Below are positions 1-48,214 of a DNA stretch of 48,214 nt, piece by piece. Location of the stretch: contig JACPIF010000006.1 in assembly GCA_016188215.1 (NCBI GenBank), positions 1-48,214 on the forward strand, read 5' to 3'. The first letter of the stretch is position 1; every line of letters starts with the position of its first letter. The notes under the pieces are model-generated. The model was not told the DNA's origin, made no database searches, and saw only the letters and a list, made by a program, of their open reading frames with translations. The translations under genes were made by a program, and so were the position numbers. Source of the stretch: Candidatus Woesearchaeota archaeon (lineage in GTDB: Archaea > Nanobdellota > Nanobdellia > Woesearchaeales > JACPIF01).

Positions 1-199
1 CCTTCAATAGTTGAGGCTGAATCCCTAATTCATTGTATTTCATATTACTCTCTCTTTGCAGAAATATCGCTAAACGATGAACCTTAATCTTGTTTTGAGA
101 TGTAAAGCCTTTTGCTGTACTCTCCAATGAAGGTAAAGCCAGGCATTCTGGCACTAAGAAAACCGTTGGTTTTCTAGGTGTCTGAAAAACATTCAGACA
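1..199 (-). pseudogene. Partial or truncated coding sequence at window edge, unknown
   Basis: One minus-strand frame is open from base 199 to the window edge and reads like protein (for example KPTVFLVPECLALP and then FTSQNKIKVHRLAIF). It follows a TAG at 202-200. The only good start in the frame is a GTG at 154, yet the residues before it also look coding, so this is either a gene starting at that GTG or the remnant of a longer one. I do not recognise the family. The 5' part overlaps two strong hairpins, which suggests the gene was interrupted there. The remainder lies outside the window. Confidence 0.35.
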
Positions 200-203
200 C
201 TAG
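157..203. repeat. Two adjacent perfect hairpins
   Basis: Bases 157-175 form AGAAAACC-GTT-GGTTTTCT, a perfect 8-bp stem. Bases 178-200 form GTGTCTGAA-AAACA-TTCAGACAC, a perfect 9-bp stem that extends to CTAG with one bulge. They abut each other and the end of the open frame to the left. They could be a terminator pair or the palindromic end of a small mobile element. No transposase is visible. A similar GAAAACC-AA-GGTTTTC hairpin occurs inside the HAD gene near 3270. Confidence 0.5.
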
Positions 204-341
204 AAATTTGATTTCTTGTACTTGAATTCCGACTTTGATTTCTGCTGTTTTTTTTCTTTTATACGAGTAGAGTGCAGCACCCTTTATAAGCTTTGCGTAT
301 TTGTGTTTTTGTATTGTTTACTAGCCAGTCCTCCTGAACTT

Positions 342-568
342 CTATTGATATTCTGCAAAATCTTCTTCTTTTACTTTTGCAAGCTCAAGCACCCCTTTTA
401 AAGTGCCTATCTTAATTTCTTTGTGATTTGGCACAACTGTACCTATTGCTCCTTCTGCTGTATCTTTACGAAGAACTAGCTACCTCTTTGCCTCACAATT
501 CGAAAACCAAATTTATTGCAAAGAATTTTAACGCAGTCCTTGCCAGAAATCTTCTTAAGCCTTGACAA
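342..568 (-). pseudogene. hicA: hicA toxin, frameshifted remnant
   Basis: Reading the minus strand from a TTG at 568, which overlaps the hicB stop, gives LKKISGKDCVKILCNKFGF then IVRQRGS and a TAG at 478-476. The rest of a HicA protein continues in another frame from 476: VLRKDTAEGAIGTVVPNHKE, then IKIGTLKGVLELAKV, ending at TAG 344-342. HicA is a small double-stranded-RNA-binding-fold mRNA interferase whose catalytic His follows the RGS motif. Here that GSH stretch is exactly where the frame breaks, so the His is lost. The order hicB-hicA with overlap supports a former toxin-antitoxin operon. I infer an inactive toxin. Confidence 0.8.
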
Positions 569-767
569 CCTCAGCCACCTCAAAAGTAGTTAGAATAGGT
601 CTGAAATCTCCTTTTATTTCAAACTCTTCAAGATACAGCTCGGTGGCTTCTTTCAGATTAGCAACAGTTTCTTCTATTGTATAGCCTTGACTAACTGTCC
701 CGACCTCAGGGCATTTAGCAACATACATATCTTCTTCCTTTTGAATTAAGGCTGTGAATGTTCTCAT
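555..767 (-). CDS. hicB: HicB-family antitoxin
   Basis: A 70-residue protein with the HicB partial RNase-H-like fold: FTALIQKEEDMYVAKCPEVG, then VSQGYTIEETVANLKEATEL. In this family that fold neutralises HicA and often represses its own promoter. There is no C-terminal DNA-binding domain, as in short HicB proteins. A TATA-like TATTTAAATA lies about 25-30 bases before the ATG, giving a nearly leaderless transcript independent of mutL. It overlaps the broken hicA downstream, so the antitoxin survives while the toxin reading frame does not. Confidence 0.85.
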   Translation of the reverse strand: MRTFTALIQKEEDMYVAKCPEVGTVSQGYTIEETVANLKEATELYLEEFEIKGDFRPILTTFEVAEVVKA

Positions 768-789
768 GAGATGTATTAAAAGATTACAG

Positions 790-800
790 TATTTAAATAT
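790..800 (-). promoter_or_regulatory. TATA box of hicB
   Basis: AATATTTAAATA on the minus strand, centred about 28 bases upstream of the hicB ATG, in the 66-base gap after mutL. The position predicts a start of transcription at or next to the start codon. Confidence 0.5.
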
Positions 801-833
801 TGCGCGATATAATGATATATAAATATCTTGGCT

Positions 834-2546
834 CTAGCCAGTCCTTTTAAACTTCCTCTCCAATTCAGGAATAGTAATGTTGAGCATGGTTGGCCTGCCG
901 TGGGGGCAGCTGAATGGGTTGTCTGCAGTGCCCAGCGCTTTCAGTAATTTATCCATGTCTGCCCTGCTTAAGATGTCGCCTGCCTTGATGAACCTTGCGA
1001 TTCTCTCCTGCTTGATATCATCAACAGCCTTGGAATCAACTTTAGCCAACTCCTTGATCAGGTCAAGCATTAAATCCTTGTTGTAGCGCTCAAAGACAAA
1101 AGGGATGGACCTTACAATAAGTGAATTGCCGCCATAATCCTCAATCTCAAAGCCAATGCTTTCAAGATATGGCCTGTTCGCATTAAGTATCGTATGCTCT
1201 GCAGGGGTCATCTGCACTACCACAGGGGTTATCAGTTTCTGGCCGGTGACTCCCTTGTCTTTGTATGCATTCATGAATTTCTCATAAAACAAACGCTCCT
1301 GGGCAGCGTGCTGGTCCACAATCAAAAGGCCTTTGGCAACCTCTGCAAGAATATAGGTTTTGTTCATCTGGCCCAGGATGTAGAATGGACCAATGCTTCG
1401 CTTGCTGTCTGCAGTAAGCATCTCCTGGGTTTCCCTGAAATAATCTGAATCGCTCATCTTGCGGTCTTCAGCGAGCAGAATTTGGGTGTCCTGCTGCAGC
1501 TGGTATTTCCTGGTGAATTTCCTTTCAGTAGCCTTAAGCGCCACATCAGGGGAGATGTTCTCTTTTTCCAGGGCTGCAGAGACAGCAGAAAGGACAGCAT
1601 TGTAGACCTGCTGTTCCTCAGAGAACTTTATGATCTCCTTTGCGGGGTGCACGTTCACGTCAATAGCAGAGGGCATCACGGAGATGTTGAGCATTGCAAC
1701 AGGGTAGCGGTGGTGGAAGAGCAGTGTGCCATAAGCCTCTTCAAGCGCCTGCGAGAGCAATTGGCTCTTTACATATCTCCCATTGACATAGAATGATTGG
1801 TGGGAGCGCTCTGCCCGGGCACTGTACGGCTTTCCGATGTAACCCTGCACTGCAATATTCTCTCCCTTGTAGCTTACTGCTATCATCTCCTTGGCAAGAT
1901 CTCTTCCATAGAGGGCAAGTATCTTACCCAAGACAGTGTCTGTCTTGGGTGCATTGAGCAGAACTTTGCCATCACTTACCAATTTGAATGCAGCGTCGGG
2001 ATTGATTAAGCAATATCTTGCAACGATATCAGCGATTGCGGCAATCTCTGCCTGCATAGCCTTTAGGTATTTCTTCCTGGCTGGCACATTATGGAACAGA
2101 TTTGTGACTTCTACGGTTGTCCCTATCGGGCAACCTGCAGTCCGTATTGATTTTATTGCGCTGAACTCGCACTCCAGAAGCGTGCCTTCAATAATGTCGG
2201 CAGTTCTTGTGGTAAGCCTGAGCTTTGAGACAGCGGCAATGCTTGCCAATGCCTCTCCCCTGAAGCCAAGCGTAGTTATGTTGAACAGATCCCTTATACC
2301 CTTGATCTTGCTGGTTGCATGCCGCTCTACTGCAAGCTGTGCATCATCACGGTCCATGCCCTCGCCGTTGTCCTGAACCCTGATGAGGGTTTTGCCGCCC
2401 TCCTGAATGTCTATGGTAATGATATCTGCACCTGCATCCAGAGCATTCTCAACGAGCTCTTTCACAACAGATGCGGGCCGCTCAACTACTTCCCCTGCGG
2501 CAATCTTTGTTGCCAATTCATTGTCCATCAGCTGTATCTTTCCCAT
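834..2546 (-). CDS. mutL: DNA mismatch repair protein MutL
   Basis: A 570-residue MutL. The N-terminal GHKL ATPase shows GEVVERPASVVKELVENALD, DNGEGM, ATSKI and GFRGEALASI. The C-terminal dimerisation/endonuclease domain carries DQHAAQERLFYE, which fits the DQHA(X)2E(X)4E metal-binding nuclease motif, and a late CPHGRPT motif. This is therefore a nicking MutL of the Bacillus type rather than the E. coli MutH-dependent type. It ends a minus-strand operon mutS-HAD-mutL, with 9 bases between the HAD stop and its ATG. MutSL is patchy in archaea and usually regarded as acquired from bacteria; here both partners are intact. Confidence 0.97.
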   Translation of the reverse strand: MGKIQLMDNELATKIAAGEVVERPASVVKELVENALDAGADIITIDIQEGGKTLIRVQDNGEGMDRDDAQLAVERHATSKIKGIRDLFNITTLGFRGEALASIAAVSKLRLTTRTADIIEGTLLECEFSAIKSIRTAGCPIGTTVEVTNLFHNVPARKKYLKAMQAEIAAIADIVARYCLINPDAAFKLVSDGKVLLNAPKTDTVLGKILALYGRDLAKEMIAVSYKGENIAVQGYIGKPYSARAERSHQSFYVNGRYVKSQLLSQALEEAYGTLLFHHRYPVAMLNISVMPSAIDVNVHPAKEIIKFSEEQQVYNAVLSAVSAALEKENISPDVALKATERKFTRKYQLQQDTQILLAEDRKMSDSDYFRETQEMLTADSKRSIGPFYILGQMNKTYILAEVAKGLLIVDQHAAQERLFYEKFMNAYKDKGVTGQKLITPVVVQMTPAEHTILNANRPYLESIGFEIEDYGGNSLIVRSIPFVFERYNKDLMLDLIKELAKVDSKAVDDIKQERIARFIKAGDILSRADMDKLLKALGTADNPFSCPHGRPTMLNITIPELERKFKRTG

Positions 2547-2555
2547 TCTCTTTGC

Positions 2556-3350
2556 TCAAAGCCCTTTCTCTATTCTCTTAATGGCAGGAATAATCTCTTT
2601 TGGAGAATCAACTATGACGTCTGCCCCCTTCAAACGTATATGTGTATGGAAGCCGTAGGTTGCTCCAATTACCATGACTTCTGCAGCCTTGCTTGCGAGG
2701 ATGTCGCCTTCCATGTCGCCTATGTATATTGCCTCGTCTGGTTTTACATGCAAGCGCTTCAGGGCGAGCAAAAGCATGTCAGGATGCGGTTTCATGCGAA
2801 TACCATTGGTTATGCCGATAATTGCCTGGAAATAGTGCTCTATCTTGAAGGACTTTACCCTTTTCCTGAACCGTACAGGAGGTGAATTTGAAACGAGCGC
2901 AAGCTTGTATTCTTTTGAAAGCTTCGTGATTATCGGCTTGATCCCTTCAAACAGGCTGACTGGAGTTCTTGCGTCATAATACAGCTTCTCAAGCTTTCCC
3001 AGGTTATGCTTTGATATATTGAGCCTTTCGGCCATTGCCCTATAATCTGACTCAAAGAAATCCTTATTCAATGTTACGTGCGTTATCCTGAATTCCTTAA
3101 ATGCACGCCCCCAGACTTCAAGAGCTCTCGGAAGCGTATCTACGACAACGCCGTCAAAATCAAATACTATCGCCTTTATTTTGGATTTGGAACTGCCTTT
3201 TTCTTTACCTTGCGCCACGCTTCGCGGGGATGCGCTCGCGCTGCTCGCGCCTGTGCCGGAAGTAACGAAAACCTTGGTTTTCGGAACTTCCGAAATGCTA
3301 TGCATTTCGATAGTCCTGCGGACGGCCTTGGTTGCTTTTTTATTATTCAT
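2556..3350 (-). CDS. HAD-superfamily phosphatase (phosphoglycolate phosphatase-like)
   Basis: The HAD core starts near residue 58 with AIVFDFDGVVVDTLP (motif I, nucleophile and acid Asp), then LALVSNS (motif II), a Lys in MKPHPDMLLLAL (motif III) and YIGDMEGDILAS (motif IV). A small phosphate-ester substrate such as phosphoglycolate, or a nucleotide, is typical of the family; the exact one is not evident. The start overlaps the mutS stop by 8 bases (ATGAATAA), so the genes are translationally coupled. Residues 1-57 are an odd Ser/Ala/Gly-rich leader encoded by nested palindromes and a GC-rich repeat also found at 48028 and 40531. It looks like a repeat inserted in frame, and the native start may have been nearer the core. 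Confidence 0.85.
   Translation of the reverse strand: MNNKKATKAVRRTIEMHSISEVPKTKVFVTSGTGASSASASPRSVAQGKEKGSSKSKIKAIVFDFDGVVVDTLPRALEVWGRAFKEFRITHVTLNKDFFESDYRAMAERLNISKHNLGKLEKLYYDARTPVSLFEGIKPIITKLSKEYKLALVSNSPPVRFRKRVKSFKIEHYFQAIIGITNGIRMKPHPDMLLLALKRLHVKPDEAIYIGDMEGDILASKAAEVMVIGATYGFHTHIRLKGADVIVDSPKEIIPAIKRIEKGL
3195..3325 (-). repeat. Palindromic repeat cluster inside the HAD N-terminus
   Basis: On the minus strand: CGAAATGC-ATA-GCATTTCG (perfect 8-bp stem), GGAAGTTCC, GAAAACC-AA-GGTTTTC (7-bp stem), then the GC-rich GCACAGGCGCGAGC followed by CGAGCGCA. The GC-rich part is nearly identical to minus-strand 48042-48028 (one extra G). GGAACTTCCGAAAT recurs at about 5930-5943. All of it is kept in frame within the coding sequence. 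Confidence 0.6.
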
Positions 3351-5841
3351 GATACAATCCAGATAATGTTTTCTGGGAGATCTTAGGATTAACCTTATTC
3401 TTTTGGGCTTTCCCCGGGTGCTTCAGCTCATCATGTATCCTGCCAGCAATCTCGTCTTCCATCTCCAGCCTGTCCATGATGGCTTTTGAGCGCTCAATGA
3501 CATCCTGCGGGATGCCCGCAAGCTTTGCAACTTGTATGCCATAGCTGCGGTCAGTGCCGCCTGCAACAATCTTGTGCAGGAACACTATCTCATCCTTCTC
3601 TTCCTTGACAGCTATGCTGAAGTTCCTTATGCCCTGCAGCTTTTCAGCAAGCTTGTTAAGCTGGTGATAGTGGGTTGCAAACAAAGTCTTTGCCCCTATC
3701 GTGTCATGGATATTCTCCACAATTGCCCATGCCAGCGCTATGCCATCATAAGTGGATGTGCCCCTGCCTAATTCATCAATAATCACTAAAGAATGCTTTG
3801 TTGCAGTGTTAAGGATGGCAGCTGTCTCAACCATCTCAAGCATGAAGGTTGACTGGCCATGGCTCATGTCGTCAAAAGCACCCACTCTTGTGAAGAGCTT
3901 GTCAACAATAGGGATCTTAGCGTAAGCAGCAGGCACAAAACTTCCAATCTGCGCCATTAGGACGATAAGCGCAACCTGGCGCATGTATGTTGATTTGCCT
4001 GCCATATTGGGGCCTGTGATTATATACATGAATGCATACTCGTCCAGCATACAATCATTAGCCACAAAATCAGAGAGCTTTTCAAGTACAGGGTGGCGGC
4101 TTTCCTGCAGCAGCAGCTCAAAACTTATGCTGATCTCAGGCTTGGCGTAATTGCAATCTGCGGCGATGCCTGCAAAAGACTGCAGGCAATCAAGTACAGC
4201 AACCTGCTGGGCTATCTCCTGGATAGCTTCAGTATACTTGCTGATTTCCCGGGAAACTTCCATGAACAGGGCATATTCAAGCTCAATCATGCGCTCTTCA
4301 GCCTGCAATACTTTATCTTCCTGTTCCTTTAGCTCTGGCGTTATGAACCGCTCTGCATTAACTTGTGTCTGCTTCCGCATGTAGTCCGGCGGCACGAGAT
4401 GAAGATTCGGCCGGGTTATCTCAATATAGTAGCCGAATACCTTATTGTAGCTTATCTTGAGCGACTTGATACCTGTCCTGTTTTTTTCCTTAGCTTCAAG
4501 CTGGGCAATCCATGATTTGCCTGAATGTGCAATTGAGCGCAGCTCGTCAAGCTCCTGGTTGAAGCCAGGCTTTATGAGATTGCCCTCTCGCAATGAAACA
4601 GGCGGCTCTTCTGCGATTGCCTTTTCTATGAGGTTAACCACCGGCATGCAATCCTGCATCATGCTGAGCTCTTCAAGCAGCTCTGCATTCATTGTTTCCA
4701 GGACACTCTTTAAGGCAGGAACCTCCTCCAAAGATTTTTTGAGAGCAAGAAGGTCGCGGGCATTTGCATTGCCGAAATTGATGCGGCTGATGATGCGCTC
4801 TATATCATTCATGCCCTTCAGGAGCTGCTGCATCTCGTCCCTTAGCAGGGAGCGTTTCGCCAGCTCGTCAACTGCTTCCAGCCGCTGCTCAATCTTTTCC
4901 TTGTCAAGCAAAGGCTGGACAATCCACTTTTTCAGCAGGCGGGAACCCATAGGTGTTACTGTATGGTCAAGCACTTCCAGGAGCGTCGCCCTAGCTGAGC
5001 CATCCCTGCTATTCCTCAGAAGCTCCAGATTCCTGATGGTGGCTGCATCAAGAGACATGAAGGATGAGGTTACATGTTTCCGGAGCTTGTTGATATACCC
5101 AAGGTTTGTCTTTTGTGTTTCCTGCAAATATTTGAGCAGGGCGCCTGCTGTTGTAATGCAGGGTGAGTTTCGCTCAATGCCAAAGCCTGCAGTATCTATG
5201 ACATTAAAATGAGTGACCAGCGTATTCCAGGCGCCCTCGTGCCAGAAATGCCTGTCGTCAAAGCTGGTCATTATGGCGGCGCCTTTAAGCGAGGCGATAA
5301 ATTCCGAGTTTTCCAGGGAGACAGGTATAATGAGCTCTGCAGGAGCCAGCATGCCAAGCTCAGACTTCAGCTGCTGTACGTCATTTAATTCTGCAGTAAG
5401 GAATTCTCCTGTTGAGAGGTCAGCAGCTGCCAATGCAATAATGTTTCTCTCCTTATTGATGCAGGCTATGTAATTGTTCTGGCTATCCTGGAGCATGGAG
5501 CTCTCTATGATAGTGCCAGGCGTTACAATCCTTACTAAATCGCGCTTCACCAATCCTTTAGCCAGCTTTGGATCCTCAACCTGCTCAACAATTGCTACCC
5601 GATGACCTTTCCTGATGAGCTTGCCCAGGTAATTGTCCAATGCATGGAACGGGATGCCAGCCAATGGAGCCTGCTTCTCTCCCTTGCCGCGCCTTGTCAG
5701 CACTATGTCAAGCTCCCTGGACACAGTCTTTGCATCCTCATAGAATGTCTCGTAGAAATCGCCCATCCGGAATAAGACTATGCAGTCTGGATGCTGCTGC
5801 TTTATCTTCATGTATTGCTGCATCCCCGGCGAAAGCTCCAT
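3343..5841 (-). CDS. mutS: DNA mismatch repair protein MutS
   Basis: An 832-residue MutS1. The N-terminal mismatch-binding domain has the Phe-x-Glu motif in MGDFYETFYEDA. The C-terminal ATPase shows Walker A GPNMAGKSTYMRQ, MSHGQSTFMLEM, Walker B VIIDELGRGTSTYDG and the signature FATHYHQL. It has the full clamp/lever region and near-standard length, so it is a repair MutS rather than MutS2. It heads the operon mutS-HAD-mutL. Upstream on the minus strand GTATATAC lies about 30 bases before the ATG and is the likely TATA box. Together with the endonuclease-type MutL it gives a complete bacterial-style mismatch repair core. Confidence 0.98.
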   Translation of the reverse strand: MELSPGMQQYMKIKQQHPDCIVLFRMGDFYETFYEDAKTVSRELDIVLTRRGKGEKQAPLAGIPFHALDNYLGKLIRKGHRVAIVEQVEDPKLAKGLVKRDLVRIVTPGTIIESSMLQDSQNNYIACINKERNIIALAAADLSTGEFLTAELNDVQQLKSELGMLAPAELIIPVSLENSEFIASLKGAAIMTSFDDRHFWHEGAWNTLVTHFNVIDTAGFGIERNSPCITTAGALLKYLQETQKTNLGYINKLRKHVTSSFMSLDAATIRNLELLRNSRDGSARATLLEVLDHTVTPMGSRLLKKWIVQPLLDKEKIEQRLEAVDELAKRSLLRDEMQQLLKGMNDIERIISRINFGNANARDLLALKKSLEEVPALKSVLETMNAELLEELSMMQDCMPVVNLIEKAIAEEPPVSLREGNLIKPGFNQELDELRSIAHSGKSWIAQLEAKEKNRTGIKSLKISYNKVFGYYIEITRPNLHLVPPDYMRKQTQVNAERFITPELKEQEDKVLQAEERMIELEYALFMEVSREISKYTEAIQEIAQQVAVLDCLQSFAGIAADCNYAKPEISISFELLLQESRHPVLEKLSDFVANDCMLDEYAFMYIITGPNMAGKSTYMRQVALIVLMAQIGSFVPAAYAKIPIVDKLFTRVGAFDDMSHGQSTFMLEMVETAAILNTATKHSLVIIDELGRGTSTYDGIALAWAIVENIHDTIGAKTLFATHYHQLNKLAEKLQGIRNFSIAVKEEKDEIVFLHKIVAGGTDRSYGIQVAKLAGIPQDVIERSKAIMDRLEMEDEIAGRIHDELKHPGKAQKNKVNPKISQKTLSGLYHE

Positions 5842-6016
5842 ACCAACCCCACAATCTATGCTATATGTATATACTTAGAGCAGAAGCTAGCTAAGAATAT
5901 TTAAAGTTAGCGAAATGCATGGCATCTCGGGAACTTCCGAAATCTCCAAACCAAAAGTTTATAAGTAAAAGGTTTTCCAAAAGCTTAGTCCTAATTAAGG
6001 GCAGGAGGCATGCACT

Positions 6017-6088
6017 ATGCAAAAGACAAAAGCAAAGGCAAAGAAGAGTGAGTCAGGCGGTTGCGGCAGCTGCGGCTGCGGACACTAA
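6017..6088 (+). CDS. Cys-rich micropeptide (23 aa)
   Basis: The ATG at 6017 opens a 23-residue peptide: a Lys-rich half (KTKAKAKK) followed by a Cys/Gly tail ending GCGSCGCGH. It has a Shine-Dalgarno GGAGG at 6004-6008, 8 bases from the ATG, and a TATA-like TTTATAAG near 5958-5965, so it has its own expression signals. Three Cys and a terminal His could bind a metal or be a modification substrate. I do not recognise a named family. An overlapping longer frame from 5919 is less convincing. Confidence 0.55.
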   Translation: MQKTKAKAKKSESGGCGSCGCGH

Positions 6089-6161
6089 TTTCTTTATTTT
6101 TTCCTACTTTCTTCTTGATTTTGGCATAAGATATTTAAGTAAAGTCCATCCGATCATTGGT

Positions 6162-6338
6162 ATGGATAATAGTTTTGGGGATAGCAAATGTCTCGTGACT
6201 GATTATATGTCCGGAATGAAATATGCCCGCAGTCCTCCCTCCCCAGAAGAATTACTTGAAGCCGACAATCTTAATCCACGAGAGCTTCAGAAGAACTTGT
6301 CAGCACATCACCCTGAAATATCCAGCATCTTATTTTAA
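6162..6338 (+). CDS. Hypothetical protein (58 aa)
   Basis: ATG at 6162, about 27 bases after a TATA-like ATATTTAAG (6131-6139), which would make a nearly leaderless transcript. The product is soluble and charged, with SPPSPEELLEADNLNPRELQ in the middle. The same frame is open back to 5919, but that upstream part runs through a repeat and the Cys-rich micropeptide in a different frame, so I prefer the short version. Function unknown. Confidence 0.45.
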   Translation: MDNSFGDSKCLVTDYMSGMKYARSPPSPEELLEADNLNPRELQKNLSAHHPEISSILF

Positions 6339-6366
6339 ATAGTAATCATTTATTCTTTTGGCGTGT

Positions 6367-6480
6367 GGGGCTGTGGTGCAACTTGGCTAACATTGGCCCT
6401 TGGGGTGCATCAGCCCAATATGGGTCCGATCCGGGACAGCCGCGAAATCGGCTGCGGAACTTCAAATCCTGGCAGCCCCA
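6367..6480 (+). tRNA. tRNA-Pro(GGG) with two introns
   Basis: Acceptor GGGGCTG (6367-6373) pairs with CAGCCCC (6473-6479), with A73 at 6480. The anticodon stem GGCCC/GGGTC holds the loop TTGGGG-T, anticodon GGG. Intron 1 is 6406-6420 at 37/38: central helix TTGG/CCAA, bulges GGT and TAT. Intron 2 is 6436-6460 between stem base 53 and T54: central helix TCCG/CGGA, bulges GGA and ACT, and inner stem CAGCCG/CGGCTG. Removing both restores T stem CCGGG/CCTGG and loop TTCAAAT. TGG as anticodon is the alternative register, but it leaves a poorer stem. Confidence 0.9.
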
Positions 6481-6573
6481 CTCCTAATTATAAAGATGAT
6501 CCGGTTGGGTGAGCGTAGCGAACCCGCCTAAAGCTCCAGACGCTTTTCCATCTGCCTCGGCAGCCCCACTTCT
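6471..6573 (+). repeat. Direct repeat of the tRNA-Pro 3' end (att-like)
   Basis: The tRNA end and flank GGCAGCCCCACTCCT (6471-6485) recurs as GGCAGCCCCACTTCT at 6559-6573, enclosing about 73 bases. The enclosed DNA contains GGGTGAGCGTAGCGAACCC, a short hairpin. The pattern resembles an integrase attachment duplication or a leftover tRNA fragment. No integrase is present in this short gap. Confidence 0.5.
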
Positions 6574-6666
6574 TTTCTAATATAATTAACACAATATGCA
6601 TAATATGCCCATTAACAATATAAACTGATATTTCTTTATGTAAATGCATATAGGGGGTTGATTCTT

Positions 6667-6909
6667 ATGAAAAACTTTGCTATTGGGTTTGTATTTCTTG
6701 CGGGAATTCTGCTCCTTGCAGGGTGCCAGCAGGAGCCAGAGGGTGCCAGCAGGGACGGGACATGCTTTATGTACAGGAGCAATGCAAACGGGCAGATAGA
6801 CTGTTTCAGGCAAAACGAGGTTCCCTCAGGATGGTCTGCCTATACGTCAACAGCTGACATACCCTATACCTGCTTTGAAGATAACGGCGCCTGTGTACTC
6901 GGCGAGTAA
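6667..6909 (+). CDS. Small secreted lipoprotein
   Basis: An 80-residue protein with a short basic start, a hydrophobic core and the lipobox LLLAGC, so Cys at about residue 19 is the predicted lipidated residue. The mature part has several Cys (TCFMYRS, IDCFRQNE, YTCFEDNGACV), likely in disulfides. I chose the ATG at 6667, preceded by GGGGG about 11 bases upstream, over the TTG at 6658. The window also encodes LspA (minus, 47484-47975), the peptidase that matures such lipoproteins. Its own function is unknown. Confidence 0.7.
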   Translation: MKNFAIGFVFLAGILLLAGCQQEPEGASRDGTCFMYRSNANGQIDCFRQNEVPSGWSAYTSTADIPYTCFEDNGACVLGE

Positions 6910-7031
6910 GCCTGTGCATACAGGTATACATTATATGAGCTGTAATTTTATATAATTACGTTGCTACATCTTGGTATCGTCTTTGATATCAACGTATCAT
7001 AGTGGTGTGAGAGCATAAATGGGGGGATACT

Positions 7032-8351
7032 ATGAAACGCAAACATCTTAGCTTATATGGAATTTTACTTACCGTAACACTCCTTGCGGCGATGCTGGCA
7101 ATTGCCCAGGATAATACAACCGGTAATATATCAGACACGGATGATATTAATGACACCGACGATTTAAATGATACGGATGAACTTAATGATACAGACGATA
7201 ATGAAACTGATGTAGATGACCTCAATGACACTGAAAATGAGACTGTTGAGCAAACAACCACGAGCACCAATCAGACAAACCAGAGCGGACAGGTCACGCA
7301 GGCTAACGTTGAGCAGTTCGTGCAACAGAGCTTCTTTAAATCACTCTTTACCGAGGATATGCTGCAGCAGTTCACAGAAATGTTCAATACAAACGGAAGC
7401 ATATTCGTAAAAGAATGGTATCCTAAGGCAAACCATTATGTCTTTGTCTGCAATCTTGAGGCTGCGGATTTCACGCCGACAAGGTTCAGCTGGTTCTATG
7501 GGGATGGAGAGAAGCAGGTTGACATAAGCAACCGCGATACCTATCACATATACCAGAGCGGTGGCAACTTCACTGTTCTCTGTTTTGGAACAGATGGAGA
7601 CAGAATCAGGGGGGCAAGCCTTGACATCTTTGTGATGAATGCCAGCCAGCAAGCTGCGTTCAATGCATCTGCTAACCAGACCAACCAAAGCACCCAAACA
7701 AACCAGACTGTAAACCAGACAGGGTGCTTCCAACAGTGCCAGACAATATGCCCTGTGAATCAAACAACCAACCAGACAGAGTTGGTTGAGGTCTGCCATG
7801 CGACTGGCTCGGCAACCAATCCATTTGTTGAGATAGAAATCAACAACAATTCACTGGCCGCGCATTTGGGTCATGGAGATATTTTCCCTGTTCCAAATGA
7901 AGGTTGCCCCGGTCCTAACGTCACTAATGCGACAAACCAGACAAATACTACTAATGTGACCACAAACGTGACTCAGAATGCCACCTTTGAGATAAACCTG
8001 AGCGGCTCGGAGGAAGCACCCCCAACCAATTCAACAGCAGCAGGTGATGCTTCTGTGCGGCTTGAGAACGGGCAGCTGATCGTGAGCGGAAGCTTCCAGA
8101 ACCTGAGCAGCGCGCTGTATGTCGTAGGCAACAGCTCTGCACATGTGCACCAGGGAATTGCTGGAGAGAACGGGCCTGTCGTCTTTTCTCTTGACGTGAA
8201 TGCAGGGAGCGACAACCGCAGCGGCTTCTTTACCCTGCCGCCTGTAACACTTACACAGGAGCAGATACAGAACCTGCTTAACGGAAGCTACTACATCAAT
8301 GTCCATACTGAAAATTTCAACGGCGGGGAGATCAGGGGGCAGATAGAGTAG
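7032..8351 (+). CDS. Secreted surface protein with PKD-like and CHRD domains
   Basis: 439 residues. A signal peptide ends near AIAQ (about 26). Then comes an Asp/Asn/Thr repeat tract (residues 29-75; DTDDLNDTDELNDTDD), a PKD-like fold with FSWFYGDGEKQV (about 150-200), Asn-Gln-Thr linkers rich in N-glycosylation sequons, a Cys segment ending VCHATGSATNPFVEIEI with AHLGHGD (about 255-290), and a C-terminal CHRD domain (about 320-439: SGSEEAPPTNS, AHVHQGIAGENGPVV, YYINVHTENFNGGEIRGQI). CHRD domains occur in secreted proteins. It is probably a cell-envelope or calcium-binding protein. GGGGGG precedes the ATG. There is no C-terminal membrane anchor. Confidence 0.75.
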   Translation: MKRKHLSLYGILLTVTLLAAMLAIAQDNTTGNISDTDDINDTDDLNDTDELNDTDDNETDVDDLNDTENETVEQTTTSTNQTNQSGQVTQANVEQFVQQSFFKSLFTEDMLQQFTEMFNTNGSIFVKEWYPKANHYVFVCNLEAADFTPTRFSWFYGDGEKQVDISNRDTYHIYQSGGNFTVLCFGTDGDRIRGASLDIFVMNASQQAAFNASANQTNQSTQTNQTVNQTGCFQQCQTICPVNQTTNQTELVEVCHATGSATNPFVEIEINNNSLAAHLGHGDIFPVPNEGCPGPNVTNATNQTNTTNVTTNVTQNATFEINLSGSEEAPPTNSTAAGDASVRLENGQLIVSGSFQNLSSALYVVGNSSAHVHQGIAGENGPVVFSLDVNAGSDNRSGFFTLPPVTLTQEQIQNLLNGSYYINVHTENFNGGEIRGQIE

Positions 8352-8514
8352 TGTTAAAGCCTTAGTTTTTTCTTTATTTTTCATTTCTCTTTCTAAGATG
8401 AAGTATGATTTCCCAAACATAATTTCTTTATTGAAAATAAATCTCACTTGTCTTATAGCAAGATTTAAATAATAGTAATTTAAGGTTTTATAGTGTGTTT
8501 GAGGTCGGACTGGT

Positions 8515-9972
8515 ATGAATGCAATAAAGAGGGTCTTTCTTATAGCGCTTATAATCATGATTGTAAGCTTGTATCCTGCATTTGCAGCGAGCGGGTTCAG
8601 GGTGAAGGCGCCAGAAGTCATAAAGGACAGCATCCTGTTAAATGAGTCTGCTGAGTTCAACATAACCATACAAAATACCAAAGGGTTTTCTGATACGTTC
8701 AGGCTGTCTGTTCCTGATTCAATCACCTGGAATGTAGTGACTGAGCCGCCAAGCGACAAGCTCTCCGGCATACTTGTAGAGCCTTACTCATCAAGAGCCA
8801 CTCACGTCATTGTTTATCCGAGCAAGGACATAAAGCCTTCGCGGTATGGCATACTGCTGGAGATACAGTCTGAATACAACCGGGATGTTCTGCAAGTGCC
8901 GCTTGAATTCAATATCAGGGGCGGTGAGTTCGTGCCGCCACTGCTAAAGCCTGACTTAAGGGTTGATGTTGAGCTTACCAGCAGCGGCAAGTTTGATCCG
9001 CGAAAGGATGCTACTGTAACGGTGTTTGTAAAGAACAAGAACCAGTTAACCCTGCAGAATATTAATGTTTCACTCAAGAACAGTTTTATAGACAAGACTC
9101 AGCGGATTGAACTGCTACAGCCGCTGGAGAGAGTCCCTGTTGAATTCAAGCTTTCCTTTAATCCAAAAGAAACACCCAAGGCAGAATCTTTGGTTATTAC
9201 AGTTATCGCCGGGAACAAGTCTTTTGTAGCCATCAAAGATGTTGAGATTATCGGCTTTGAAGCGGCGTTTGTTGAGGATGTGCAGACTACCCCCAGTTTC
9301 CTCAAGTCAAAGACTGTGGTTGAGGTCACCAACCCTGGAAATTCATACCAGCAGGAGCGCATAAAGGTGGAATCAAACATACTGAAGAACCTGTTTACCT
9401 CTGCGAAACCGGCTGCCAGCACTGAGCGGGAGAACGGGCAGAGCTATCTTGTCTGGGAGCTCGGCCTGGATTCAGGAGCTACCACCCAGATTATAATGAT
9501 AACAAATTACAGGCCGCTGCTTTACCTGCTGATTCTTGCTTTGATTGCAACAATTGCCTATTATATGCTGAGAAGCCCCGTAGTCATTGATAAAGGGGTG
9601 AGGGAAGTGCACAAGAAAGAAGGTGCAATACACCAGGTCAAGGTAATTCTGCACGTCAAGAACCGCAGCGCTGCTCCAGTGGAGCAGGCTCGGGTTACTG
9701 ATATCATCCCCACGATTGCTGAATACGTGAAAGAGGAGAAGGCAGGGCAGCTGGAGCCGACTAAAGTCCTGCAGCACGAGCGGAAGGGCATGCTTGTGAC
9801 ATGGGAATTTGACAGCCTGGAAAGCCATGAAGAGAGGATACTGACCTATTCCATGAGATCAAAGCTTCCAATCCTTGGAGACATGCACCTGCCCAAGGCA
9901 ACTGTGAAATTCAAGGACAGGAAGGGCAGGGAGCTTGTTGTAAGAAGCAATGTGCATAAGCTGAGGAACTAA
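8515..9972 (+). CDS. Membrane-anchored surface protein with Ig/NEW3-like repeats
   Basis: 485 residues with an N-terminal signal (ends near AFAAS). Two or three beta-sandwich segments follow: NESAEFNITIQNTKGFSDTF, then KPDLRVDVELTSSGKFDPRK and TVVEVTNPGNSYQQ, resembling NEW3/CARDB-type folds. A membrane segment near 328-350 (YLLILALIATIAYYML) is followed by a soluble domain of about 130 residues (VKVILHVKNRSAAPVEQARV). The arrangement suggests an outside domain linked through the membrane to an inside domain of similar fold. A TATA-like ATTTAAATAA lies near 8463. Function unknown; a family of such proteins is common in archaeal envelopes. Confidence 0.65.
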   Translation: MNAIKRVFLIALIIMIVSLYPAFAASGFRVKAPEVIKDSILLNESAEFNITIQNTKGFSDTFRLSVPDSITWNVVTEPPSDKLSGILVEPYSSRATHVIVYPSKDIKPSRYGILLEIQSEYNRDVLQVPLEFNIRGGEFVPPLLKPDLRVDVELTSSGKFDPRKDATVTVFVKNKNQLTLQNINVSLKNSFIDKTQRIELLQPLERVPVEFKLSFNPKETPKAESLVITVIAGNKSFVAIKDVEIIGFEAAFVEDVQTTPSFLKSKTVVEVTNPGNSYQQERIKVESNILKNLFTSAKPAASTERENGQSYLVWELGLDSGATTQIIMITNYRPLLYLLILALIATIAYYMLRSPVVIDKGVREVHKKEGAIHQVKVILHVKNRSAAPVEQARVTDIIPTIAEYVKEEKAGQLEPTKVLQHERKGMLVTWEFDSLESHEERILTYSMRSKLPILGDMHLPKATVKFKDRKGRELVVRSNVHKLRN

Positions 9973-10003
9973 TAATTTCTAATAGCTGAGAGGCATCTGA
10001 GAG

Positions 10004-10258
10004 GCCGTGCGCAGCACCTTTGGCACTCAGCCATTTATTTTTTATACCCTTAGGTTGGGCTATGCCTGCTTAAGTCTTTCTGAGGGTAAACTTTTATTGC
10101 ACGTTTTAGTTCTTTTCCCTTTTTCTTTTTCTCTCTTTTAGTCTAAACAGAAACTTATAACGAGGATTGCATCTGTTGTATCTGCTGTCTAATCGCTATG
10201 GGGTTCGTATGCTCTGCGCAGCGCGCACACCCAATTAACGCTGGACGCGGGTCTGCGA
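10004..10258. repeat. Dispersed noncoding element, copy A
   Basis: This intergenic stretch matches 26754-27044 in order along its length: both start GCCGTGCGCAGCAC, then TCATTTATTTTT or CCATTTATTTTT, CCCTTAGGTTG, CTTAAGTCTTTCTGA, a long pyrimidine tract, ATTGCATCTGTTGTATC, and CTGGACGCGGGTCTGCG at the end. No long open frame is shared. It may be a noncoding RNA gene or a non-autonomous mobile element. It ends about 75 bases before tRNA-Tyr. Confidence 0.7.
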
Positions 10259-10333
10259 CGCCTGTGCTGTGCTCTGCTGCGCCCTACAACAAGGTTTATA
10301 AATTGCCATGGTTCTCAAGCTCTAGGTTAAAAA

Positions 10334-10462
10334 CCCCGCTTAGCTCAATCGCAGAGCGCGTGGCTGTAGCTTTAGAGCGCTTACTGACGTTGCATTTTTG
10401 CATAGAATGAGGATAAGTCAGCCGAGACCACGAGGTTGCTGGTTCAAATCCGGCAGCGGGGA
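10334..10462 (+). tRNA. tRNA-Tyr(GTA) with anticodon-loop intron
   Basis: Acceptor CCCCGCT/AGCGGGG with A73, giving the C1-G72 pair typical of archaeal tRNA-Tyr. D stem AGCTC/GAGC, anticodon stem CGTGG/CCACG, T arm GCTGG-TTCAAAT-CCGGC. Removing about 57 bases (10370-10426, plus or minus one because of a repeated G) leaves the loop CTGTAGA, the expected Tyr loop. The intron is at the usual 37/38 site and has CTGAC/GTCAG and TGCA/TGCA helices. A TTTATAAAT box lies at about 10292-10300. Confidence 0.92.
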
Positions 10463-10681
10463 TATTTTATTTTATGCTTATCTTTATGCTTATCATATGC
10501 ATTGTATCCACTGAAACTTCTTATATTGAAAAACCTACATACATTCCCTAATCATTTACAGTCGGTGAGGGGGTCCACTGCAGTATCCTTTCTAGATATT
10601 TTTCCCTCACCCTTCTCTCTTTTTCTAACCCGATGGCCTGATGGCAAAAGCTTTTTAAATATTTAATCAACCTCTGCTAGT

Positions 10682-11236
10682 ATGGCAGCAACACCAGAAC
10701 AGGTGCGTGAACTCCTAGAGCGTTTAGTTGGAAACTTTCAGAGCATAAGCAGTTATGGGCCAATACATGCCCCATACAACGGGCTTCCTTCTGATCCTAA
10801 AGGTGATAGGGCATCCGGCTTTGAGGGGGTAGGAACCAATTTATTGCTAAGAATTATCCGCTTGGATGAGAGCAAAAGAAAGCCTTATGCGGCGCCCCCT
10901 GACTCGGATTACATTGAACTTATTGCTGAATTCCCAATATTTGATTCAAAAAATATTACAGCAGTAACCTCAGAAGAAGTGCAGGCTGCAATGCGAAAGG
11001 CTGCGGAATCCCCAAGGGTTGCTCTCTTTTACGGGAATTCTACTAACGACAGGTATGGACTGGCCCTTTTTGACCTCCAGCAGGGAAGAGTTTCACGCTC
11101 CTTGGGGTTCATGGGCCACGAGGAAATCTTTTCCAGGATACAAGGAAATCCCCTGGAACAGGCTCTTCCTGCTTTGATTAATGACATTTTCCAGATGCGC
11201 GGAGTTCCTCCTTCTGCTACTGGAAGGGTTTATTAA
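10682..11236 (+). CDS. Hypothetical protein (184 aa)
   Basis: A soluble protein with an amphipathic N-terminal helix (ATPEQVRELLERLVGNFQSI), a beta-rich middle and a helical tail. It has no membrane segment, signal or motif that I recognise. A TATA-like TTTTTAAATATTTAA is placed about 30 bases before the ATG. It lies 22 bases upstream of the LigD-type polymerase on the same strand and may be co-transcribed with it, so a DNA-repair accessory role is possible but unsupported. Confidence 0.6.
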   Translation: MAATPEQVRELLERLVGNFQSISSYGPIHAPYNGLPSDPKGDRASGFEGVGTNLLLRIIRLDESKRKPYAAPPDSDYIELIAEFPIFDSKNITAVTSEEVQAAMRKAAESPRVALFYGNSTNDRYGLALFDLQQGRVSRSLGFMGHEEIFSRIQGNPLEQALPALINDIFQMRGVPPSATGRVY

Positions 11237-11258
11237 CTTTAAAGGGCTGTAATCTGCC

Positions 11259-12125
11259 ATGAATGCCAGGCCTTCGCACATTGAGATATCAAATCCCCGC
11301 AAAATTCTCTTCCCAATCTCAAGGATCACCAAGCAGGAATTCGTTGAATACCACCAGAAGATAGCAGAGTACATGCTGCCGCACCTGAAAGACAGGCCCA
11401 TCTCCATGTACCGGTTTCCTGACGGAATCGGCAAGAAAATATTCTTTCAGAAAAATGCGCCTGCGTATTTTCCAAAATGGATCAAGACAAAAAAGATTGC
11501 GCATGAGAAGGCGTCAACAAATTATGTCATCTGCAATGATGCAGAGACATTGCTTTATCTTGCAAACCAGGTCATCACGCCGCACGTATGGCTAAGCAGG
11601 ATTGACAAGCTTGAATATCCTGACAGGATAATCTTTGACCTGGACCCTCAGGAAGGTACCGGCTTTGCGGATATATGCAAGGCTGCCAGGCTGCTCAGGA
11701 AAGCGCTTGACGAAATAAACCTGCTAAGCTTTCCAATGAGCACCGGAAGCAGGGGGCTGCATGTTGTTGTTCCGATAACCCGGGAATTCACCTTCAAGAA
11801 AGCATCTGCATTTGCAAGAGTGCTGGCAAGCCATGTTGTTGATGCTGATCCAGATAAATTTACTGCGGAGCAGAGGATAGCGAAGCGCGGCAGCAAGGTC
11901 TTCATTGACACTTACAGGATAGGGTTTGCTCAAACTGCGGTCGCCCTTTATGCAGTCAGGGACAGAGAAGGAGCGCCTGTTGCAGCTCCGCTTGCATGGA
12001 ATGAAGTGAAGCCGGGATTTGATCCGCAGCAGTTTACCATAAGAAATATATTTGCAAGGCTGAAAAAGAAGGGGGATGTGTGGAAAGGTCTCTTTAAGAT
12101 TAAGCAGTCACTAAAGGATATTTAA
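11259..12125 (+). CDS. LigD-type DNA/RNA polymerase (PrimPol, stand-alone PolDom)
   Basis: 288 residues matching the polymerase domain of bacterial LigD over its whole length: ISNPRKILFP near the start, RFPDGIGKKIFFQKNAP, the metal-binding IIFDLDPQEG (Asp-x-Asp), the nucleotide-binding MSTGSRGLHVVVP and a late FIDTYRIGFAQTAVALYAVR. In NHEJ this archaeo-eukaryotic primase-fold enzyme fills gaps with ribonucleotides next to Ku and a ligase. Here it stands alone, as in archaeal and some bacterial split systems; no Ku or ligase is in the window. It is convergent with and overlaps the last gene of the five-gene operon by 4 bases. Confidence 0.92.
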   Translation: MNARPSHIEISNPRKILFPISRITKQEFVEYHQKIAEYMLPHLKDRPISMYRFPDGIGKKIFFQKNAPAYFPKWIKTKKIAHEKASTNYVICNDAETLLYLANQVITPHVWLSRIDKLEYPDRIIFDLDPQEGTGFADICKAARLLRKALDEINLLSFPMSTGSRGLHVVVPITREFTFKKASAFARVLASHVVDADPDKFTAEQRIAKRGSKVFIDTYRIGFAQTAVALYAVRDREGAPVAAPLAWNEVKPGFDPQQFTIRNIFARLKKKGDVWKGLFKIKQSLKDI

Positions 12126-13231
12126 TGTGCTCTCATAAACTCCCTAACTTCTGAAATCTTAGAATCATAAAAATTTACTTTATCTCTATACTGCCCCATT
12201 GAGTTTTCTAGGGACTTAATCTTCGGTTCTATTTCTCGAATCTTGGCTTTTAAACTGATAGAGTCTAATCCAGTAAATAATGTAATCATTCCGAAAAAAA
12301 GGGTAAAAGGTGCAAAAGGTGTTAGCAGCATGGCCCCATTAATCGCACCAGTACCAATTGCATCTTTTTTGGCTTTTTGATATTTAGGATATATAGTATT
12401 CCATTGCCTTAATAATTCATTATACTGTCTTTCAAAATCAGCCAAACCACTTCTGTAAGAACTTCTCTCCCTTTCATATATTTGTAAATTATTATTGCAA
12501 GCCAATGTAACTAATTGTGGATGCAGAGCACGCTTCATTTCACTTTCAAGCGGTATTGTCCCTCCTTGTCTTATTGCTGCTGCAACATCTTGGAAAACAT
12601 TTGCCTCCACTATGACTCTCAGCAAATCATGGGTATTAGAAAATTTATAGTAATCCTGTAAGTTTCTTGAACTGGTAATAGTACCACCATGCCTAACAGC
12701 TCCTACATCTCTAATAGTGCCTCTAACATTTATTGTACCGCCTCTCATAAAGGGACCAACTACTCCTTTACAATCTCCTTCAACAACGAGCTTTCCATCT
12801 TCCATCATATAAGCTGTATTATCTCCCAAACTTCCTTTTACAGTTACTTTTCTATTTAATCTGTATCCAAAGTAATCCAGTGACACTCCTTTTACTATTT
12901 CTAAGGTGATGGGTTCCTCAAGCTCCCTGACAGCATTAACCAATGCAGAGGCAAATATTCCTAAGATTCTTGGCCGTAACGCTACATTTCTTGCGCAGAA
13001 ATCTGATATATCCTGGGCCTGTGGAACAACAGTTAATTCCTTCACAGCAGAAACAGCTCTTTGATATTGCCTTTCAATACTTTCAAGATCCAATTTACCG
13101 CAGGCTTCTATTAGTCTGTCTTGAACATATTGTCTGTGCTGCTCAGGCGTAACTCTTTCCTTTTTTTTGCCGTTTCGGTCCAGTAGTTCTTTTTCGGCTT
13201 CAGGGTTGTTAAGTACATCTTCAATTCTCAT
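12122..13231 (-). CDS. GXGXG/beta-helix membrane protein, paralogue 2 (unknown system)
   Basis: 369 residues. A conserved N-terminal motif (IEDVLNNPEAEKELLDRN, then VTPEQHRQYVQDRL) and a helical region lead to a short beta-helix (about 135-200): VKGSLGDNTAYMMEDGKLVV, then PFMRGGTINVRGTI and RHGGTI. This repeat resembles the GXGXG domain of glutamate synthase and formylmethanofuran dehydrogenase subunit C. A coiled coil, a hydrophobic hairpin (about 295-325, GAMLLTPFAPFTLFFGMITL) and a second coiled coil follow. It is paralogous to the gene at 13257. It is last in an operon with 25-base spacing and has no recognised function. Confidence 0.75.
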   Translation of the reverse strand: MRIEDVLNNPEAEKELLDRNGKKKERVTPEQHRQYVQDRLIEACGKLDLESIERQYQRAVSAVKELTVVPQAQDISDFCARNVALRPRILGIFASALVNAVRELEEPITLEIVKGVSLDYFGYRLNRKVTVKGSLGDNTAYMMEDGKLVVEGDCKGVVGPFMRGGTINVRGTIRDVGAVRHGGTITSSRNLQDYYKFSNTHDLLRVIVEANVFQDVAAAIRQGGTIPLESEMKRALHPQLVTLACNNNLQIYERERSSYRSGLADFERQYNELLRQWNTIYPKYQKAKKDAIGTGAINGAMLLTPFAPFTLFFGMITLFTGLDSISLKAKIREIEPKIKSLENSMGQYRDKVNFYDSKISEVREFMRAH

Positions 13232-13256
13232 TTTATTTTTCTAACCTGTTTTATTA

Positions 13257-14489
13257 TTATCTAATACCTAATTCAGACCTTGCAGCTTCAAGCTGCCGCC
13301 TCATTTCAGGATTGTGGACACCTGGCAGACTTAAATAGAATTCTAAATTATCAATAGCTGCCCTGTTATTATCATCTACCTTAGACGAGATATTACTTAG
13401 TTCACTCTCAACATCTTTAACTGCTCTTTCTTCTTCTTCTACAACTCTATCAACATTATTAGCAGTCTTTTTTGTCCTGTATAGAAAATAGGGCACTGTC
13501 ACAAATGCCAGTATAGGGATAGCCATTGTAATGCTAGCTGCAACTCCTGTCTCTGCCAAATATTGCCCTTTTTTTGACCACCTTTTGTCCCTGTACTCCT
13601 CCTCCAAAGCTTGAGCTCTAGCTAGTAAACTTCTACCTTGCCTTTCATATTCCTCTCCACGTCCTTGATATATTTCATGATTGTGCCTGCAGACTGGCTC
13701 TAATAACGCTGGATGCAGCATTTCTTTAAATTGTTGGTCAAGAAGAGCAGGCTCCCTACTTGTTAGTTCTCTATAAAGACGTGCTAATCTGTAATCATGT
13801 TGGTGTACTCTTAATAGTTCAATTAAATCATGTTTAGAAATCTCATCAGGCTCCATTGTTATTCCCCTATGAATGATTTTACCACCATACCTAATAATTC
13901 CTACATGACCTATTGTGCCTCTCACATATACTGTGCCCCCTTTCATGTACATACCTACATTTGCTCCGCATCTTCCTTCAACAATTAACTTTCCCGCCTC
14001 CATGAACATCGCTGGAAAATCCCCCAAATTCCCCTGTACTACTACATCTTTTCCAAGTTTGTAACCAAAGCTGTCTACCAAGGGGGCATTTCTTAGATCA
14101 ACTATTAGTGGTGCCGCATCGGTATGGAACGCATTAATAAGAAAAGAAACAAAAAGCCCTATGCTATCTGTTTCTTCTAAAGTCCTAAATTCTTCAGTTG
14201 TACAGAATCTTGATAGGTCTTTACTTGAAGGAGCCACTGATAGATCTCTTACTACTTCCATTGCCTTAGCAGTAAACTTATCCATGAATCTTTCTATCTC
14301 AGTATAACCGCAATCATCACCCGGTTCAGGAATGCTAGAGAATATCTCGTCTAATTTAGCACCAGCTTCAAACAGTCTCTCCTGTACATACTTTTCGTGC
14401 TCTTCTTGGGTAACTCTTTGTTTGGGTTTACTTCTATTCCTAAGTTCCCGGTCTGCTTTTGCATTGTTTAAAATATCGTTGAGATCCAT
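13257..14489 (-). CDS. GXGXG/beta-helix membrane protein, paralogue 1 (unknown system)
   Basis: 410 residues with the same architecture as the gene at 12122. The start is LNDILNNAKADRELRNRS and VTQEEHEKYVQERL. The short beta-helix is VQGNLGDFPAMFMEAGKLIV, MYMKGGTVYVRGTI and RYGGKI. A long helical region follows, then a hydrophobic hairpin (about 320-345, VAASITMAIPILAFVTVPYF) and a coiled-coil tail. There are no catalytic residues of known GXGXG enzymes, so a structural or scaffold role is more likely than catalysis. The hairpin could insert in membrane with both coiled coils on one side. It is 16 bases downstream of the gene at 14506. Confidence 0.75.
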   Translation of the reverse strand: MDLNDILNNAKADRELRNRSKPKQRVTQEEHEKYVQERLFEAGAKLDEIFSSIPEPGDDCGYTEIERFMDKFTAKAMEVVRDLSVAPSSKDLSRFCTTEEFRTLEETDSIGLFVSFLINAFHTDAAPLIVDLRNAPLVDSFGYKLGKDVVVQGNLGDFPAMFMEAGKLIVEGRCGANVGMYMKGGTVYVRGTIGHVGIIRYGGKIIHRGITMEPDEISKHDLIELLRVHQHDYRLARLYRELTSREPALLDQQFKEMLHPALLEPVCRHNHEIYQGRGEEYERQGRSLLARAQALEEEYRDKRWSKKGQYLAETGVAASITMAIPILAFVTVPYFLYRTKKTANNVDRVVEEEERAVKDVESELSNISSKVDDNNRAAIDNLEFYLSLPGVHNPEMRRQLEAARSELGIR

Positions 14490-14505
14490 ATTGATGGTTT
14501 CTGTA

Positions 14506-15429
14506 TTATGACCCTCCTTTTGGGAATCCTTTTTTAAGTGTAACTCCTCCGAACCACCTCAAATAGTCAAGGTAAGCGGTATAGCGGCCTGTAGTTCTGC
14601 CGGGTGTCAAGCCCTGTTCAAATAGCTCAACTCTTTGCTGTTCTTCCTCGCCCAAGGGTCCGCCCATGCGCCGAAGCGTTGCTTCGAGACCCATGCGATA
14701 CGCAACTCCTCTTTCATGCTTATTAAATAATATTTTATAAAAAAACTCCAACTTATGCAAATTAGCAATGTATAATTCAAGCAGCTTATCGTCTATCCTG
14801 ACTATAGCGGTAGATCCCTGAATTCCATCCTGACGCAACGAAATCAAAGCTGTAACAGGCTCGCTCATCGATTGACTTTGAGATAAAACCACTCCTGTGG
14901 ACTGCGTATTTTCTTCACCACCATATCTCTGAACTAAAACCATAGCCTCCTGAAGAGCCTTAGGCCTGAGGGTAGCCTTCAATTCGTTCCTTCTTACTGG
15001 ATTGACTCTAGGGTCGAATTCCACTAAATCTTCGTATGCCTGGTAAAGCATCCTTGTCCAATCCTTTCCAGTGGCAAGTCTTCTAACTTCCAAATCCTGC
15101 TCTTCAACTAACTGGGCATGCTGCCTTCTTTTGTCTAAAGGGATCAACCCCCTAAGCTTTGATGGATCAAGGTCGTCCACGCCTGGCAGCTCTACTCCAT
15201 GATTTTGCCTAAGTAAATCTCTGGTCTGTATGATATATTCAGAAACACTTACTGAAGCCTGGACCTTATCCAAAAAACTCTTTCTTCTCCACTCTTGCAT
15301 TAAATTTTTTATCTCCCTTTCAAGGTTTTGAAAAACCTGGTTCGGCGGCTCATCCCGTTCTCTATAGCTATGATGACTTCTTTCATCATCTCCGAAAAAG
15401 GCTCCTTCAGCGCCGTATTCCCGCACCAT
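14506..15429 (-). CDS. Helical hypothetical protein of the five-gene operon
   Basis: 307 residues, mostly helical and charged, with an N-terminal low-complexity segment (GDDERSHHSYRERDEPP) and no signal or membrane segment. A central beta-containing part includes STAIVRIDDKLLELYI. The C-terminal third has YRMGLEATLRRMGGPLGEEE. I do not recognise a family. It sits between the Cys-domain proteins and the two beta-helix membrane paralogues with short spacings (8 bases after the upstream start region, 16 before the next gene), so it is probably a cytoplasmic partner in the same assembly. Confidence 0.7.
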   Translation of the reverse strand: MVREYGAEGAFFGDDERSHHSYRERDEPPNQVFQNLEREIKNLMQEWRRKSFLDKVQASVSVSEYIIQTRDLLRQNHGVELPGVDDLDPSKLRGLIPLDKRRQHAQLVEEQDLEVRRLATGKDWTRMLYQAYEDLVEFDPRVNPVRRNELKATLRPKALQEAMVLVQRYGGEENTQSTGVVLSQSQSMSEPVTALISLRQDGIQGSTAIVRIDDKLLELYIANLHKLEFFYKILFNKHERGVAYRMGLEATLRRMGGPLGEEEQQRVELFEQGLTPGRTTGRYTAYLDYLRWFGGVTLKKGFPKGGS

Positions 15430-15437
15430 TTTGTACC

Positions 15438-15707
15438 TTAAGTAAGCTTCACCTTCTCATTTGTCAAATATTGACACATTCCCACAACTCTGTTAGAAGG
15501 GCAACTTACTTGCCGTGTAGACGCAAACAAATGAGGAAGCATTTGCATTCTTCTAACTTGGTCCCCAACTGTACATGTTCCATATTTCCTTTCATCACGA
15601 ACTTCGTAATAGACTAAGACACATTGTCTAGGTCCTTGAGAAGAATAAACACAGTCCATCATTCTTGGGCCTTGACCACTAAGGTTTTCGTCTAATGTAT
15701 TACTCAT
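15438..15707 (-). CDS. Small five-Cys-domain protein
   Basis: 89 residues that are essentially one domain: MDCVYSSQGPRQCVLVYY, then YGTCTVGDQVRRMQMLPHLF, SCPSNRVVGMC and a terminal KVKLT. The same domain with all five Cys in register forms the C-terminus of the gene just upstream (15727). Five Cys with a conserved GTCTVGDQVRRMQ core may bind zinc or form disulfides. There is no signal peptide. Function unknown. It is a stand-alone copy of the domain, probably made by duplication within the operon. Confidence 0.7.
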   Translation of the reverse strand: MSNTLDENLSGQGPRMMDCVYSSQGPRQCVLVYYEVRDERKYGTCTVGDQVRRMQMLPHLFASTRQVSCPSNRVVGMCQYLTNEKVKLT

Positions 15708-15726
15708 TTTTACATCCTAAAATTGT

Positions 15727-16434
15727 TTAACTCAGTTTAACTCTTTGGGCCAGATAGTACTCACATGGCCTTACGAATTTGTTTGATGGACAGCCTGCCT
15801 TTTCAAATGCTGTCGTAAACCATCTAGGCAGTATTTGCATTCTCCTAACCTGGTCTCCCACTGTGCATGTGCCATATCGGCCATCGTCAGTACTTTCAAC
15901 AATAATGCACTCTTTCGGGCCGCCCTTCTCCCGGTACCTGCAGTCCATTTTCTGCGTATGGCCTGCATAAACAACTATTTTAGGCTGGATCCCCGTTGGA
16001 GTTCCCACCATGCTTGTCTGAGTGTAAGGGCCTGATGCCGGAGGTAAGGCAGCCTGTCCAGGACCAGTCAGAGCTCTTAATTCTAAGTCACCCAACCGTT
16101 TATCCGCCTCATTCTGTTTTCCTATAACCCTTCCTAATGTGTTGTTTATGTCTCCAAATCTTTTATCCATGAGTTCAGCAAATCCCCTTAAAGTTTCTTG
16201 ATATGGCCTCATCACGTCTTCCATCATGGTCCGCGTCTTGCGCAATTGTTCTTCGTCTGCCTGTTCCTTTCTCCTATAAAGAAAATCTGCCATTGATTGT
16301 GCCCTATGCTCTTCATCCATAGAATCCCAATCACCATAATTTTGTCTAAAGTATGCCTTACCATCAGAACTAGTCATCCTCCATGCACGGTTTAATCTGC
16401 CAGTAAAGCCCTGGTCAGGATCGAGCCTATTCAT
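15727..16434 (-). CDS. Coiled-coil protein with C-terminal five-Cys domain, first gene of operon
   Basis: 235 residues. The N-terminal half is helical and charged with a coiled coil (about 65-125, MRPYQETLRGFAELMDKRFG). A Pro/Gly linker leads to a C-terminal domain (about 160-235): MDCRYREKGGPKECIIVE, YGTCTVGDQVRRMQILPRWF, GCPSNKFVRPC, KLS. It is paralogous to the 89-residue protein that follows after 19 bases. GGAGGT lies 5 bases before the ATG. Two tandem palindromes lie 30-55 bases upstream, suggesting repression at this promoter. Confidence 0.72.
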   Translation of the reverse strand: MNRLDPDQGFTGRLNRAWRMTSSDGKAYFRQNYGDWDSMDEEHRAQSMADFLYRRKEQADEEQLRKTRTMMEDVMRPYQETLRGFAELMDKRFGDINNTLGRVIGKQNEADKRLGDLELRALTGPGQAALPPASGPYTQTSMVGTPTGIQPKIVVYAGHTQKMDCRYREKGGPKECIIVESTDDGRYGTCTVGDQVRRMQILPRWFTTAFEKAGCPSNKFVRPCEYYLAQRVKLS

Positions 16435-16465
16435 AGGTTACCTCCAAGCACAAGAATCCATCTGA

Positions 16466-16489
16466 GAAACCGTTTCGCAAACCGTTTGC
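16466..16489 (-). promoter_or_regulatory. Tandem palindromes upstream of the five-gene operon
   Basis: GAAAC-C-GTTTC (16466-16476) and GCAAAC-C-GTTTGC (16477-16489) share the core AAACCGTTT and are centred 12 bases apart, about one helical turn. Further GTTTGCTGTT repeats follow up to about 16508. A TATA-like TTTATATTTC lies on the minus strand near 16550-16560, so the palindromes would sit in the leader or just after the start site: a plausible operator for a dimeric repressor. Confidence 0.55.
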
Positions 16490-16827
16490 TGTTGTTTGCT
16501 GTTTGCAGTATTGCCATAGCTTCTAACTCAAGCAACACCATAGCAGATGAAATATAAAGGAATATTTAAGTTTTATGGCAATCAGACTACTCAGGAGTAT
16601 GTAAATGCTTTTAAACCAGAAAAACAGCCCTTACAGCCCTTAAAAACCGAAACCTATATAAATAACTGGTTATTCCATAACTTAAACTTCAGGCTAGAAA
16701 CCTCAATGTCCTATTCGCTCAATGAAGTTCTGGGGAACATAGAAATTGGATAACGCTTCACCATATTCATACCAGCATATTACGATAAGCTTTATATATA
16801 GAGGTAAAACCTCAAAACCAGGTCACT

Positions 16828-16868
16828 TTTCTATGGCGCTTGACACCGAGAACTCAGCGCTATGGAAA
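16828..16868 (+). ncRNA. Stable hairpin in the tRNA-Asp leader
   Basis: TTTCTATGGCGCT (16828-16840) pairs fully with AGCGCTATGGAAA (16856-16868) using two G-U pairs: 13 bp with a 15-base loop. It lies between the TATA box (about 16790) and the mature 5' end at 16875, so it would be part of the pre-tRNA leader or a separate small RNA released by RNase P. Confidence 0.45.
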
Positions 16869-16874
16869 CATAAT

Positions 16875-17114
16875 GCCCTGGTAGTCTAGTGGCCTAGGAT
16901 GGGGCCCTGTCGTACAGGTGCGTACATCACCTGGCACTGTGAGCGACTTTCGCTTCGCTACAGTCCCTCGTGCTCACTACGTTCGCAACCTGCATAGAAA
17001 GGCTCCGACCCGGGTTCAAAACAGATGATAAGCCATCTGGAGGCTTGAGCGACTTTCGCTTCGCTTCAGTCCCTCGGATATATGTTTATCTCTATGAAAG
17101 TCCCGGCCAGGGCG
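16875..17114 (+). tRNA. tRNA-Asp(GTC) with anticodon-loop and T-loop introns
   Basis: Acceptor GCCCTGG (16875-16881) pairs with CCAGGGC (17107-17113), G73 at 17114. D stem GTCT/GGAT, anticodon stem GGGCC/GGCTC, loop CTGTCG-A. Intron 1 is 16913-16999 (87 nt, 37/38): BHB helix CTGT/ATAG, bulges CGT and AAA, inner helix CAGGTGCG with CGCAACCTG. Intron 2 is 17021-17100 (80 nt, 59/60): helix TTCA/TGAA, bulges AAA and AGT, outer helix the T stem CCGGG/CCCGG. Splicing restores the loop TTCAAAT. Introns in the T loop are rare outside some Crenarchaeota. Confidence 0.93.
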
Positions 17115-17124
17115 TTTTTTCCTT

Positions 17125-17311
17125 GGGCCGGTAGCTCAGCCTGGATTCAGAGGGCAATAGAGCATCTGACTTTTACTGGCTTAGGCCAGAAGAGATCAGG
17201 TGGTCAAGGGTTCGAAACAGATGATAAGCCATCTGGAGGCTTGGGCGATTTCGCTTCGCTCAATCCCCCGGAAACGATGTTAATCGTCTGGCGAAAGTCC
17301 CTTCCGGCCCG
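17125..17311 (+). tRNA. tRNA-Lys(TTT) with two or three introns
   Basis: Acceptor GGGCCGG/CCGGCCC, G73 at 17311. Anticodon stem TCTGA/TCAGG. Intron 17176-17194 (19 nt, 37/38): helix CTTT/GAAG, bulges TAC and AGA, inner stem TGGC/GCCA. Intron 17217-17297 (81 nt, 59/60): helix TTCG/CGAA, bulges AAA and AGT, inner helix CAGATGA/TCGTCTG, outer T stem AAGGG/CCCTT. A 13-nt D-loop insertion (17145-17157) also fits a relaxed BHB: helix GCCT/GGGC, bulges GGA and AAT. Removing it restores CAGCCTGGTAGAGC. The gene starts 10 bases after tRNA-Asp and shares its promoter. Confidence 0.92.
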
Positions 17312-17352
17312 CTTTACACTGCTAGAGAAATGCTTAGGAAGACACACCACAA

Positions 17353-17395
17353 CAAAATTCCTTTGGAATTTTGAGGGTATCAAAACGGAGTTTTG
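17353..17395 (+). promoter_or_regulatory. Two hairpins in the rpoH leader
   Basis: CAAAATTCC (17353-17361) pairs perfectly with GGAATTTTG (17365-17373). CAAAAC (17381-17386) pairs with GTTTTG (17390-17395), leaving GGA in the loop just before the rpoH ATG at 17398. The second hairpin would hold the only ribosome-binding-like GGAG. They lie between tRNA-Lys and the RNA polymerase operon and could be processing or translational control signals. Confidence 0.5.
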
Positions 17396-17397
17396 AC

Positions 17398-17640
17398 ATG
17401 AAGAAGAAATTTGACGTAACCAAACACCAGCTTGTGCCGAAGCATCTCAAGGTTTCTGAGAAAGAAAAGGCAGAGCTGCTTAAGCGCTATAACATAACAG
17501 TAAAAGAGCTTCCCAAGATTCTTGTTGATGATTCTGCAATAGAGCATTTAGAGGTCAAAGTTGATGATGTCGTCAAGATAATACGGCAAAGCCCGACCGC
17601 AGGAGAAGTCTTATTCTACCGGTGCGTGACCAATGGCTAG
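17398..17640 (+). CDS. rpoH: DNA-directed RNA polymerase subunit H
   Basis: 80 residues, the usual size for archaeal RpoH (eukaryotic RPB5 C-terminal domain). It has KHQLVPKHLKVSEKEKAELL, then LLKRYNITVKELPKILVDDS and GEVLFYRCV, the family hallmarks. Subunit H sits at the downstream DNA jaw of the polymerase. I take ATG 17398 because homology begins there; the frame is open a little further upstream. The stop overlaps the B'' ATG by 8 bases. First gene of the polymerase operon. Confidence 0.97.
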   Translation: MKKKFDVTKHQLVPKHLKVSEKEKAELLKRYNITVKELPKILVDDSAIEHLEVKVDDVVKIIRQSPTAGEVLFYRCVTNG

Positions 17641-19111
17641 CTACTCAAAGGCATTGCTGCAAAAATATTTTGAAGACCAGAGCGTGGTAGGCGCAAGCAT
17701 TGAGAGCTTCAACCATTTTGTTGAGAAAGAGCTGCCTGCCATCCTGGAAGAGAACAAGGATATTGAGCCGACAATCATTCCGGCGCAGCACGAGGAGCAC
17801 AAGATACGCTTTGACAGGATCTGGACTGAGCATCCCAAGATAACTGAAGCAGACGGCTCCGAGCGGAAGATTTTTCCAATTGAAGCCCGGCTCCGCAAGC
17901 TCACTTATTCTTCTCCTGTTTTCATTGAGGTCAGTTCACATATCAATAAAGTGCAGAAAGAGACAGTGAAAACACAGATTGGAAACCTGCCCATCATGCT
18001 TAAGTCAAAATCCTGCAACCTATACAAAGCAAGCACCCAGGAGCTTATTGAGCGCGGCGAGGATCCATATGATCCAGGCGGCTATTTCATAATCAACGGC
18101 ACAGAAAAAGTGCTCATCAATGTTGAGGATCTGGCTGCAAACAAGATGCTCATTGAGAGAGGCACAAGCGATTACCAGGGCAGGCTGTTTTCGGAGCGGG
18201 GCAGCTACAAGATCCCGCATGTGCTGGAGCGCGGCAAAGACGGCATTTTCTACCTTTCATTCACCAGGGTAAAGAAGATACCTGCGATTGTGCTCGTCAA
18301 GGCGCTCGGCCTGCTGAAAGATGAGGAGATCATGAGATTCGTCAGCGCTGAGCGGCAGTTCGGCGAGGTGCTCATCAACCTCTACGAGTTCATTGACATC
18401 AAGACGCAGGAAGATGCCATAGACTGGATTGCAAAGCGCATAGGCATAACTCAGGCAAAGGAAGTGCGATTAGAGAGGACGCAGGAAATCCTTGACAAGT
18501 ACCTGCTGCCGCACCTAGGCATCAGGCGGGAAGACAGGGTGTTCAAGGCGTACAACCTCTGCAAGATGATGAAGCGCTACATCCTGGTAGCCCTGGGCGA
18601 GCTTGATGTTGATGACAAGGACCATTACATGAACAAGCGGCTCAAGACGCCGGGCGACTTGCTTGCAGACCTGTTCAGGGTGAACATCAAGGTGCTTATC
18701 AATGACTTACTGTACAATTTCCAGCGCATCGTGAAGCGGGGCAAGATACCCACCATCAAGGTCATTATCAGGGATAAGCTGCTCACTTCAAGGATATACA
18801 GCAGCATGGCAACCGGCAGCTGGGTCGGTGGCAGAAAAGGGATAAGCCAGCGCATCCAAAGGCTGAATTTCCTGGAGACTGTCAGCCACCTGCAAAGAGT
18901 TGTGTCGCCCTTGAGCGCATCGCAGGAGAATTTTGAAGCTAGGGAACTGCATCCTACTCATTTGGGAAGATTATGCCCGATAGAGACACCTGAGGGAACG
19001 AACATCGGGCTGCGAAAAAACCTTTCACTGCTTGCGAGCGTCTCGCAGGAAGTCAATGAGGACGAGGTTGTGCGCTCATTAAGGAATCTTGGATTAAAGG
19101 TGATACGCTAG
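17633..19111 (+). CDS. rpoB2: DNA-directed RNA polymerase subunit B''
   Basis: 492 residues forming the N-terminal half of the second-largest subunit (beta/RPB2): protrusion, lobe and fork. Recognisable pieces are YFIINGTEKVLINVEDLAAN, LKTPGDLLADLFRVN and the fork region ELHPTHLGRLCPIETPEGTN. It ends just after that at KNLSLLA and a short tail, and B' follows one base later. B is split into B'' and B' in many euryarchaeal and related lineages, unlike the single B of Crenarchaeota. It overlaps rpoH by 8 bases. Confidence 0.97.
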   Translation: MASYSKALLQKYFEDQSVVGASIESFNHFVEKELPAILEENKDIEPTIIPAQHEEHKIRFDRIWTEHPKITEADGSERKIFPIEARLRKLTYSSPVFIEVSSHINKVQKETVKTQIGNLPIMLKSKSCNLYKASTQELIERGEDPYDPGGYFIINGTEKVLINVEDLAANKMLIERGTSDYQGRLFSERGSYKIPHVLERGKDGIFYLSFTRVKKIPAIVLVKALGLLKDEEIMRFVSAERQFGEVLINLYEFIDIKTQEDAIDWIAKRIGITQAKEVRLERTQEILDKYLLPHLGIRREDRVFKAYNLCKMMKRYILVALGELDVDDKDHYMNKRLKTPGDLLADLFRVNIKVLINDLLYNFQRIVKRGKIPTIKVIIRDKLLTSRIYSSMATGSWVGGRKGISQRIQRLNFLETVSHLQRVVSPLSASQENFEARELHPTHLGRLCPIETPEGTNIGLRKNLSLLASVSQEVNEDEVVRSLRNLGLKVIR

Positions 19112-19112
19112 A

Positions 19113-20921
19113 ATGGCATCATCTGAAGTTTACATTAACGGTAAGTTTGTGGGAAGCGTGGACGCTCCTGACGAGTTTGTAAAGCAGATTGTGCGGGAAA
19201 GGAGGAAAGGGGTCATCTCGCATAATGTCAATGTCAAGTATGATGACAGGACCAATGAGATACATCTGGAGTGCGGCAAGGGCCGGGTGCGGAGGCCAGT
19301 AATCGTGGTCAAGGAAGGCAAACCCCTGGTGACTGAGAAGCATATCAAGCAGCTGCAGAAGCATGAAATATCATGGAATGACCTAATTGAGCAGGGCATT
19401 ATAGAATACCTGGATGCTGCCGAAGAGGAGAATGCGCTAGTCGCTTTTACTGAGAAAGACCTGACACCAGAGCATACGCACCTTGAGATCATGCCTTTGG
19501 CAATGTTGGGGCTGACAGCCTCTTATGTGCCATACGCGAACTATAACCAATCAACACGATTAAATGCAGGCGCCAAGAACCAGAAACAGGCGCTCGGATT
19601 CTACATTGCAAATTACCAGATAAGGATGGATATGGATGTCAATGTGATGCATACCCCCCAGATACCTATCGTGCAGTCCATTACGCATGAGATATCGCAT
19701 TATGACAAGCACCCTGCCGGGCAGAATGTCGTGGTTGCTATCATGTCCTGGGACGGCTATAACATGGAGGATGCGATTGTGCTCAACAAAGGCTCTATTG
19801 AGCGCGGCTTGGGAAGATCAACGTATTTCAGGCCTGCGCTTGCTGAAGAGATACGATACCCTGGAGGGCTGGTTGACAATATCAGCATTCCTGACAAAGA
19901 CGTGAAGGGCTACAAGTCAGAGCGCGATTATAGGCTGCTTGAGGATGATGGCATAATCTTCCCTGAGGCTGAAGTCAAGGAGGGGGATGTAATTATCGGG
20001 AAAGTCTCTCCGCCAAGGTTCCTGAGCAGCGTTGATGAGTACAGCCTTGCCTCCAACACCAGGAGGGAAAGCTCAATCGGCGTGAAGCACGGTGAGCAGG
20101 GTGTCGTTGATTTTGTGCTTATCACAGAGAATGAAGAGGGCAGCAAACTCGTTGAGGTCAGAATCCGCGAGACAAGGGTTCCTGAAATAGGGGATAAGTT
20201 CACCAGCAGGCACGGGCAGAAGGGTGTCGTGGGATTGATTGTCCCTGAGGCAGACATGCCGTTCAGCGCGTCAGGGATCAGGCCTGATATCATATTTTCG
20301 CCGCACGGAATACCGAGCCGCATGACAATTGCTCACCTGCTTGAATTGATATGCGGAAAAACAGGAGCGCTTGCAGGAAGGTATATTGACGGGACTGCAT
20401 TTGAGTCAGAGCCTGAAGACAAGATCAGGCAGGAGCTGCTCTCGCTCGGCTTCCAGGACAATGGCACGGAAACAATGTACAATGGAATTACAGGCGAGAA
20501 ATATGCTGCCCGCATCTTTGTAGGGAACATGTACTATCTCAAGTTGAAGCATATGGTGGCCAACAAGATACACAGCCGGGCACGCGGGCCTATCCAATTA
20601 TTGACAAGGCAGCCGACTGAAGGAAGGGCAAAGGAAGGCGGGTTGAGGCTTGGAGAGATGGAGAAGGATACCTTTGTGGCGCACGGCGCATCACTGCTGC
20701 TGAAAGAGCGGTTTGATTCCGACAAGACGATTGTGCCTGTGTGCGAGAACTGCGGCAGCATTGCTGTGCACAACGAGATCAAGAAGCAGAACTACTGCCC
20801 TATGTGCGGCGATACCGTTGAAGTGAACAACATTGAGATAAGCTACGCGTTCAAACTGATGCTTGACGAGTTCAAGAGCCTGGGAGTATTCCCCAGACTG
20901 GTGTTGGAAGACAAATATTAG
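19113..20921 (+). CDS. rpoB1: DNA-directed RNA polymerase subunit B'
   Basis: 602 residues, the C-terminal half of the second-largest subunit. It contains the catalytic-centre segment NVVVAIMSWDGYNMEDAIVL, then RETRVPEIGDKFTSRHGQKG (hybrid binding and switch region), PFSASGIRPDIIFSPHGIPS, and a clamp zinc site CENCGSIAVHNE with YCPMCGD. Length and order match split-B archaea. The ATG lies one base after the B'' stop, so translation is probably coupled. Confidence 0.97.
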   Translation: MASSEVYINGKFVGSVDAPDEFVKQIVRERRKGVISHNVNVKYDDRTNEIHLECGKGRVRRPVIVVKEGKPLVTEKHIKQLQKHEISWNDLIEQGIIEYLDAAEEENALVAFTEKDLTPEHTHLEIMPLAMLGLTASYVPYANYNQSTRLNAGAKNQKQALGFYIANYQIRMDMDVNVMHTPQIPIVQSITHEISHYDKHPAGQNVVVAIMSWDGYNMEDAIVLNKGSIERGLGRSTYFRPALAEEIRYPGGLVDNISIPDKDVKGYKSERDYRLLEDDGIIFPEAEVKEGDVIIGKVSPPRFLSSVDEYSLASNTRRESSIGVKHGEQGVVDFVLITENEEGSKLVEVRIRETRVPEIGDKFTSRHGQKGVVGLIVPEADMPFSASGIRPDIIFSPHGIPSRMTIAHLLELICGKTGALAGRYIDGTAFESEPEDKIRQELLSLGFQDNGTETMYNGITGEKYAARIFVGNMYYLKLKHMVANKIHSRARGPIQLLTRQPTEGRAKEGGLRLGEMEKDTFVAHGASLLLKERFDSDKTIVPVCENCGSIAVHNEIKKQNYCPMCGDTVEVNNIEISYAFKLMLDEFKSLGVFPRLVLEDKY

Positions 20922-20959
20922 AGAACCGAACCGCAGTCAACTTAAAATCATAACCCAAA

Positions 20960-23638
20960 ATGGCAACAACCAAAGAAGAGAAGGCTGAGAAACTGATTGA
21001 GCGCTCGGAAAAAGTGCTCAAGGAAGAGAAGAAGACTGAGCGTATTGAAGATCCTGAAATCTACGTGACAAGGCAGGTAAAGAGCATAGTTTTTGGGATG
21101 TTCTCGCCCAAGATGATCAAGAAGATGGCATCTGCGAAAATAGTGACGCCTGAGCTGTATGATAAGGAAGGGTATCCTGTTGATGGCGGGCTGATGGATA
21201 CCAGATTAGGCGTCATTGACCCCGGCTTGCGGTGCAGGACATGCGGCAGCAAGCTAAAGGAGTGCATCGGCCATTTCGGGTATATTGAGCTTGCCAGGCC
21301 AATCATTCATGTAAAATTTGTCAATATTGTCCTTACATTATTGCGAAGCATCTGCAGGGATTGCAGCCGCATCCTGATACCTAAGAATAAGCTTGCGGAC
21401 CTCAAGCGGGATCTGGATGAGGTTGAGCGCAAGGAAGGCGTTGAAGCGCGCAGAAAAGTAGTGAAAGAGGTCATCTCAAACCTCAAGAATATCTGCCCGC
21501 ACTGCAAGGCCAAGCAGCAGAAGATAACGCTGGAGAAGCCTACTACATTCCTGGAGAATGACAAGCGGTTAAGCCCGATTGAGATACGTGCCAGGCTGGA
21601 AAAGATACCTGATGAGGATTGCGAGATTTTCGGCATACGCTCAGAGGTTGCAAGGCCTGAATGGATGGTGCTCACGATACTTGCGATTCCGCCCGTGACC
21701 ATGCGTCCAAGCATCACCCTTGAATCTGGAGAAAGAAGCGAGGATGACCTGACGCACAAGCTCGGAGATATCGTACGGATTAACCAGAGATTGTTTGAGA
21801 ATATCAGCGCGGGAGCCCCAGAAATAATCATTGAGGATTTGTGGGACCTTCTGCAATATCATGTCACTACATTCTTTGATAATTCCATTGCGCAGCTGCC
21901 TGTTGCCAGGCACAGGAGCGGCCAGCCGCTCAAGACATTGACGGAGAGGATCAAAAGCAAGGAAGGCAGGATCAGGCATAATCTTGCAGGAAAAAGGACG
22001 AATTTCTGCGCACGGACTGTTATCAGCCCGGACCCGAAAATAAAGCTGAATGAAGTCGGCGTTCCCCTTATTGTTGCGATGAATTTGACGGTTCCTGAAA
22101 GGGTTAATGAGTGGAACATGCAGCATTTGAAGCAGTTCGTGGAGCGCGGGCCTACCAAATATCCTGGAGCTAATTATATAATAAGGCCGGACGGCAAGAA
22201 GAAAAAGATAACTGAAGAGACAAAAGAAGCTGCGCTTGAAGAGCTGCAGCCTGGATTCATTGTTGAAAGGCATCTCATGGATGGTGATGTAGCTGTCTTT
22301 AACAGGCAGCCAAGCCTGCACCGGATGAGCATGATGTGCCACTACGTAAAAGTGCTGCCGGGCAAGACGCTCAGGCTGAATCCAGCGGTCTGCCATCCCT
22401 ATAACGCTGATTTTGACGGAGACGAGATGAATCTCCATATCCCGCAGACCGAAGAGGCCCGGGCAGAGGCTGAGATATTGATGGTAGTGCAGACTCAGCT
22501 GATCTCACCGCGGTATGGGCTGTCGGTCATCGGCTGCATCCAGGATGCAATATCCGGAAATTTCCTGCTTACAAGGGACTTGAGCATGCCGCGCGAGGAA
22601 GCCCTTGACATACTATTCTCAGTCGGTGTTGAAGATGCCTCAAAATTGCCAAGGAAGCAGCATGTAGACGGCAAAGAAGTTTTCAGCGTGGTGCTGCCGG
22701 ATGACTTCAACTTTTCAGGGCATTCGCGATTATGCAAGGGCGGGCAGTGCAATGAGAAGACCCATGTTGTAATCAAGGATGGCAAGCTTATCAGCGGTGT
22801 CATGGACAAGGCAAACCTTGGCGAGGAATCCGGATTGATGCTGAGAAATATACATAAGCAATATGGCGCAGATGCCACGCTTGAGATACTTGAGAAGATA
22901 TTCCAGCTGGGAACTGCCGTGCTTTTCAAGCATGGGTTTACTGTAGGCATTGCGGACACTGACCTGCCAACTAATGCACAGGAAAAGATTGCAGAAGTCC
23001 TCAACAAGGCTGAGCAGGATGTGCAGGACCTTATCATGCAGTTCAGGGCAGGAACACTTGAGCTGCTGCCCGGGAGAACAGTGGAAGAGTCGCTTGAGCT
23101 CAGGATTCTTGAGGTGCTCAACAAGGCGAGGAACAGGGCAGGAAACCTGGTGGAAGAATATTCGGATAAAAAGACGCATACCATTGTCATGGCGCTTTCA
23201 GGCGCACGGGGTAATTACCTGAACCTTGCGCAGATGGCTGCCACTGTGGGCCAGCAGGCGCTGCGGGGCCGCAGGATTGAGAAAGGATACCAGGGCAGGA
23301 CATTATCATGCTTCAAGAAAGGCGATTTGAGCCCGGATGCCCACGGATTCATCAGGAGCGGATTCAAGAAAGGGCTGAGCCCGCAGGAGTTCTTCTTCGG
23401 CTCAATAACCGGAAGGGATAGCCTGATGGACACTGCATTTAGGACTCCAAAGTCAGGATACCTCTATAGGAGGCTGGCGAACGCGATGCAGGACTTAAAA
23501 GTTGAGTATGACCTTACTGTACGGGATGCCACCAAGAAAATAATACAATTCAGGTATGGGGAGGATGGCATTGACGTCTCAAGATCACAAGGTGGAAAGC
23601 TCAATGTGGGTGAAATCATCAATAATATGAAGGAATAG
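20960..23638 (+). CDS. rpoA1: DNA-directed RNA polymerase subunit A'
   Basis: 892 residues, the N-terminal two thirds of the largest subunit. Clamp zinc motifs are [20 protein letters not shown] and CPHCKAK. The catalytic magnesium loop is [15 protein letters not shown]. The bridge-helix region is near [20 protein letters not shown], and the lid/rudder region is around [16 protein letters not shown]. Residues 1-42 are an extra Lys/Glu-rich N-terminal extension before [10 protein letters not shown], where homologues usually begin. It follows B' by 38 bases and precedes A'' by 7. Confidence 0.97.
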
Positions 23639-23645
23639 GTGCACT

Positions 23646-24791
23646 ATGGATGATATCATACAAGAATACGAGGAGAAATTGCCGCAGCGGCTGATAGATT
23701 TGGCAGTTGAGAAGCTTGGCAAGACAAGCCAGAAGAAGTTGAGGGAAGCGCTTGACAGGGTTGTTGAGGAATATGATGCTTCATGCATTGACCCGGGAGA
23801 ATCAGTAGGCTTGGTCAGCGCGGAATCCATCGGCGAGCCCGGGACGCAAATGACGTTGAACACATTCCATTTCGCAGGGGTTGCGGAGATGAATGTCACT
23901 ATGGGGCTGCCCAGGATAATTGAGATCCTTGACGGAAGGAAAGAATTAAGCACACCAATGATGGAGATATACCTCAAGAAGCCCTTTAACCAGGGGAAGA
24001 ATATCAAGGAAAATGCGCTATTGATAAAAGAGACCCTGTTCGGGGATCTGGTGCAGGAATTCCAGATAAATATTGCTGAGTCTGCCATTGAAGTCACGCT
24101 TGACCTGAAGAAGATGGAAGCTCTGGGGATGAGCAAGGCAAAGCTCATGAACCTCTTGTCTAAAGGAATCAAAGGGGTTAATTTGAAGGAGCACAAGGAA
24201 AAGAATATGCTTATCCTGAAGCCACGGGGCAAGGTTGAGGAATTGAATGACCTTTATAGGCTGAAGGAGAAAATGAAAGGCGTTTATCTCTCTGGCATTA
24301 AAGGCATAGAGCTGGTGCTGCCTGTCAAGCAGGGCGATGAGTTTGTCATCAGGACAAAGGGCACTAACCTTAAGGATGTGCTTGAATTGGATTTTGTTGA
24401 TGAGACTAGGACCAGCACTAATGACGTATTTGAGATTGCAGATGTACTGGGCATAGAAGCTGCGCGGCAGAGCATAATAAATGAAGTGCTGAACGTCATG
24501 GAGGCGCAGGGGCTGAATGTTGACCTAAGGCATATCATGCTTGTCGCAGACACCATGTGCGTCACTGGGCAGATACGCGGCATTACGAGGTATGGAGTAG
24601 TGAGCGAGAAGGCTTCAGTGCTGGCCAGGGCCAGCTTTGAGACGCCTATAAAGCACATTATCAATGCTTCATTGACTGGAGAGGTTGACAATCTGAATTC
24701 AGTTGTGGAGAATGTCATGCTGAACCAGCCGGTGCCGATAGGTACAGGACTGCCGCAATTGCGGGTAAAGGCAAAGAAAGAGAGCAAATAG
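23646..24791 (+). CDS. rpoA2: DNA-directed RNA polymerase subunit A''
   Basis: 381 residues, the C-terminal third of the largest subunit: trigger loop region [20 protein letters not shown], then [20 protein letters not shown], the jaw, and the conserved end [20 protein letters not shown] with [14 protein letters not shown]. It completes A'. The next 170 bases contain no gene but a structured RNA with its own TATA box. Confidence 0.97.
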
Positions 24792-24819
24792 TTTATATCC
24801 ATTATCAAACTTAAAATTT

Positions 24820-24926
24820 GCAAGTGGTCGGTGACATAAATGTCACCTCCTGGTGTGCGAGTGAGTCCCCGAATAGCAGTCTTACTTCAGGTTCGGGGAC
24901 ATATATTGCCAGCGCGACCAGTTACA
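24820..24926 (+). ncRNA. Structured RNA, copy E (family with copies at 40565 and 48046)
   Basis: Closing stem TGGTCG (24825-24830) with CGACCA (24915-24920), hairpin GTGACA-TAAA-TGTCAC (24831-24846), CTGG (24850-24853) with CCAG (24909-24912), and a perfect 9-bp stem GTCCCCGAA/TTCGGGGAC (24865-24900). TTTATAT at about 24792-24798 is spaced for a start near 24820. The core GTCGGTGA-N8-TCACCTCC and the GTCC stem recur on the minus strand at 40645-40565 and 48127-48046. An ACA follows the closing stem (24924-24926), as in H/ACA RNAs, but the hairpin in the expected guide pocket does not fit. It may be a leader element of L30e or a separate RNA. Confidence 0.75.
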
Positions 24927-24962
24927 GATTGATAAAGTCACTATAAATCATCATATTACAAA

Positions 24963-25244
24963 ATGGCAACACAGACAGAAAAGGCATTGGATGAGATAAG
25001 GAAACTGCTCAAGACCAAGAAGCTGGTCATTGGCACTGAGAGGACCCTTAAGGGGCTCCGTGCAGGGAAGGTTGCCAGGGTGTTCTATGCAGCGAACTGC
25101 GCTGCACCGGTGAAGAGCGATATAATGCATTTCAGCAAGCTGACTGCGGTTGAGCCCGTAGAGCTTGAGGTGGACAACCGCGAGCTGGGAGTGATGTGCA
25201 AGAAGCCGTTCTCTATTTCTGTGCTCAGCATTGCAAAGGACTAA
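24963..25244 (+). CDS. rpl30e: Ribosomal protein L30e
   Basis: 93 residues, the L7Ae/L30e fold: KLVIGTERTLKGLRAGKVAR, then VFYAANCAAPVKSDIMHFSK and GVMCKKPFSISVLSI. In archaea this gene commonly lies between rpoA2 and nusA, as here. L30e binds kink-turn RNA in the large subunit and, in yeast, its own transcript. A structured RNA lies just upstream, but I do not see a clear kink-turn in it. The stop overlaps the nusA ATG (TAATG). Confidence 0.96.
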   Translation: MATQTEKALDEIRKLLKTKKLVIGTERTLKGLRAGKVARVFYAANCAAPVKSDIMHFSKLTAVEPVELEVDNRELGVMCKKPFSISVLSIAKD

Positions 25245-25663
25245 TGGCGCCGCGCATAAAGTATGACCTTGCGATGATGAAGTATATCACGCTCTTTGAG
25301 TCCATGAGCGGTGCGCAGGTGAAGGATGCGGTTGAGGATTCAGGTGTGCTCATCTTTATCGTGGGTGAGCACCAGATCGCGAAGGCAATCGGAAAAGGCG
25401 GGAGTACTGTCAAACGGCTGGAGCAACTTACCAAGAAAAAGGCAAAGATTGTTGAGTTTAATGCTGATATTACTGAGTTTATCAGGAATTACATATCGCC
25501 TGTTGAGGCTAGTGAGATTACCAATGAGGATGGATTGTTGACCATCCATGGCAGGGACATGAAGTCAAAAAGCATTCTTATCGGGAGGGAGCGCAGGAAC
25601 CTAAACCTGCTCAAGAGCATCCTGGAAAGGCATTTTGAGGTCAAGGATGTCAGGGTGGTTTAG
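25244..25663 (+). CDS. nusA: NusA-like transcription factor (KH domains)
   Basis: 139 residues from ATG 25244, which overlaps the L30e stop; homology starts there (IKYDLAMMKYITLFESMSGA). It has two KH motifs: VGEHQIAKAIGKGGSTVKRL and ILIGRERRNLNLLK. Archaeal NusA consists of just these KH domains, without the bacterial N-terminal and S1 parts, and is thought to bind nascent RNA. Its place between L30e and S12 is the conserved archaeal order. Confidence 0.95.
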   Translation: MAPRIKYDLAMMKYITLFESMSGAQVKDAVEDSGVLIFIVGEHQIAKAIGKGGSTVKRLEQLTKKKAKIVEFNADITEFIRNYISPVEASEITNEDGLLTIHGRDMKSKSILIGRERRNLNLLKSILERHFEVKDVRVV

Positions 25664-25708
25664 GCAAGCGATACGTTTTTAAAGCCTTATTTATTCCAAA
25701 GATTAAAA

Positions 25709-26146
25709 ATGGCAAAGAAAAGCAGAGGATTGAACACGGCAAAGCGGCTCAAGCATAGAAGGAGCGAGGGCAGATGGAACGATCCTAAATACGTGCGCAG
25801 GGTGCTGAGGCTTAAAGAGAAGGCTGATCCTCTTGAGGGATCTTCACAGGCCAAAGGCCTTGTGCTGGAGAAGGTGCAGCTTGAGGCAAAGCAGCCTAAT
25901 TCAGGAATGAGGAAGTGCGTTCGCGTTCAATTAACTAAAAATGGAAGGCAGGTAACTGCATTCCTGCCGTGGGACGGCGCTACTAAAATGGTCAATGAGC
26001 ACGATGAAGTGTTGATTGAATGCATCGGCGGCACCAAGGGAAGGGCCAAAGGCGATATCCCCGGCGTGAGGTGGCAGGTCATCAAAGTTAATGATCAAAG
26101 CCTACAGGCTTTATTGTCCGGCAAACTGGAGAAGGCGAGGAGATAA
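25709..26146 (+). CDS. rps12: Ribosomal protein S12
   Basis: 145 residues with the archaeal/eukaryotic uS12 sequence: [20 protein letters not shown] with [20 protein letters not shown] in the decoding-centre loop, [20 protein letters not shown] near the end. TTTTTAAAGCC lies about 35 bases upstream and may be an internal promoter. It is followed by rps7 after one base. Confidence 0.97.
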
Positions 26147-26147
26147 G

Positions 26148-26747
26148 ATGGTAGAAATTAAGGCATTCAACAGGTGGGGAACGCAGGGGATTGAAGTAAT
26201 GGACCCTGGCCTGAAGAATTATATCACTCTGGATGCAAAGTTCGTGCCGAAGACAGGAGCGCGGTATGCGGGCAGCAGGTTCCACAAGAGCAGGACATTC
26301 ATTGTTGAAAGGCTGATAAATAAGTTACAGGTGCCCGGGCACAAGGGAAAGAAGCATTTCAAGACAAGCTACCATATAACAGGAAAGGGGCAGACTGCCT
26401 ATGCGCTCGTTGAAAACGTGTTCAAGGTTATAGAGGCCAAGACCAAAGAGAATCCAATCAAGGTGTTTGTCAAGGCTGTAGAGAATGCTGCTCCGCGGGA
26501 AGAGATCATCACGATTGAATACGGAGGCGCGCGGTACCCAAAGGCAGTTGAGTGCGCTCCACAAAGGAGAATTGATCTGGCATTGCGGTACATGATACAA
26601 GGCGCTTACCACAAGGCATTCAACAACAAGAAGCCGTTCAAGGACTTTTTAGTTGAGGAGATTCTTGCAGCATACCAGAACAATCAGAATTCTGCAGCAA
26701 TCTCAAAGAAGCTTGAGATTGAGAGGCAGGCAGATTCTTCACGATAG
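26148..26747 (+). CDS. rps7: Ribosomal protein S7
   Basis: 199 residues from ATG 26148, one base after the S12 stop: VEIKAFNRWGTQGIEVMDPG, then RFHKSRTFIVERLINKLQVP, GHKGKKHFKTSY and GGARYPKAVECAPQRRIDLA. This is the archaeal uS7 with its long N-terminal extension, head of the small subunit. It is the last gene of the operon; EF-2 or EF-1A, often next in archaea, is absent and a noncoding repeat follows. Confidence 0.97.
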   Translation: MVEIKAFNRWGTQGIEVMDPGLKNYITLDAKFVPKTGARYAGSRFHKSRTFIVERLINKLQVPGHKGKKHFKTSYHITGKGQTAYALVENVFKVIEAKTKENPIKVFVKAVENAAPREEIITIEYGGARYPKAVECAPQRRIDLALRYMIQGAYHKAFNNKKPFKDFLVEEILAAYQNNQNSAAISKKLEIERQADSSR

Positions 26748-26753
26748 TTAGTA

Positions 26754-27044
26754 GCCGTGCGCAGCACTCGTACTCGGTCATTTATTTTTGATTCCCTTTA
26801 GGTTGTGCCAAAATTAGCTTAGTCTTTCTGAAGTTAAACTTGTATTCCTCGTTTAGTTTCTTTTCTTCCTGCCTGTTTCGTCCTGATTAGTTTTTCCTTT
26901 TTCTTTTGTTTTCTTTTCCTGTCTTTTTACTCTAAAGGAACTAGAAAATAGCATTGTGCATGTTATATCAGCTGTCTTATTGCTGTAGGTCTCTTTTGCC
27001 TCTGTGAGACGCATAGAACTCAGAGCGCTGGACGCGAGCCTGCG
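26754..27044. repeat. Dispersed noncoding element, copy B
   Basis: It corresponds to 10004-10258: starts GCCGTGCGCAGCAC, then TCATTTATTTTT, CCCTTTAGGTTG, CTTAGTCTTTCTGAAGTTAA, a pyrimidine-rich tract, CATGTTATATCAGCTGTCT, ending CTGGACGCGAGCCTGCG. It fills the gap between the converging rps7 and pilin-like genes. It is 36 bases longer than copy A, mostly in the pyrimidine tract. Confidence 0.7.
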
Positions 27045-27070
27045 CCGAGTGGCAAGTTTGCGTTATACTC

Positions 27071-27784
27071 TCACTTTACCGCAAACATCACAAGATATGG
27101 TTTGCCTGAAATCATATGTTCCGGGTCTTCCAATGCATATACTGATGCGTTCTGGTAGGGGAATACAGTCAGGTTTATGTTATAATTTGTCATATCTGTA
27201 AGGTCTATTGCCTGCTCTGCCTGGAGGGTGGCGAGCATCTTCTCTATAATGCGATAGAGGTACAGCAGCCTGATGTCCTGCTTTACGGAGAATTGGTTCA
27301 AAGAGATGGTGAGATCCTGCTGCTTTACATTGACAGGGAAGCTGACAGAGAATGATACATCATTAAGGTTCATGGAAGCAGAGGCTTTGGGCTGCTCATA
27401 GGAGACAGACCATTCAAGCTGCTCAAACTCTGCAAAGTTGCCAAGGCATGCCAATAGATGCTGCTCTACATACCTGGAAAGATCCTGCTCTATTGCCTGC
27501 TGGGACGGCAGCTTGTTAAGATTGCCTTTCAGGAGGTAGCTCACATTTGCAAGGGCATCTTTAGGAGCGGTGTACAGGCCCTGCCTTCCCGCGAGCTTAA
27601 GCGCATCACTGCTTGTCTTGTCAACGCATGCCTGCATATAGGAGGCGATGCTGCTCCTCTCAAATTTCAGCCTGTCTGGAGAGGCATAGCTAGAGTATAT
27701 GTAATAAAATACTATAAAAAGGAAAATGAGTATGAGCACGCCAAGTACTATAAAGATGCTGAGCTGCGCTTTTGTCTTTTTCAT
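27071..27784 (-). CDS. Pilin-like (class III signal) surface protein
   Basis: 237 residues. The start KKTKAQLSIFIVLGVLILIF has the archaeal class III signal pattern: basic residues, Ala-Gln at the cleavage site, then a hydrophobic helix, as processed by prepilin peptidases. The rest is a soluble mixed alpha/beta domain with two Cys (SYMQACVDKTS and LLACLGN) and no pilin family I can name. Its ATG overlaps the stop of the 495-residue adhesin-like gene (ATGA), so the two are coupled and probably work together at the surface. Confidence 0.65.
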   Translation of the reverse strand: MKKTKAQLSIFIVLGVLILIFLFIVFYYIYSSYASPDRLKFERSSIASYMQACVDKTSSDALKLAGRQGLYTAPKDALANVSYLLKGNLNKLPSQQAIEQDLSRYVEQHLLACLGNFAEFEQLEWSVSYEQPKASASMNLNDVSFSVSFPVNVKQQDLTISLNQFSVKQDIRLLYLYRIIEKMLATLQAEQAIDLTDMTNYNINLTVFPYQNASVYALEDPEHMISGKPYLVMFAVK

Positions 27785-29268
27785 GGAAGGTATTTCTTTA
27801 TGAGAGGATGATTGGGCGGCAGAACAGTTACCTTAGAGCCGGCTTTCTGGCTCACCACATTATCCCTGATAGTTGTATCAAAATCAGAATAATTTGTTGT
27901 GTACGTGTATACAAGATTGTCGCTCATCTCAGAGAGAGGAAGCTGGAAATTTGTCTTGAGGAAGCGGTGCATTGAATTATTGACCTGCCTCTCATATAGG
28001 GTGTGATATCTGCTTGCAAATGTCCGGGATATCTCAGGATGCTGTTGAGTGTAGGAAATCCTGAGCTGGGGAATAAAGATGAAGCCTGCATCTAATGTGA
28101 AGGATGCAGATGCGTTTGGCAGGCTGATATGAAAGAGCTGAAGGCTGCTGCTTACTACCGAAGAGCCCTTTATATGGTGCCTCAAGTATGAAACGAATCC
28201 ATGCATCTCTATTTTCTTGCTCACGAAATCAATTATTGCGCACTGGTTGCAGTTATTGTCATGCTTTTCCACCCAGTCTTTTCTGGTGCAAACTTTGAAC
28301 TGGGAAGAATTTTGGGGGATGGAAATGGCAAAATCCCTTCTTGTATCCTCAAAAGAATAGAAGGCGTAGGTGCTTAAAGGCATTAAAAATGCACAAATAA
28401 AGCCGAGAGACGGATTAAGGTAGACAGACGCATTGGTTGCGGTCTGGACAGTTTCAGTAAATGCGCCGTAGGGACCTTCAATGCCTGAGAAGCTTAAGGA
28501 GCCGTTGCTCAGGTTGTAGTATGCCGGTATTGTCTTTGTAATGACTAATGAGCTGCCTTCAGTTGCATTAAATGATGTGTGTGCAAATGACTTGTCTGTT
28601 ATGTTTATCTCATAGTCGCCATCAAAGCTTATCTGGATATCCTGCTGCTTCACCTTTACTGTGGCATTCTTCAGATCCCTCAAGGTGATGCTGTCGCTCA
28701 TCAAAGAGTCTGCCTTGCCTAAAAAGAAAGTTTGCGAGCCTGCATTAAGGTCTTCTACATTCGTTGTGATTGAGCCATCTTTAATCACAGAATCTGCGTG
28801 CTCTGCCGTCAAATTACCTTGCTTGTATTTGACGTTTACGCCATTATTAATTATAGTCTGTTGAACATTTAAGTAATCTAAATTACTAAAATAAAAGCTG
28901 TCTTGCTCAAACTCGGCATTATTATTTTCATCTCCAACATTTATGTCTAATTCCTGGATATTATATTTCTTCTTTAATGCCTTTGCAAGCTTCTGCTGGT
29001 TAAGTTCATCAAAACGCCAGTCAGGAATACTATCAAAATAAATGTAAATTTGATCTGATGTCATGCCACTTAAATCAACTGTTTCCCAGTTAGTATTTGC
29101 ATCTATAGGTGTGCCAGGACCTTCTCCACCTGAACCTGGGATAGTGGGTAAACTGTCTCCTGGCGAAATGGGGGTCTGAGGTCCCTCTACTGTGTCAGGA
29201 GCACTCACAGTATTAACAAAAAATACAAAGAGTAAAAGGTAAATAGCTACTTTAGATAGTTTTGCCAA
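27781..29268 (-). CDS. Full-length adhesin-like surface protein of the cassette array
   Basis: 495 residues beginning at a TTG (29268) with a signal peptide (VAIYLLLFVFFVNTVSA). A module shared with the proteins at 29883 and 31195 follows (about 85-240): LDINVGDENNNAEFEQDSFY, TIINNGVNVKYKQGNLTAEH, ADSVIKDGSITTNVEDLNAG, SITLRDLKNATVKV, INITDKSFAHT. The C-terminal half (about 240-495) is unique and contains KDWVEKHDNNCNQCAIIDF. It has no membrane anchor but is coupled to the pilin-like membrane protein. The periodic beta pattern suggests a beta-solenoid or jelly-roll repeat. Confidence 0.65.
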   Translation of the reverse strand: MAKLSKVAIYLLLFVFFVNTVSAPDTVEGPQTPISPGDSLPTIPGSGGEGPGTPIDANTNWETVDLSGMTSDQIYIYFDSIPDWRFDELNQQKLAKALKKKYNIQELDINVGDENNNAEFEQDSFYFSNLDYLNVQQTIINNGVNVKYKQGNLTAEHADSVIKDGSITTNVEDLNAGSQTFFLGKADSLMSDSITLRDLKNATVKVKQQDIQISFDGDYEINITDKSFAHTSFNATEGSSLVITKTIPAYYNLSNGSLSFSGIEGPYGAFTETVQTATNASVYLNPSLGFICAFLMPLSTYAFYSFEDTRRDFAISIPQNSSQFKVCTRKDWVEKHDNNCNQCAIIDFVSKKIEMHGFVSYLRHHIKGSSVVSSSLQLFHISLPNASASFTLDAGFIFIPQLRISYTQQHPEISRTFASRYHTLYERQVNNSMHRFLKTNFQLPLSEMSDNLVYTYTTNYSDFDTTIRDNVVSQKAGSKVTVLPPNHPLIKKYLP

Positions 29269-29306
29269 GTTAAAGATTTATATATGATAAGACTATTTAA
29301 TATTTA

Positions 29307-29831
29307 TCAAAAAGCATTGACTTTTGTAAAAGTAGCTTCGCTTATGGGAATTATGTAAGCGCCTTTTGATGGTCCTTTAAATCCTATAGATATATAACCT
29401 TCTGGAAATACAAAGACATAATCTATCTGTCCCTTCAATCTTTGATTCAATCTTAGAAATCTATCAAAATCAATTTTAGGATCAGTTTTAAAAATATTTT
29501 GGAAATTTCCAAAGTTTGGTCTAGTAAAGAAATATTCTTCCCATTCACCAGGTCTATATCGCAGAAACGTTTGCCTTGACATAAATTCCTGCGTTGGAGG
29601 AATTAGTCTGGCATTAGGATAAATGTCATCCTTTGGCGTAGCTCTTTCATAAACTTGATCTATACAGATATTATATTGCCTACCTTTATATTCGCAAGGT
29701 CCAAAGTCTCTTGTTGAAGGGGAAGCGTTCTGCGCATATGCAGGATTTACTGCTTTATCTATTGTAACTGGCATTACAGCCGCAGCAATTCCACCCACAA
29801 GTGCCACTAGGCCTTCTAAAGCTTTGTTCAT
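29307..29831 (-). CDS. Secreted protein of the cassette array, unknown fold
   Basis: 174 residues with an N-terminal hydrophobic signal ending NPAYAQ, the same AYAQ cleavage context as the two thioredoxin-like proteins of the array. The mature protein has a two-Cys N-terminus (GPCEYKGRQYNICIDQ) and a beta-rich end (YVFVFPEGYISIGFKGPSKG). Its promoter GAAAGATTTAAATA is identical to those of the other two cassettes. It occupies the position that thioredoxin-like genes hold in the other cassettes. Function unknown. Confidence 0.65.
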   Translation of the reverse strand: MNKALEGLVALVGGIAAAVMPVTIDKAVNPAYAQNASPSTRDFGPCEYKGRQYNICIDQVYERATPKDDIYPNARLIPPTQEFMSRQTFLRYRPGEWEEYFFTRPNFGNFQNIFKTDPKIDFDRFLRLNQRLKGQIDYVFVFPEGYISIGFKGPSKGAYIIPISEATFTKVNAF

Positions 29832-29856
29832 AGTAATGCTTAATTATACCTTAGAC

Positions 29857-29870
29857 TATTTAAATCTTTC
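29857..29870 (-). promoter_or_regulatory. Cassette promoter 1
   Basis: GAAAGATTTAAATA on the minus strand, 26 bases before the ATG at 29831. The same 14 bases precede the first gene of each cassette (see 31168 and 32500). It combines a purine-rich BRE-like part with a TATA box. Confidence 0.7.
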
Positions 29871-29882
29871 CCTTTTTAACCA

Positions 29883-30599
29883 CTAAAGAGTTACAAAAAG
29901 AGTATAATTAGGGGTGTGTGCAAATGATTTGTCAGTTATGTTAATTATGTAGCTGTCAGATGCAAAGATTTCGACCTTTTGGTTGTCTATTTTAAATGTG
30001 GAATTTTTTATGTTTCTTATGGTGATGCTGTTTGTCATTAAATAATCTGCCTGGCCAAGGAAAAAGAATAGTGCTCCAGCATTTAAATCATCCACGTTAG
30101 TTGAGATGGAGCCATCCTTAATGACAGAATCTGCGTGCTCTGCAGTCAGGTTGCCCTGCTTGAACTTTACATTTATGCCGTTGTTTATTACCGTAGTGCC
30201 AATCCCCAGATACTGAGCACTATCGAAAAAGAAGCTGTCTGATTCGAATTCAGCATTATTCGTATTGCTTCCTAGATCAATATTAACATTTTCCAGGCTA
30301 TACTTCTTCTCTAGTGCTTCCTCAAGTTCGTCATCATCCAACTCATCAAATCTATTAGTGGGAATGTTATCAAAGAATTTTAGGATTTGCTCTGAGTTCA
30401 TCTCCCAGACTGGTGAGGTTTCCCAGTTCCAGTTAGGAGAATTAATAACGTCTTCTGGAATGCCCGGGCCAGAAGTTGTACCCTCTATTCCTGATCCTGG
30501 CGTAACATCAAAACCATTTTGAGCTAATGCAAATCCTATAACAAGGATAAGCAGATGTAAATAAATCAATAATACCTTAAGGTATGCTTCTTTTAGCAT
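29883..30599 (-). CDS. Short adhesin-like paralogue
   Basis: 238 residues, signal peptide (VLLIYLHLLILVIGFALA) and the shared module: VNIDLGSNTNNAEFESDSFF, TVINNGINVKFKQGNLTAEH, ADSVIKDGSISTNVDDLNAG, SITIRNIKNSTFKIDNQKVE, ending INITDKSFAHT plus nine residues. It stops where the 495-residue protein goes on, so it lacks the C-terminal half. A TATA-like CTTATATAAG lies about 25 bases before the ATG. The last 40 codons are nearly identical in DNA to those of the 31195 gene, suggesting duplication or gene conversion. Confidence 0.65.
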   Translation of the reverse strand: MLKEAYLKVLLIYLHLLILVIGFALAQNGFDVTPGSGIEGTTSGPGIPEDVINSPNWNWETSPVWEMNSEQILKFFDNIPTNRFDELDDDELEEALEKKYSLENVNIDLGSNTNNAEFESDSFFFDSAQYLGIGTTVINNGINVKFKQGNLTAEHADSVIKDGSISTNVDDLNAGALFFFLGQADYLMTNSITIRNIKNSTFKIDNQKVEIFASDSYIINITDKSFAHTPNYTLFVTL

Positions 30600-30637
30600 T
30601 GCTTAAATTTTAATAATTCAGCTTATATAAGTTTCTA

Positions 30638-31138
30638 TTACAAAGTTGATAGATGTCTTACATTATTATTGATCTGAGCTCTTATCCTATTAAATTCAGT
30701 ATCACTTGTGGGACCACCATAATGGCTTGCAAGTCTTCTTCCATTCTTGAAATATATCACTGATGGATATTCAGCAAACCCAAATTTCTGAATTGCTTCT
30801 TCGGCTGTTAAATCGCCGCTTAATGCTCTGTATACTAAGAATTTCATGTCCCTTAATTCCTCTCTATTTGAGATTTCTGCCAAAATTTGGGCTAGGCGGC
30901 CACTGGGTGAATTTGGATTGGGTCCCTCGCTATAATACAATAATACACTTTTCCCCTCTGCTATTTGGGCATCAAGTGTAGATTTGTTTATTTTAATAAA
31001 GCGCCCTCCTGAAATTACATCTTCTACTGATCTAATTGAAGCACTTTGCGCATACGCTGGTGAAAAAGCTGCAGCTAAGGCTGTCAGCCCTATAGCGCCC
31101 GCTCCTGCCCCAAGTAGTTGCCTTCTGCTGTAGTCCAT
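30638..31138 (-). CDS. Tat-exported thioredoxin-fold protein lacking CxxC
   Basis: 166 residues. The twin-arginine signal SRRQLLGAGAGAIGLTALAA ends SPAYAQ. A thioredoxin-like fold follows: KSVLLYYSEGPNPNSPSGRL (where CxxC normally sits), then KFLVYRALSGD, FGFAEYPSVIYFKNGRRLAS with the cis-Pro. Both redox Cys are missing, so disulfide chemistry is unlikely; it may be a binding or chaperone-like domain. First gene of its cassette, with the repeated GAAAGATTTAAATA promoter 30 bases before the ATG. Confidence 0.75.
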   Translation of the reverse strand: MDYSRRQLLGAGAGAIGLTALAAAFSPAYAQSASIRSVEDVISGGRFIKINKSTLDAQIAEGKSVLLYYSEGPNPNSPSGRLAQILAEISNREELRDMKFLVYRALSGDLTAEEAIQKFGFAEYPSVIYFKNGRRLASHYGGPTSDTEFNRIRAQINNNVRHLSTL

Positions 31139-31167
31139 ATTGCCCCTTTTGTTCTTTGTTTTACTAG

Positions 31168-31181
31168 TATTTAAATCTTTC
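31168..31181 (-). promoter_or_regulatory. Cassette promoter 2
   Basis: GAAAGATTTAAATA on the minus strand, 30 bases before the ATG of the Tat thioredoxin-like gene. The flanking TTAAAAAAGGAAAG is also shared with cassette promoter 1. Confidence 0.7.
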
Positions 31182-31194
31182 CTTTTTTAACCAC

Positions 31195-31878
31195 TTAATA
31201 GTTACAAATGGGTAATTGAGGGCATTGGGCAGATGACTTGTCAGTTATGTTAATTATGTAATTATCAGATGCAAAGATTTCAACCTTTTGGTTGTCTATC
31301 TTAAATGTGGAATTTTTTATGTTTTTTATGGTGATGCTGTCTGTCATCAAGTAATCAGCTTCTCCTATGAAATACTCATCTTTTCCTGCATCAAGGAAAT
31401 CCACGTTTGCAGAGATGGCATCGCCTTTTATGACTGAATCTGCATAGTCTGCTTGGACTCTCCCATTGCTATATCTCACATTTTGGCCATTATTGATAAT
31501 AGTGGTACTGTAATCTGCTGTGGGGGTTATCTCTAAATAATCAACATCATCAAAGTAAAAGCTGTCATCCTCTATTTCTACAGTATTTACCTGGTTGCCT
31601 ACCTTGATTTCTACATCATTGAGGTTGTATTTCTTCTTTATGGCCCTGCCCAGAAGGATTTGGTCAAGCTCATCGAAGCGGAAGGATGGGATGCTTTGGA
31701 AGTTTGCTTCTATTTGAAATTCGTTTAGTGTACCGACATTGTCTGCCTGAAAATCGAATTTTTCTGGAACTGCTCCTTCTGGTTCGGTATATGCCACTCC
31801 TCCCGGGGGTGGTTCTGCACTGACTAAATTAAATGCAGAAAATAGTAGCACAATAAAAAGGAATAGCTTTAGCTGCAT
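31195..31878 (-). CDS. Short adhesin-like paralogue
   Basis: 227 residues with a signal peptide (LFLFIVLLFSAFNLVSA) and the shared module: VEIKVGNQVNTVEIEDDSFY, TTIINNGQNVRYSNGRVQAD, YADSVIKGDAISANVDFLDA, SITIKNIKNSTFKIDNQKVE, ending INITDKSSAQ and a short tail. It is truncated at the same point as the 29883 paralogue and shares its 3' DNA. TTTATATTTATAAA lies about 17-30 bases before the ATG. Third copy in the array. Confidence 0.65.
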   Translation of the reverse strand: MQLKLFLFIVLLFSAFNLVSAEPPPGGVAYTEPEGAVPEKFDFQADNVGTLNEFQIEANFQSIPSFRFDELDQILLGRAIKKKYNLNDVEIKVGNQVNTVEIEDDSFYFDDVDYLEITPTADYSTTIINNGQNVRYSNGRVQADYADSVIKGDAISANVDFLDAGKDEYFIGEADYLMTDSITIKNIKNSTFKIDNQKVEIFASDNYIINITDKSSAQCPQLPICNY

Positions 31879-31913
31879 ATTTTTAATTTCCCTTTATAAA
31901 TATAAAAAGCTTC

Positions 31914-32465
31914 CTATAACCCAAAAGAATCTGAAACTTGTTTTCTAAACCATATTTTCCAGTCATTTACATTATCTCTGTTTGGACCACCGGTTGCCGT
32001 ATAAACCATTTTTCCATCCTTATAGAAGACTATGGCTGGAATTCCTTTCAAACCGTATTCCTGCATTCTACTTCTTAACATCCTGTTAAGATCTGGTCTT
32101 TCACAATTATCCAAATATTTTGTAAACTTTACCCTTCCTTCAAATTCTGAATGTGTATCTCTAACAACTTCTGCCAATCTTCTGGAATAATCACTTCCAT
32201 TATCATAAAAAAAGACTACAACATTTCCTTTACTAATCTCTTCAGAATAATTGTTTGAACAAATACTCCTAAAATTGCTCTCGGCTAGTGTTTCATCAAC
32301 AGTTCTATAAGGTATAGAAGCACTTGGGTCTTGCCCGTTTTGCTGTGCATAGGCAGCCTTCGGAGTAAGGTAATCTGCAAGCTCTGTCCTAAGTGCGGGC
32401 TGGGCTGCGCTAAAGCCGACAAGACCGGCTAGTCCAGCTGCCAATCCCTTGATGAAGTGTGCCAT
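31914..32465 (-). CDS. Secreted thioredoxin-fold protein lacking CxxC
   Basis: 183 residues from ATG 32465, which follows GGGGGTGGGGG; a GTG at 32477 is possible but overlaps that purine run. The signal region is AHFIKGLAAGLAGLVGFSAA with cleavage near KAAYAQ. The thioredoxin fold shows NVVVFFYDNGSDYSRRLAEV (no CxxC) and YGLKGIPAIVFYKDGKMVYT with the cis-Pro. Two other Cys (RSICSNN and LDNCERPD) remain. Related in layout to the 30638 protein. First gene of the outermost cassette, with the GAAAGATTTAAATA promoter. Confidence 0.72.
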   Translation of the reverse strand: MAHFIKGLAAGLAGLVGFSAAQPALRTELADYLTPKAAYAQQNGQDPSASIPYRTVDETLAESNFRSICSNNYSEEISKGNVVVFFYDNGSDYSRRLAEVVRDTHSEFEGRVKFTKYLDNCERPDLNRMLRSRMQEYGLKGIPAIVFYKDGKMVYTATGGPNRDNVNDWKIWFRKQVSDSFGL

Positions 32466-32499
32466 ATTTGCCCCCACCCCCTACCTCTTGTTCTACACC

Positions 32500-32513
32500 T
32501 ATTTAAATCTTTC
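32500..32513 (-). promoter_or_regulatory. Cassette promoter 3
   Basis: GAAAGATTTAAATA on the minus strand, 35 bases before the ATG at 32465. Identical to the other two cassette promoters. Confidence 0.7.
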
Positions 32514-32562
32514 TATTTTATTGTCCCTTAAGAGTAGTACTTAATAGTGAATGCACTAAGGT

Positions 32563-33012
32563 TTAAAAAGTCCTTATAAGCAATATATGAAGGGCCCTAA
32601 GGGCATTTATATTATCATCCCACTTAAGCATACGTAAGGCATCCTCGTAAGAAACCCAGGCATACTCGGTATGCTCCCTGCTTAAATTGTCATGAATATT
32701 GACTCTGGCAGTGGGCCTAACTTCCACCCCATATACATATTCTTTTATAAGAGGGATGGGCTCTCCGGTAAGGTAGTGCCTGTTCATCTCAAAATAGAAA
32801 ACTTCAGGAATTACTCTTAGGATATCTTCTCTGCGAATGCCTGTTTCTTCAGCAATCTCCCTGAACACACCCTCCAATCTTGACTCATTCAGTTCAAGGC
32901 CGCCTGCTACTGGCTGCCAAAATCCGCCCTTTTCCGGTGTTCGCTTTAGAAGCAGATATTCAATATTATTGTCTCTTCTAAAGATGATACATTCCAATTG
33001 TATTCTTGCCAT
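32563..33012 (-). CDS. Nudix hydrolase (NudB-like)
   Basis: 149 residues with a complete Nudix box GGLELNESRLEGVFREIAEE-TGI fitting GX5EX7REUXEEXGU. The surroundings (YLLLKRTPEKGGFWQPVAGG and a late EHTEYAWVSYEDALRMLKWD) resemble dihydroneopterin triphosphate or dATP pyrophosphohydrolases. It hydrolyses a nucleoside-diphosphate-linked substrate; the exact one cannot be read from sequence. The ATG follows the stop of the 39-residue Cys protein by one base, so they are an operon. Confidence 0.92.
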   Translation of the reverse strand: MARIQLECIIFRRDNNIEYLLLKRTPEKGGFWQPVAGGLELNESRLEGVFREIAEETGIRREDILRVIPEVFYFEMNRHYLTGEPIPLIKEYVYGVEVRPTARVNIHDNLSREHTEYAWVSYEDALRMLKWDDNINALRALHILLIRTF

Positions 33013-33013
33013 T

Positions 33014-33133
33014 TTAGTATTTACAATATGGGTTTCTATGGTCTGGATATTTCTCGCGGTAAAATTCCATCTCTATGCCTGCGCCAGGGCAGCGTTTGTT
33101 CTTCTCATCACATCCGTCGCATTTTTCAACCAT
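33014..33133 (-). CDS. Cys-rich micro-protein upstream of Nudix (39 aa)
   Basis: A 39-residue frame from ATG 33133: VEKCDGCDEKNKRCPGAG, then a charged helix and a C-terminal PYCKY. Four Cys (CxxC, C, C) suggest a small zinc finger. CTTTAAAAGA about 33-40 bases upstream is a likely TATA box. Its stop is one base before the Nudix ATG, which is strong support for a real, co-translated gene. Function unknown. Confidence 0.65.
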   Translation of the reverse strand: MVEKCDGCDEKNKRCPGAGIEMEFYREKYPDHRNPYCKY

Positions 33134-33236
33134 ACGTGAGTTAATTTCCCTGAATGCTTTTCTCTTTTAAAGTTTTCTACATTTTTCTAATCTACTAATC
33201 TACCTAACATTTAAATAATGACTAAACTTTTTTCCA

Positions 33237-33938
33237 ATGTCAATGAAACTCATGATCGTAGAGGGGCGCTATAAAGGCAATATAACGCTGGATAAGGCTG
33301 TAATAGCCAAATTGCCAAAACGGATAGGGCTTACCACAACCGTGCAATTCATTGACCAGATGCCTTCTATCAAAGCACAACTGGAGGCTGCCGGCAAGAG
33401 CGTTGAAACAGACAAGAAGCGGCAGGCGTACCATGGGCAGCTTTTAGGATGCGACTCAACTGCAGGGGAATTTATGCAAGATGCAGTTGATGCATTCCTC
33501 TATGTTGGCACAGGCTTGTTCCATCCTATCAATCTTGGGATGAATGTGAATAAGGAAGTGTATCTTTACGATCCCTTTACTAAAAAGCTTGAGCTCATGG
33601 ACAAGGGCATTGCAAGGAAAATGCAGCAGAAGCGGCAGGCTTTCATCAAGAAATTCCATGCAGCTTCCAATATCGGCATCTTGGTCAGCATGAAATCAGG
33701 CCAGGGTAACTTTGAGAAAGGGATGAAACTGAAGAAAGAGCTTGAAAAGCAGGAGAAGCATGCATATCTATTTGTGTTTGAGACACTTGACTTCAGCCAG
33801 CCTGAGAATTTCCCATTTATTGAGTGTTGGGTAAATACAGCATGCCCCAGGATATTTGATGATTACGAGAAGTTCAGCAAGCCTTTAGTAAATATGGATG
33901 ACATCTCTAGTTATGGGTTCCACAAGAAATTGTTCTAA
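33237..33938 (+). CDS. Dph2-like protein, short form
   Basis: 233 residues. It matches the second and third domains of archaeal Dph2, the radical-SAM-like [4Fe-4S] enzyme that starts diphthamide on EF-2: GQLLGCDSTAG, DAFLYVGTGLFHPINLGMNV, YLYDPFTKKLEL and CWVNTACPRIFDDYEKF. Usual archaeal Dph2 is about 340 residues with three cluster Cys, one per domain. Here the N-terminal domain is reduced and its Cys is missing; the second (LLGC) and third (NTAC) remain. Whether it still binds a cluster is uncertain. ATTTAAATAA near 33210 is the likely TATA box. Confidence 0.8.
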   Translation: MSMKLMIVEGRYKGNITLDKAVIAKLPKRIGLTTTVQFIDQMPSIKAQLEAAGKSVETDKKRQAYHGQLLGCDSTAGEFMQDAVDAFLYVGTGLFHPINLGMNVNKEVYLYDPFTKKLELMDKGIARKMQQKRQAFIKKFHAASNIGILVSMKSGQGNFEKGMKLKKELEKQEKHAYLFVFETLDFSQPENFPFIECWVNTACPRIFDDYEKFSKPLVNMDDISSYGFHKKLF

Positions 33939-33941
33939 GCA

Positions 33942-34235
33942 TTAAGATTTGGGATGCGCACCCCCAGAATGCAAGACAACTTCTCCTTCTACAGGGGAAG
34001 GTACGCTGATGGAAGGCCTTTCCAGCTTTTCCTCCAGCGTCTCAACACCATCAAGTATTTCCCTGGTAGGAACTCTCTCCGGAGCTTTGGCCTCTTCAGA
34101 ATATACAGAGGCAGGATTGAGTTGTAAAGGGTATTGATGCATGCCCATTTGTTGGCCGTAAGCGCTTGAATATGCAGTAACTGCTAAAGCAGTGCCGGCA
34201 ATAACAAGTACTTTATATTTATGAGCTAAAGTCAT
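33942..34235 (-). CDS. Small secreted protein (97 aa)
   Basis: A hydrophobic signal (KVLVIAGTALAVTAYSSAYG) followed by about 65 polar residues rich in Pro, Glu and Val, with no Cys. It lies downstream of the giant subtilase on the same strand and converges with the Dph2-like gene, 3 bases apart. No family recognised. It may be a natively unfolded surface peptide. Confidence 0.55.
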   Translation of the reverse strand: MTLAHKYKVLVIAGTALAVTAYSSAYGQQMGMHQYPLQLNPASVYSEEAKAPERVPTREILDGVETLEEKLERPSISVPSPVEGEVVLHSGGAHPKS

Positions 34236-34276
34236 ACAATTATCAGAATATGCTTACTATAAAAATTTGTTGCTAC

Positions 34277-37200
34277 TCATTGCTTCCGTCTGCCTTTCCT
34301 TTTCATAAAGAGATACAGGATAAAGCCTGTCAGGATAATGGCTGCTGTCAATGCAAGGCCGATGATTGAATCAGGCTCTTCCGGCTTCTCGGCGGGGCCT
34401 GACTGCACCTGGCCAACTGAAGCTGTTGTTTTTACGCTTGCTGCCCCATATGTAACATTGCCCTGATTATTAGCCTGCACTACCTCAGGCCCGATTGATT
34501 CGTTCTTTTCCTCGCTTGGCTGCTTTTCCTCTTGCACTGGCGGCTTATCTATTGTAACGGCAAATAATGAGAAGCCTGGAGTGATTGCACGATAGCTATA
34601 CTCATTTCCCACTTTCTGAAGCATGGTTGTGGGCAATGCATCCCATGAGGATATAACATAATGCTTTAAGACAACATTCTCGGAAGCTGCATTGTGCTGG
34701 CTAAGCCAGCTTTCATTTACCTTGAACTCAATGCTTGCTGCCCTGATGTTGCCATTCTCAAGGTTTACAGTGCTGATATTAAAATACTGATTGGCTATAG
34801 GCAGCGCAAGAGGCAGCTTGGAATCATTTATCTTCGCTATTGCAATGTCTACTTTTTCAGCCTGGCTTATAGTCTCGAAAGTGAGCCTGCTCAAGGCAAA
34901 ATCCCTCCGATTGGTATTCATGGTGTATGGTTGATTAGGAGAAACCAAGTCATAGAACCTCTGTACCTTGTCCAGGGCAGCAGAGCCGCCACCGCCACCT
35001 CCTCCGCCACCTCCTCCGCCACTGCTTCCCCCAGATGGACTTGAAGAGCCTGAAGAGATGCTGATGCTGAATGAAGTAGTATTGGAAGCTCCCATTGTGT
35101 TTCCGGAGCTGTCATTGCATCTGACATAGTATGTGCCGGAGCTGGTTGAGCTGTAGCTTTTTGAGGCAGTATGGGCGGTTACTGAGTCTGTCATGCTGAG
35201 GCCTAAGGATTCAAAAGAAGCGTCTTCCTCGGCATACCTGCACGTTGCATTCTCATCTGTAGTTACAGACAATGTTATTGAGCTGCCGGAGTTTGATGTG
35301 CTTATAGCTGTGACTAACGGAGCTGCGGTGTCGTTCGCCTGCGTAACCCCTGTGTGGGCAAGACCTGTCACCTTGTAGCGAGAGCCATTCAATTCACAGC
35401 CGTACTGCCTGAATGTTCCAGGGCACTTAAGGAAGGTTTCATTTGTTTGTTTGCAGCTGCTTGATATCTGGTCAATAGAAATGATATCCGCATCCTTGAT
35501 GCAGACTCCTTGCAGGTCAGTGCGGTTGTCCAGATAAATAGTCTTGTTTATTCCTGAAAATAATGGCATACCCCTTACTATAAGGGAGCCAACTGATGAG
35601 TTTGAATTCTGTGTGACAGTGATATTAGTCAAGTCAAGCTTTGTAGTGTTGAATGAGATGTTCAGCTCAACAAACTTGTCTGTATTATTGGATATCACGA
35701 CTAAAAGAGATTCATTCCTAACAACATTGTAGGTATCAGTGCCGTTTATCGTTATGTTTATGCCGGGCACATTGCTCCTTACATAGCTGAGATTTCCGAT
35801 GATTGAATTGGAGCGGTTAAATGGCGAGACTTCAGTAGTGAAATTGAAGCTTGTCATTGACAGGTTGTTGCCAGCCCTGTCTGTAATGCCTGCCTTTAAG
35901 GTCAGATTGTATGTCTCATTAAATGATAGCGCTATGTTCGGGATGATAACTGTCTGGTTGGAGCTGTTATAGATGAAGGCGGCGGTTATGTTGGAGCCCC
36001 TGCTGTCTACCAGGATGAAGTTGAGATTTGAAAGGGTTGCATTTGTTATGTTCTCGCTGAAGTTTATGGTGAAGTTTGTGGTGATTTGAATGTTGGCAGT
36101 GTTATTTGCAGGGTCTATGGCAAGGATCCTGGGAGCTGTAGCATCTGTGCTTATAGTGCGTACTTCTGTCCTGTTCTGGAGATTTGCGCGGTCCCTGACA
36201 GTTACGTTGTAGACATATGTTGTATCTGTCAAGCCTGTGAAGTTGATGAATGAAGTCAATGAAGTGTAATTGGTCTCATTAATCAGGGAGAGGTTATTTT
36301 GATAGTATAAAGAGAAGGTAATATTTGCAAGGTTCGTTTCTGTTACTGTCACATTGATTAGGATAGAGCTGCTGTTAGTTACTGAGTTGTTGGCTGCGGT
36401 AGTTGCCTCAAAAGCTATAGATGGGGCCCTTGAGTCCAGGGTGATGTTCCTTGTCGCAGTAATATTTATGTTACTTGCCTTGTCATACGCTGTCACGTTG
36501 TACAAGTATATACCATCTCCTAAACCTGTGAAATTGGTTAAGTTCTGGCTTGAGTAGTTTGTTTGGTTGAGCAAAGCGCCATTGCTGCCGTTGTACAGGA
36601 AGAAGCTTAGATTGTTGAAGTTTGCATCTGCCGTTGATATGTTGATGAGTATATAGCTGCGGTTGAAAGCTGTGGCATTAGCCTCAGTGCCATTTGAGAA
36701 ATCTATTGCGGGAATAAGCGTGTCAAGGTTGATCAGCCTGTATTCAGTCGTATTTACATTGTTCATGCGGTCACTTATGTTTACAGCAATGTAATAAACT
36801 GCGTTAGCATTACTCGGAGTAAAATTTGTTGTATTTGTAGCAGTGGTAAAGTTTGTTATGTTTAACACTGCAAACGAGGAATCAGTCAGTATGTAGCTTA
36901 TGTTGTTGAAATTAAATTCATTAAACGAGATATTTAGAAATATCCAATTCCTATTGGAGAAGCTGTTGTTGCCTAACGTCGGGGAGGCAAACACGATGCC
37001 CGGTGCAGTTATGTCATTGATTATCCTCCTGGTTTCCGTGCTGTTTACATTATTTGCCTTGTCAATCACTGAAACATTTACTAGGTAGACTGCATTCAGG
37101 TTTGAAAGGGAGAAATTAATGGTGCGGTTGAAATCTGAAAGGTTTGTGTATGTTGTTGCATTTACCAGAACTGTGTCATTGGATAAATTGTATAGATAAT

Positions 37201-39010
37201 AGGTGATATTTGCGAAGTTGGCATCTGAAGCAGTAACATTGAGGAATATCCAGCCTTTTGTTACAAATGTGTTGTTTGCATCACTTCCTGTTGAGAAGTT
37301 GAGGTTTGGGGTTATGTTGTCAAGGGTTACTATCCTGTTCTCAGTGAAATTGACCTGGCCGAGCACGTCTGCAATCGTGACATTGAAATAATACGCTGCA
37401 TTGGATAAGTTTACCGTGAAATTTGTTGTGTTTACTGCGGTGGTATATGTTGTCGCATTTATTATACCAAATGAGGAGTTCATAAGTGTATAGGTTATAT
37501 TTGCAAGTGCTGCTTTCAGCCCTATGCTTGAGTTCACCAATATCCAGTTCCTGCTCAGGAAACTGTTGTTTGCATCGGCGCCCGTGGCATAGGAAACTGT
37601 TGCATTGGCAATGTATTTGGTCGCATTAAAGACATCTATCCGTGTAAATGTCAAACCGCTGCCTCCAGCATCATTGAGGCGCCTGCCTGTCCTGTTCAGG
37701 AAATCCTGGATCTCAGAAGGCGTAAAATTGACGCCTCGCTCCAGCCTGCCGAATTGCCTTATAAGGGCAAATGTGCCCGCAACATGAGGGGTTGCCATGG
37801 ATGTGCCGCTCAGGGCGGTGAATCCGCCTCCCCTCAACAAAGAAGTTATAGTGCTGCCTGGGGCAAGCAGGTCAGTGATATTCCCTCTGTTAAACCCTGA
37901 AAACCCATCTGCTTTAGTGGTAGAGCTTACTGCCGTCGCATTGTTGATGCATGCAGGCGCAGTCAATGAGGTCTTGCTATTATCATTTCCAGCAGCAACT
38001 ATCACTGATATGTTTCTTGCAAATGCGGCATCAATGGAGCTGTCAAATGCAGTTTCACTGGCATCGCAATACGTGTCATAGAGGATGCTGCCCCCCAAAC
38101 TCATGCTTATTATAGAGATATTAAACTTTGAGGCATTGCTTACACACCAGTCAATGCCGTTGATAACATTTGCTTCGCTTCCTGAACCTGTTGAGTTCAA
38201 TACCTTGAGCGCAACAATCTTGGCTCCAGGAGCAACTCCAGGATATGTTTTATTTGTAGAGGCAGCAATGCCTGCTACATGGGTGCCATGATCCTCATCA
38301 TCTATGGGATTCTCATCCGAATTGACGTAGTCGTAGCCTCCGATTACCTTGCTGCAGGTGCCATCAAGGAATGTTGTGCTGGTGCAGCCGCCCATGTCAG
38401 GATGCGTGTAGTCAACACCTGTGTCTATTATACAAATAGTCTCTCCAGAGCCATTTATGCTTATACTGTTTAGGGTAACATTCCAAAGATTAGTTGCATT
38501 TATCAGTTGTGTAGTGTTATCAATGATTGCCCTGACTTCACTGTTTGGATAAATACCTTCAACATTAGGGTCACTCTTCAGCTTTTCCAGCGTGCTTCTC
38601 TTTATCTTCCCAGCAAACCCATTGACCAATGAGTATGTATTGGTAAGCTCTAATTCGTAATCTGATGAAGCTGCAGCTGAAATCCCAGTTTCCTTGCCCC
38701 TGCCCTTTTCCTTTACCTTCAACTTGCCAAGAACCTTCTCCCGCTGGCTCTTTACCATGTCCCTGCGTTGCTCATCCTTGCTTTTCTGCACTTCATCCCT
38801 GTTTTTACTAATGCTGTAGCCGGATACAGAGCTATCTATGTCATATTCTTTCAACATGACAATGACAGAAACCTCATCACTTTGGCTTAATAGCTCGTCA
38901 ACCTCAGGATCAACCTTTGCCTCGTACTGTGTGCCAGCGGCTGCTATTGTGACAAGCGCTAGCGCCATCACTGCAATTAACAGGATACCTACCTTCACCT
39001 CTACCCTCAT
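34277..39010 (-). CDS. Giant surface subtilase (S8) with repeat stalk and C-terminal anchor
   Basis: About 1577 residues. After the signal peptide comes a propeptide-like segment (SVIVMLKEYDID), then the S8 domain (about 190-470) with the triad in CIIDTGVDYTHPDMGG, DHGTHVAGIAAS and SGTSMATPHVAGTFAL, oxyanion Asn in AAGNDNS. A stalk of at least six Asn/Thr-rich beta repeats of about 90 residues follows (pattern NFANITYYLYN, TLDNITPNLNF), then a Big-type domain (DPANNTANI), a poly-Gly hinge, a PGF-pre-PGF-like domain (FYDLVSPNQPY to GFSLFAVT) and a membrane helix with basic tail. I choose ATG 39010 over 39022 because TTTATAAAT at 39036-39045 predicts a start of transcription near 39015. Confidence 0.9.
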   Translation of the reverse strand: MRVEVKVGILLIAVMALALVTIAAAGTQYEAKVDPEVDELLSQSDEVSVIVMLKEYDIDSSVSGYSISKNRDEVQKSKDEQRRDMVKSQREKVLGKLKVKEKGRGKETGISAAASSDYELELTNTYSLVNGFAGKIKRSTLEKLKSDPNVEGIYPNSEVRAIIDNTTQLINATNLWNVTLNSISINGSGETICIIDTGVDYTHPDMGGCTSTTFLDGTCSKVIGGYDYVNSDENPIDDEDHGTHVAGIAASTNKTYPGVAPGAKIVALKVLNSTGSGSEANVINGIDWCVSNASKFNISIISMSLGGSILYDTYCDASETAFDSSIDAAFARNISVIVAAGNDNSKTSLTAPACINNATAVSSTTKADGFSGFNRGNITDLLAPGSTITSLLRGGGFTALSGTSMATPHVAGTFALIRQFGRLERGVNFTPSEIQDFLNRTGRRLNDAGGSGLTFTRIDVFNATKYIANATVSYATGADANNSFLSRNWILVNSSIGLKAALANITYTLMNSSFGIINATTYTTAVNTTNFTVNLSNAAYYFNVTIADVLGQVNFTENRIVTLDNITPNLNFSTGSDANNTFVTKGWIFLNVTASDANFANITYYLYNLSNDTVLVNATTYTNLSDFNRTINFSLSNLNAVYLVNVSVIDKANNVNSTETRRIINDITAPGIVFASPTLGNNSFSNRNWIFLNISFNEFNFNNISYILTDSSFAVLNITNFTTATNTTNFTPSNANAVYYIAVNISDRMNNVNTTEYRLINLDTLIPAIDFSNGTEANATAFNRSYILINISTADANFNNLSFFLYNGSNGALLNQTNYSSQNLTNFTGLGDGIYLYNVTAYDKASNINITATRNITLDSRAPSIAFEATTAANNSVTNSSSILINVTVTETNLANITFSLYYQNNLSLINETNYTSLTSFINFTGLTDTTYVYNVTVRDRANLQNRTEVRTISTDATAPRILAIDPANNTANIQITTNFTINFSENITNATLSNLNFILVDSRGSNITAAFIYNSSNQTVIIPNIALSFNETYNLTLKAGITDRAGNNLSMTSFNFTTEVSPFNRSNSIIGNLSYVRSNVPGINITINGTDTYNVVRNESLLVVISNNTDKFVELNISFNTTKLDLTNITVTQNSNSSVGSLIVRGMPLFSGINKTIYLDNRTDLQGVCIKDADIISIDQISSSCKQTNETFLKCPGTFRQYGCELNGSRYKVTGLAHTGVTQANDTAAPLVTAISTSNSGSSITLSVTTDENATCRYAEEDASFESLGLSMTDSVTAHTASKSYSSTSSGTYYVRCNDSSGNTMGASNTTSFSISISSGSSSPSGGSSGGGGGGGGGGGGSAALDKVQRFYDLVSPNQPYTMNTNRRDFALSRLTFETISQAEKVDIAIAKINDSKLPLALPIANQYFNISTVNLENGNIRAASIEFKVNESWLSQHNAASENVVLKHYVISSWDALPTTMLQKVGNEYSYRAITPGFSLFAVTIDKPPVQEEKQPSEEKNESIGPEVVQANNQGNVTYGAASVKTTASVGQVQSGPAEKPEEPDSIIGLALTAAIILTGFILYLFMKRKGRRKQ

Positions 39011-39044
39011 ATCCCCTGCCAACCTATGAACAATTTATAAAAGT

Positions 39045-39072
39045 TTTGGAAACTGAAGCTATAGTTTCCAAA
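39045..39072 (-). promoter_or_regulatory. Perfect inverted repeat upstream of the subtilase TATA box
   Basis: TTTGGAAACT (39045-39054) and AGTTTCCAAA (39063-39072), a perfect 10-bp inverted repeat with an 8-base spacer. It abuts the TATA-like TTTATAAA on the minus strand. A weaker related palindrome, GAAAACTGCAGGTTTCC, follows at about 39079-39095. It is a likely operator, possibly for the winged-helix protein encoded just upstream. Confidence 0.6.
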
Positions 39073-39166
39073 TACCTAGAAAACTGCAGGTTTCCTTTCT
39101 TAGAATTAAGCGGCAAATACTCAAGTCCTGATATATAGCTTGGCACTTTAAAAGTCTCTAAAAACA

Positions 39167-39490
39167 CTAAGCAACTAGTTTCTTCTTACTGAACATCTTG
39201 TCTGTCTCAGTCTTAATAATCTCCCAATGTAGCTTTACTAGTTTTTGTACCGTAGGGTCTTGCATATTCAGCTTGTAGAGCCTTGCGCGTCCAATATCCC
39301 TTGTATGGATAACAACTTTTCGTTTCTCCAATTCTTTCCAAGCTCTTGTAAATGAAGTCCAGCCTACATGGCTGCCTTCTGCAATATCCGTCATGCTATA
39401 GTCAAAGTCTTTCCCTAGTATCAGGAAGTTAAGCATCCGAACCATCGGCGTGTCTCCGAAGTACTCTACGAAAATGCTTTCTTGTTTCAT
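39167..39490 (-). CDS. Winged-helix transcriptional regulator
   Basis: 107 residues with a winged-helix fold: PMVRMLNFLILGKDFDYSMT, DIAEGSHVGWTSFTRAWKEL (recognition helix), then the wing VIHTRDIGRARLYKLN. A C-terminal helix may dimerise. It is similar to archaeal MarR/ArsR-like one-domain regulators. Its ATG is 5 bases after the sppA stop, so it is co-transcribed with sppA, and it lies next to the inverted repeats before the subtilase. Confidence 0.8.
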   Translation of the reverse strand: MKQESIFVEYFGDTPMVRMLNFLILGKDFDYSMTDIAEGSHVGWTSFTRAWKELEKRKVVIHTRDIGRARLYKLNMQDPTVQKLVKLHWEIIKTETDKMFSKKKLVA

Positions 39491-39495
39491 TGTCT

Positions 39496-40407
39496 TTAAG
39501 TCCTGATATACAGCTTCTTTTCTTGGCTGAATGAGGCTATGCCCTTGCCGATGTAGAAGAACTTCTCGTTCATGGTGTCTGAAAAGGCATCAAAAAATGA
39601 CCTGTGCTTCTTGTATTCGACTGCTGAGACTGACTGATTAAGCTGCTTCTCAAGGTATGCAAGCGCCTCATCCTTGCTGCCAACCTCATCTATTAATCCA
39701 AGCTCCAGGGCCTCGCTTCCCAGGAAGAATTCCCCGGTTGCAACCGCTTCTATCTGTGCTTTTGACATTTGCCGGTTTTCTGCAACCTCATTGATGAATT
39801 CCTGGTGGATAAGGTCAAGCTTGTACTGGAACTTTGCGCGCTCTTCCGGCGTCAGCTCCCTGAATGGGGTGCCTGCATCCTTATATTTGCCTGCAACCAG
39901 GCGCTCATAGGTTACATTGTAATAATCCATCAAGCCTGAGAAGTCAAGGTATGAAGCGATGACGCCGATTGAGCCGGTAATTGACATGCGGCTCGCAACA
40001 ATATGGTCAGTTGCAGAAGCTACCCAGTATGCTCCGGATGCGCCTGATTCCCTGATCCAGGCTACCTTCGGCTTATTTACCTTCTTCACTGCATTCGCAA
40101 CCTCTTCTGAAGCGACAGCGCTGCCTCCCGGTGAGTTTATCTCAAAGACTATGGCTTTTATAGAAGCGCTATCTTCTGCCTTTTCTATGAGCTCAATGAT
40201 GTCAGTTGAGGATACGACATCTGCAGCAAACAGGCTGAAATCCTCTTCAGTGACCAATTCCCCTTTAATTGGGATTATGGCAACATTGCCAGAGCCCTTG
40301 ACCTCAACATCTGAGCTTATGAAGAATGAAGCGATGCCTGCTATAACAAACGATATGAATGCAAGCACCACAATCAGGATGATTATGAAGAGCCAGGGGC
40401 GTTTCAT
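39496..40407 (-). CDS. sppA: Signal peptide peptidase SppA (S49)
   Basis: 303 residues. N-terminal membrane helix (LFIIILIVVLAFISFVIAGI), then the protease domain: VFEINSPGGSAVASEEVANA, the nucleophile Ser region RESGASGAYWVASATDHIVA, SITGSIGVIASYLDFSGL, and the general-base Lys in LVAGKYKDAGTPFRELTPEE. It is the short single-domain form that acts as a multimer, degrading cleaved signal peptides at the membrane. A copy of the structured RNA family lies on the same strand 158 bases upstream of the ATG. Confidence 0.95.
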   Translation of the reverse strand: MKRPWLFIIILIVVLAFISFVIAGIASFFISSDVEVKGSGNVAIIPIKGELVTEEDFSLFAADVVSSTDIIELIEKAEDSASIKAIVFEINSPGGSAVASEEVANAVKKVNKPKVAWIRESGASGAYWVASATDHIVASRMSITGSIGVIASYLDFSGLMDYYNVTYERLVAGKYKDAGTPFRELTPEERAKFQYKLDLIHQEFINEVAENRQMSKAQIEAVATGEFFLGSEALELGLIDEVGSKDEALAYLEKQLNQSVSAVEYKKHRSFFDAFSDTMNEKFFYIGKGIASFSQEKKLYIRT

Positions 40408-40509
40408 TGGGCTATGGCTTATTTGTTAGTATATATAGTTTTCTGATTGCATTTTTTGAATAGTTACTAATTTTCTTAATTTTTCACTTAACTTAACTAA
40501 ATTTACTTT

Positions 40510-40645
40510 GCACTCGCCTGCTGCGCGGACAGCGCTCGCCTGAGGCTCGCGCACTGTCCCAAAAGTCCCCCGATGTGCAGCAGACACGCGATTCGGGGGA
40601 CCAACGTCGCCCTGGAGGTGAGGTTCACCTCACCGACTACCTTGC
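40510..40645 (-). ncRNA. Structured RNA, copy C, in the sppA leader
   Basis: Reading the minus strand from 40645: GCAAGGTAGTCGGTGAGGT, hairpin GGTGAGGT-GA-ACCTCACC, TCCAGGG, then the perfect 9-bp stem GTCCCCCGA/TCGGGGGAC spelled on the plus strand at 40565-40573 and 40593-40601. Another stem GGACAG/CTGTCC (40527-40532 with 40554-40559) follows. The first 80 bases line up with copy E (24820) and copy D (48127). A palindromic CTTATAAA at 40690-40698 may drive both this RNA and aIF1A. Sequence 40408-40510 shows nothing else. Confidence 0.7.
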
Positions 40646-40719
40646 TCATTTTCAGTCCCTTCACTTTTCAATTTCTCATTTCCAAAAGCCTTATAAACTA
40701 AGCCAAGTTATTTTAAACC

Positions 40720-41064
40720 ATGAGCAAGAAGAAGGAAGAAGAGCAGCGGCAGGCAGAGCTGCAGCAGGAGATCTCAAGAACAAAGATTCCCAGGGGAAGG
40801 GAAGTATTTGGCATACTTGAGCAGAGGTTAGGCGGGGGCAGGACCCGGGTGAGGTGCCTGGATGGAAAGACAAGAGTCTGCAGGATACCCGGCAGATTGA
40901 AGCGGAAGCTGTGGGTCAGGGAAGGTGACCTAATCATTGTTGAGCCGTGGGAGTTCCAGGGCGATGAGAAAGGCGATATCCTTTACAAGTATTCCAGGGC
41001 GCAGGTTGAATTCCTCAAGCAGAGGGGATTGCTGAAGCAGCTGAAGGAGTTTGAAGAGTTCTAA
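40720..41064 (+). CDS. eif1A: Translation initiation factor aIF1A
   Basis: 114 residues with an OB fold: [60 protein letters not shown]. It matches archaeal eIF1A/bacterial IF1 in length and sequence; it binds the ribosomal A site during initiation. The TATA-like CCTTATAAAC lies about 25-30 bases before the ATG, so the mRNA is leaderless. The C-terminal KEFEEF is repeated in DNA form downstream at about 41293-41311. Confidence 0.96.
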
Positions 41065-41066
41065 AA

Positions 41067-41162
41067 ATGAAAGAAGCAATGGAAACTGCATACGCTAGTG
41101 AAAAAGTACTTGCTAGAGATTGGGATAGTGAGGAAGAAGATAAAGCTTGGAAGCATTTATAA
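41067..41162 (+). CDS. Antitoxin-like micro-ORF (31 aa), probable remnant
   Basis: A 31-codon frame starting two bases after the aIF1A stop: EAMETAYASEKVLARDWDSE then EEDKAWKHL. The ending DWxSEEEDKAWxxL is typical of the C-terminus of small antitoxins of the DUF2281 type, but the N-terminal DNA-binding half is missing and no toxin follows. I call it a decayed or very short antitoxin with low confidence. The gap up to 41404 also holds a 24-codon frame at 41203 and a degenerate KEFEEF repeat, with no clear gene. Confidence 0.4.
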   Translation: MKEAMETAYASEKVLARDWDSEEEDKAWKHL

Positions 41163-41404
41163 AAATAATGCAGCCAGCGATTTCTTAGGATGCAGGCATC
41201 CCATGGCAGTTATTCCTACTAGAAAAGAACTGGACGAGATAGTTGCGCGAGCAGAAGTAACGGCAGGGCGCCGCTAAATCCAAACAAGATTAAGGAGTTT
41301 GAGGAGTTCTATATGTCAGATATGATAAAAACAATCAACTTATTACTACTCAAAAATAGAATCAATACGAAAAATTTAAAAATAAGCCTACCTTCTGGCC
41401 CTGT

Positions 41405-42034
41405 ATGGATTTAACCAAGACGCTTGCGGTCATTGCTACCAGTGCTCTTGTGCTTACAGGGATAGGCCTGCTGGTCAGCAGAACAGAAGGCAATGCGTTT
41501 CTTGCAGAGCTATTCTTTGTGACCATCTTTATCATAGCAGCTATCTTCGCCTGGCATCTTGCGGTGCAGGACACACCCTTTTCATGGCTGCTCAACACTT
41601 TTTATTTTTCATTGCTCCTTATCTTCGCTTTAATAGTTTATTTCAATGCGCCCTATGGAATACTTGTCATGCTGGGGACCGTGCTTGTCGGCATAACAGG
41701 GCTGGCGGTCTCTTCCGTATCAGTAGGCGAGGCTGAAATACCTGAAGAAAAGGAAACGTGGCATGAGATAAAAACAGAAACTATAGTCCCAGAGCAGGAA
41801 GATGTTATAAATACTACTTTTAAGGTTGAGCCTTACGGCTTTGAGAAAAAAGAAGAAAAGGCAGAGGAGGAGAAAAGCACTCTTGGAAAGTTTGTTGCTT
41901 CAAGGATAGGCAAGAAGTTCCATCTGCCTGACTGCGGATGGACACAGAAGATACAGAACGAGAACCGCATCTGGCTAAAGGACAAGCAGGATGCGCTGGA
42001 GCATGGGCTGGAGCCGTGCTATTGCGTTAAATAA
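41405..42034 (+). CDS. Membrane protein with C-terminal Ada-like metal-binding motif
   Basis: 209 residues. Four membrane helices (about 5-110): LAVIATSALVLTGIGLLVS, FFVTIFIIAAIFAWHLAV, FYFSLLLIFALIVYF, GILVMLGTVLVGITGLAV. A charged linker follows, then a C-terminal domain (about 160-209): FVASRIGKKFHLPDCGWTQK and a final LEPCYCVK. This pattern resembles the zinc-binding region of Ada and similar domains attached to bacterial nucleases and envelope proteins. The cytoplasmic domain may sense or bind metal. TTTAAAAATA lies about 30 bases before the ATG. Confidence 0.7.
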   Translation: MDLTKTLAVIATSALVLTGIGLLVSRTEGNAFLAELFFVTIFIIAAIFAWHLAVQDTPFSWLLNTFYFSLLLIFALIVYFNAPYGILVMLGTVLVGITGLAVSSVSVGEAEIPEEKETWHEIKTETIVPEQEDVINTTFKVEPYGFEKKEEKAEEEKSTLGKFVASRIGKKFHLPDCGWTQKIQNENRIWLKDKQDALEHGLEPCYCVK

Positions 42035-42068
42035 GTTTTGTAAATTAAAAATAATGGGGTGGGTTTGA

Positions 42069-43226
42069 ATGAGTGGGATACTTGACGATTACGTTAAGAC
42101 TGAGACAGAGAGAAAAGGTCCTGAATCAAGAAAATTGGCTGAGATTTTCGGTAAAACACTTGCTAATTCTGCTCATCCCCAGTATCTTGATATAATTTCA
42201 CCTGGAAGAAGAGGCCTCGTTGTTCTACGGCTGCCAGAAGATGCGACAATTGCTATCCATTCAACTACTGGAAACCCTCATTATGAATCAGTCGAGAGAC
42301 ATGCAACTTCATTAATTGAGAGGATGGTGCAGGATTCTAGGCGTATTGAAGGAACACCAGTAGCATTTGCAAATGTCATTGACTGGGACAATTCCAACCC
42401 TGATTTGATCTATTCAGTAGGCAATGCAATGGCTCAAGAAGCAATCTCACGAGGTGTTGCTTGTTTGAATGGGGAACGCGCCAACCTTGGCGTTAGGATT
42501 GGAATGGGTGCAAATGTTATGGGCACTATGGTTACTCTTGTCAAGAATGGAGTTTATCCTGAAGGCCCCAATACTGGTGGCATGGCCGCAACATCAGATC
42601 CTAAAGTTGTAATTGGTCACCAGGATACGATAGAAAGGATCATCCAAAACTTTGCAAATGGCCTTGCAGACGAAGGTATTCCCTATAATGGGATTGTTTA
42701 TTTTGGAGGCAAGATAACAGATGAGCCTATGCTCAATGGCTTTTTCCCAGTTGTCACTGTAGAAACGAATTCAAGAAATGGCGATCCTGAGCGGAAAGTG
42801 TTTAAGATAAGTAACTTTACTGAGTTTATAGCCAGGGCCTCAGGTAATGACCCATTAGTTGCTGCATTGCGTGATGATCTCATAAGAGTTGACATAGTCG
42901 CAGCGTCTGCAGGCTACTCCCGCGCAAAAGAAGATGGCATCTTCCCAAGCAGCAAAGATAAAAGAATGTGGATTAGATATAACGCCATACCACCTCATAC
43001 AGAATTTTTTAGCTATAATACTAAGCTTGGAGATGATGGTATATTGCGGACAACTAAGGATGGCTCAAGGCTATTTTCTTTTGTGACATCTGGATTTGAT
43101 GTAGTGAGTACAACTTTGGCAGCGAGGCAAGCAATGTCTTCAGTGTTTGCTGAGGATAACTGCATAACCTGGCGCTTTGACGTTTCATGGAGAGATGTGC
43201 AGAGAGCTTTGAAAGGTGGATTATGA
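42069..43226 (+). CDS. purM: PurM-like AIR synthetase, divergent
   Basis: 385 residues of the PurM/ThiL ATP-binding superfamily by weak but repeated resemblance: GNAMAQEAISRGVACLNGER (where PurM has the GGETAE loop), GMGANVMGTMVTLVKNG, and a C-terminal glycine-rich VVSTTLAARQAM region. PurM closes FGAM to AIR. The assignment leans on context: it heads a run of purN, purO, AICAR transformylase and purB on one strand, with its stop overlapping the purN ATG (ATGA). An AIR-synthase-related paralogue is the alternative. Confidence 0.65.
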   Translation: MSGILDDYVKTETERKGPESRKLAEIFGKTLANSAHPQYLDIISPGRRGLVVLRLPEDATIAIHSTTGNPHYESVERHATSLIERMVQDSRRIEGTPVAFANVIDWDNSNPDLIYSVGNAMAQEAISRGVACLNGERANLGVRIGMGANVMGTMVTLVKNGVYPEGPNTGGMAATSDPKVVIGHQDTIERIIQNFANGLADEGIPYNGIVYFGGKITDEPMLNGFFPVVTVETNSRNGDPERKVFKISNFTEFIARASGNDPLVAALRDDLIRVDIVAASAGYSRAKEDGIFPSSKDKRMWIRYNAIPPHTEFFSYNTKLGDDGILRTTKDGSRLFSFVTSGFDVVSTTLAARQAMSSVFAEDNCITWRFDVSWRDVQRALKGGL

Positions 43227-43492
43227 CACTAAAACCATTCTGGAATCCTGCATGGGGACAGATGCCTGTAGGCGGATTGATGTCAGGCACAGGGAAGAAT
43301 CTTGAAGCTGCAGTAGAACTTGAAAGATCTTTCTCTGCAAAAGGGGATGAGCCTCCGTTTAAAATTGCTGTAATTTATACCAACAAGCCTAAAACCAGCA
43401 GAGCGCATGAAATTGGAGGCAAATACGGAATACCTATCTTAGGTAATGACTATAGGGAGCTCTGCAATGAAAGAGGCGTGCCTATGACATGA
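43223..43492 (+). CDS. purN: PurN-like formyltransferase, N-terminal piece
   Basis: 89 residues: GQMPVGGLMSGTGKNLEAAV (the nucleotide-binding start of GAR transformylase), then FKIAVIYTNKPKTSRAHEIG and YGIPILGNDYRELCNERG. It stops at TGA 43490-43492, and the rest of the protein continues from ATG 43489 in the next frame. At the joint the DNA reads CCT-ATGAC-ATGAC-TTTTAG: removing one ATGAC rejoins both halves as PMTFRQ. So a 5-bp tandem duplication split the gene and at the same time made an ATGA stop-start. It could be a lesion, or two coupled subunits. Confidence 0.75.
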   Translation: MTLKPFWNPAWGQMPVGGLMSGTGKNLEAAVELERSFSAKGDEPPFKIAVIYTNKPKTSRAHEIGGKYGIPILGNDYRELCNERGVPMT

Positions 43493-44007
43493 CTTTTAGA
43501 CAAGAATATGAGCAGAGAATTGTAGAAATCTTTAAGGCGTTTGGCGTCAGGTTCGTAGCGTATGGAGGCTATATGCTCATTGCAACCCCTGTTTTAGTGC
43601 ATGCATTTCCAGGAATAAATGTGCACCCAGCCGACCTTACAATCCATGATGAAAACGGTTACAGGAAATATACTGGAGACGATGCTGTCGCCAAAGCACT
43701 ATTAGCCGGAGAAAAGTTCCTGAAGTCAACAACACATATTATGACTGAGAAGGTTGATGACGGTCCAGTATGTATGAGGTCCGCACCTCTTGAAGTTTCC
43801 CTTCCTTCTGACTGGGATACAAATAATCCGAAAATAGTAAAACGAGTTGCAAATGAGCATCAAAACAGGCTAAAGGAAATAGGTGACCTGGTAATATTTC
43901 CAAAAACTATCCTTGACTGGTCCCTTGGCAAATTTGGATTTGATACTGATACAGGCATTGTTCATTATGAAGGGAAATCAATTCCCTATGGGTTTAAAGT
44001 AGGATGA
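43489..44007 (+). CDS. purN: PurN-like formyltransferase, C-terminal piece
   Basis: 172 residues with the catalytic part of GAR transformylase: FGVRFVAYGGYMLIATPVLV, FPGINVHPADL (the Asn-x-His pair), TTHIMTEKVDDGPV (the catalytic Asp). In purine synthesis PurN adds formyl from 10-formyl-THF to GAR. It starts at an ATG overlapping the upstream stop. The conserved residues are intact, so it has not decayed beyond the joint. GAGGAGGT precedes the next gene, purO, which begins 10 bases later. Confidence 0.75.
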   Translation: MTFRQEYEQRIVEIFKAFGVRFVAYGGYMLIATPVLVHAFPGINVHPADLTIHDENGYRKYTGDDAVAKALLAGEKFLKSTTHIMTEKVDDGPVCMRSAPLEVSLPSDWDTNNPKIVKRVANEHQNRLKEIGDLVIFPKTILDWSLGKFGFDTDTGIVHYEGKSIPYGFKVG

Positions 44008-44017
44008 GGAGGTAAAA

Positions 44018-44824
44018 ATGACAAATGGATTAGAAGCACTGGCAAATATGGAGTATCCAGGCAGGTTTATTATTTTAGGTCAGTCTAATAACTCTGTGGA
44101 TAATATAGTTGTTTATGGAGTTACTGCAAGAAGTCCACCAAGCAAGGCGAGAATTATAGAGCAGGATGGACATAGTATTTTAAGAACCGAGGTAACTGAT
44201 TCTAAAGTATTAGAGCAGGGAAGTCCTCCGCTCCTGCTTTATCCTGCTGTTGTTCCTTTGGAAGATGTCATGTTAGTAAGCAATGGCGCACAGACAAATC
44301 TTCTTTACACCTCTTTTATGAATAAAAAAAATTTACCTTTATCGACTCCGGAATTAATATTATGGGAGGCTTTCAAACAGCCTCATTATGTTTATGATAA
44401 AAAATTAGGCTGGATTGATATTACAAGCTATGAACCAGACGGTCCGAATAACACAGCAAGAATAAGCGCAGTTGCTGGAAAAATGCATGGGGCATTCCAC
44501 ATTGTAAGATGCGTGAATGGCAAAAAAGAAGAGAAAATTCACAGTGTGTTCTTTAAGACAGGAGAAGGAAGAATGATAGCAACATATGCGGGTCAAAATG
44601 TAAATCCTTTGCCTCCATATGTGGCTGAGCCAGCTTTGGTACAGTTACCATTTGATACGGCAGCACAAACTGCCAGAGCAGTTTACGATGCATTAGCTCC
44701 GAATGATCTTACAGATCCTGCCAAGGATTATAGAGTTGCAGTTGCTGCAGTTTTCTTCAATACAGAGACAGGAAAATCTGAGGTTGCAATACTTAACAGG
44801 CATGACTTGAACGGAGGGAAATAA
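44018..44824 (+). CDS. purO: Archaeal IMP cyclohydrolase PurO
   Basis: 268 residues beginning EYPGRFIILGQSNNSVDNIV with VYGVTARSPPSKARI, the PurO (IMP_cyclohyd) start, then YDKKLGWIDITSYEPDGPNN, TARISAVAGK and a C-terminal VAAVFFNTETGKSEVAILNR. PurO closes FAICAR to IMP and is the archaeal replacement for the N-terminal half of bacterial PurH. It has a strong GGAGGT 7 bases before the ATG. It is followed one base later by the AICAR transformylase gene, which supplies its substrate. Confidence 0.85.
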   Translation: MTNGLEALANMEYPGRFIILGQSNNSVDNIVVYGVTARSPPSKARIIEQDGHSILRTEVTDSKVLEQGSPPLLLYPAVVPLEDVMLVSNGAQTNLLYTSFMNKKNLPLSTPELILWEAFKQPHYVYDKKLGWIDITSYEPDGPNNTARISAVAGKMHGAFHIVRCVNGKKEEKIHSVFFKTGEGRMIATYAGQNVNPLPPYVAEPALVQLPFDTAAQTARAVYDALAPNDLTDPAKDYRVAVAAVFFNTETGKSEVAILNRHDLNGGK

Positions 44825-44825
44825 A

Positions 44826-46055
44826 ATGGTAGTAAGCAACCCGCGTGGAACTGACATATCGCAATTCAAACAGGCGTATAGAACAAGGAACGAAGGTGAT
44901 TTTCCAGACCGACTTATAATAGTGCTTCAGAAAGAATGGGATTTAAAGTATGGAGAAAATCCGCATCAGCATGGTGCGGTATATTATCCTGTTGAAATTG
45001 CCGGCAAAAATGCAGATACAATTGCAAAACTAACTGACCTTAGAAGCGTTAATTCCGCTGGTTATGGAAAAGGTGGCCTGTCCATGACCAATACCATGGA
45101 TATATCTGTTGCTATGAACACGCTCAAGTACTTCTGGAATAGGCCTGCAGCTATTATCATGAAGCATACCGTTGTTGCAGGATTTGCCCTTCAAACAAAA
45201 AGTCAATCACTTGCAGGATTATATAGAACAGCCCGTGATGCTGATTTCAGGAGCAACTTTGGAGGAACAGCAGCCTTTACAAGACCAGTTGATAGGGAAA
45301 CTGCTGAAGCACTTTTTGAGATGAGGCATAAAAATTTCTTCATTGACGTGCTTGCTGCCCCTGGATATGAGGAAGGTGTTGTTGCCTATGTGGAAAAAGA
45401 AAGGAAAGCCATGAGAATAGGAGAATTCAGAACCCTTGAGCCATTACCGAAATTTGCAGGAGATGAGACCTATGGACTCAAATCAATTAAGGAAATGCCC
45501 GGCTCAGGCAGATTTGGGATACAAGATTTACTTCTCACTAGAATAAAATCAGAAGCTGATCTTATTTTTGATCCCCTAGTGACGGACAAAACCGGGATTC
45601 ATGTAATTAATCGCGATCCGAATCCGGAGGAGATTGATGACCTAGTAACTTCTTGGTACCTCAATTTAGCCGCTGCAAGAAGCAACGGTGTTTTAGTCGT
45701 CAGGCGTGGCGTGAGCAGCGGCATCGGCTCAGGTGACGTTGAGCGTGTCGGCTCTGTAGAAAGGATGATTGTTAAAGGTATGCAAAAGGCAATGGATAGG
45801 GAAGGAATAGCATACGACCCCCTTAAGGGCATTACTGGCTGGGAAAACCTTAAGGAAAATCCATTTAATAGAGCAGTTTGCTCATCTGATGCATTCTTTC
45901 CGTTTGAAGATTCTGTTAAAACCCTTGCACGAGTGGGAGTAACTGCAATCGTGCAACCGTATGGCTCTGAGAGAGATGGTCAGAGCATTGACGCAGCAAA
46001 TGAGCACGGTATCGCAATGCCGGCAACCTTGGAAAGGATATTCGGACATTTCTAA
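44826..46055 (+). CDS. purH: AICAR transformylase (PurH C-terminal domain type, PurV)
   Basis: 409 residues. KYGENPHQHGAVYYP and DLRSVNSAGYGKGGLSMTNT are the start of the AICARFT domain; IIMKHTVVAGFALQ carries the catalytic Lys-His, and DAFFPFEDSVKTLARVGVTA with IVQPYGSERD closes it. It formylates AICAR to FAICAR using 10-formyl-THF. The IMP cyclohydrolase half of bacterial PurH is absent; PurO next door does that step. The stop TAA is one base from the purB ATG. Confidence 0.9.
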   Translation: MVVSNPRGTDISQFKQAYRTRNEGDFPDRLIIVLQKEWDLKYGENPHQHGAVYYPVEIAGKNADTIAKLTDLRSVNSAGYGKGGLSMTNTMDISVAMNTLKYFWNRPAAIIMKHTVVAGFALQTKSQSLAGLYRTARDADFRSNFGGTAAFTRPVDRETAEALFEMRHKNFFIDVLAAPGYEEGVVAYVEKERKAMRIGEFRTLEPLPKFAGDETYGLKSIKEMPGSGRFGIQDLLLTRIKSEADLIFDPLVTDKTGIHVINRDPNPEEIDDLVTSWYLNLAAARSNGVLVVRRGVSSGIGSGDVERVGSVERMIVKGMQKAMDREGIAYDPLKGITGWENLKENPFNRAVCSSDAFFPFEDSVKTLARVGVTAIVQPYGSERDGQSIDAANEHGIAMPATLERIFGHF

Positions 46056-46056
46056 A

Positions 46057-47223
46057 ATGGTAAACGAAAATGTATTCTCGGAACGGTATGTAACGCCTGA
46101 AATAAATGCAATCTTTTCAACAAGGGGGAAAATTCTTGACGAAAGGAATTTTTGGATTCTTGTAATGAAATTACAGAAAATACTAGGGCAACCATTCTCT
46201 TCTGAAGACATTGAGAAATATGAGCAGGCAAAGGAAGATATAAACCTTAAACTAATTAAGAAAATTGAGCGAGGGGGCCAGCATGATGTTAAAGCAAGGA
46301 TTGAAGCTTTTGTGCAGGCTGCAGGGGCAAAAGAAATAATTCATGTAGGCATGACCAGTAGAGATTTGACAGATAACGTTGAGCAATGGGAGTATAAGCG
46401 TGCTTCTGAAATCATCCTAGGGAGATATGTTGCAGTCTTAAAACATATGGTTGGGCGTGCCAACGATTATAGGGATATTTACCTAACCGGGAGGACACAC
46501 CACCAGGCAGCTGAAACCACCTTATTGGGTAGAAGAATGGCAATGTGGGCTGAAGAATTAAGATTTCATATTGAGCAATTTGAAGCCTTTATCCCAAAGC
46601 TGCCCCTGCGGGGAATTAAAGGACCAATAGGGACACAGGCTGATATGCGGAGCATACTGGGTAGCCAAGAAGCTGTTGATTTACTGGAAACTGCTGTTGC
46701 TAAGCATCTTGGCTTTAAAGAAATTTTATATGCTCCTGGCCAAGTTTATCCTCGGTCCCTGGATTTTGCTCTTGTCAGCCACCTTGCTTTCTTAAGTTCC
46801 GCGTGTGAGAACTACGCTATTGGAATGAGGCTTATGGCAGGTTACGAGCTTGTTACTGAAGGATTTAAAGCTGGACAAACTGGATCAACCGCTATGCCCC
46901 ATAAAATGAATACAAGAAGTTCTGAAAGAATTTGGGCTGCAGCTGAGGCGCTAAAAATGTATGCCGACGGGGGGTCACGCATCTCAGGGGCTACCTGGGA
47001 GGAGGGTGACGTGTCTGATTCATTGCTTAGAAGAGTAATTGGCCCAGACGCCTTTTATGCATCTGACACTGTGTGTGAGACGACAATGACTGTGCTGCAA
47101 AAAATGGGGGCATATCCTATAATAATCAGTCAAGAAGTTGACAGGTATCTACAATTCATGGCAACACCAGAAATCTTGTCAACAGCTGTTAAAGCAGGTT
47201 TGGGAAGAGAGCAAGCTCATTAA
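46057..47223 (+). CDS. purB: Adenylosuccinate lyase PurB, ends at premature TAA
   Basis: 388 residues of a protein that should have about 476. It has the fumarase-superfamily motifs: VGMTSRDLTDNVEQWEY, GRTHHQAAETTLLG (catalytic His) and the flexible signature loop GSTAMPHKMNTRSSERI (catalytic Ser). It ends GLGREQAH-TAA. In PurB homologues His-Glu follows here, so the TAA replaces the conserved Glu codon and the same frame continues 88 residues (next entry). PurB acts at SAICAR and adenylosuccinate. The active-site loops lie before the stop; a helix bundle end is lost. Confidence 0.85.
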   Translation: MVNENVFSERYVTPEINAIFSTRGKILDERNFWILVMKLQKILGQPFSSEDIEKYEQAKEDINLKLIKKIERGGQHDVKARIEAFVQAAGAKEIIHVGMTSRDLTDNVEQWEYKRASEIILGRYVAVLKHMVGRANDYRDIYLTGRTHHQAAETTLLGRRMAMWAEELRFHIEQFEAFIPKLPLRGIKGPIGTQADMRSILGSQEAVDLLETAVAKHLGFKEILYAPGQVYPRSLDFALVSHLAFLSSACENYAIGMRLMAGYELVTEGFKAGQTGSTAMPHKMNTRSSERIWAAAEALKMYADGGSRISGATWEEGDVSDSLLRRVIGPDAFYASDTVCETTMTVLQKMGAYPIIISQEVDRYLQFMATPEILSTAVKAGLGREQAH

Positions 47224-47487
47224 ATAATTAAGAAACATGCTGTAGCTGCGGCACTCAAGATGAGAGAGGATGGAAAACCACCATATCTTGCGCGTGACCT
47301 AGCTAATGACACTGTATTTTCTGAAGCAGGAATTACTGAACCTACCATTAATCTGATTCTTTCTGAAAAGGAGCATTTTATCGGTAATGCAAGGCACCAA
47401 ATAGATAACGTTATAGCAAGGGCAAATACTGTATTGTCGCATTTCCCTCCAGAAACCGTGAATTACCAACCAAGGCCAATCCTCTAA
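47224..47487 (+). pseudogene. purB: C-terminal segment of purB beyond the premature stop
   Basis: It is in frame with the preceding TAA: IIKKHAVAAALKMREDGKPP, YLARDLANDTVF, LILSEKEHFIGNARHQIDNV. This corresponds to the end of adenylosuccinate lyase and shows no further lesion. An internal ATG at 47260 exists but has no good ribosome site. It is either expressed by readthrough, unused, or the result of a sequence error. Confidence 0.7.
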
Positions 47488-47975
47488 TCCTTCCAACTAA
47501 ACCACAGGAACCCTATTACCCCAAGCGTGATAGCAGTATCTGCAACATTAAAAGTCGGCCAGAAGCTCACGTCTATGAAATCCAGGACGTAGCCCAGTCT
47601 TACCCTGTCAACTAAGTTTGCGATGCCGCCGCCCAGGATGAGGGCAACTGATGCATGGATGCCAAGCTTGTCAGGAATCCTGTCATAAAAGTACAGGATC
47701 AGGCCTATGACCATAAGCGAGAGGTAAATCATCAGCGTGTTGGTGCCCTTGAACAGCCCAAAGCCTGCGCCGGTGTTCTTTACCAAAGCAAATGAGAGGA
47801 AATTGCCAATGAGCGGCATAGGATTCTGCAACTCACGGAGCGCCCACAATTTGGTGAGCTGGTCAAGGATTATAACTGCAAGAGCGATGCCGAAAAAGAG
47901 GTAGAATCTGTTACTAACGGTTGGCTTTGCTGCCGCACGGTTTCCTCTCCTTGACTTTCCTGTTTTCTTTTGCAT
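47484..47975 (-). CDS. lspA: Lipoprotein signal peptidase LspA
   Basis: 163 residues from ATG 47975. Four membrane helices. The signature regions are ILDQLTKLWALREL, FALVKNTGAGFGLF, GGGIANLVDRVRLGYVLDFI and FNVADTAITLGV, with the catalytic Asp pair in NLVD and VAD. It removes the signal peptide of lipidated prolipoproteins; the lipobox protein at 6667 is a candidate substrate. The frame extends to 48065, but those 30 extra residues are Arg-rich and run through the structured-RNA repeat, so I reject that start. LspA is uncommon in archaea and is bacterial in type. Confidence 0.93.
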   Translation of the reverse strand: MQKKTGKSRRGNRAAAKPTVSNRFYLFFGIALAVIILDQLTKLWALRELQNPMPLIGNFLSFALVKNTGAGFGLFKGTNTLMIYLSLMVIGLILYFYDRIPDKLGIHASVALILGGGIANLVDRVRLGYVLDFIDVSFWPTFNVADTAITLGVIGFLWFSWKD

Positions 47976-47994
47976 TTTATCCAACTGGACTAAC

Positions 47995-48127
47995 CTTGCA
48001 CCGCGCCGCGCGGTTTGCGCTCGGCAAGCTCGCGCCCTGTGCAATGTCCGCCATTTTTGATGCACATTGGTTGTTGGCGGACTCCCGTAACCCTGGAGCG
48101 AACATTTATGTGAGCGACTACTAATGC
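47995..48127 (-). ncRNA. Structured RNA, copy D, in the lspA leader
   Basis: Minus strand from 48127: GCATTAGTAGTCGCTCACAT, AAATGTTCGCTCCAGGG, then stem GTCCGCC/GGCGGAC (48046-48052 with 48076-48082 on the plus strand). It matches copy C in CTCCAGGG and spacing and copy E in ACATAAATGT. The TGTGCA/TGCACA pair and a GC-rich module (48018-48042), also found in copy C and in the HAD gene, follow. It lies 70 bases upstream of the LspA ATG on the same strand. Confidence 0.65.
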
Positions 48128-48214
48128 TCTTTAGTTTTTAGTCTTTTAATGTTTACTTGTTTTGATATGTTTTAGCTTTACTCTAATAAGAAATTACCAT
48201 CTTGGCCCGCGCTT
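48125..48214. repeat. Possible third copy of the dispersed element (partial)
   Basis: TTTTAGTCTTTTAATG, TTTACTTGTT, GTTTTAGCTTTACTCTAA occur in the same order as in elements A and B (TTAGTCTTTCTGAAG, AAACTTGTATT, TTTTTACTCTAA). The stretch is T-rich, so chance similarity is possible, and the window ends here. Confidence 0.3.

Follow-up and report, generated by a model that had tools for sequence, protein, structure and literature searches.

Copy E of a dispersed palindromic repeat lies on the plus strand between rpoA2 (stop at 24791) and rpl30e (start at 24963), in an rpoA2-L30e-NusA-like gene neighborhood, and occupies positions 24810 to 24938 of the window, i.e., the whole 48,214-nucleotide stretch of Candidatus Woesearchaeota archaeon DNA analyzed here. 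It consists of a 5' end resembling a terminal inverted repeat, a first hairpin, H1 (GGTGACAT/ATGTCACC, 24830 to 24847), a spacer, a second hairpin, H2 (GTCCCCGAA/TTCGGGGAC, 24865 to 24900, with a loop of 18 nt), and a 3' tail. Two related elements are located on the minus strand. Copy C (40495 to 40656), with the divergently oriented eIF1A gene and sppA on either side, contains H1 (GGTGAGGT/ACCTCACC, 40617 to 40634) and H2 (GTCCCCCGA/TCGGGGGAC, 40565 to 40601). Copy D (47985 to 48144) is found upstream of lspA; its H2 (GTCCGCCA/TGGCGGAC) spans 48046 to 48082, and its H1 (GCTCACAT/ATGTTCGC, 48098 to 48115) has two internal mismatches, a variant also present in several other copies. The three can be aligned over H1 (of the GGTGAC..GTCACC type), CTCC(A/T)GG, a short spacer, and the H2 stem GTCC...GGAC. 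A previous sequence-only reading had described these related hairpin sequences correctly, with GTCG at 24827 (E), 40637 (C), and 48118 (D), CTCC at 24847, 40617, and 48098, respectively, followed by TGG or AGG, and the GTCC...GGAC stem at 24865 to 24900 (plus), 40601 to 40565 (minus), and 48082 to 48046 (minus). The neighboring genes were also named correctly; their products belong to the L7Ae/L30e family, the S49 peptidases (SppA), and signal peptidase II (LspA).

The number of copies had been put at three, but the genome harbors about 62. The archaeal gene content and the small size of the genome would fit the DPANN affiliation implied by the sequence-only reading. A covariance model built from eleven copies, from which nested inserts had been removed by hand, detected 62 loci in the 1.11-Mb genome after merging of overlapping matches, namely, 57 with an E value of <0.01 and 5 weaker ones recognized by eye; BLAST searches with copy E against its own genome had several diverged copies as their result. 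The size of this family, about one copy per 18 kb, is far beyond chance. Copies of roughly 110 to 250 bp are distributed over 10 of the 13 contigs (the remaining three total about 29 kb), at distances from 1.2 kb to tens of kilobases, and some are situated amid housekeeping operons. A further remnant, at C1:65031, comprises only the end sequences, the module H4, and a nested insert.

Each copy is a mosaic of the hairpin modules H1, H2, H3, and sometimes H4, flanked by ends of the type ACTAAnATTTGCA...TGCAAATnTTAGT that are loosely conserved. The consensus starts with ACTAAAATGAGCA or ACTAAnATTTGCAA, often followed by GTAGTCG and then H1; the piece joining H1 to H2 is CTCCGTGGYGACG, CACGGTGCGAGTGA, or ACTGTGAACA, and H2 is followed by ATATTG, TTTTGGCACAG, CGCCCCATGGTGGG, or TGTTCACAG. 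H3 reads GCGCGCATTTCGCGC or GCGCGAG..CGAGCGC, H4 of some copies reads CCGCGC..GCGCGG, and the consensus ends with TGCAAATTAGT. Identical joining pieces and the variants of H1 and of H3/H4 occur in varying combinations among copies, i.e., exchangeable palindromic modules are combined in intergenic DNA as in BIMEs. An insert with two hairpins and a length of about 51 bp occupies differing positions in different copies, and other two-hairpin inserts lie within the loops of H1, H2, or H3; such nested inserts are present in many copies and missing at the equivalent place in others. In about eight copies, H2 has the opposite orientation to its flanking sequences, and the whole copies C2:86159 and C4:51621 are reversed with respect to the strand chosen by the model.

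The loop of H2 is variable, measures 15 to 24 nt in most copies, and has a positional consensus of roughly AACnGCAAGnTTACAGCnnGAAT. A conserved stem with a variable loop would suit separate small RNAs, trans-acting or functioning as mRNA-processing or stability hairpins, that were spread by duplication and use the H2 loop for target binding. The co-orientation of the copies with genes would agree with such a role, and copy E folds much better than its shuffled versions (z = -4.5), as does, to a lesser extent, copy C (z = -2.6). However, copy D folds no better than its shuffles (z = -0.2), the consensus of the loop looks inherited rather than target specific, and the loop occurs in both directions among the copies. 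A TATA box of its own had been ascribed to copy E, but this assignment is weak, since the TTTATA in question lies immediately behind the rpoA2 stop codon and a consistent upstream TATA is lacking in the family. Small RNAs are therefore a very unlikely explanation.

The preservation of pairing between differing stems had been taken as an argument for selection on structure, and the compensatory pairs themselves are real. Pairing is found in 93.9% of the cells of the alignment, both sides are changed in 189 cells against 7 with a change on one side only, and the covariation score is 0.479 versus 0.133 after shuffling. Further homologues with compensatory pairs, whose absence was to count as a refutation, are numerous, all of them within the same genome. 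The conclusion that RNA is under selection is undercut by scarce G-U pairs and a near lack of strand asymmetry. In a selected RNA, G-U should be tolerated on the RNA's own strand, but A-C should not. The model-based alignment contains 8 G-U and 6 A-C among 934 cells; an independent helix count, which penalizes both mismatches equally and hence runs low on G-U for the repeats, yielded 17 G-T and 7 A-C among 1,182 stem pairs, and the model-based count, which is independent of this penalty, agrees with it. Among 124 pairs in six tRNAs of the same genome, which served as a control, 11 were G-U and none was A-C (Fisher P = 2e-5 for the comparison with the helix count); the G-U share is 8.9% in these tRNAs, compared with 0.9% in the repeats. 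Because G-U is almost absent despite strong covariation, the symmetry of the palindromes seems to be kept mainly at the DNA level. Near-perfect, nearly strand-symmetric palindromes with flipped cores fit better with DNA palindrome correction and exchange between copies than with RNA selection; the slightly higher number of G-T than of A-C in the helix count (P = 0.06) makes some role as RNA conceivable. To take strong covariation of repeats in a single genome as proof of RNA selection is a common error, since palindrome correction on DNA and module exchange can give the same signal, and a comparison of G-U and A-C mismatches helps to distinguish between the two.

All 62 copies lie outside the genes called by a codon-usage gene caller. 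In gaps between tandem genes, 35 of 43 copies face the downstream gene and 8 point in the opposite direction (P = 4e-5; 36 to 7 once one reversed copy is corrected). Thirteen copies are located in divergent and three in convergent gaps, whereas convergent gaps account for 14 of 69 element-free gaps. The copies accordingly favor the 5' sides of genes and face them. This bias toward the downstream gene, which is not expected for a neutral insert, is the most interesting and an unexplained feature of the family, and it represents a testable puzzle. A further reading, which we regard as unlikely, is that the repeats have been co-opted throughout the genome, in dozens of unrelated operons, as an oriented signal at 5' ends or between cistrons that would serve mRNA processing, stability, or insulation; the modular hairpins would be selected as structures and refreshed at the DNA level by gene conversion and palindrome correction.

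The sequence-only reading had also proposed a riboswitch-like leader, i.e., a cis-acting RNA of the riboswitch or ribosomal-protein type in the 5' untranslated region that controls the downstream gene. The mostly co-stranded downstream genes (the 35 tandem and 13 divergent copies), the rarity of convergent copies relative to element-free gaps, and the strong covariation would all be in line with it. The genes downstream are, however, functionally unrelated, comprising those for L30e, SppA, and LspA and, directly behind copy C2:134041, a tRNA-Val. In a motif scan of the 49 co-oriented copies, moreover, about 20 were separated from the start codon by a TATA-like box, so that these copies are probably not part of the leader of the gene that they face. 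The same arrangement was recognized by eye ahead of sppA, where ACTATATATAC, about 30 bases before the start codon, received no score in the scan. This TATA-like box (40430 to 40438, minus strand) lies between copy C and the start codon at 40407, and its position corresponds to the usual archaeal promoter spacing; copy C is therefore probably located upstream of the sppA promoter and outside the sppA leader. The scarcity of G-U without significant strand asymmetry, a variable and sometimes reversed H2 loop instead of a conserved single-stranded core, and the restriction to one among the genomes searched also speak against a leader. An RNA leader was thus rejected as the main reading and is hardly probable, and the designation of the family as a structured RNA is likewise unsupported, on the same grounds and in view of the flipped H2 hairpins.

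The spacer between rpoA2 and rpl30e that contains copy E measures 171 bp, compared with a median of about 4 bp in 29 relatives that have both genes, which supports an insertion of E at this site. In 25 of these relatives the spacer does not exceed 44 bp, and the remaining 4 have long spacers of other sequence without the element. The rpoA2-rpl30e spacer of one relative (L133 in genome G038) carries a different perfect palindrome, TTCGATTTCCGCTTAT...ATAAGCGGAAATCGAA; to judge from this sequence, other lineages may carry palindromic inserts of their own.

Dispersal, nested inserts, and the split rpoA2-rpl30e spacer point to past mobility of the family, in agreement with the mobile structured repeat that had been listed as one of three options and is the one favored by the data. 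The Y1 transposase family (PF01797) had no match in the genome while controls were positive, with the reservation that the genome is 91% complete and the gene could be missing, and the TnpB type (PF07282) had no match in the genome either; an IS200/IS605 or TnpB mobilizer was rejected since neither family was found. The genome encodes three Xer-like tyrosine recombinases, two of them close to NCBI's XerA/integron-integrase model. They were dismissed as mobilizers because they are unlinked to the repeats, none of the three genes having an adjoining copy. Palindromic multihairpin sites between genes with an orientation bias are reminiscent of integron attC sites, and folded recombination sites of this type, used by a tyrosine recombinase, were accordingly considered. 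Nevertheless, this explanation is extremely unlikely: the copies are 1.2 kb to tens of kilobases apart, partly in housekeeping operons, and form no cassette array; the only candidates are the Xer-like recombinases without adjoining copies, and no integron integrase was identified; matches to the integron-integrase model were split, as if the extra region were missing, and below the cutoff, with only the catalytic part scored. A target site duplication was not detected (observed value of 5.74 versus 5.84 after permutation). The outer ends share a common consensus, but their pairing within an element is no better than that between elements, and an element-specific outer stem, P0, that was convincing by eye was discarded since it did no better than permuted pairs; true terminal inverted repeats are hence unproven. 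An empty site was not seen among the comparison genomes, which include no relatives at the genus or family level.

The family is apparently restricted to its own genome among the genomes searched. It was absent from 371 genomes of the phylum, with the twelve best candidates per genome scored, and 60 genomes of the same order, among them no relative at the genus or family level, yielded one marginal match of the kind expected by chance. This match (L044, G050:C2:5968), a GTCCGCC...GGCGGAC hairpin resembling H2 in the genome of another family, had an E value of 0.007 over the 60 genomes and was not accepted as a member. A scan with the H1 pattern did not recover the family from a collection of 84,980 species and viral contigs; single pattern matches in Sphingomonas and Burkholderiales were taken as chance, and phage and plasmid collections were likewise free of the family. 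Five further genomes of the order, of which stretches were compared, shared no hairpin words and had no clear excess of long hairpins, in a weak test whose measure flags little even in the window. The window copies had no Rfam match at the gathering score, copy E none at a permissive threshold either, and twelve loci carrying other copies none at all. The check that had been suggested, a covariance model together with Rfam, thus resulted in many copies from the same genome and no known family, and the description of the family as new holds as far as tested, an earlier description not having been found.

Taken together, the elements are in all likelihood a lineage-specific, high-copy, non-coding, mosaic palindromic repeat of the general BIME/REP/ERIC kind in intergenic DNA. 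REPs and BIMEs share with them the many extragenic palindromic copies, the mosaic of modules, lineage specificity, and the lack of coding capacity. In contrast to REPs of 20 to 40 bp, the unit in this archaeon has 110 to 250 bp with three to four hairpins, and no RAYT (Y1 transposase) was found in the genome. REPs are classically located 3' of genes, whereas the present copies are common in divergent and rare in convergent gaps. ERIC/IRU, RUP, BOX, and Correia-type repeats and bacterial MITEs, with sizes of about 100 to 200 bp, are similarly intergenic, palindromic, dispersed, and equipped with nested insertions or internal modules. However, no sequence relationship to them was found in the searched collections, the present family is archaeal, and it differs from MITEs in having no provable terminal inverted repeat and no target site duplication. 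GTAG, the tag of one REP superfamily (PMC3733652), precedes the first hairpin in several copies, but many are without it. RepRanger predicted REPs, palindromic and intergenic as the present repeats are, in archaea (PMC12306157). This survey calls generic stem-loops per genome, does not mention DPANN, and apparently describes no multimodule family of the present kind (PMC12306157).

Such a repeat would have spread via transposition or replicative copying, with a driving factor that is unfound or since lost. The symmetry of its arms may be maintained by recombination between copies, and one arm could template the other during hairpin extrusion in single-stranded DNA; maintenance at the DNA level would explain why some hairpins are flipped and why G-U is scarce. 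Copies within operons presumably end up in the transcript, where they would form stable hairpins as a secondary effect. The family would represent a well-documented mosaic palindromic repeat that occurs about once per 18 kb in a tiny archaeal genome without a recognized transposase of the families searched (Y1 and TnpB types).

Other features were observed in the window. Another dispersed repeat, about 105 bp long (76 to 81% identity) and non-coding on inspection, is present on the plus strand at 10010 to 10120 and 26760 to 26865, just 3' of plus-strand genes, and ends in T-rich DNA; with more copies at C2:209183 and C4:144002 and a fragment at C2:139177, it is perhaps a structured element of the 3' untranslated region or terminator type. 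A tRNA at 10334 to 10462 (plus strand) was found by Rfam and missed by ARAGORN at default settings, and its span of 129 bases suggests an intron. Five consecutive open reading frames on the minus strand (12122 to 16434) were not recognized by the codon-usage gene caller trained on this genome; three of four tested had no Pfam match and one had a weak GXGXG match, and the region is possibly a recently acquired island. Just upstream of the rpo operon, positions 16930 to 17300 contain the tandem-like repeats GGGTTC(A/G)AAACAGATGATAAGCCATCTGGAGGCTTG(A/G)GCGA and CTTTCGCTTCGCT(T/A)CAGTCCCTCG, whose sole relative in the genome is a stretch of 42 bp at C13:25532. Finally, three diverged repeats in a row at 28573 to 31499 (minus strand), which are spaced by about 1.3 kb and have promoter-like TATTTAAATCTTTCC boxes in common, are probably paralogous genes.

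Follow-up and report, generated by a model that had tools for sequence, protein, structure and literature searches.

The window analyzed here, a stretch of 48,214 nucleotides corresponding to contig C9 of a Woesearchaeales-like genome (1.11 Mb, 13 contigs), carries a tandem array of three gene units on its minus strand, arranged as transcribed in the order P1-trx1-A1t, P2-trx2-A2t and P3-X3-A3f-pil (Table 1). Each unit consists of the promoter GAAAGATTTAAATA, a gene for a small, presumably exported protein (S) and a gene for a paralogous, also presumably exported protein (A), the S and A genes being separated by 35, 38 and 38 nt, respectively. The third unit additionally encodes a predicted membrane protein, pil, whose gene overlaps A3f by 4 nt (27781-27784). 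Given that start codons were called mechanically, as the first ATG, GTG or TTG, gene overlaps may be overstated. If a complete cassette is defined as S directly upstream of A with pil adjacent, X3-A3f-pil is such a cassette and both short units lack pil. These three are the only A copies recovered when the genome was searched with A3f as query. A previous sequence-only reading of this DNA had recognized three cassettes between 27781 and 32514, each starting with GAAAGATTTAAATA and encoding a protein with an AYAQ cleavage site. The three units, the exact 14-mer ahead of each and the AYAQ motif in all three small proteins were recovered, but the array extends to 27071 once the anchor gene is included, and the long A copy, described as the inner one, is the last and promoter-distal one.

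Table 1. Features of the S-A array in the window.
Feature	Description	Position	Strand	Basis
P1	BRE/TATA-like promoter of unit 1	32500..32513	-	exact 14-mer
trx1	putative exported thioredoxin-like protein, 187 aa, no CXXC, leader ends AYAQ	31914..32477	-	Pfam Thioredoxin; alignment to solved thioredoxins
A1t	truncated A, 227 aa, N-domain only	31195..31878	-	
P2	promoter of unit 2	31168..31181	-	exact 14-mer; 41-nt context 93% identical to P3
trx2	putative exported protein of 166 aa, thioredoxin-like but without cysteine; twin-arginine-like leader, AYAQ	30638..31138	-	phmmer to trx1, E ~1e-8
A2t	truncated A, 238 aa, mosaic: 5' A3f-like, 3' A1t-like	29883..30599	-	
Homogenised tract, copy 1	end of A1t with its stop codon, followed by the intergenic stretch and P2	31168..31372	-	repeat families D2, D5
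Homogenised tract, copy 2	end of A2t with its stop codon, followed by the intergenic stretch and P3	29857..30063	-	repeat families D2, D5
P3	promoter of unit 3	29857..29870	-	exact 14-mer
X3	putative exported protein of 174 aa with AYAQ; no Pfam thioredoxin match	29307..29831	-	
A3f	full-length A of 495 aa with both the N-domain and the C-terminal tether half	27781..29268	-	
pil	predicted membrane protein, 237 aa, class-III-like N-terminus KAQLSIFIVLG	27071..27784	-	overlaps A3f by 4 nt

The 14-mer occurs in 10 exact copies in the 1.11 Mb genome, three in the array and seven elsewhere, and six of the latter precede an ORF of at least 70 aa starting no more than 120 nt away. Allowing up to two mismatches, seven matches were found in the window against 0.91 expected, a number reached in none of 100 shuffles. 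Also, GAAANNTTTAAATA has 27 copies in the genome, against two for the reversed control. By these seven additional sites and the excess of GAAANNTTTAAATA, the 14-mer looks like the BRE plus TATA consensus of this genome, in keeping with the usual make-up of archaeal promoters. A role as an array-specific signal was rejected on account of the copies elsewhere. The distance between the end of the 14-mer and the called S start codons (22-29 nt) suggests that S transcripts may be leaderless or nearly so. The 41-nt context common to P2 and P3 is less similar in P1.

Over the part common to all copies, the identity to A3f is 55% for A2t and 41% for A1t. In both short copies homology breaks off at nearly one and the same point, a few codons at most from residue ~229 of A3f, as had been noticed for the two copies that end alike, so that A1t and A2t are without the whole C-terminal half that carries the tether. 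A2t tracks A3f as far as ...CATTTGCACACAC and departs thereafter. In the predicted model of A3f, an N-domain of long strands spans approximately aa 103-260 with pLDDT values mostly above 84, and the C-terminal half is poorly predicted (pLDDT mostly 33-65). Prediction of the shared module, proposed by the earlier reading, led to no confident known fold with Foldseek or VIA-align, for the models of either A or pil. The best match of A among PDB sequences had an E-value of 1.3, and among the matches listed no A or pil member scanned matched Pfam above a curated cut-off. For the A3f and pil proteins of the window, NCBIfam likewise gave nothing at E 0.1 or better. The predicted N-domain is read only as an elongated beta-meander, nothing more being drawn from structure matches.

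At its N-terminus, pil has KAQ between a short basic stretch and a hydrophobic helix, which may correspond to the N-terminus of archaeal type IV pilins and other proteins with class III signals. Unlike archaeal type IV pilins, the window pil has no match to Pfam Pilin_N (one of 13 pil members matches, at E 0.048), and its body, modeled as three helices plus a sheet, finds no good counterpart in the PDB: Foldseek gave no match at E 0.001 or better, and the best VIA-align hit of the predicted model was T4 gp25 (Z 6.6). Hence the pilin label given earlier finds no support in the predicted fold, although pil may belong to a pilin family outside those listed. The overlap of its gene with A3f is confirmed. 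A single Pfam row for a STIV-like capsid protein (E 0.00099, one of 13 members) was taken as a chance match.

The A and pil genes are fused in two genomes, G119 and G024. In both fusions A ends near LPP or FPP and is followed by a hydrophobic segment, RRR or NRK and the transmembrane segment of pil, a junction predicted to form a two-segment membrane hairpin. With such a hairpin, both A and the body of pil would face outward. The fusions, together with the overlap of the two genes in most genomes, are the best evidence that A and pil may act together, and predict a physical complex.

Among the S proteins, trx1 matches the thioredoxin family (PF00085): it scores 27.2 bits against a curated cut-off of 23.5, and its alignment to solved thioredoxins covers most of the fold and takes in GIPAIVFYKDGK, with the WCxxC site replaced. 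trx2 matches thioredoxin-fold models weakly and X3 matches none of them, distant relatives of X3 occupying the same slot in G152 and G191. The secreted-protein cassettes described earlier therefore have AYAQ in common, but not one clear family. Unlike members of the thioredoxin family, trx1 and trx2 lack CXXC, are presumably exported and lie in a cassette with A. Among 27 S rows compared (three from the window and two each from G040, G206 and G152), CxxC occurs in none and a twin-arginine-like leader in 12. Pfam scans of 21 S proteins recovered Thioredoxin in three and TPR_2 in five (E 0.01 or better), indicating, by this mixture of matches, that the S slot is filled by different small, mostly exported proteins. 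Three S proteins of 352 aa have their hydrophobic stretch internally and none at the N-terminus. A tree of eight thioredoxin-like S proteins contained no starred branch, and with trx1, trx2 and X3 as diverged as they are, it could not be established that S was duplicated along with A.

Profiles of both A domains were run against 352 genomes of the order. At E 0.001 the C-domain profile matched 25 of them, the own genome included, and 15 of the 180 more complete ones; the family is patchy, with 327 genomes having no C-domain match. The N-domain profile matched 22 genomes at the same threshold, at least two of them by chance (G200 and G202, dropped because their ORFs read like NAD kinase). The 99 relatives searched include none of the genus or family of the window, all rows shown being of the same order. 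A profile search of the contigs of named records recovered seven loci, six from Candidatus Woesearchaeota and one from a Nanoarchaeota, and the same contigs gave no match with A3f alone as query. A table of 21 other genomes omits L060, L067, L069, L070, L072, L073 and L074, which have contig ends or weak matches, as well as the G024 fusion, in which A is cut by the contig end. The A gene of L086 probably has its other half in L060.

In all 21 tabulated genomes A is immediately preceded by an S-like ORF, and pil is the next gene downstream in 13, overlapping A in 10 of these. Elsewhere, pil is found upstream of S (G179, G191), on the opposite strand (G059) or fused to A (G119). It was not seen in four genomes (G207, G197, G268 and G157); three of these contigs end nearby, G157 and G268 being unexplained or cut. 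As judged from these loci, the ancestral form would be a single S-A-pil cassette, of which the relatives mostly keep one copy. The sequence-only reading had named an identical arrangement in all relatives, with old divergence and no recombination signal, as an argument against itself; the relatives are arranged differently, so that this argument does not apply. A Dph2-like gene adjoins the cassette in five genomes of another family (G178, G179, G191, G206 and, as a fragment at a contig end, G194) and is one Nudix gene away from the array in the window, this common neighbor indicating an old locus. Also, SppA is encoded near the cassette in G178 and G191, and a subtilase in G206.

The three A N-domains of the window form one clade (98/99) in a tree in which nine of 14 inner branches are drawn open, indicating that the three copies arose in this lineage, presumably by partial tandem duplication. 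Additional partial or decayed A copies occur in five of the 21 other genomes: S with a 257-codon A on another contig in G206, a TPR-type S in G040 with a 247-codon A that may be decaying, its match running across a stop, and, next to the cassette, short pieces of A in G186, G191 and G207. Partial duplication and decay thus recur in the S-A-pil module.

Recombination between the cassettes, suggested previously, is supported by the mosaic structure of A2t. At 224 informative sites A2t is A1t-like in 63 of the first 161 and in 51 of the last 63, with a breakpoint from A3f-like to A1t-like sequence at about aa 187 (maximum chi-square 31.7). Permuting either sites or codons gave p = 2e-4, the lowest value that 5000 shuffles allow. 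Similarity to A1t continues across the stop codons and the intergenic stretch as far as a point just past the TATA box, so that about 200 nt, comprising the gene tail and the next promoter, are common to units 1 and 2. The similarity of 3' ends and promoters noted earlier accordingly holds for the A1t and A2t tails and for P2 and P3, but does not extend to the 3' end of A3f. The two tails are 82% identical (dN 0.16, dS ~0.45), against 52% before the tail, and this dS points to a tract that was probably homogenised after the duplication, but not recently. A single unequal crossover between A1t and A3f would likewise make A2t resemble A3f in its 5' part and A1t in its 3' part, but it predicts equal ages for both, whereas the A2t/A3f split in the 5' part (dN 0.385, dS saturated, such values being returned as -1) looks older than the tail. 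The tail is not slower-evolving either (A2t/A3f tail dN 0.43), and the S protein of unit 2 resembles that of unit 1 and not X3. Such a crossover is rather unlikely, and later copying fits the older upstream split better. Gonococcal pilS and Borrelia vls are gene-conversion cassette arrays of surface proteins, and the window array resembles them in having truncated tandem paralogues beside one full copy and a recombination mosaic. In contrast to such arrays, promoter and leader are present at every copy here, the common tract links only the short copies and leaves the full copy outside, and the copies are only about 52-59% identical at the DNA level elsewhere, with saturated dS. Promoterless silent donors, as in surface-antigen cassettes, are not found, as the 14-mer is present in each unit. 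With a promoter at each copy and no near-identical tracts, present-day antigenic variation, in which short cassettes would convert an expressed long copy and for which the mosaic and the common tract might speak, is very improbable, and the earlier suggestion of a current means of varying surface proteins is not upheld.

The short A copies could also be functionless by-products of the tandem duplication heading for decay, as the fragments in G186, G191 and G207, and perhaps the second copy of G040, illustrate. However, A1t and A2t, though diverged to saturation, each still have a start codon, a leader, an S partner and a promoter and remain open over 227-238 codons, and G206 has an intact short A copy with its own S. 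When the corresponding part of A3f was mutated randomly to the same DNA identity, about seven stops arose, 0 of 300 (at 53%) and 2 of 300 (at 59%) sequences were stop-free, and amino-acid identity fell to 23-29%. Also, in the common 46-codon tail the A1t/A2t differences at codon positions 1, 2 and 3 number 2, 3 and 11 (P of at least 11 of 16 at one position ~0.004, worked by hand), a pattern as expected if the truncated products had stayed under constraint. Decaying relics are thus an unlikely account of A1t and A2t. As regards function, the sheet arrangement of the predicted N-domain may be like that of the LptA/LptD (OstA) beta-taco, which would suggest a conduit for lipids, for example from a host. 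Of the first nine VIA-align rows obtained with the A3f model, the top one (Z 9.1) bears the title "membrane protein" alone, and the other eight are LptDE or LptDEM entries (Z 7.3-8.7; for one of them, rmsd 2.8 over 105 residues). Yet a Z of about 8 is at the level that VIA-align calls common, with sheets of TCP10, MORN and OspA following at Z 5-7, and the A3f model had no Foldseek match at E 0.001 or better. At the sequence level there is no support for the likeness, no OstA or LptA family appearing in the Pfam matches of 10 A members at E 1 or better, and to our knowledge no outer membrane is expected in such an archaeon. A lipid conduit is therefore extremely doubtful.

Taken together, the array probably represents a lineage-specific expansion of a conserved Woesearchaeales S-A-pil surface module, with the short forms kept by selection and one later homogenisation. 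In this module exported A would have its C-terminal half next to the pil anchor at the membrane and would project outward with its beta-rich N-domain, and S would be a small, exported, exchangeable partner with a redox-dead thioredoxin fold, TPR or other structure. Partial tandem duplication may have given rise to the two extra units, in which a separate promoter and S accompany the N-domain half of A. Consisting of this half only, A1t and A2t would not be coupled to pil, and their products are probably variants that are untethered or attached only loosely. A later recombination event would then have copied the gene tail and next promoter between the two short units. More tentatively, S-A-pil may be a surface or host-contact apparatus of Woesearchaeales, formed by a membrane-tethered beta-rich stalk with a redox-dead thioredoxin, a TPR protein or X3 as its small, swappable exported partner, from which lineages have repeatedly split off untethered S plus half-A units kept by selection as released or alternative tips.

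The ways in which DPANN archaea contact their hosts are poorly understood, and names are lacking for most of the proteins that they export. No description of the S-A-pil module was found in the part of the literature covered by a limited search. In our view the module carries moderate weight, as a testable DPANN surface system and not as a new principle: it comprises three conserved, partly syntenic genes, and its tether-less short copies offer a natural experiment on which half of A needs the anchor. A and pil are also candidate families for annotation. In the own genome, larger paralogues that start like pil are encoded on contig C1, in three frames, and on C11, in a single frame with two matches.

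The match of the Dph2-like protein encoded near the cassette array to the Dph2 model, which has 308 positions, covers only positions 95-293. Since Dph2-like proteins at the same locus in the relatives are likewise about 232-235 aa long, a short Dph2 seems, from these sequences, to be normal at the cassette locus. An exported protein carrying AYGQ is also encoded in the window, and no relative of it was found among the searched loci. The subtilase-like exported protein of the window contains repeats and a C-terminal membrane anchor, and a relative of it is located near the cassette in G206, another genome of the order.

In G152, a further genome of the order, an S gene resembling X3 (the S of unit 3, not a thioredoxin by Pfam) lies upstream of the A gene, and one resembling the thioredoxin-like trx1 stands alone farther along. 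The leaders of the two products are similar and their mature parts different, a pattern that looks as though leaders or S bodies had been exchanged. The G206 pil gene consists of two overlapping reading frames, the result of a frameshift, either natural or from assembly. Four larger proteins of the window's own genome have the pil region at their start, followed by long additional domains.

Coordinates of genes in the window and at the searched loci (L-numbers)
Feature	Location	Length (aa)
Dph2-like protein	window 33237-33938	233
AYGQ protein	window 33942-34235	97
Subtilase-like protein	window 34277-39022	1581
Two S genes, G152	L058:1292-1816 and L058:5743-6240	
Split pil gene, G206	L056:1539-2265	
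Larger protein starting with pil region	L075:5922-7880	
Larger protein starting with pil region	L076:3869-6031	
Larger protein starting with pil region	L076:7481-10060	
Larger protein starting with pil region	L077:6591-7862
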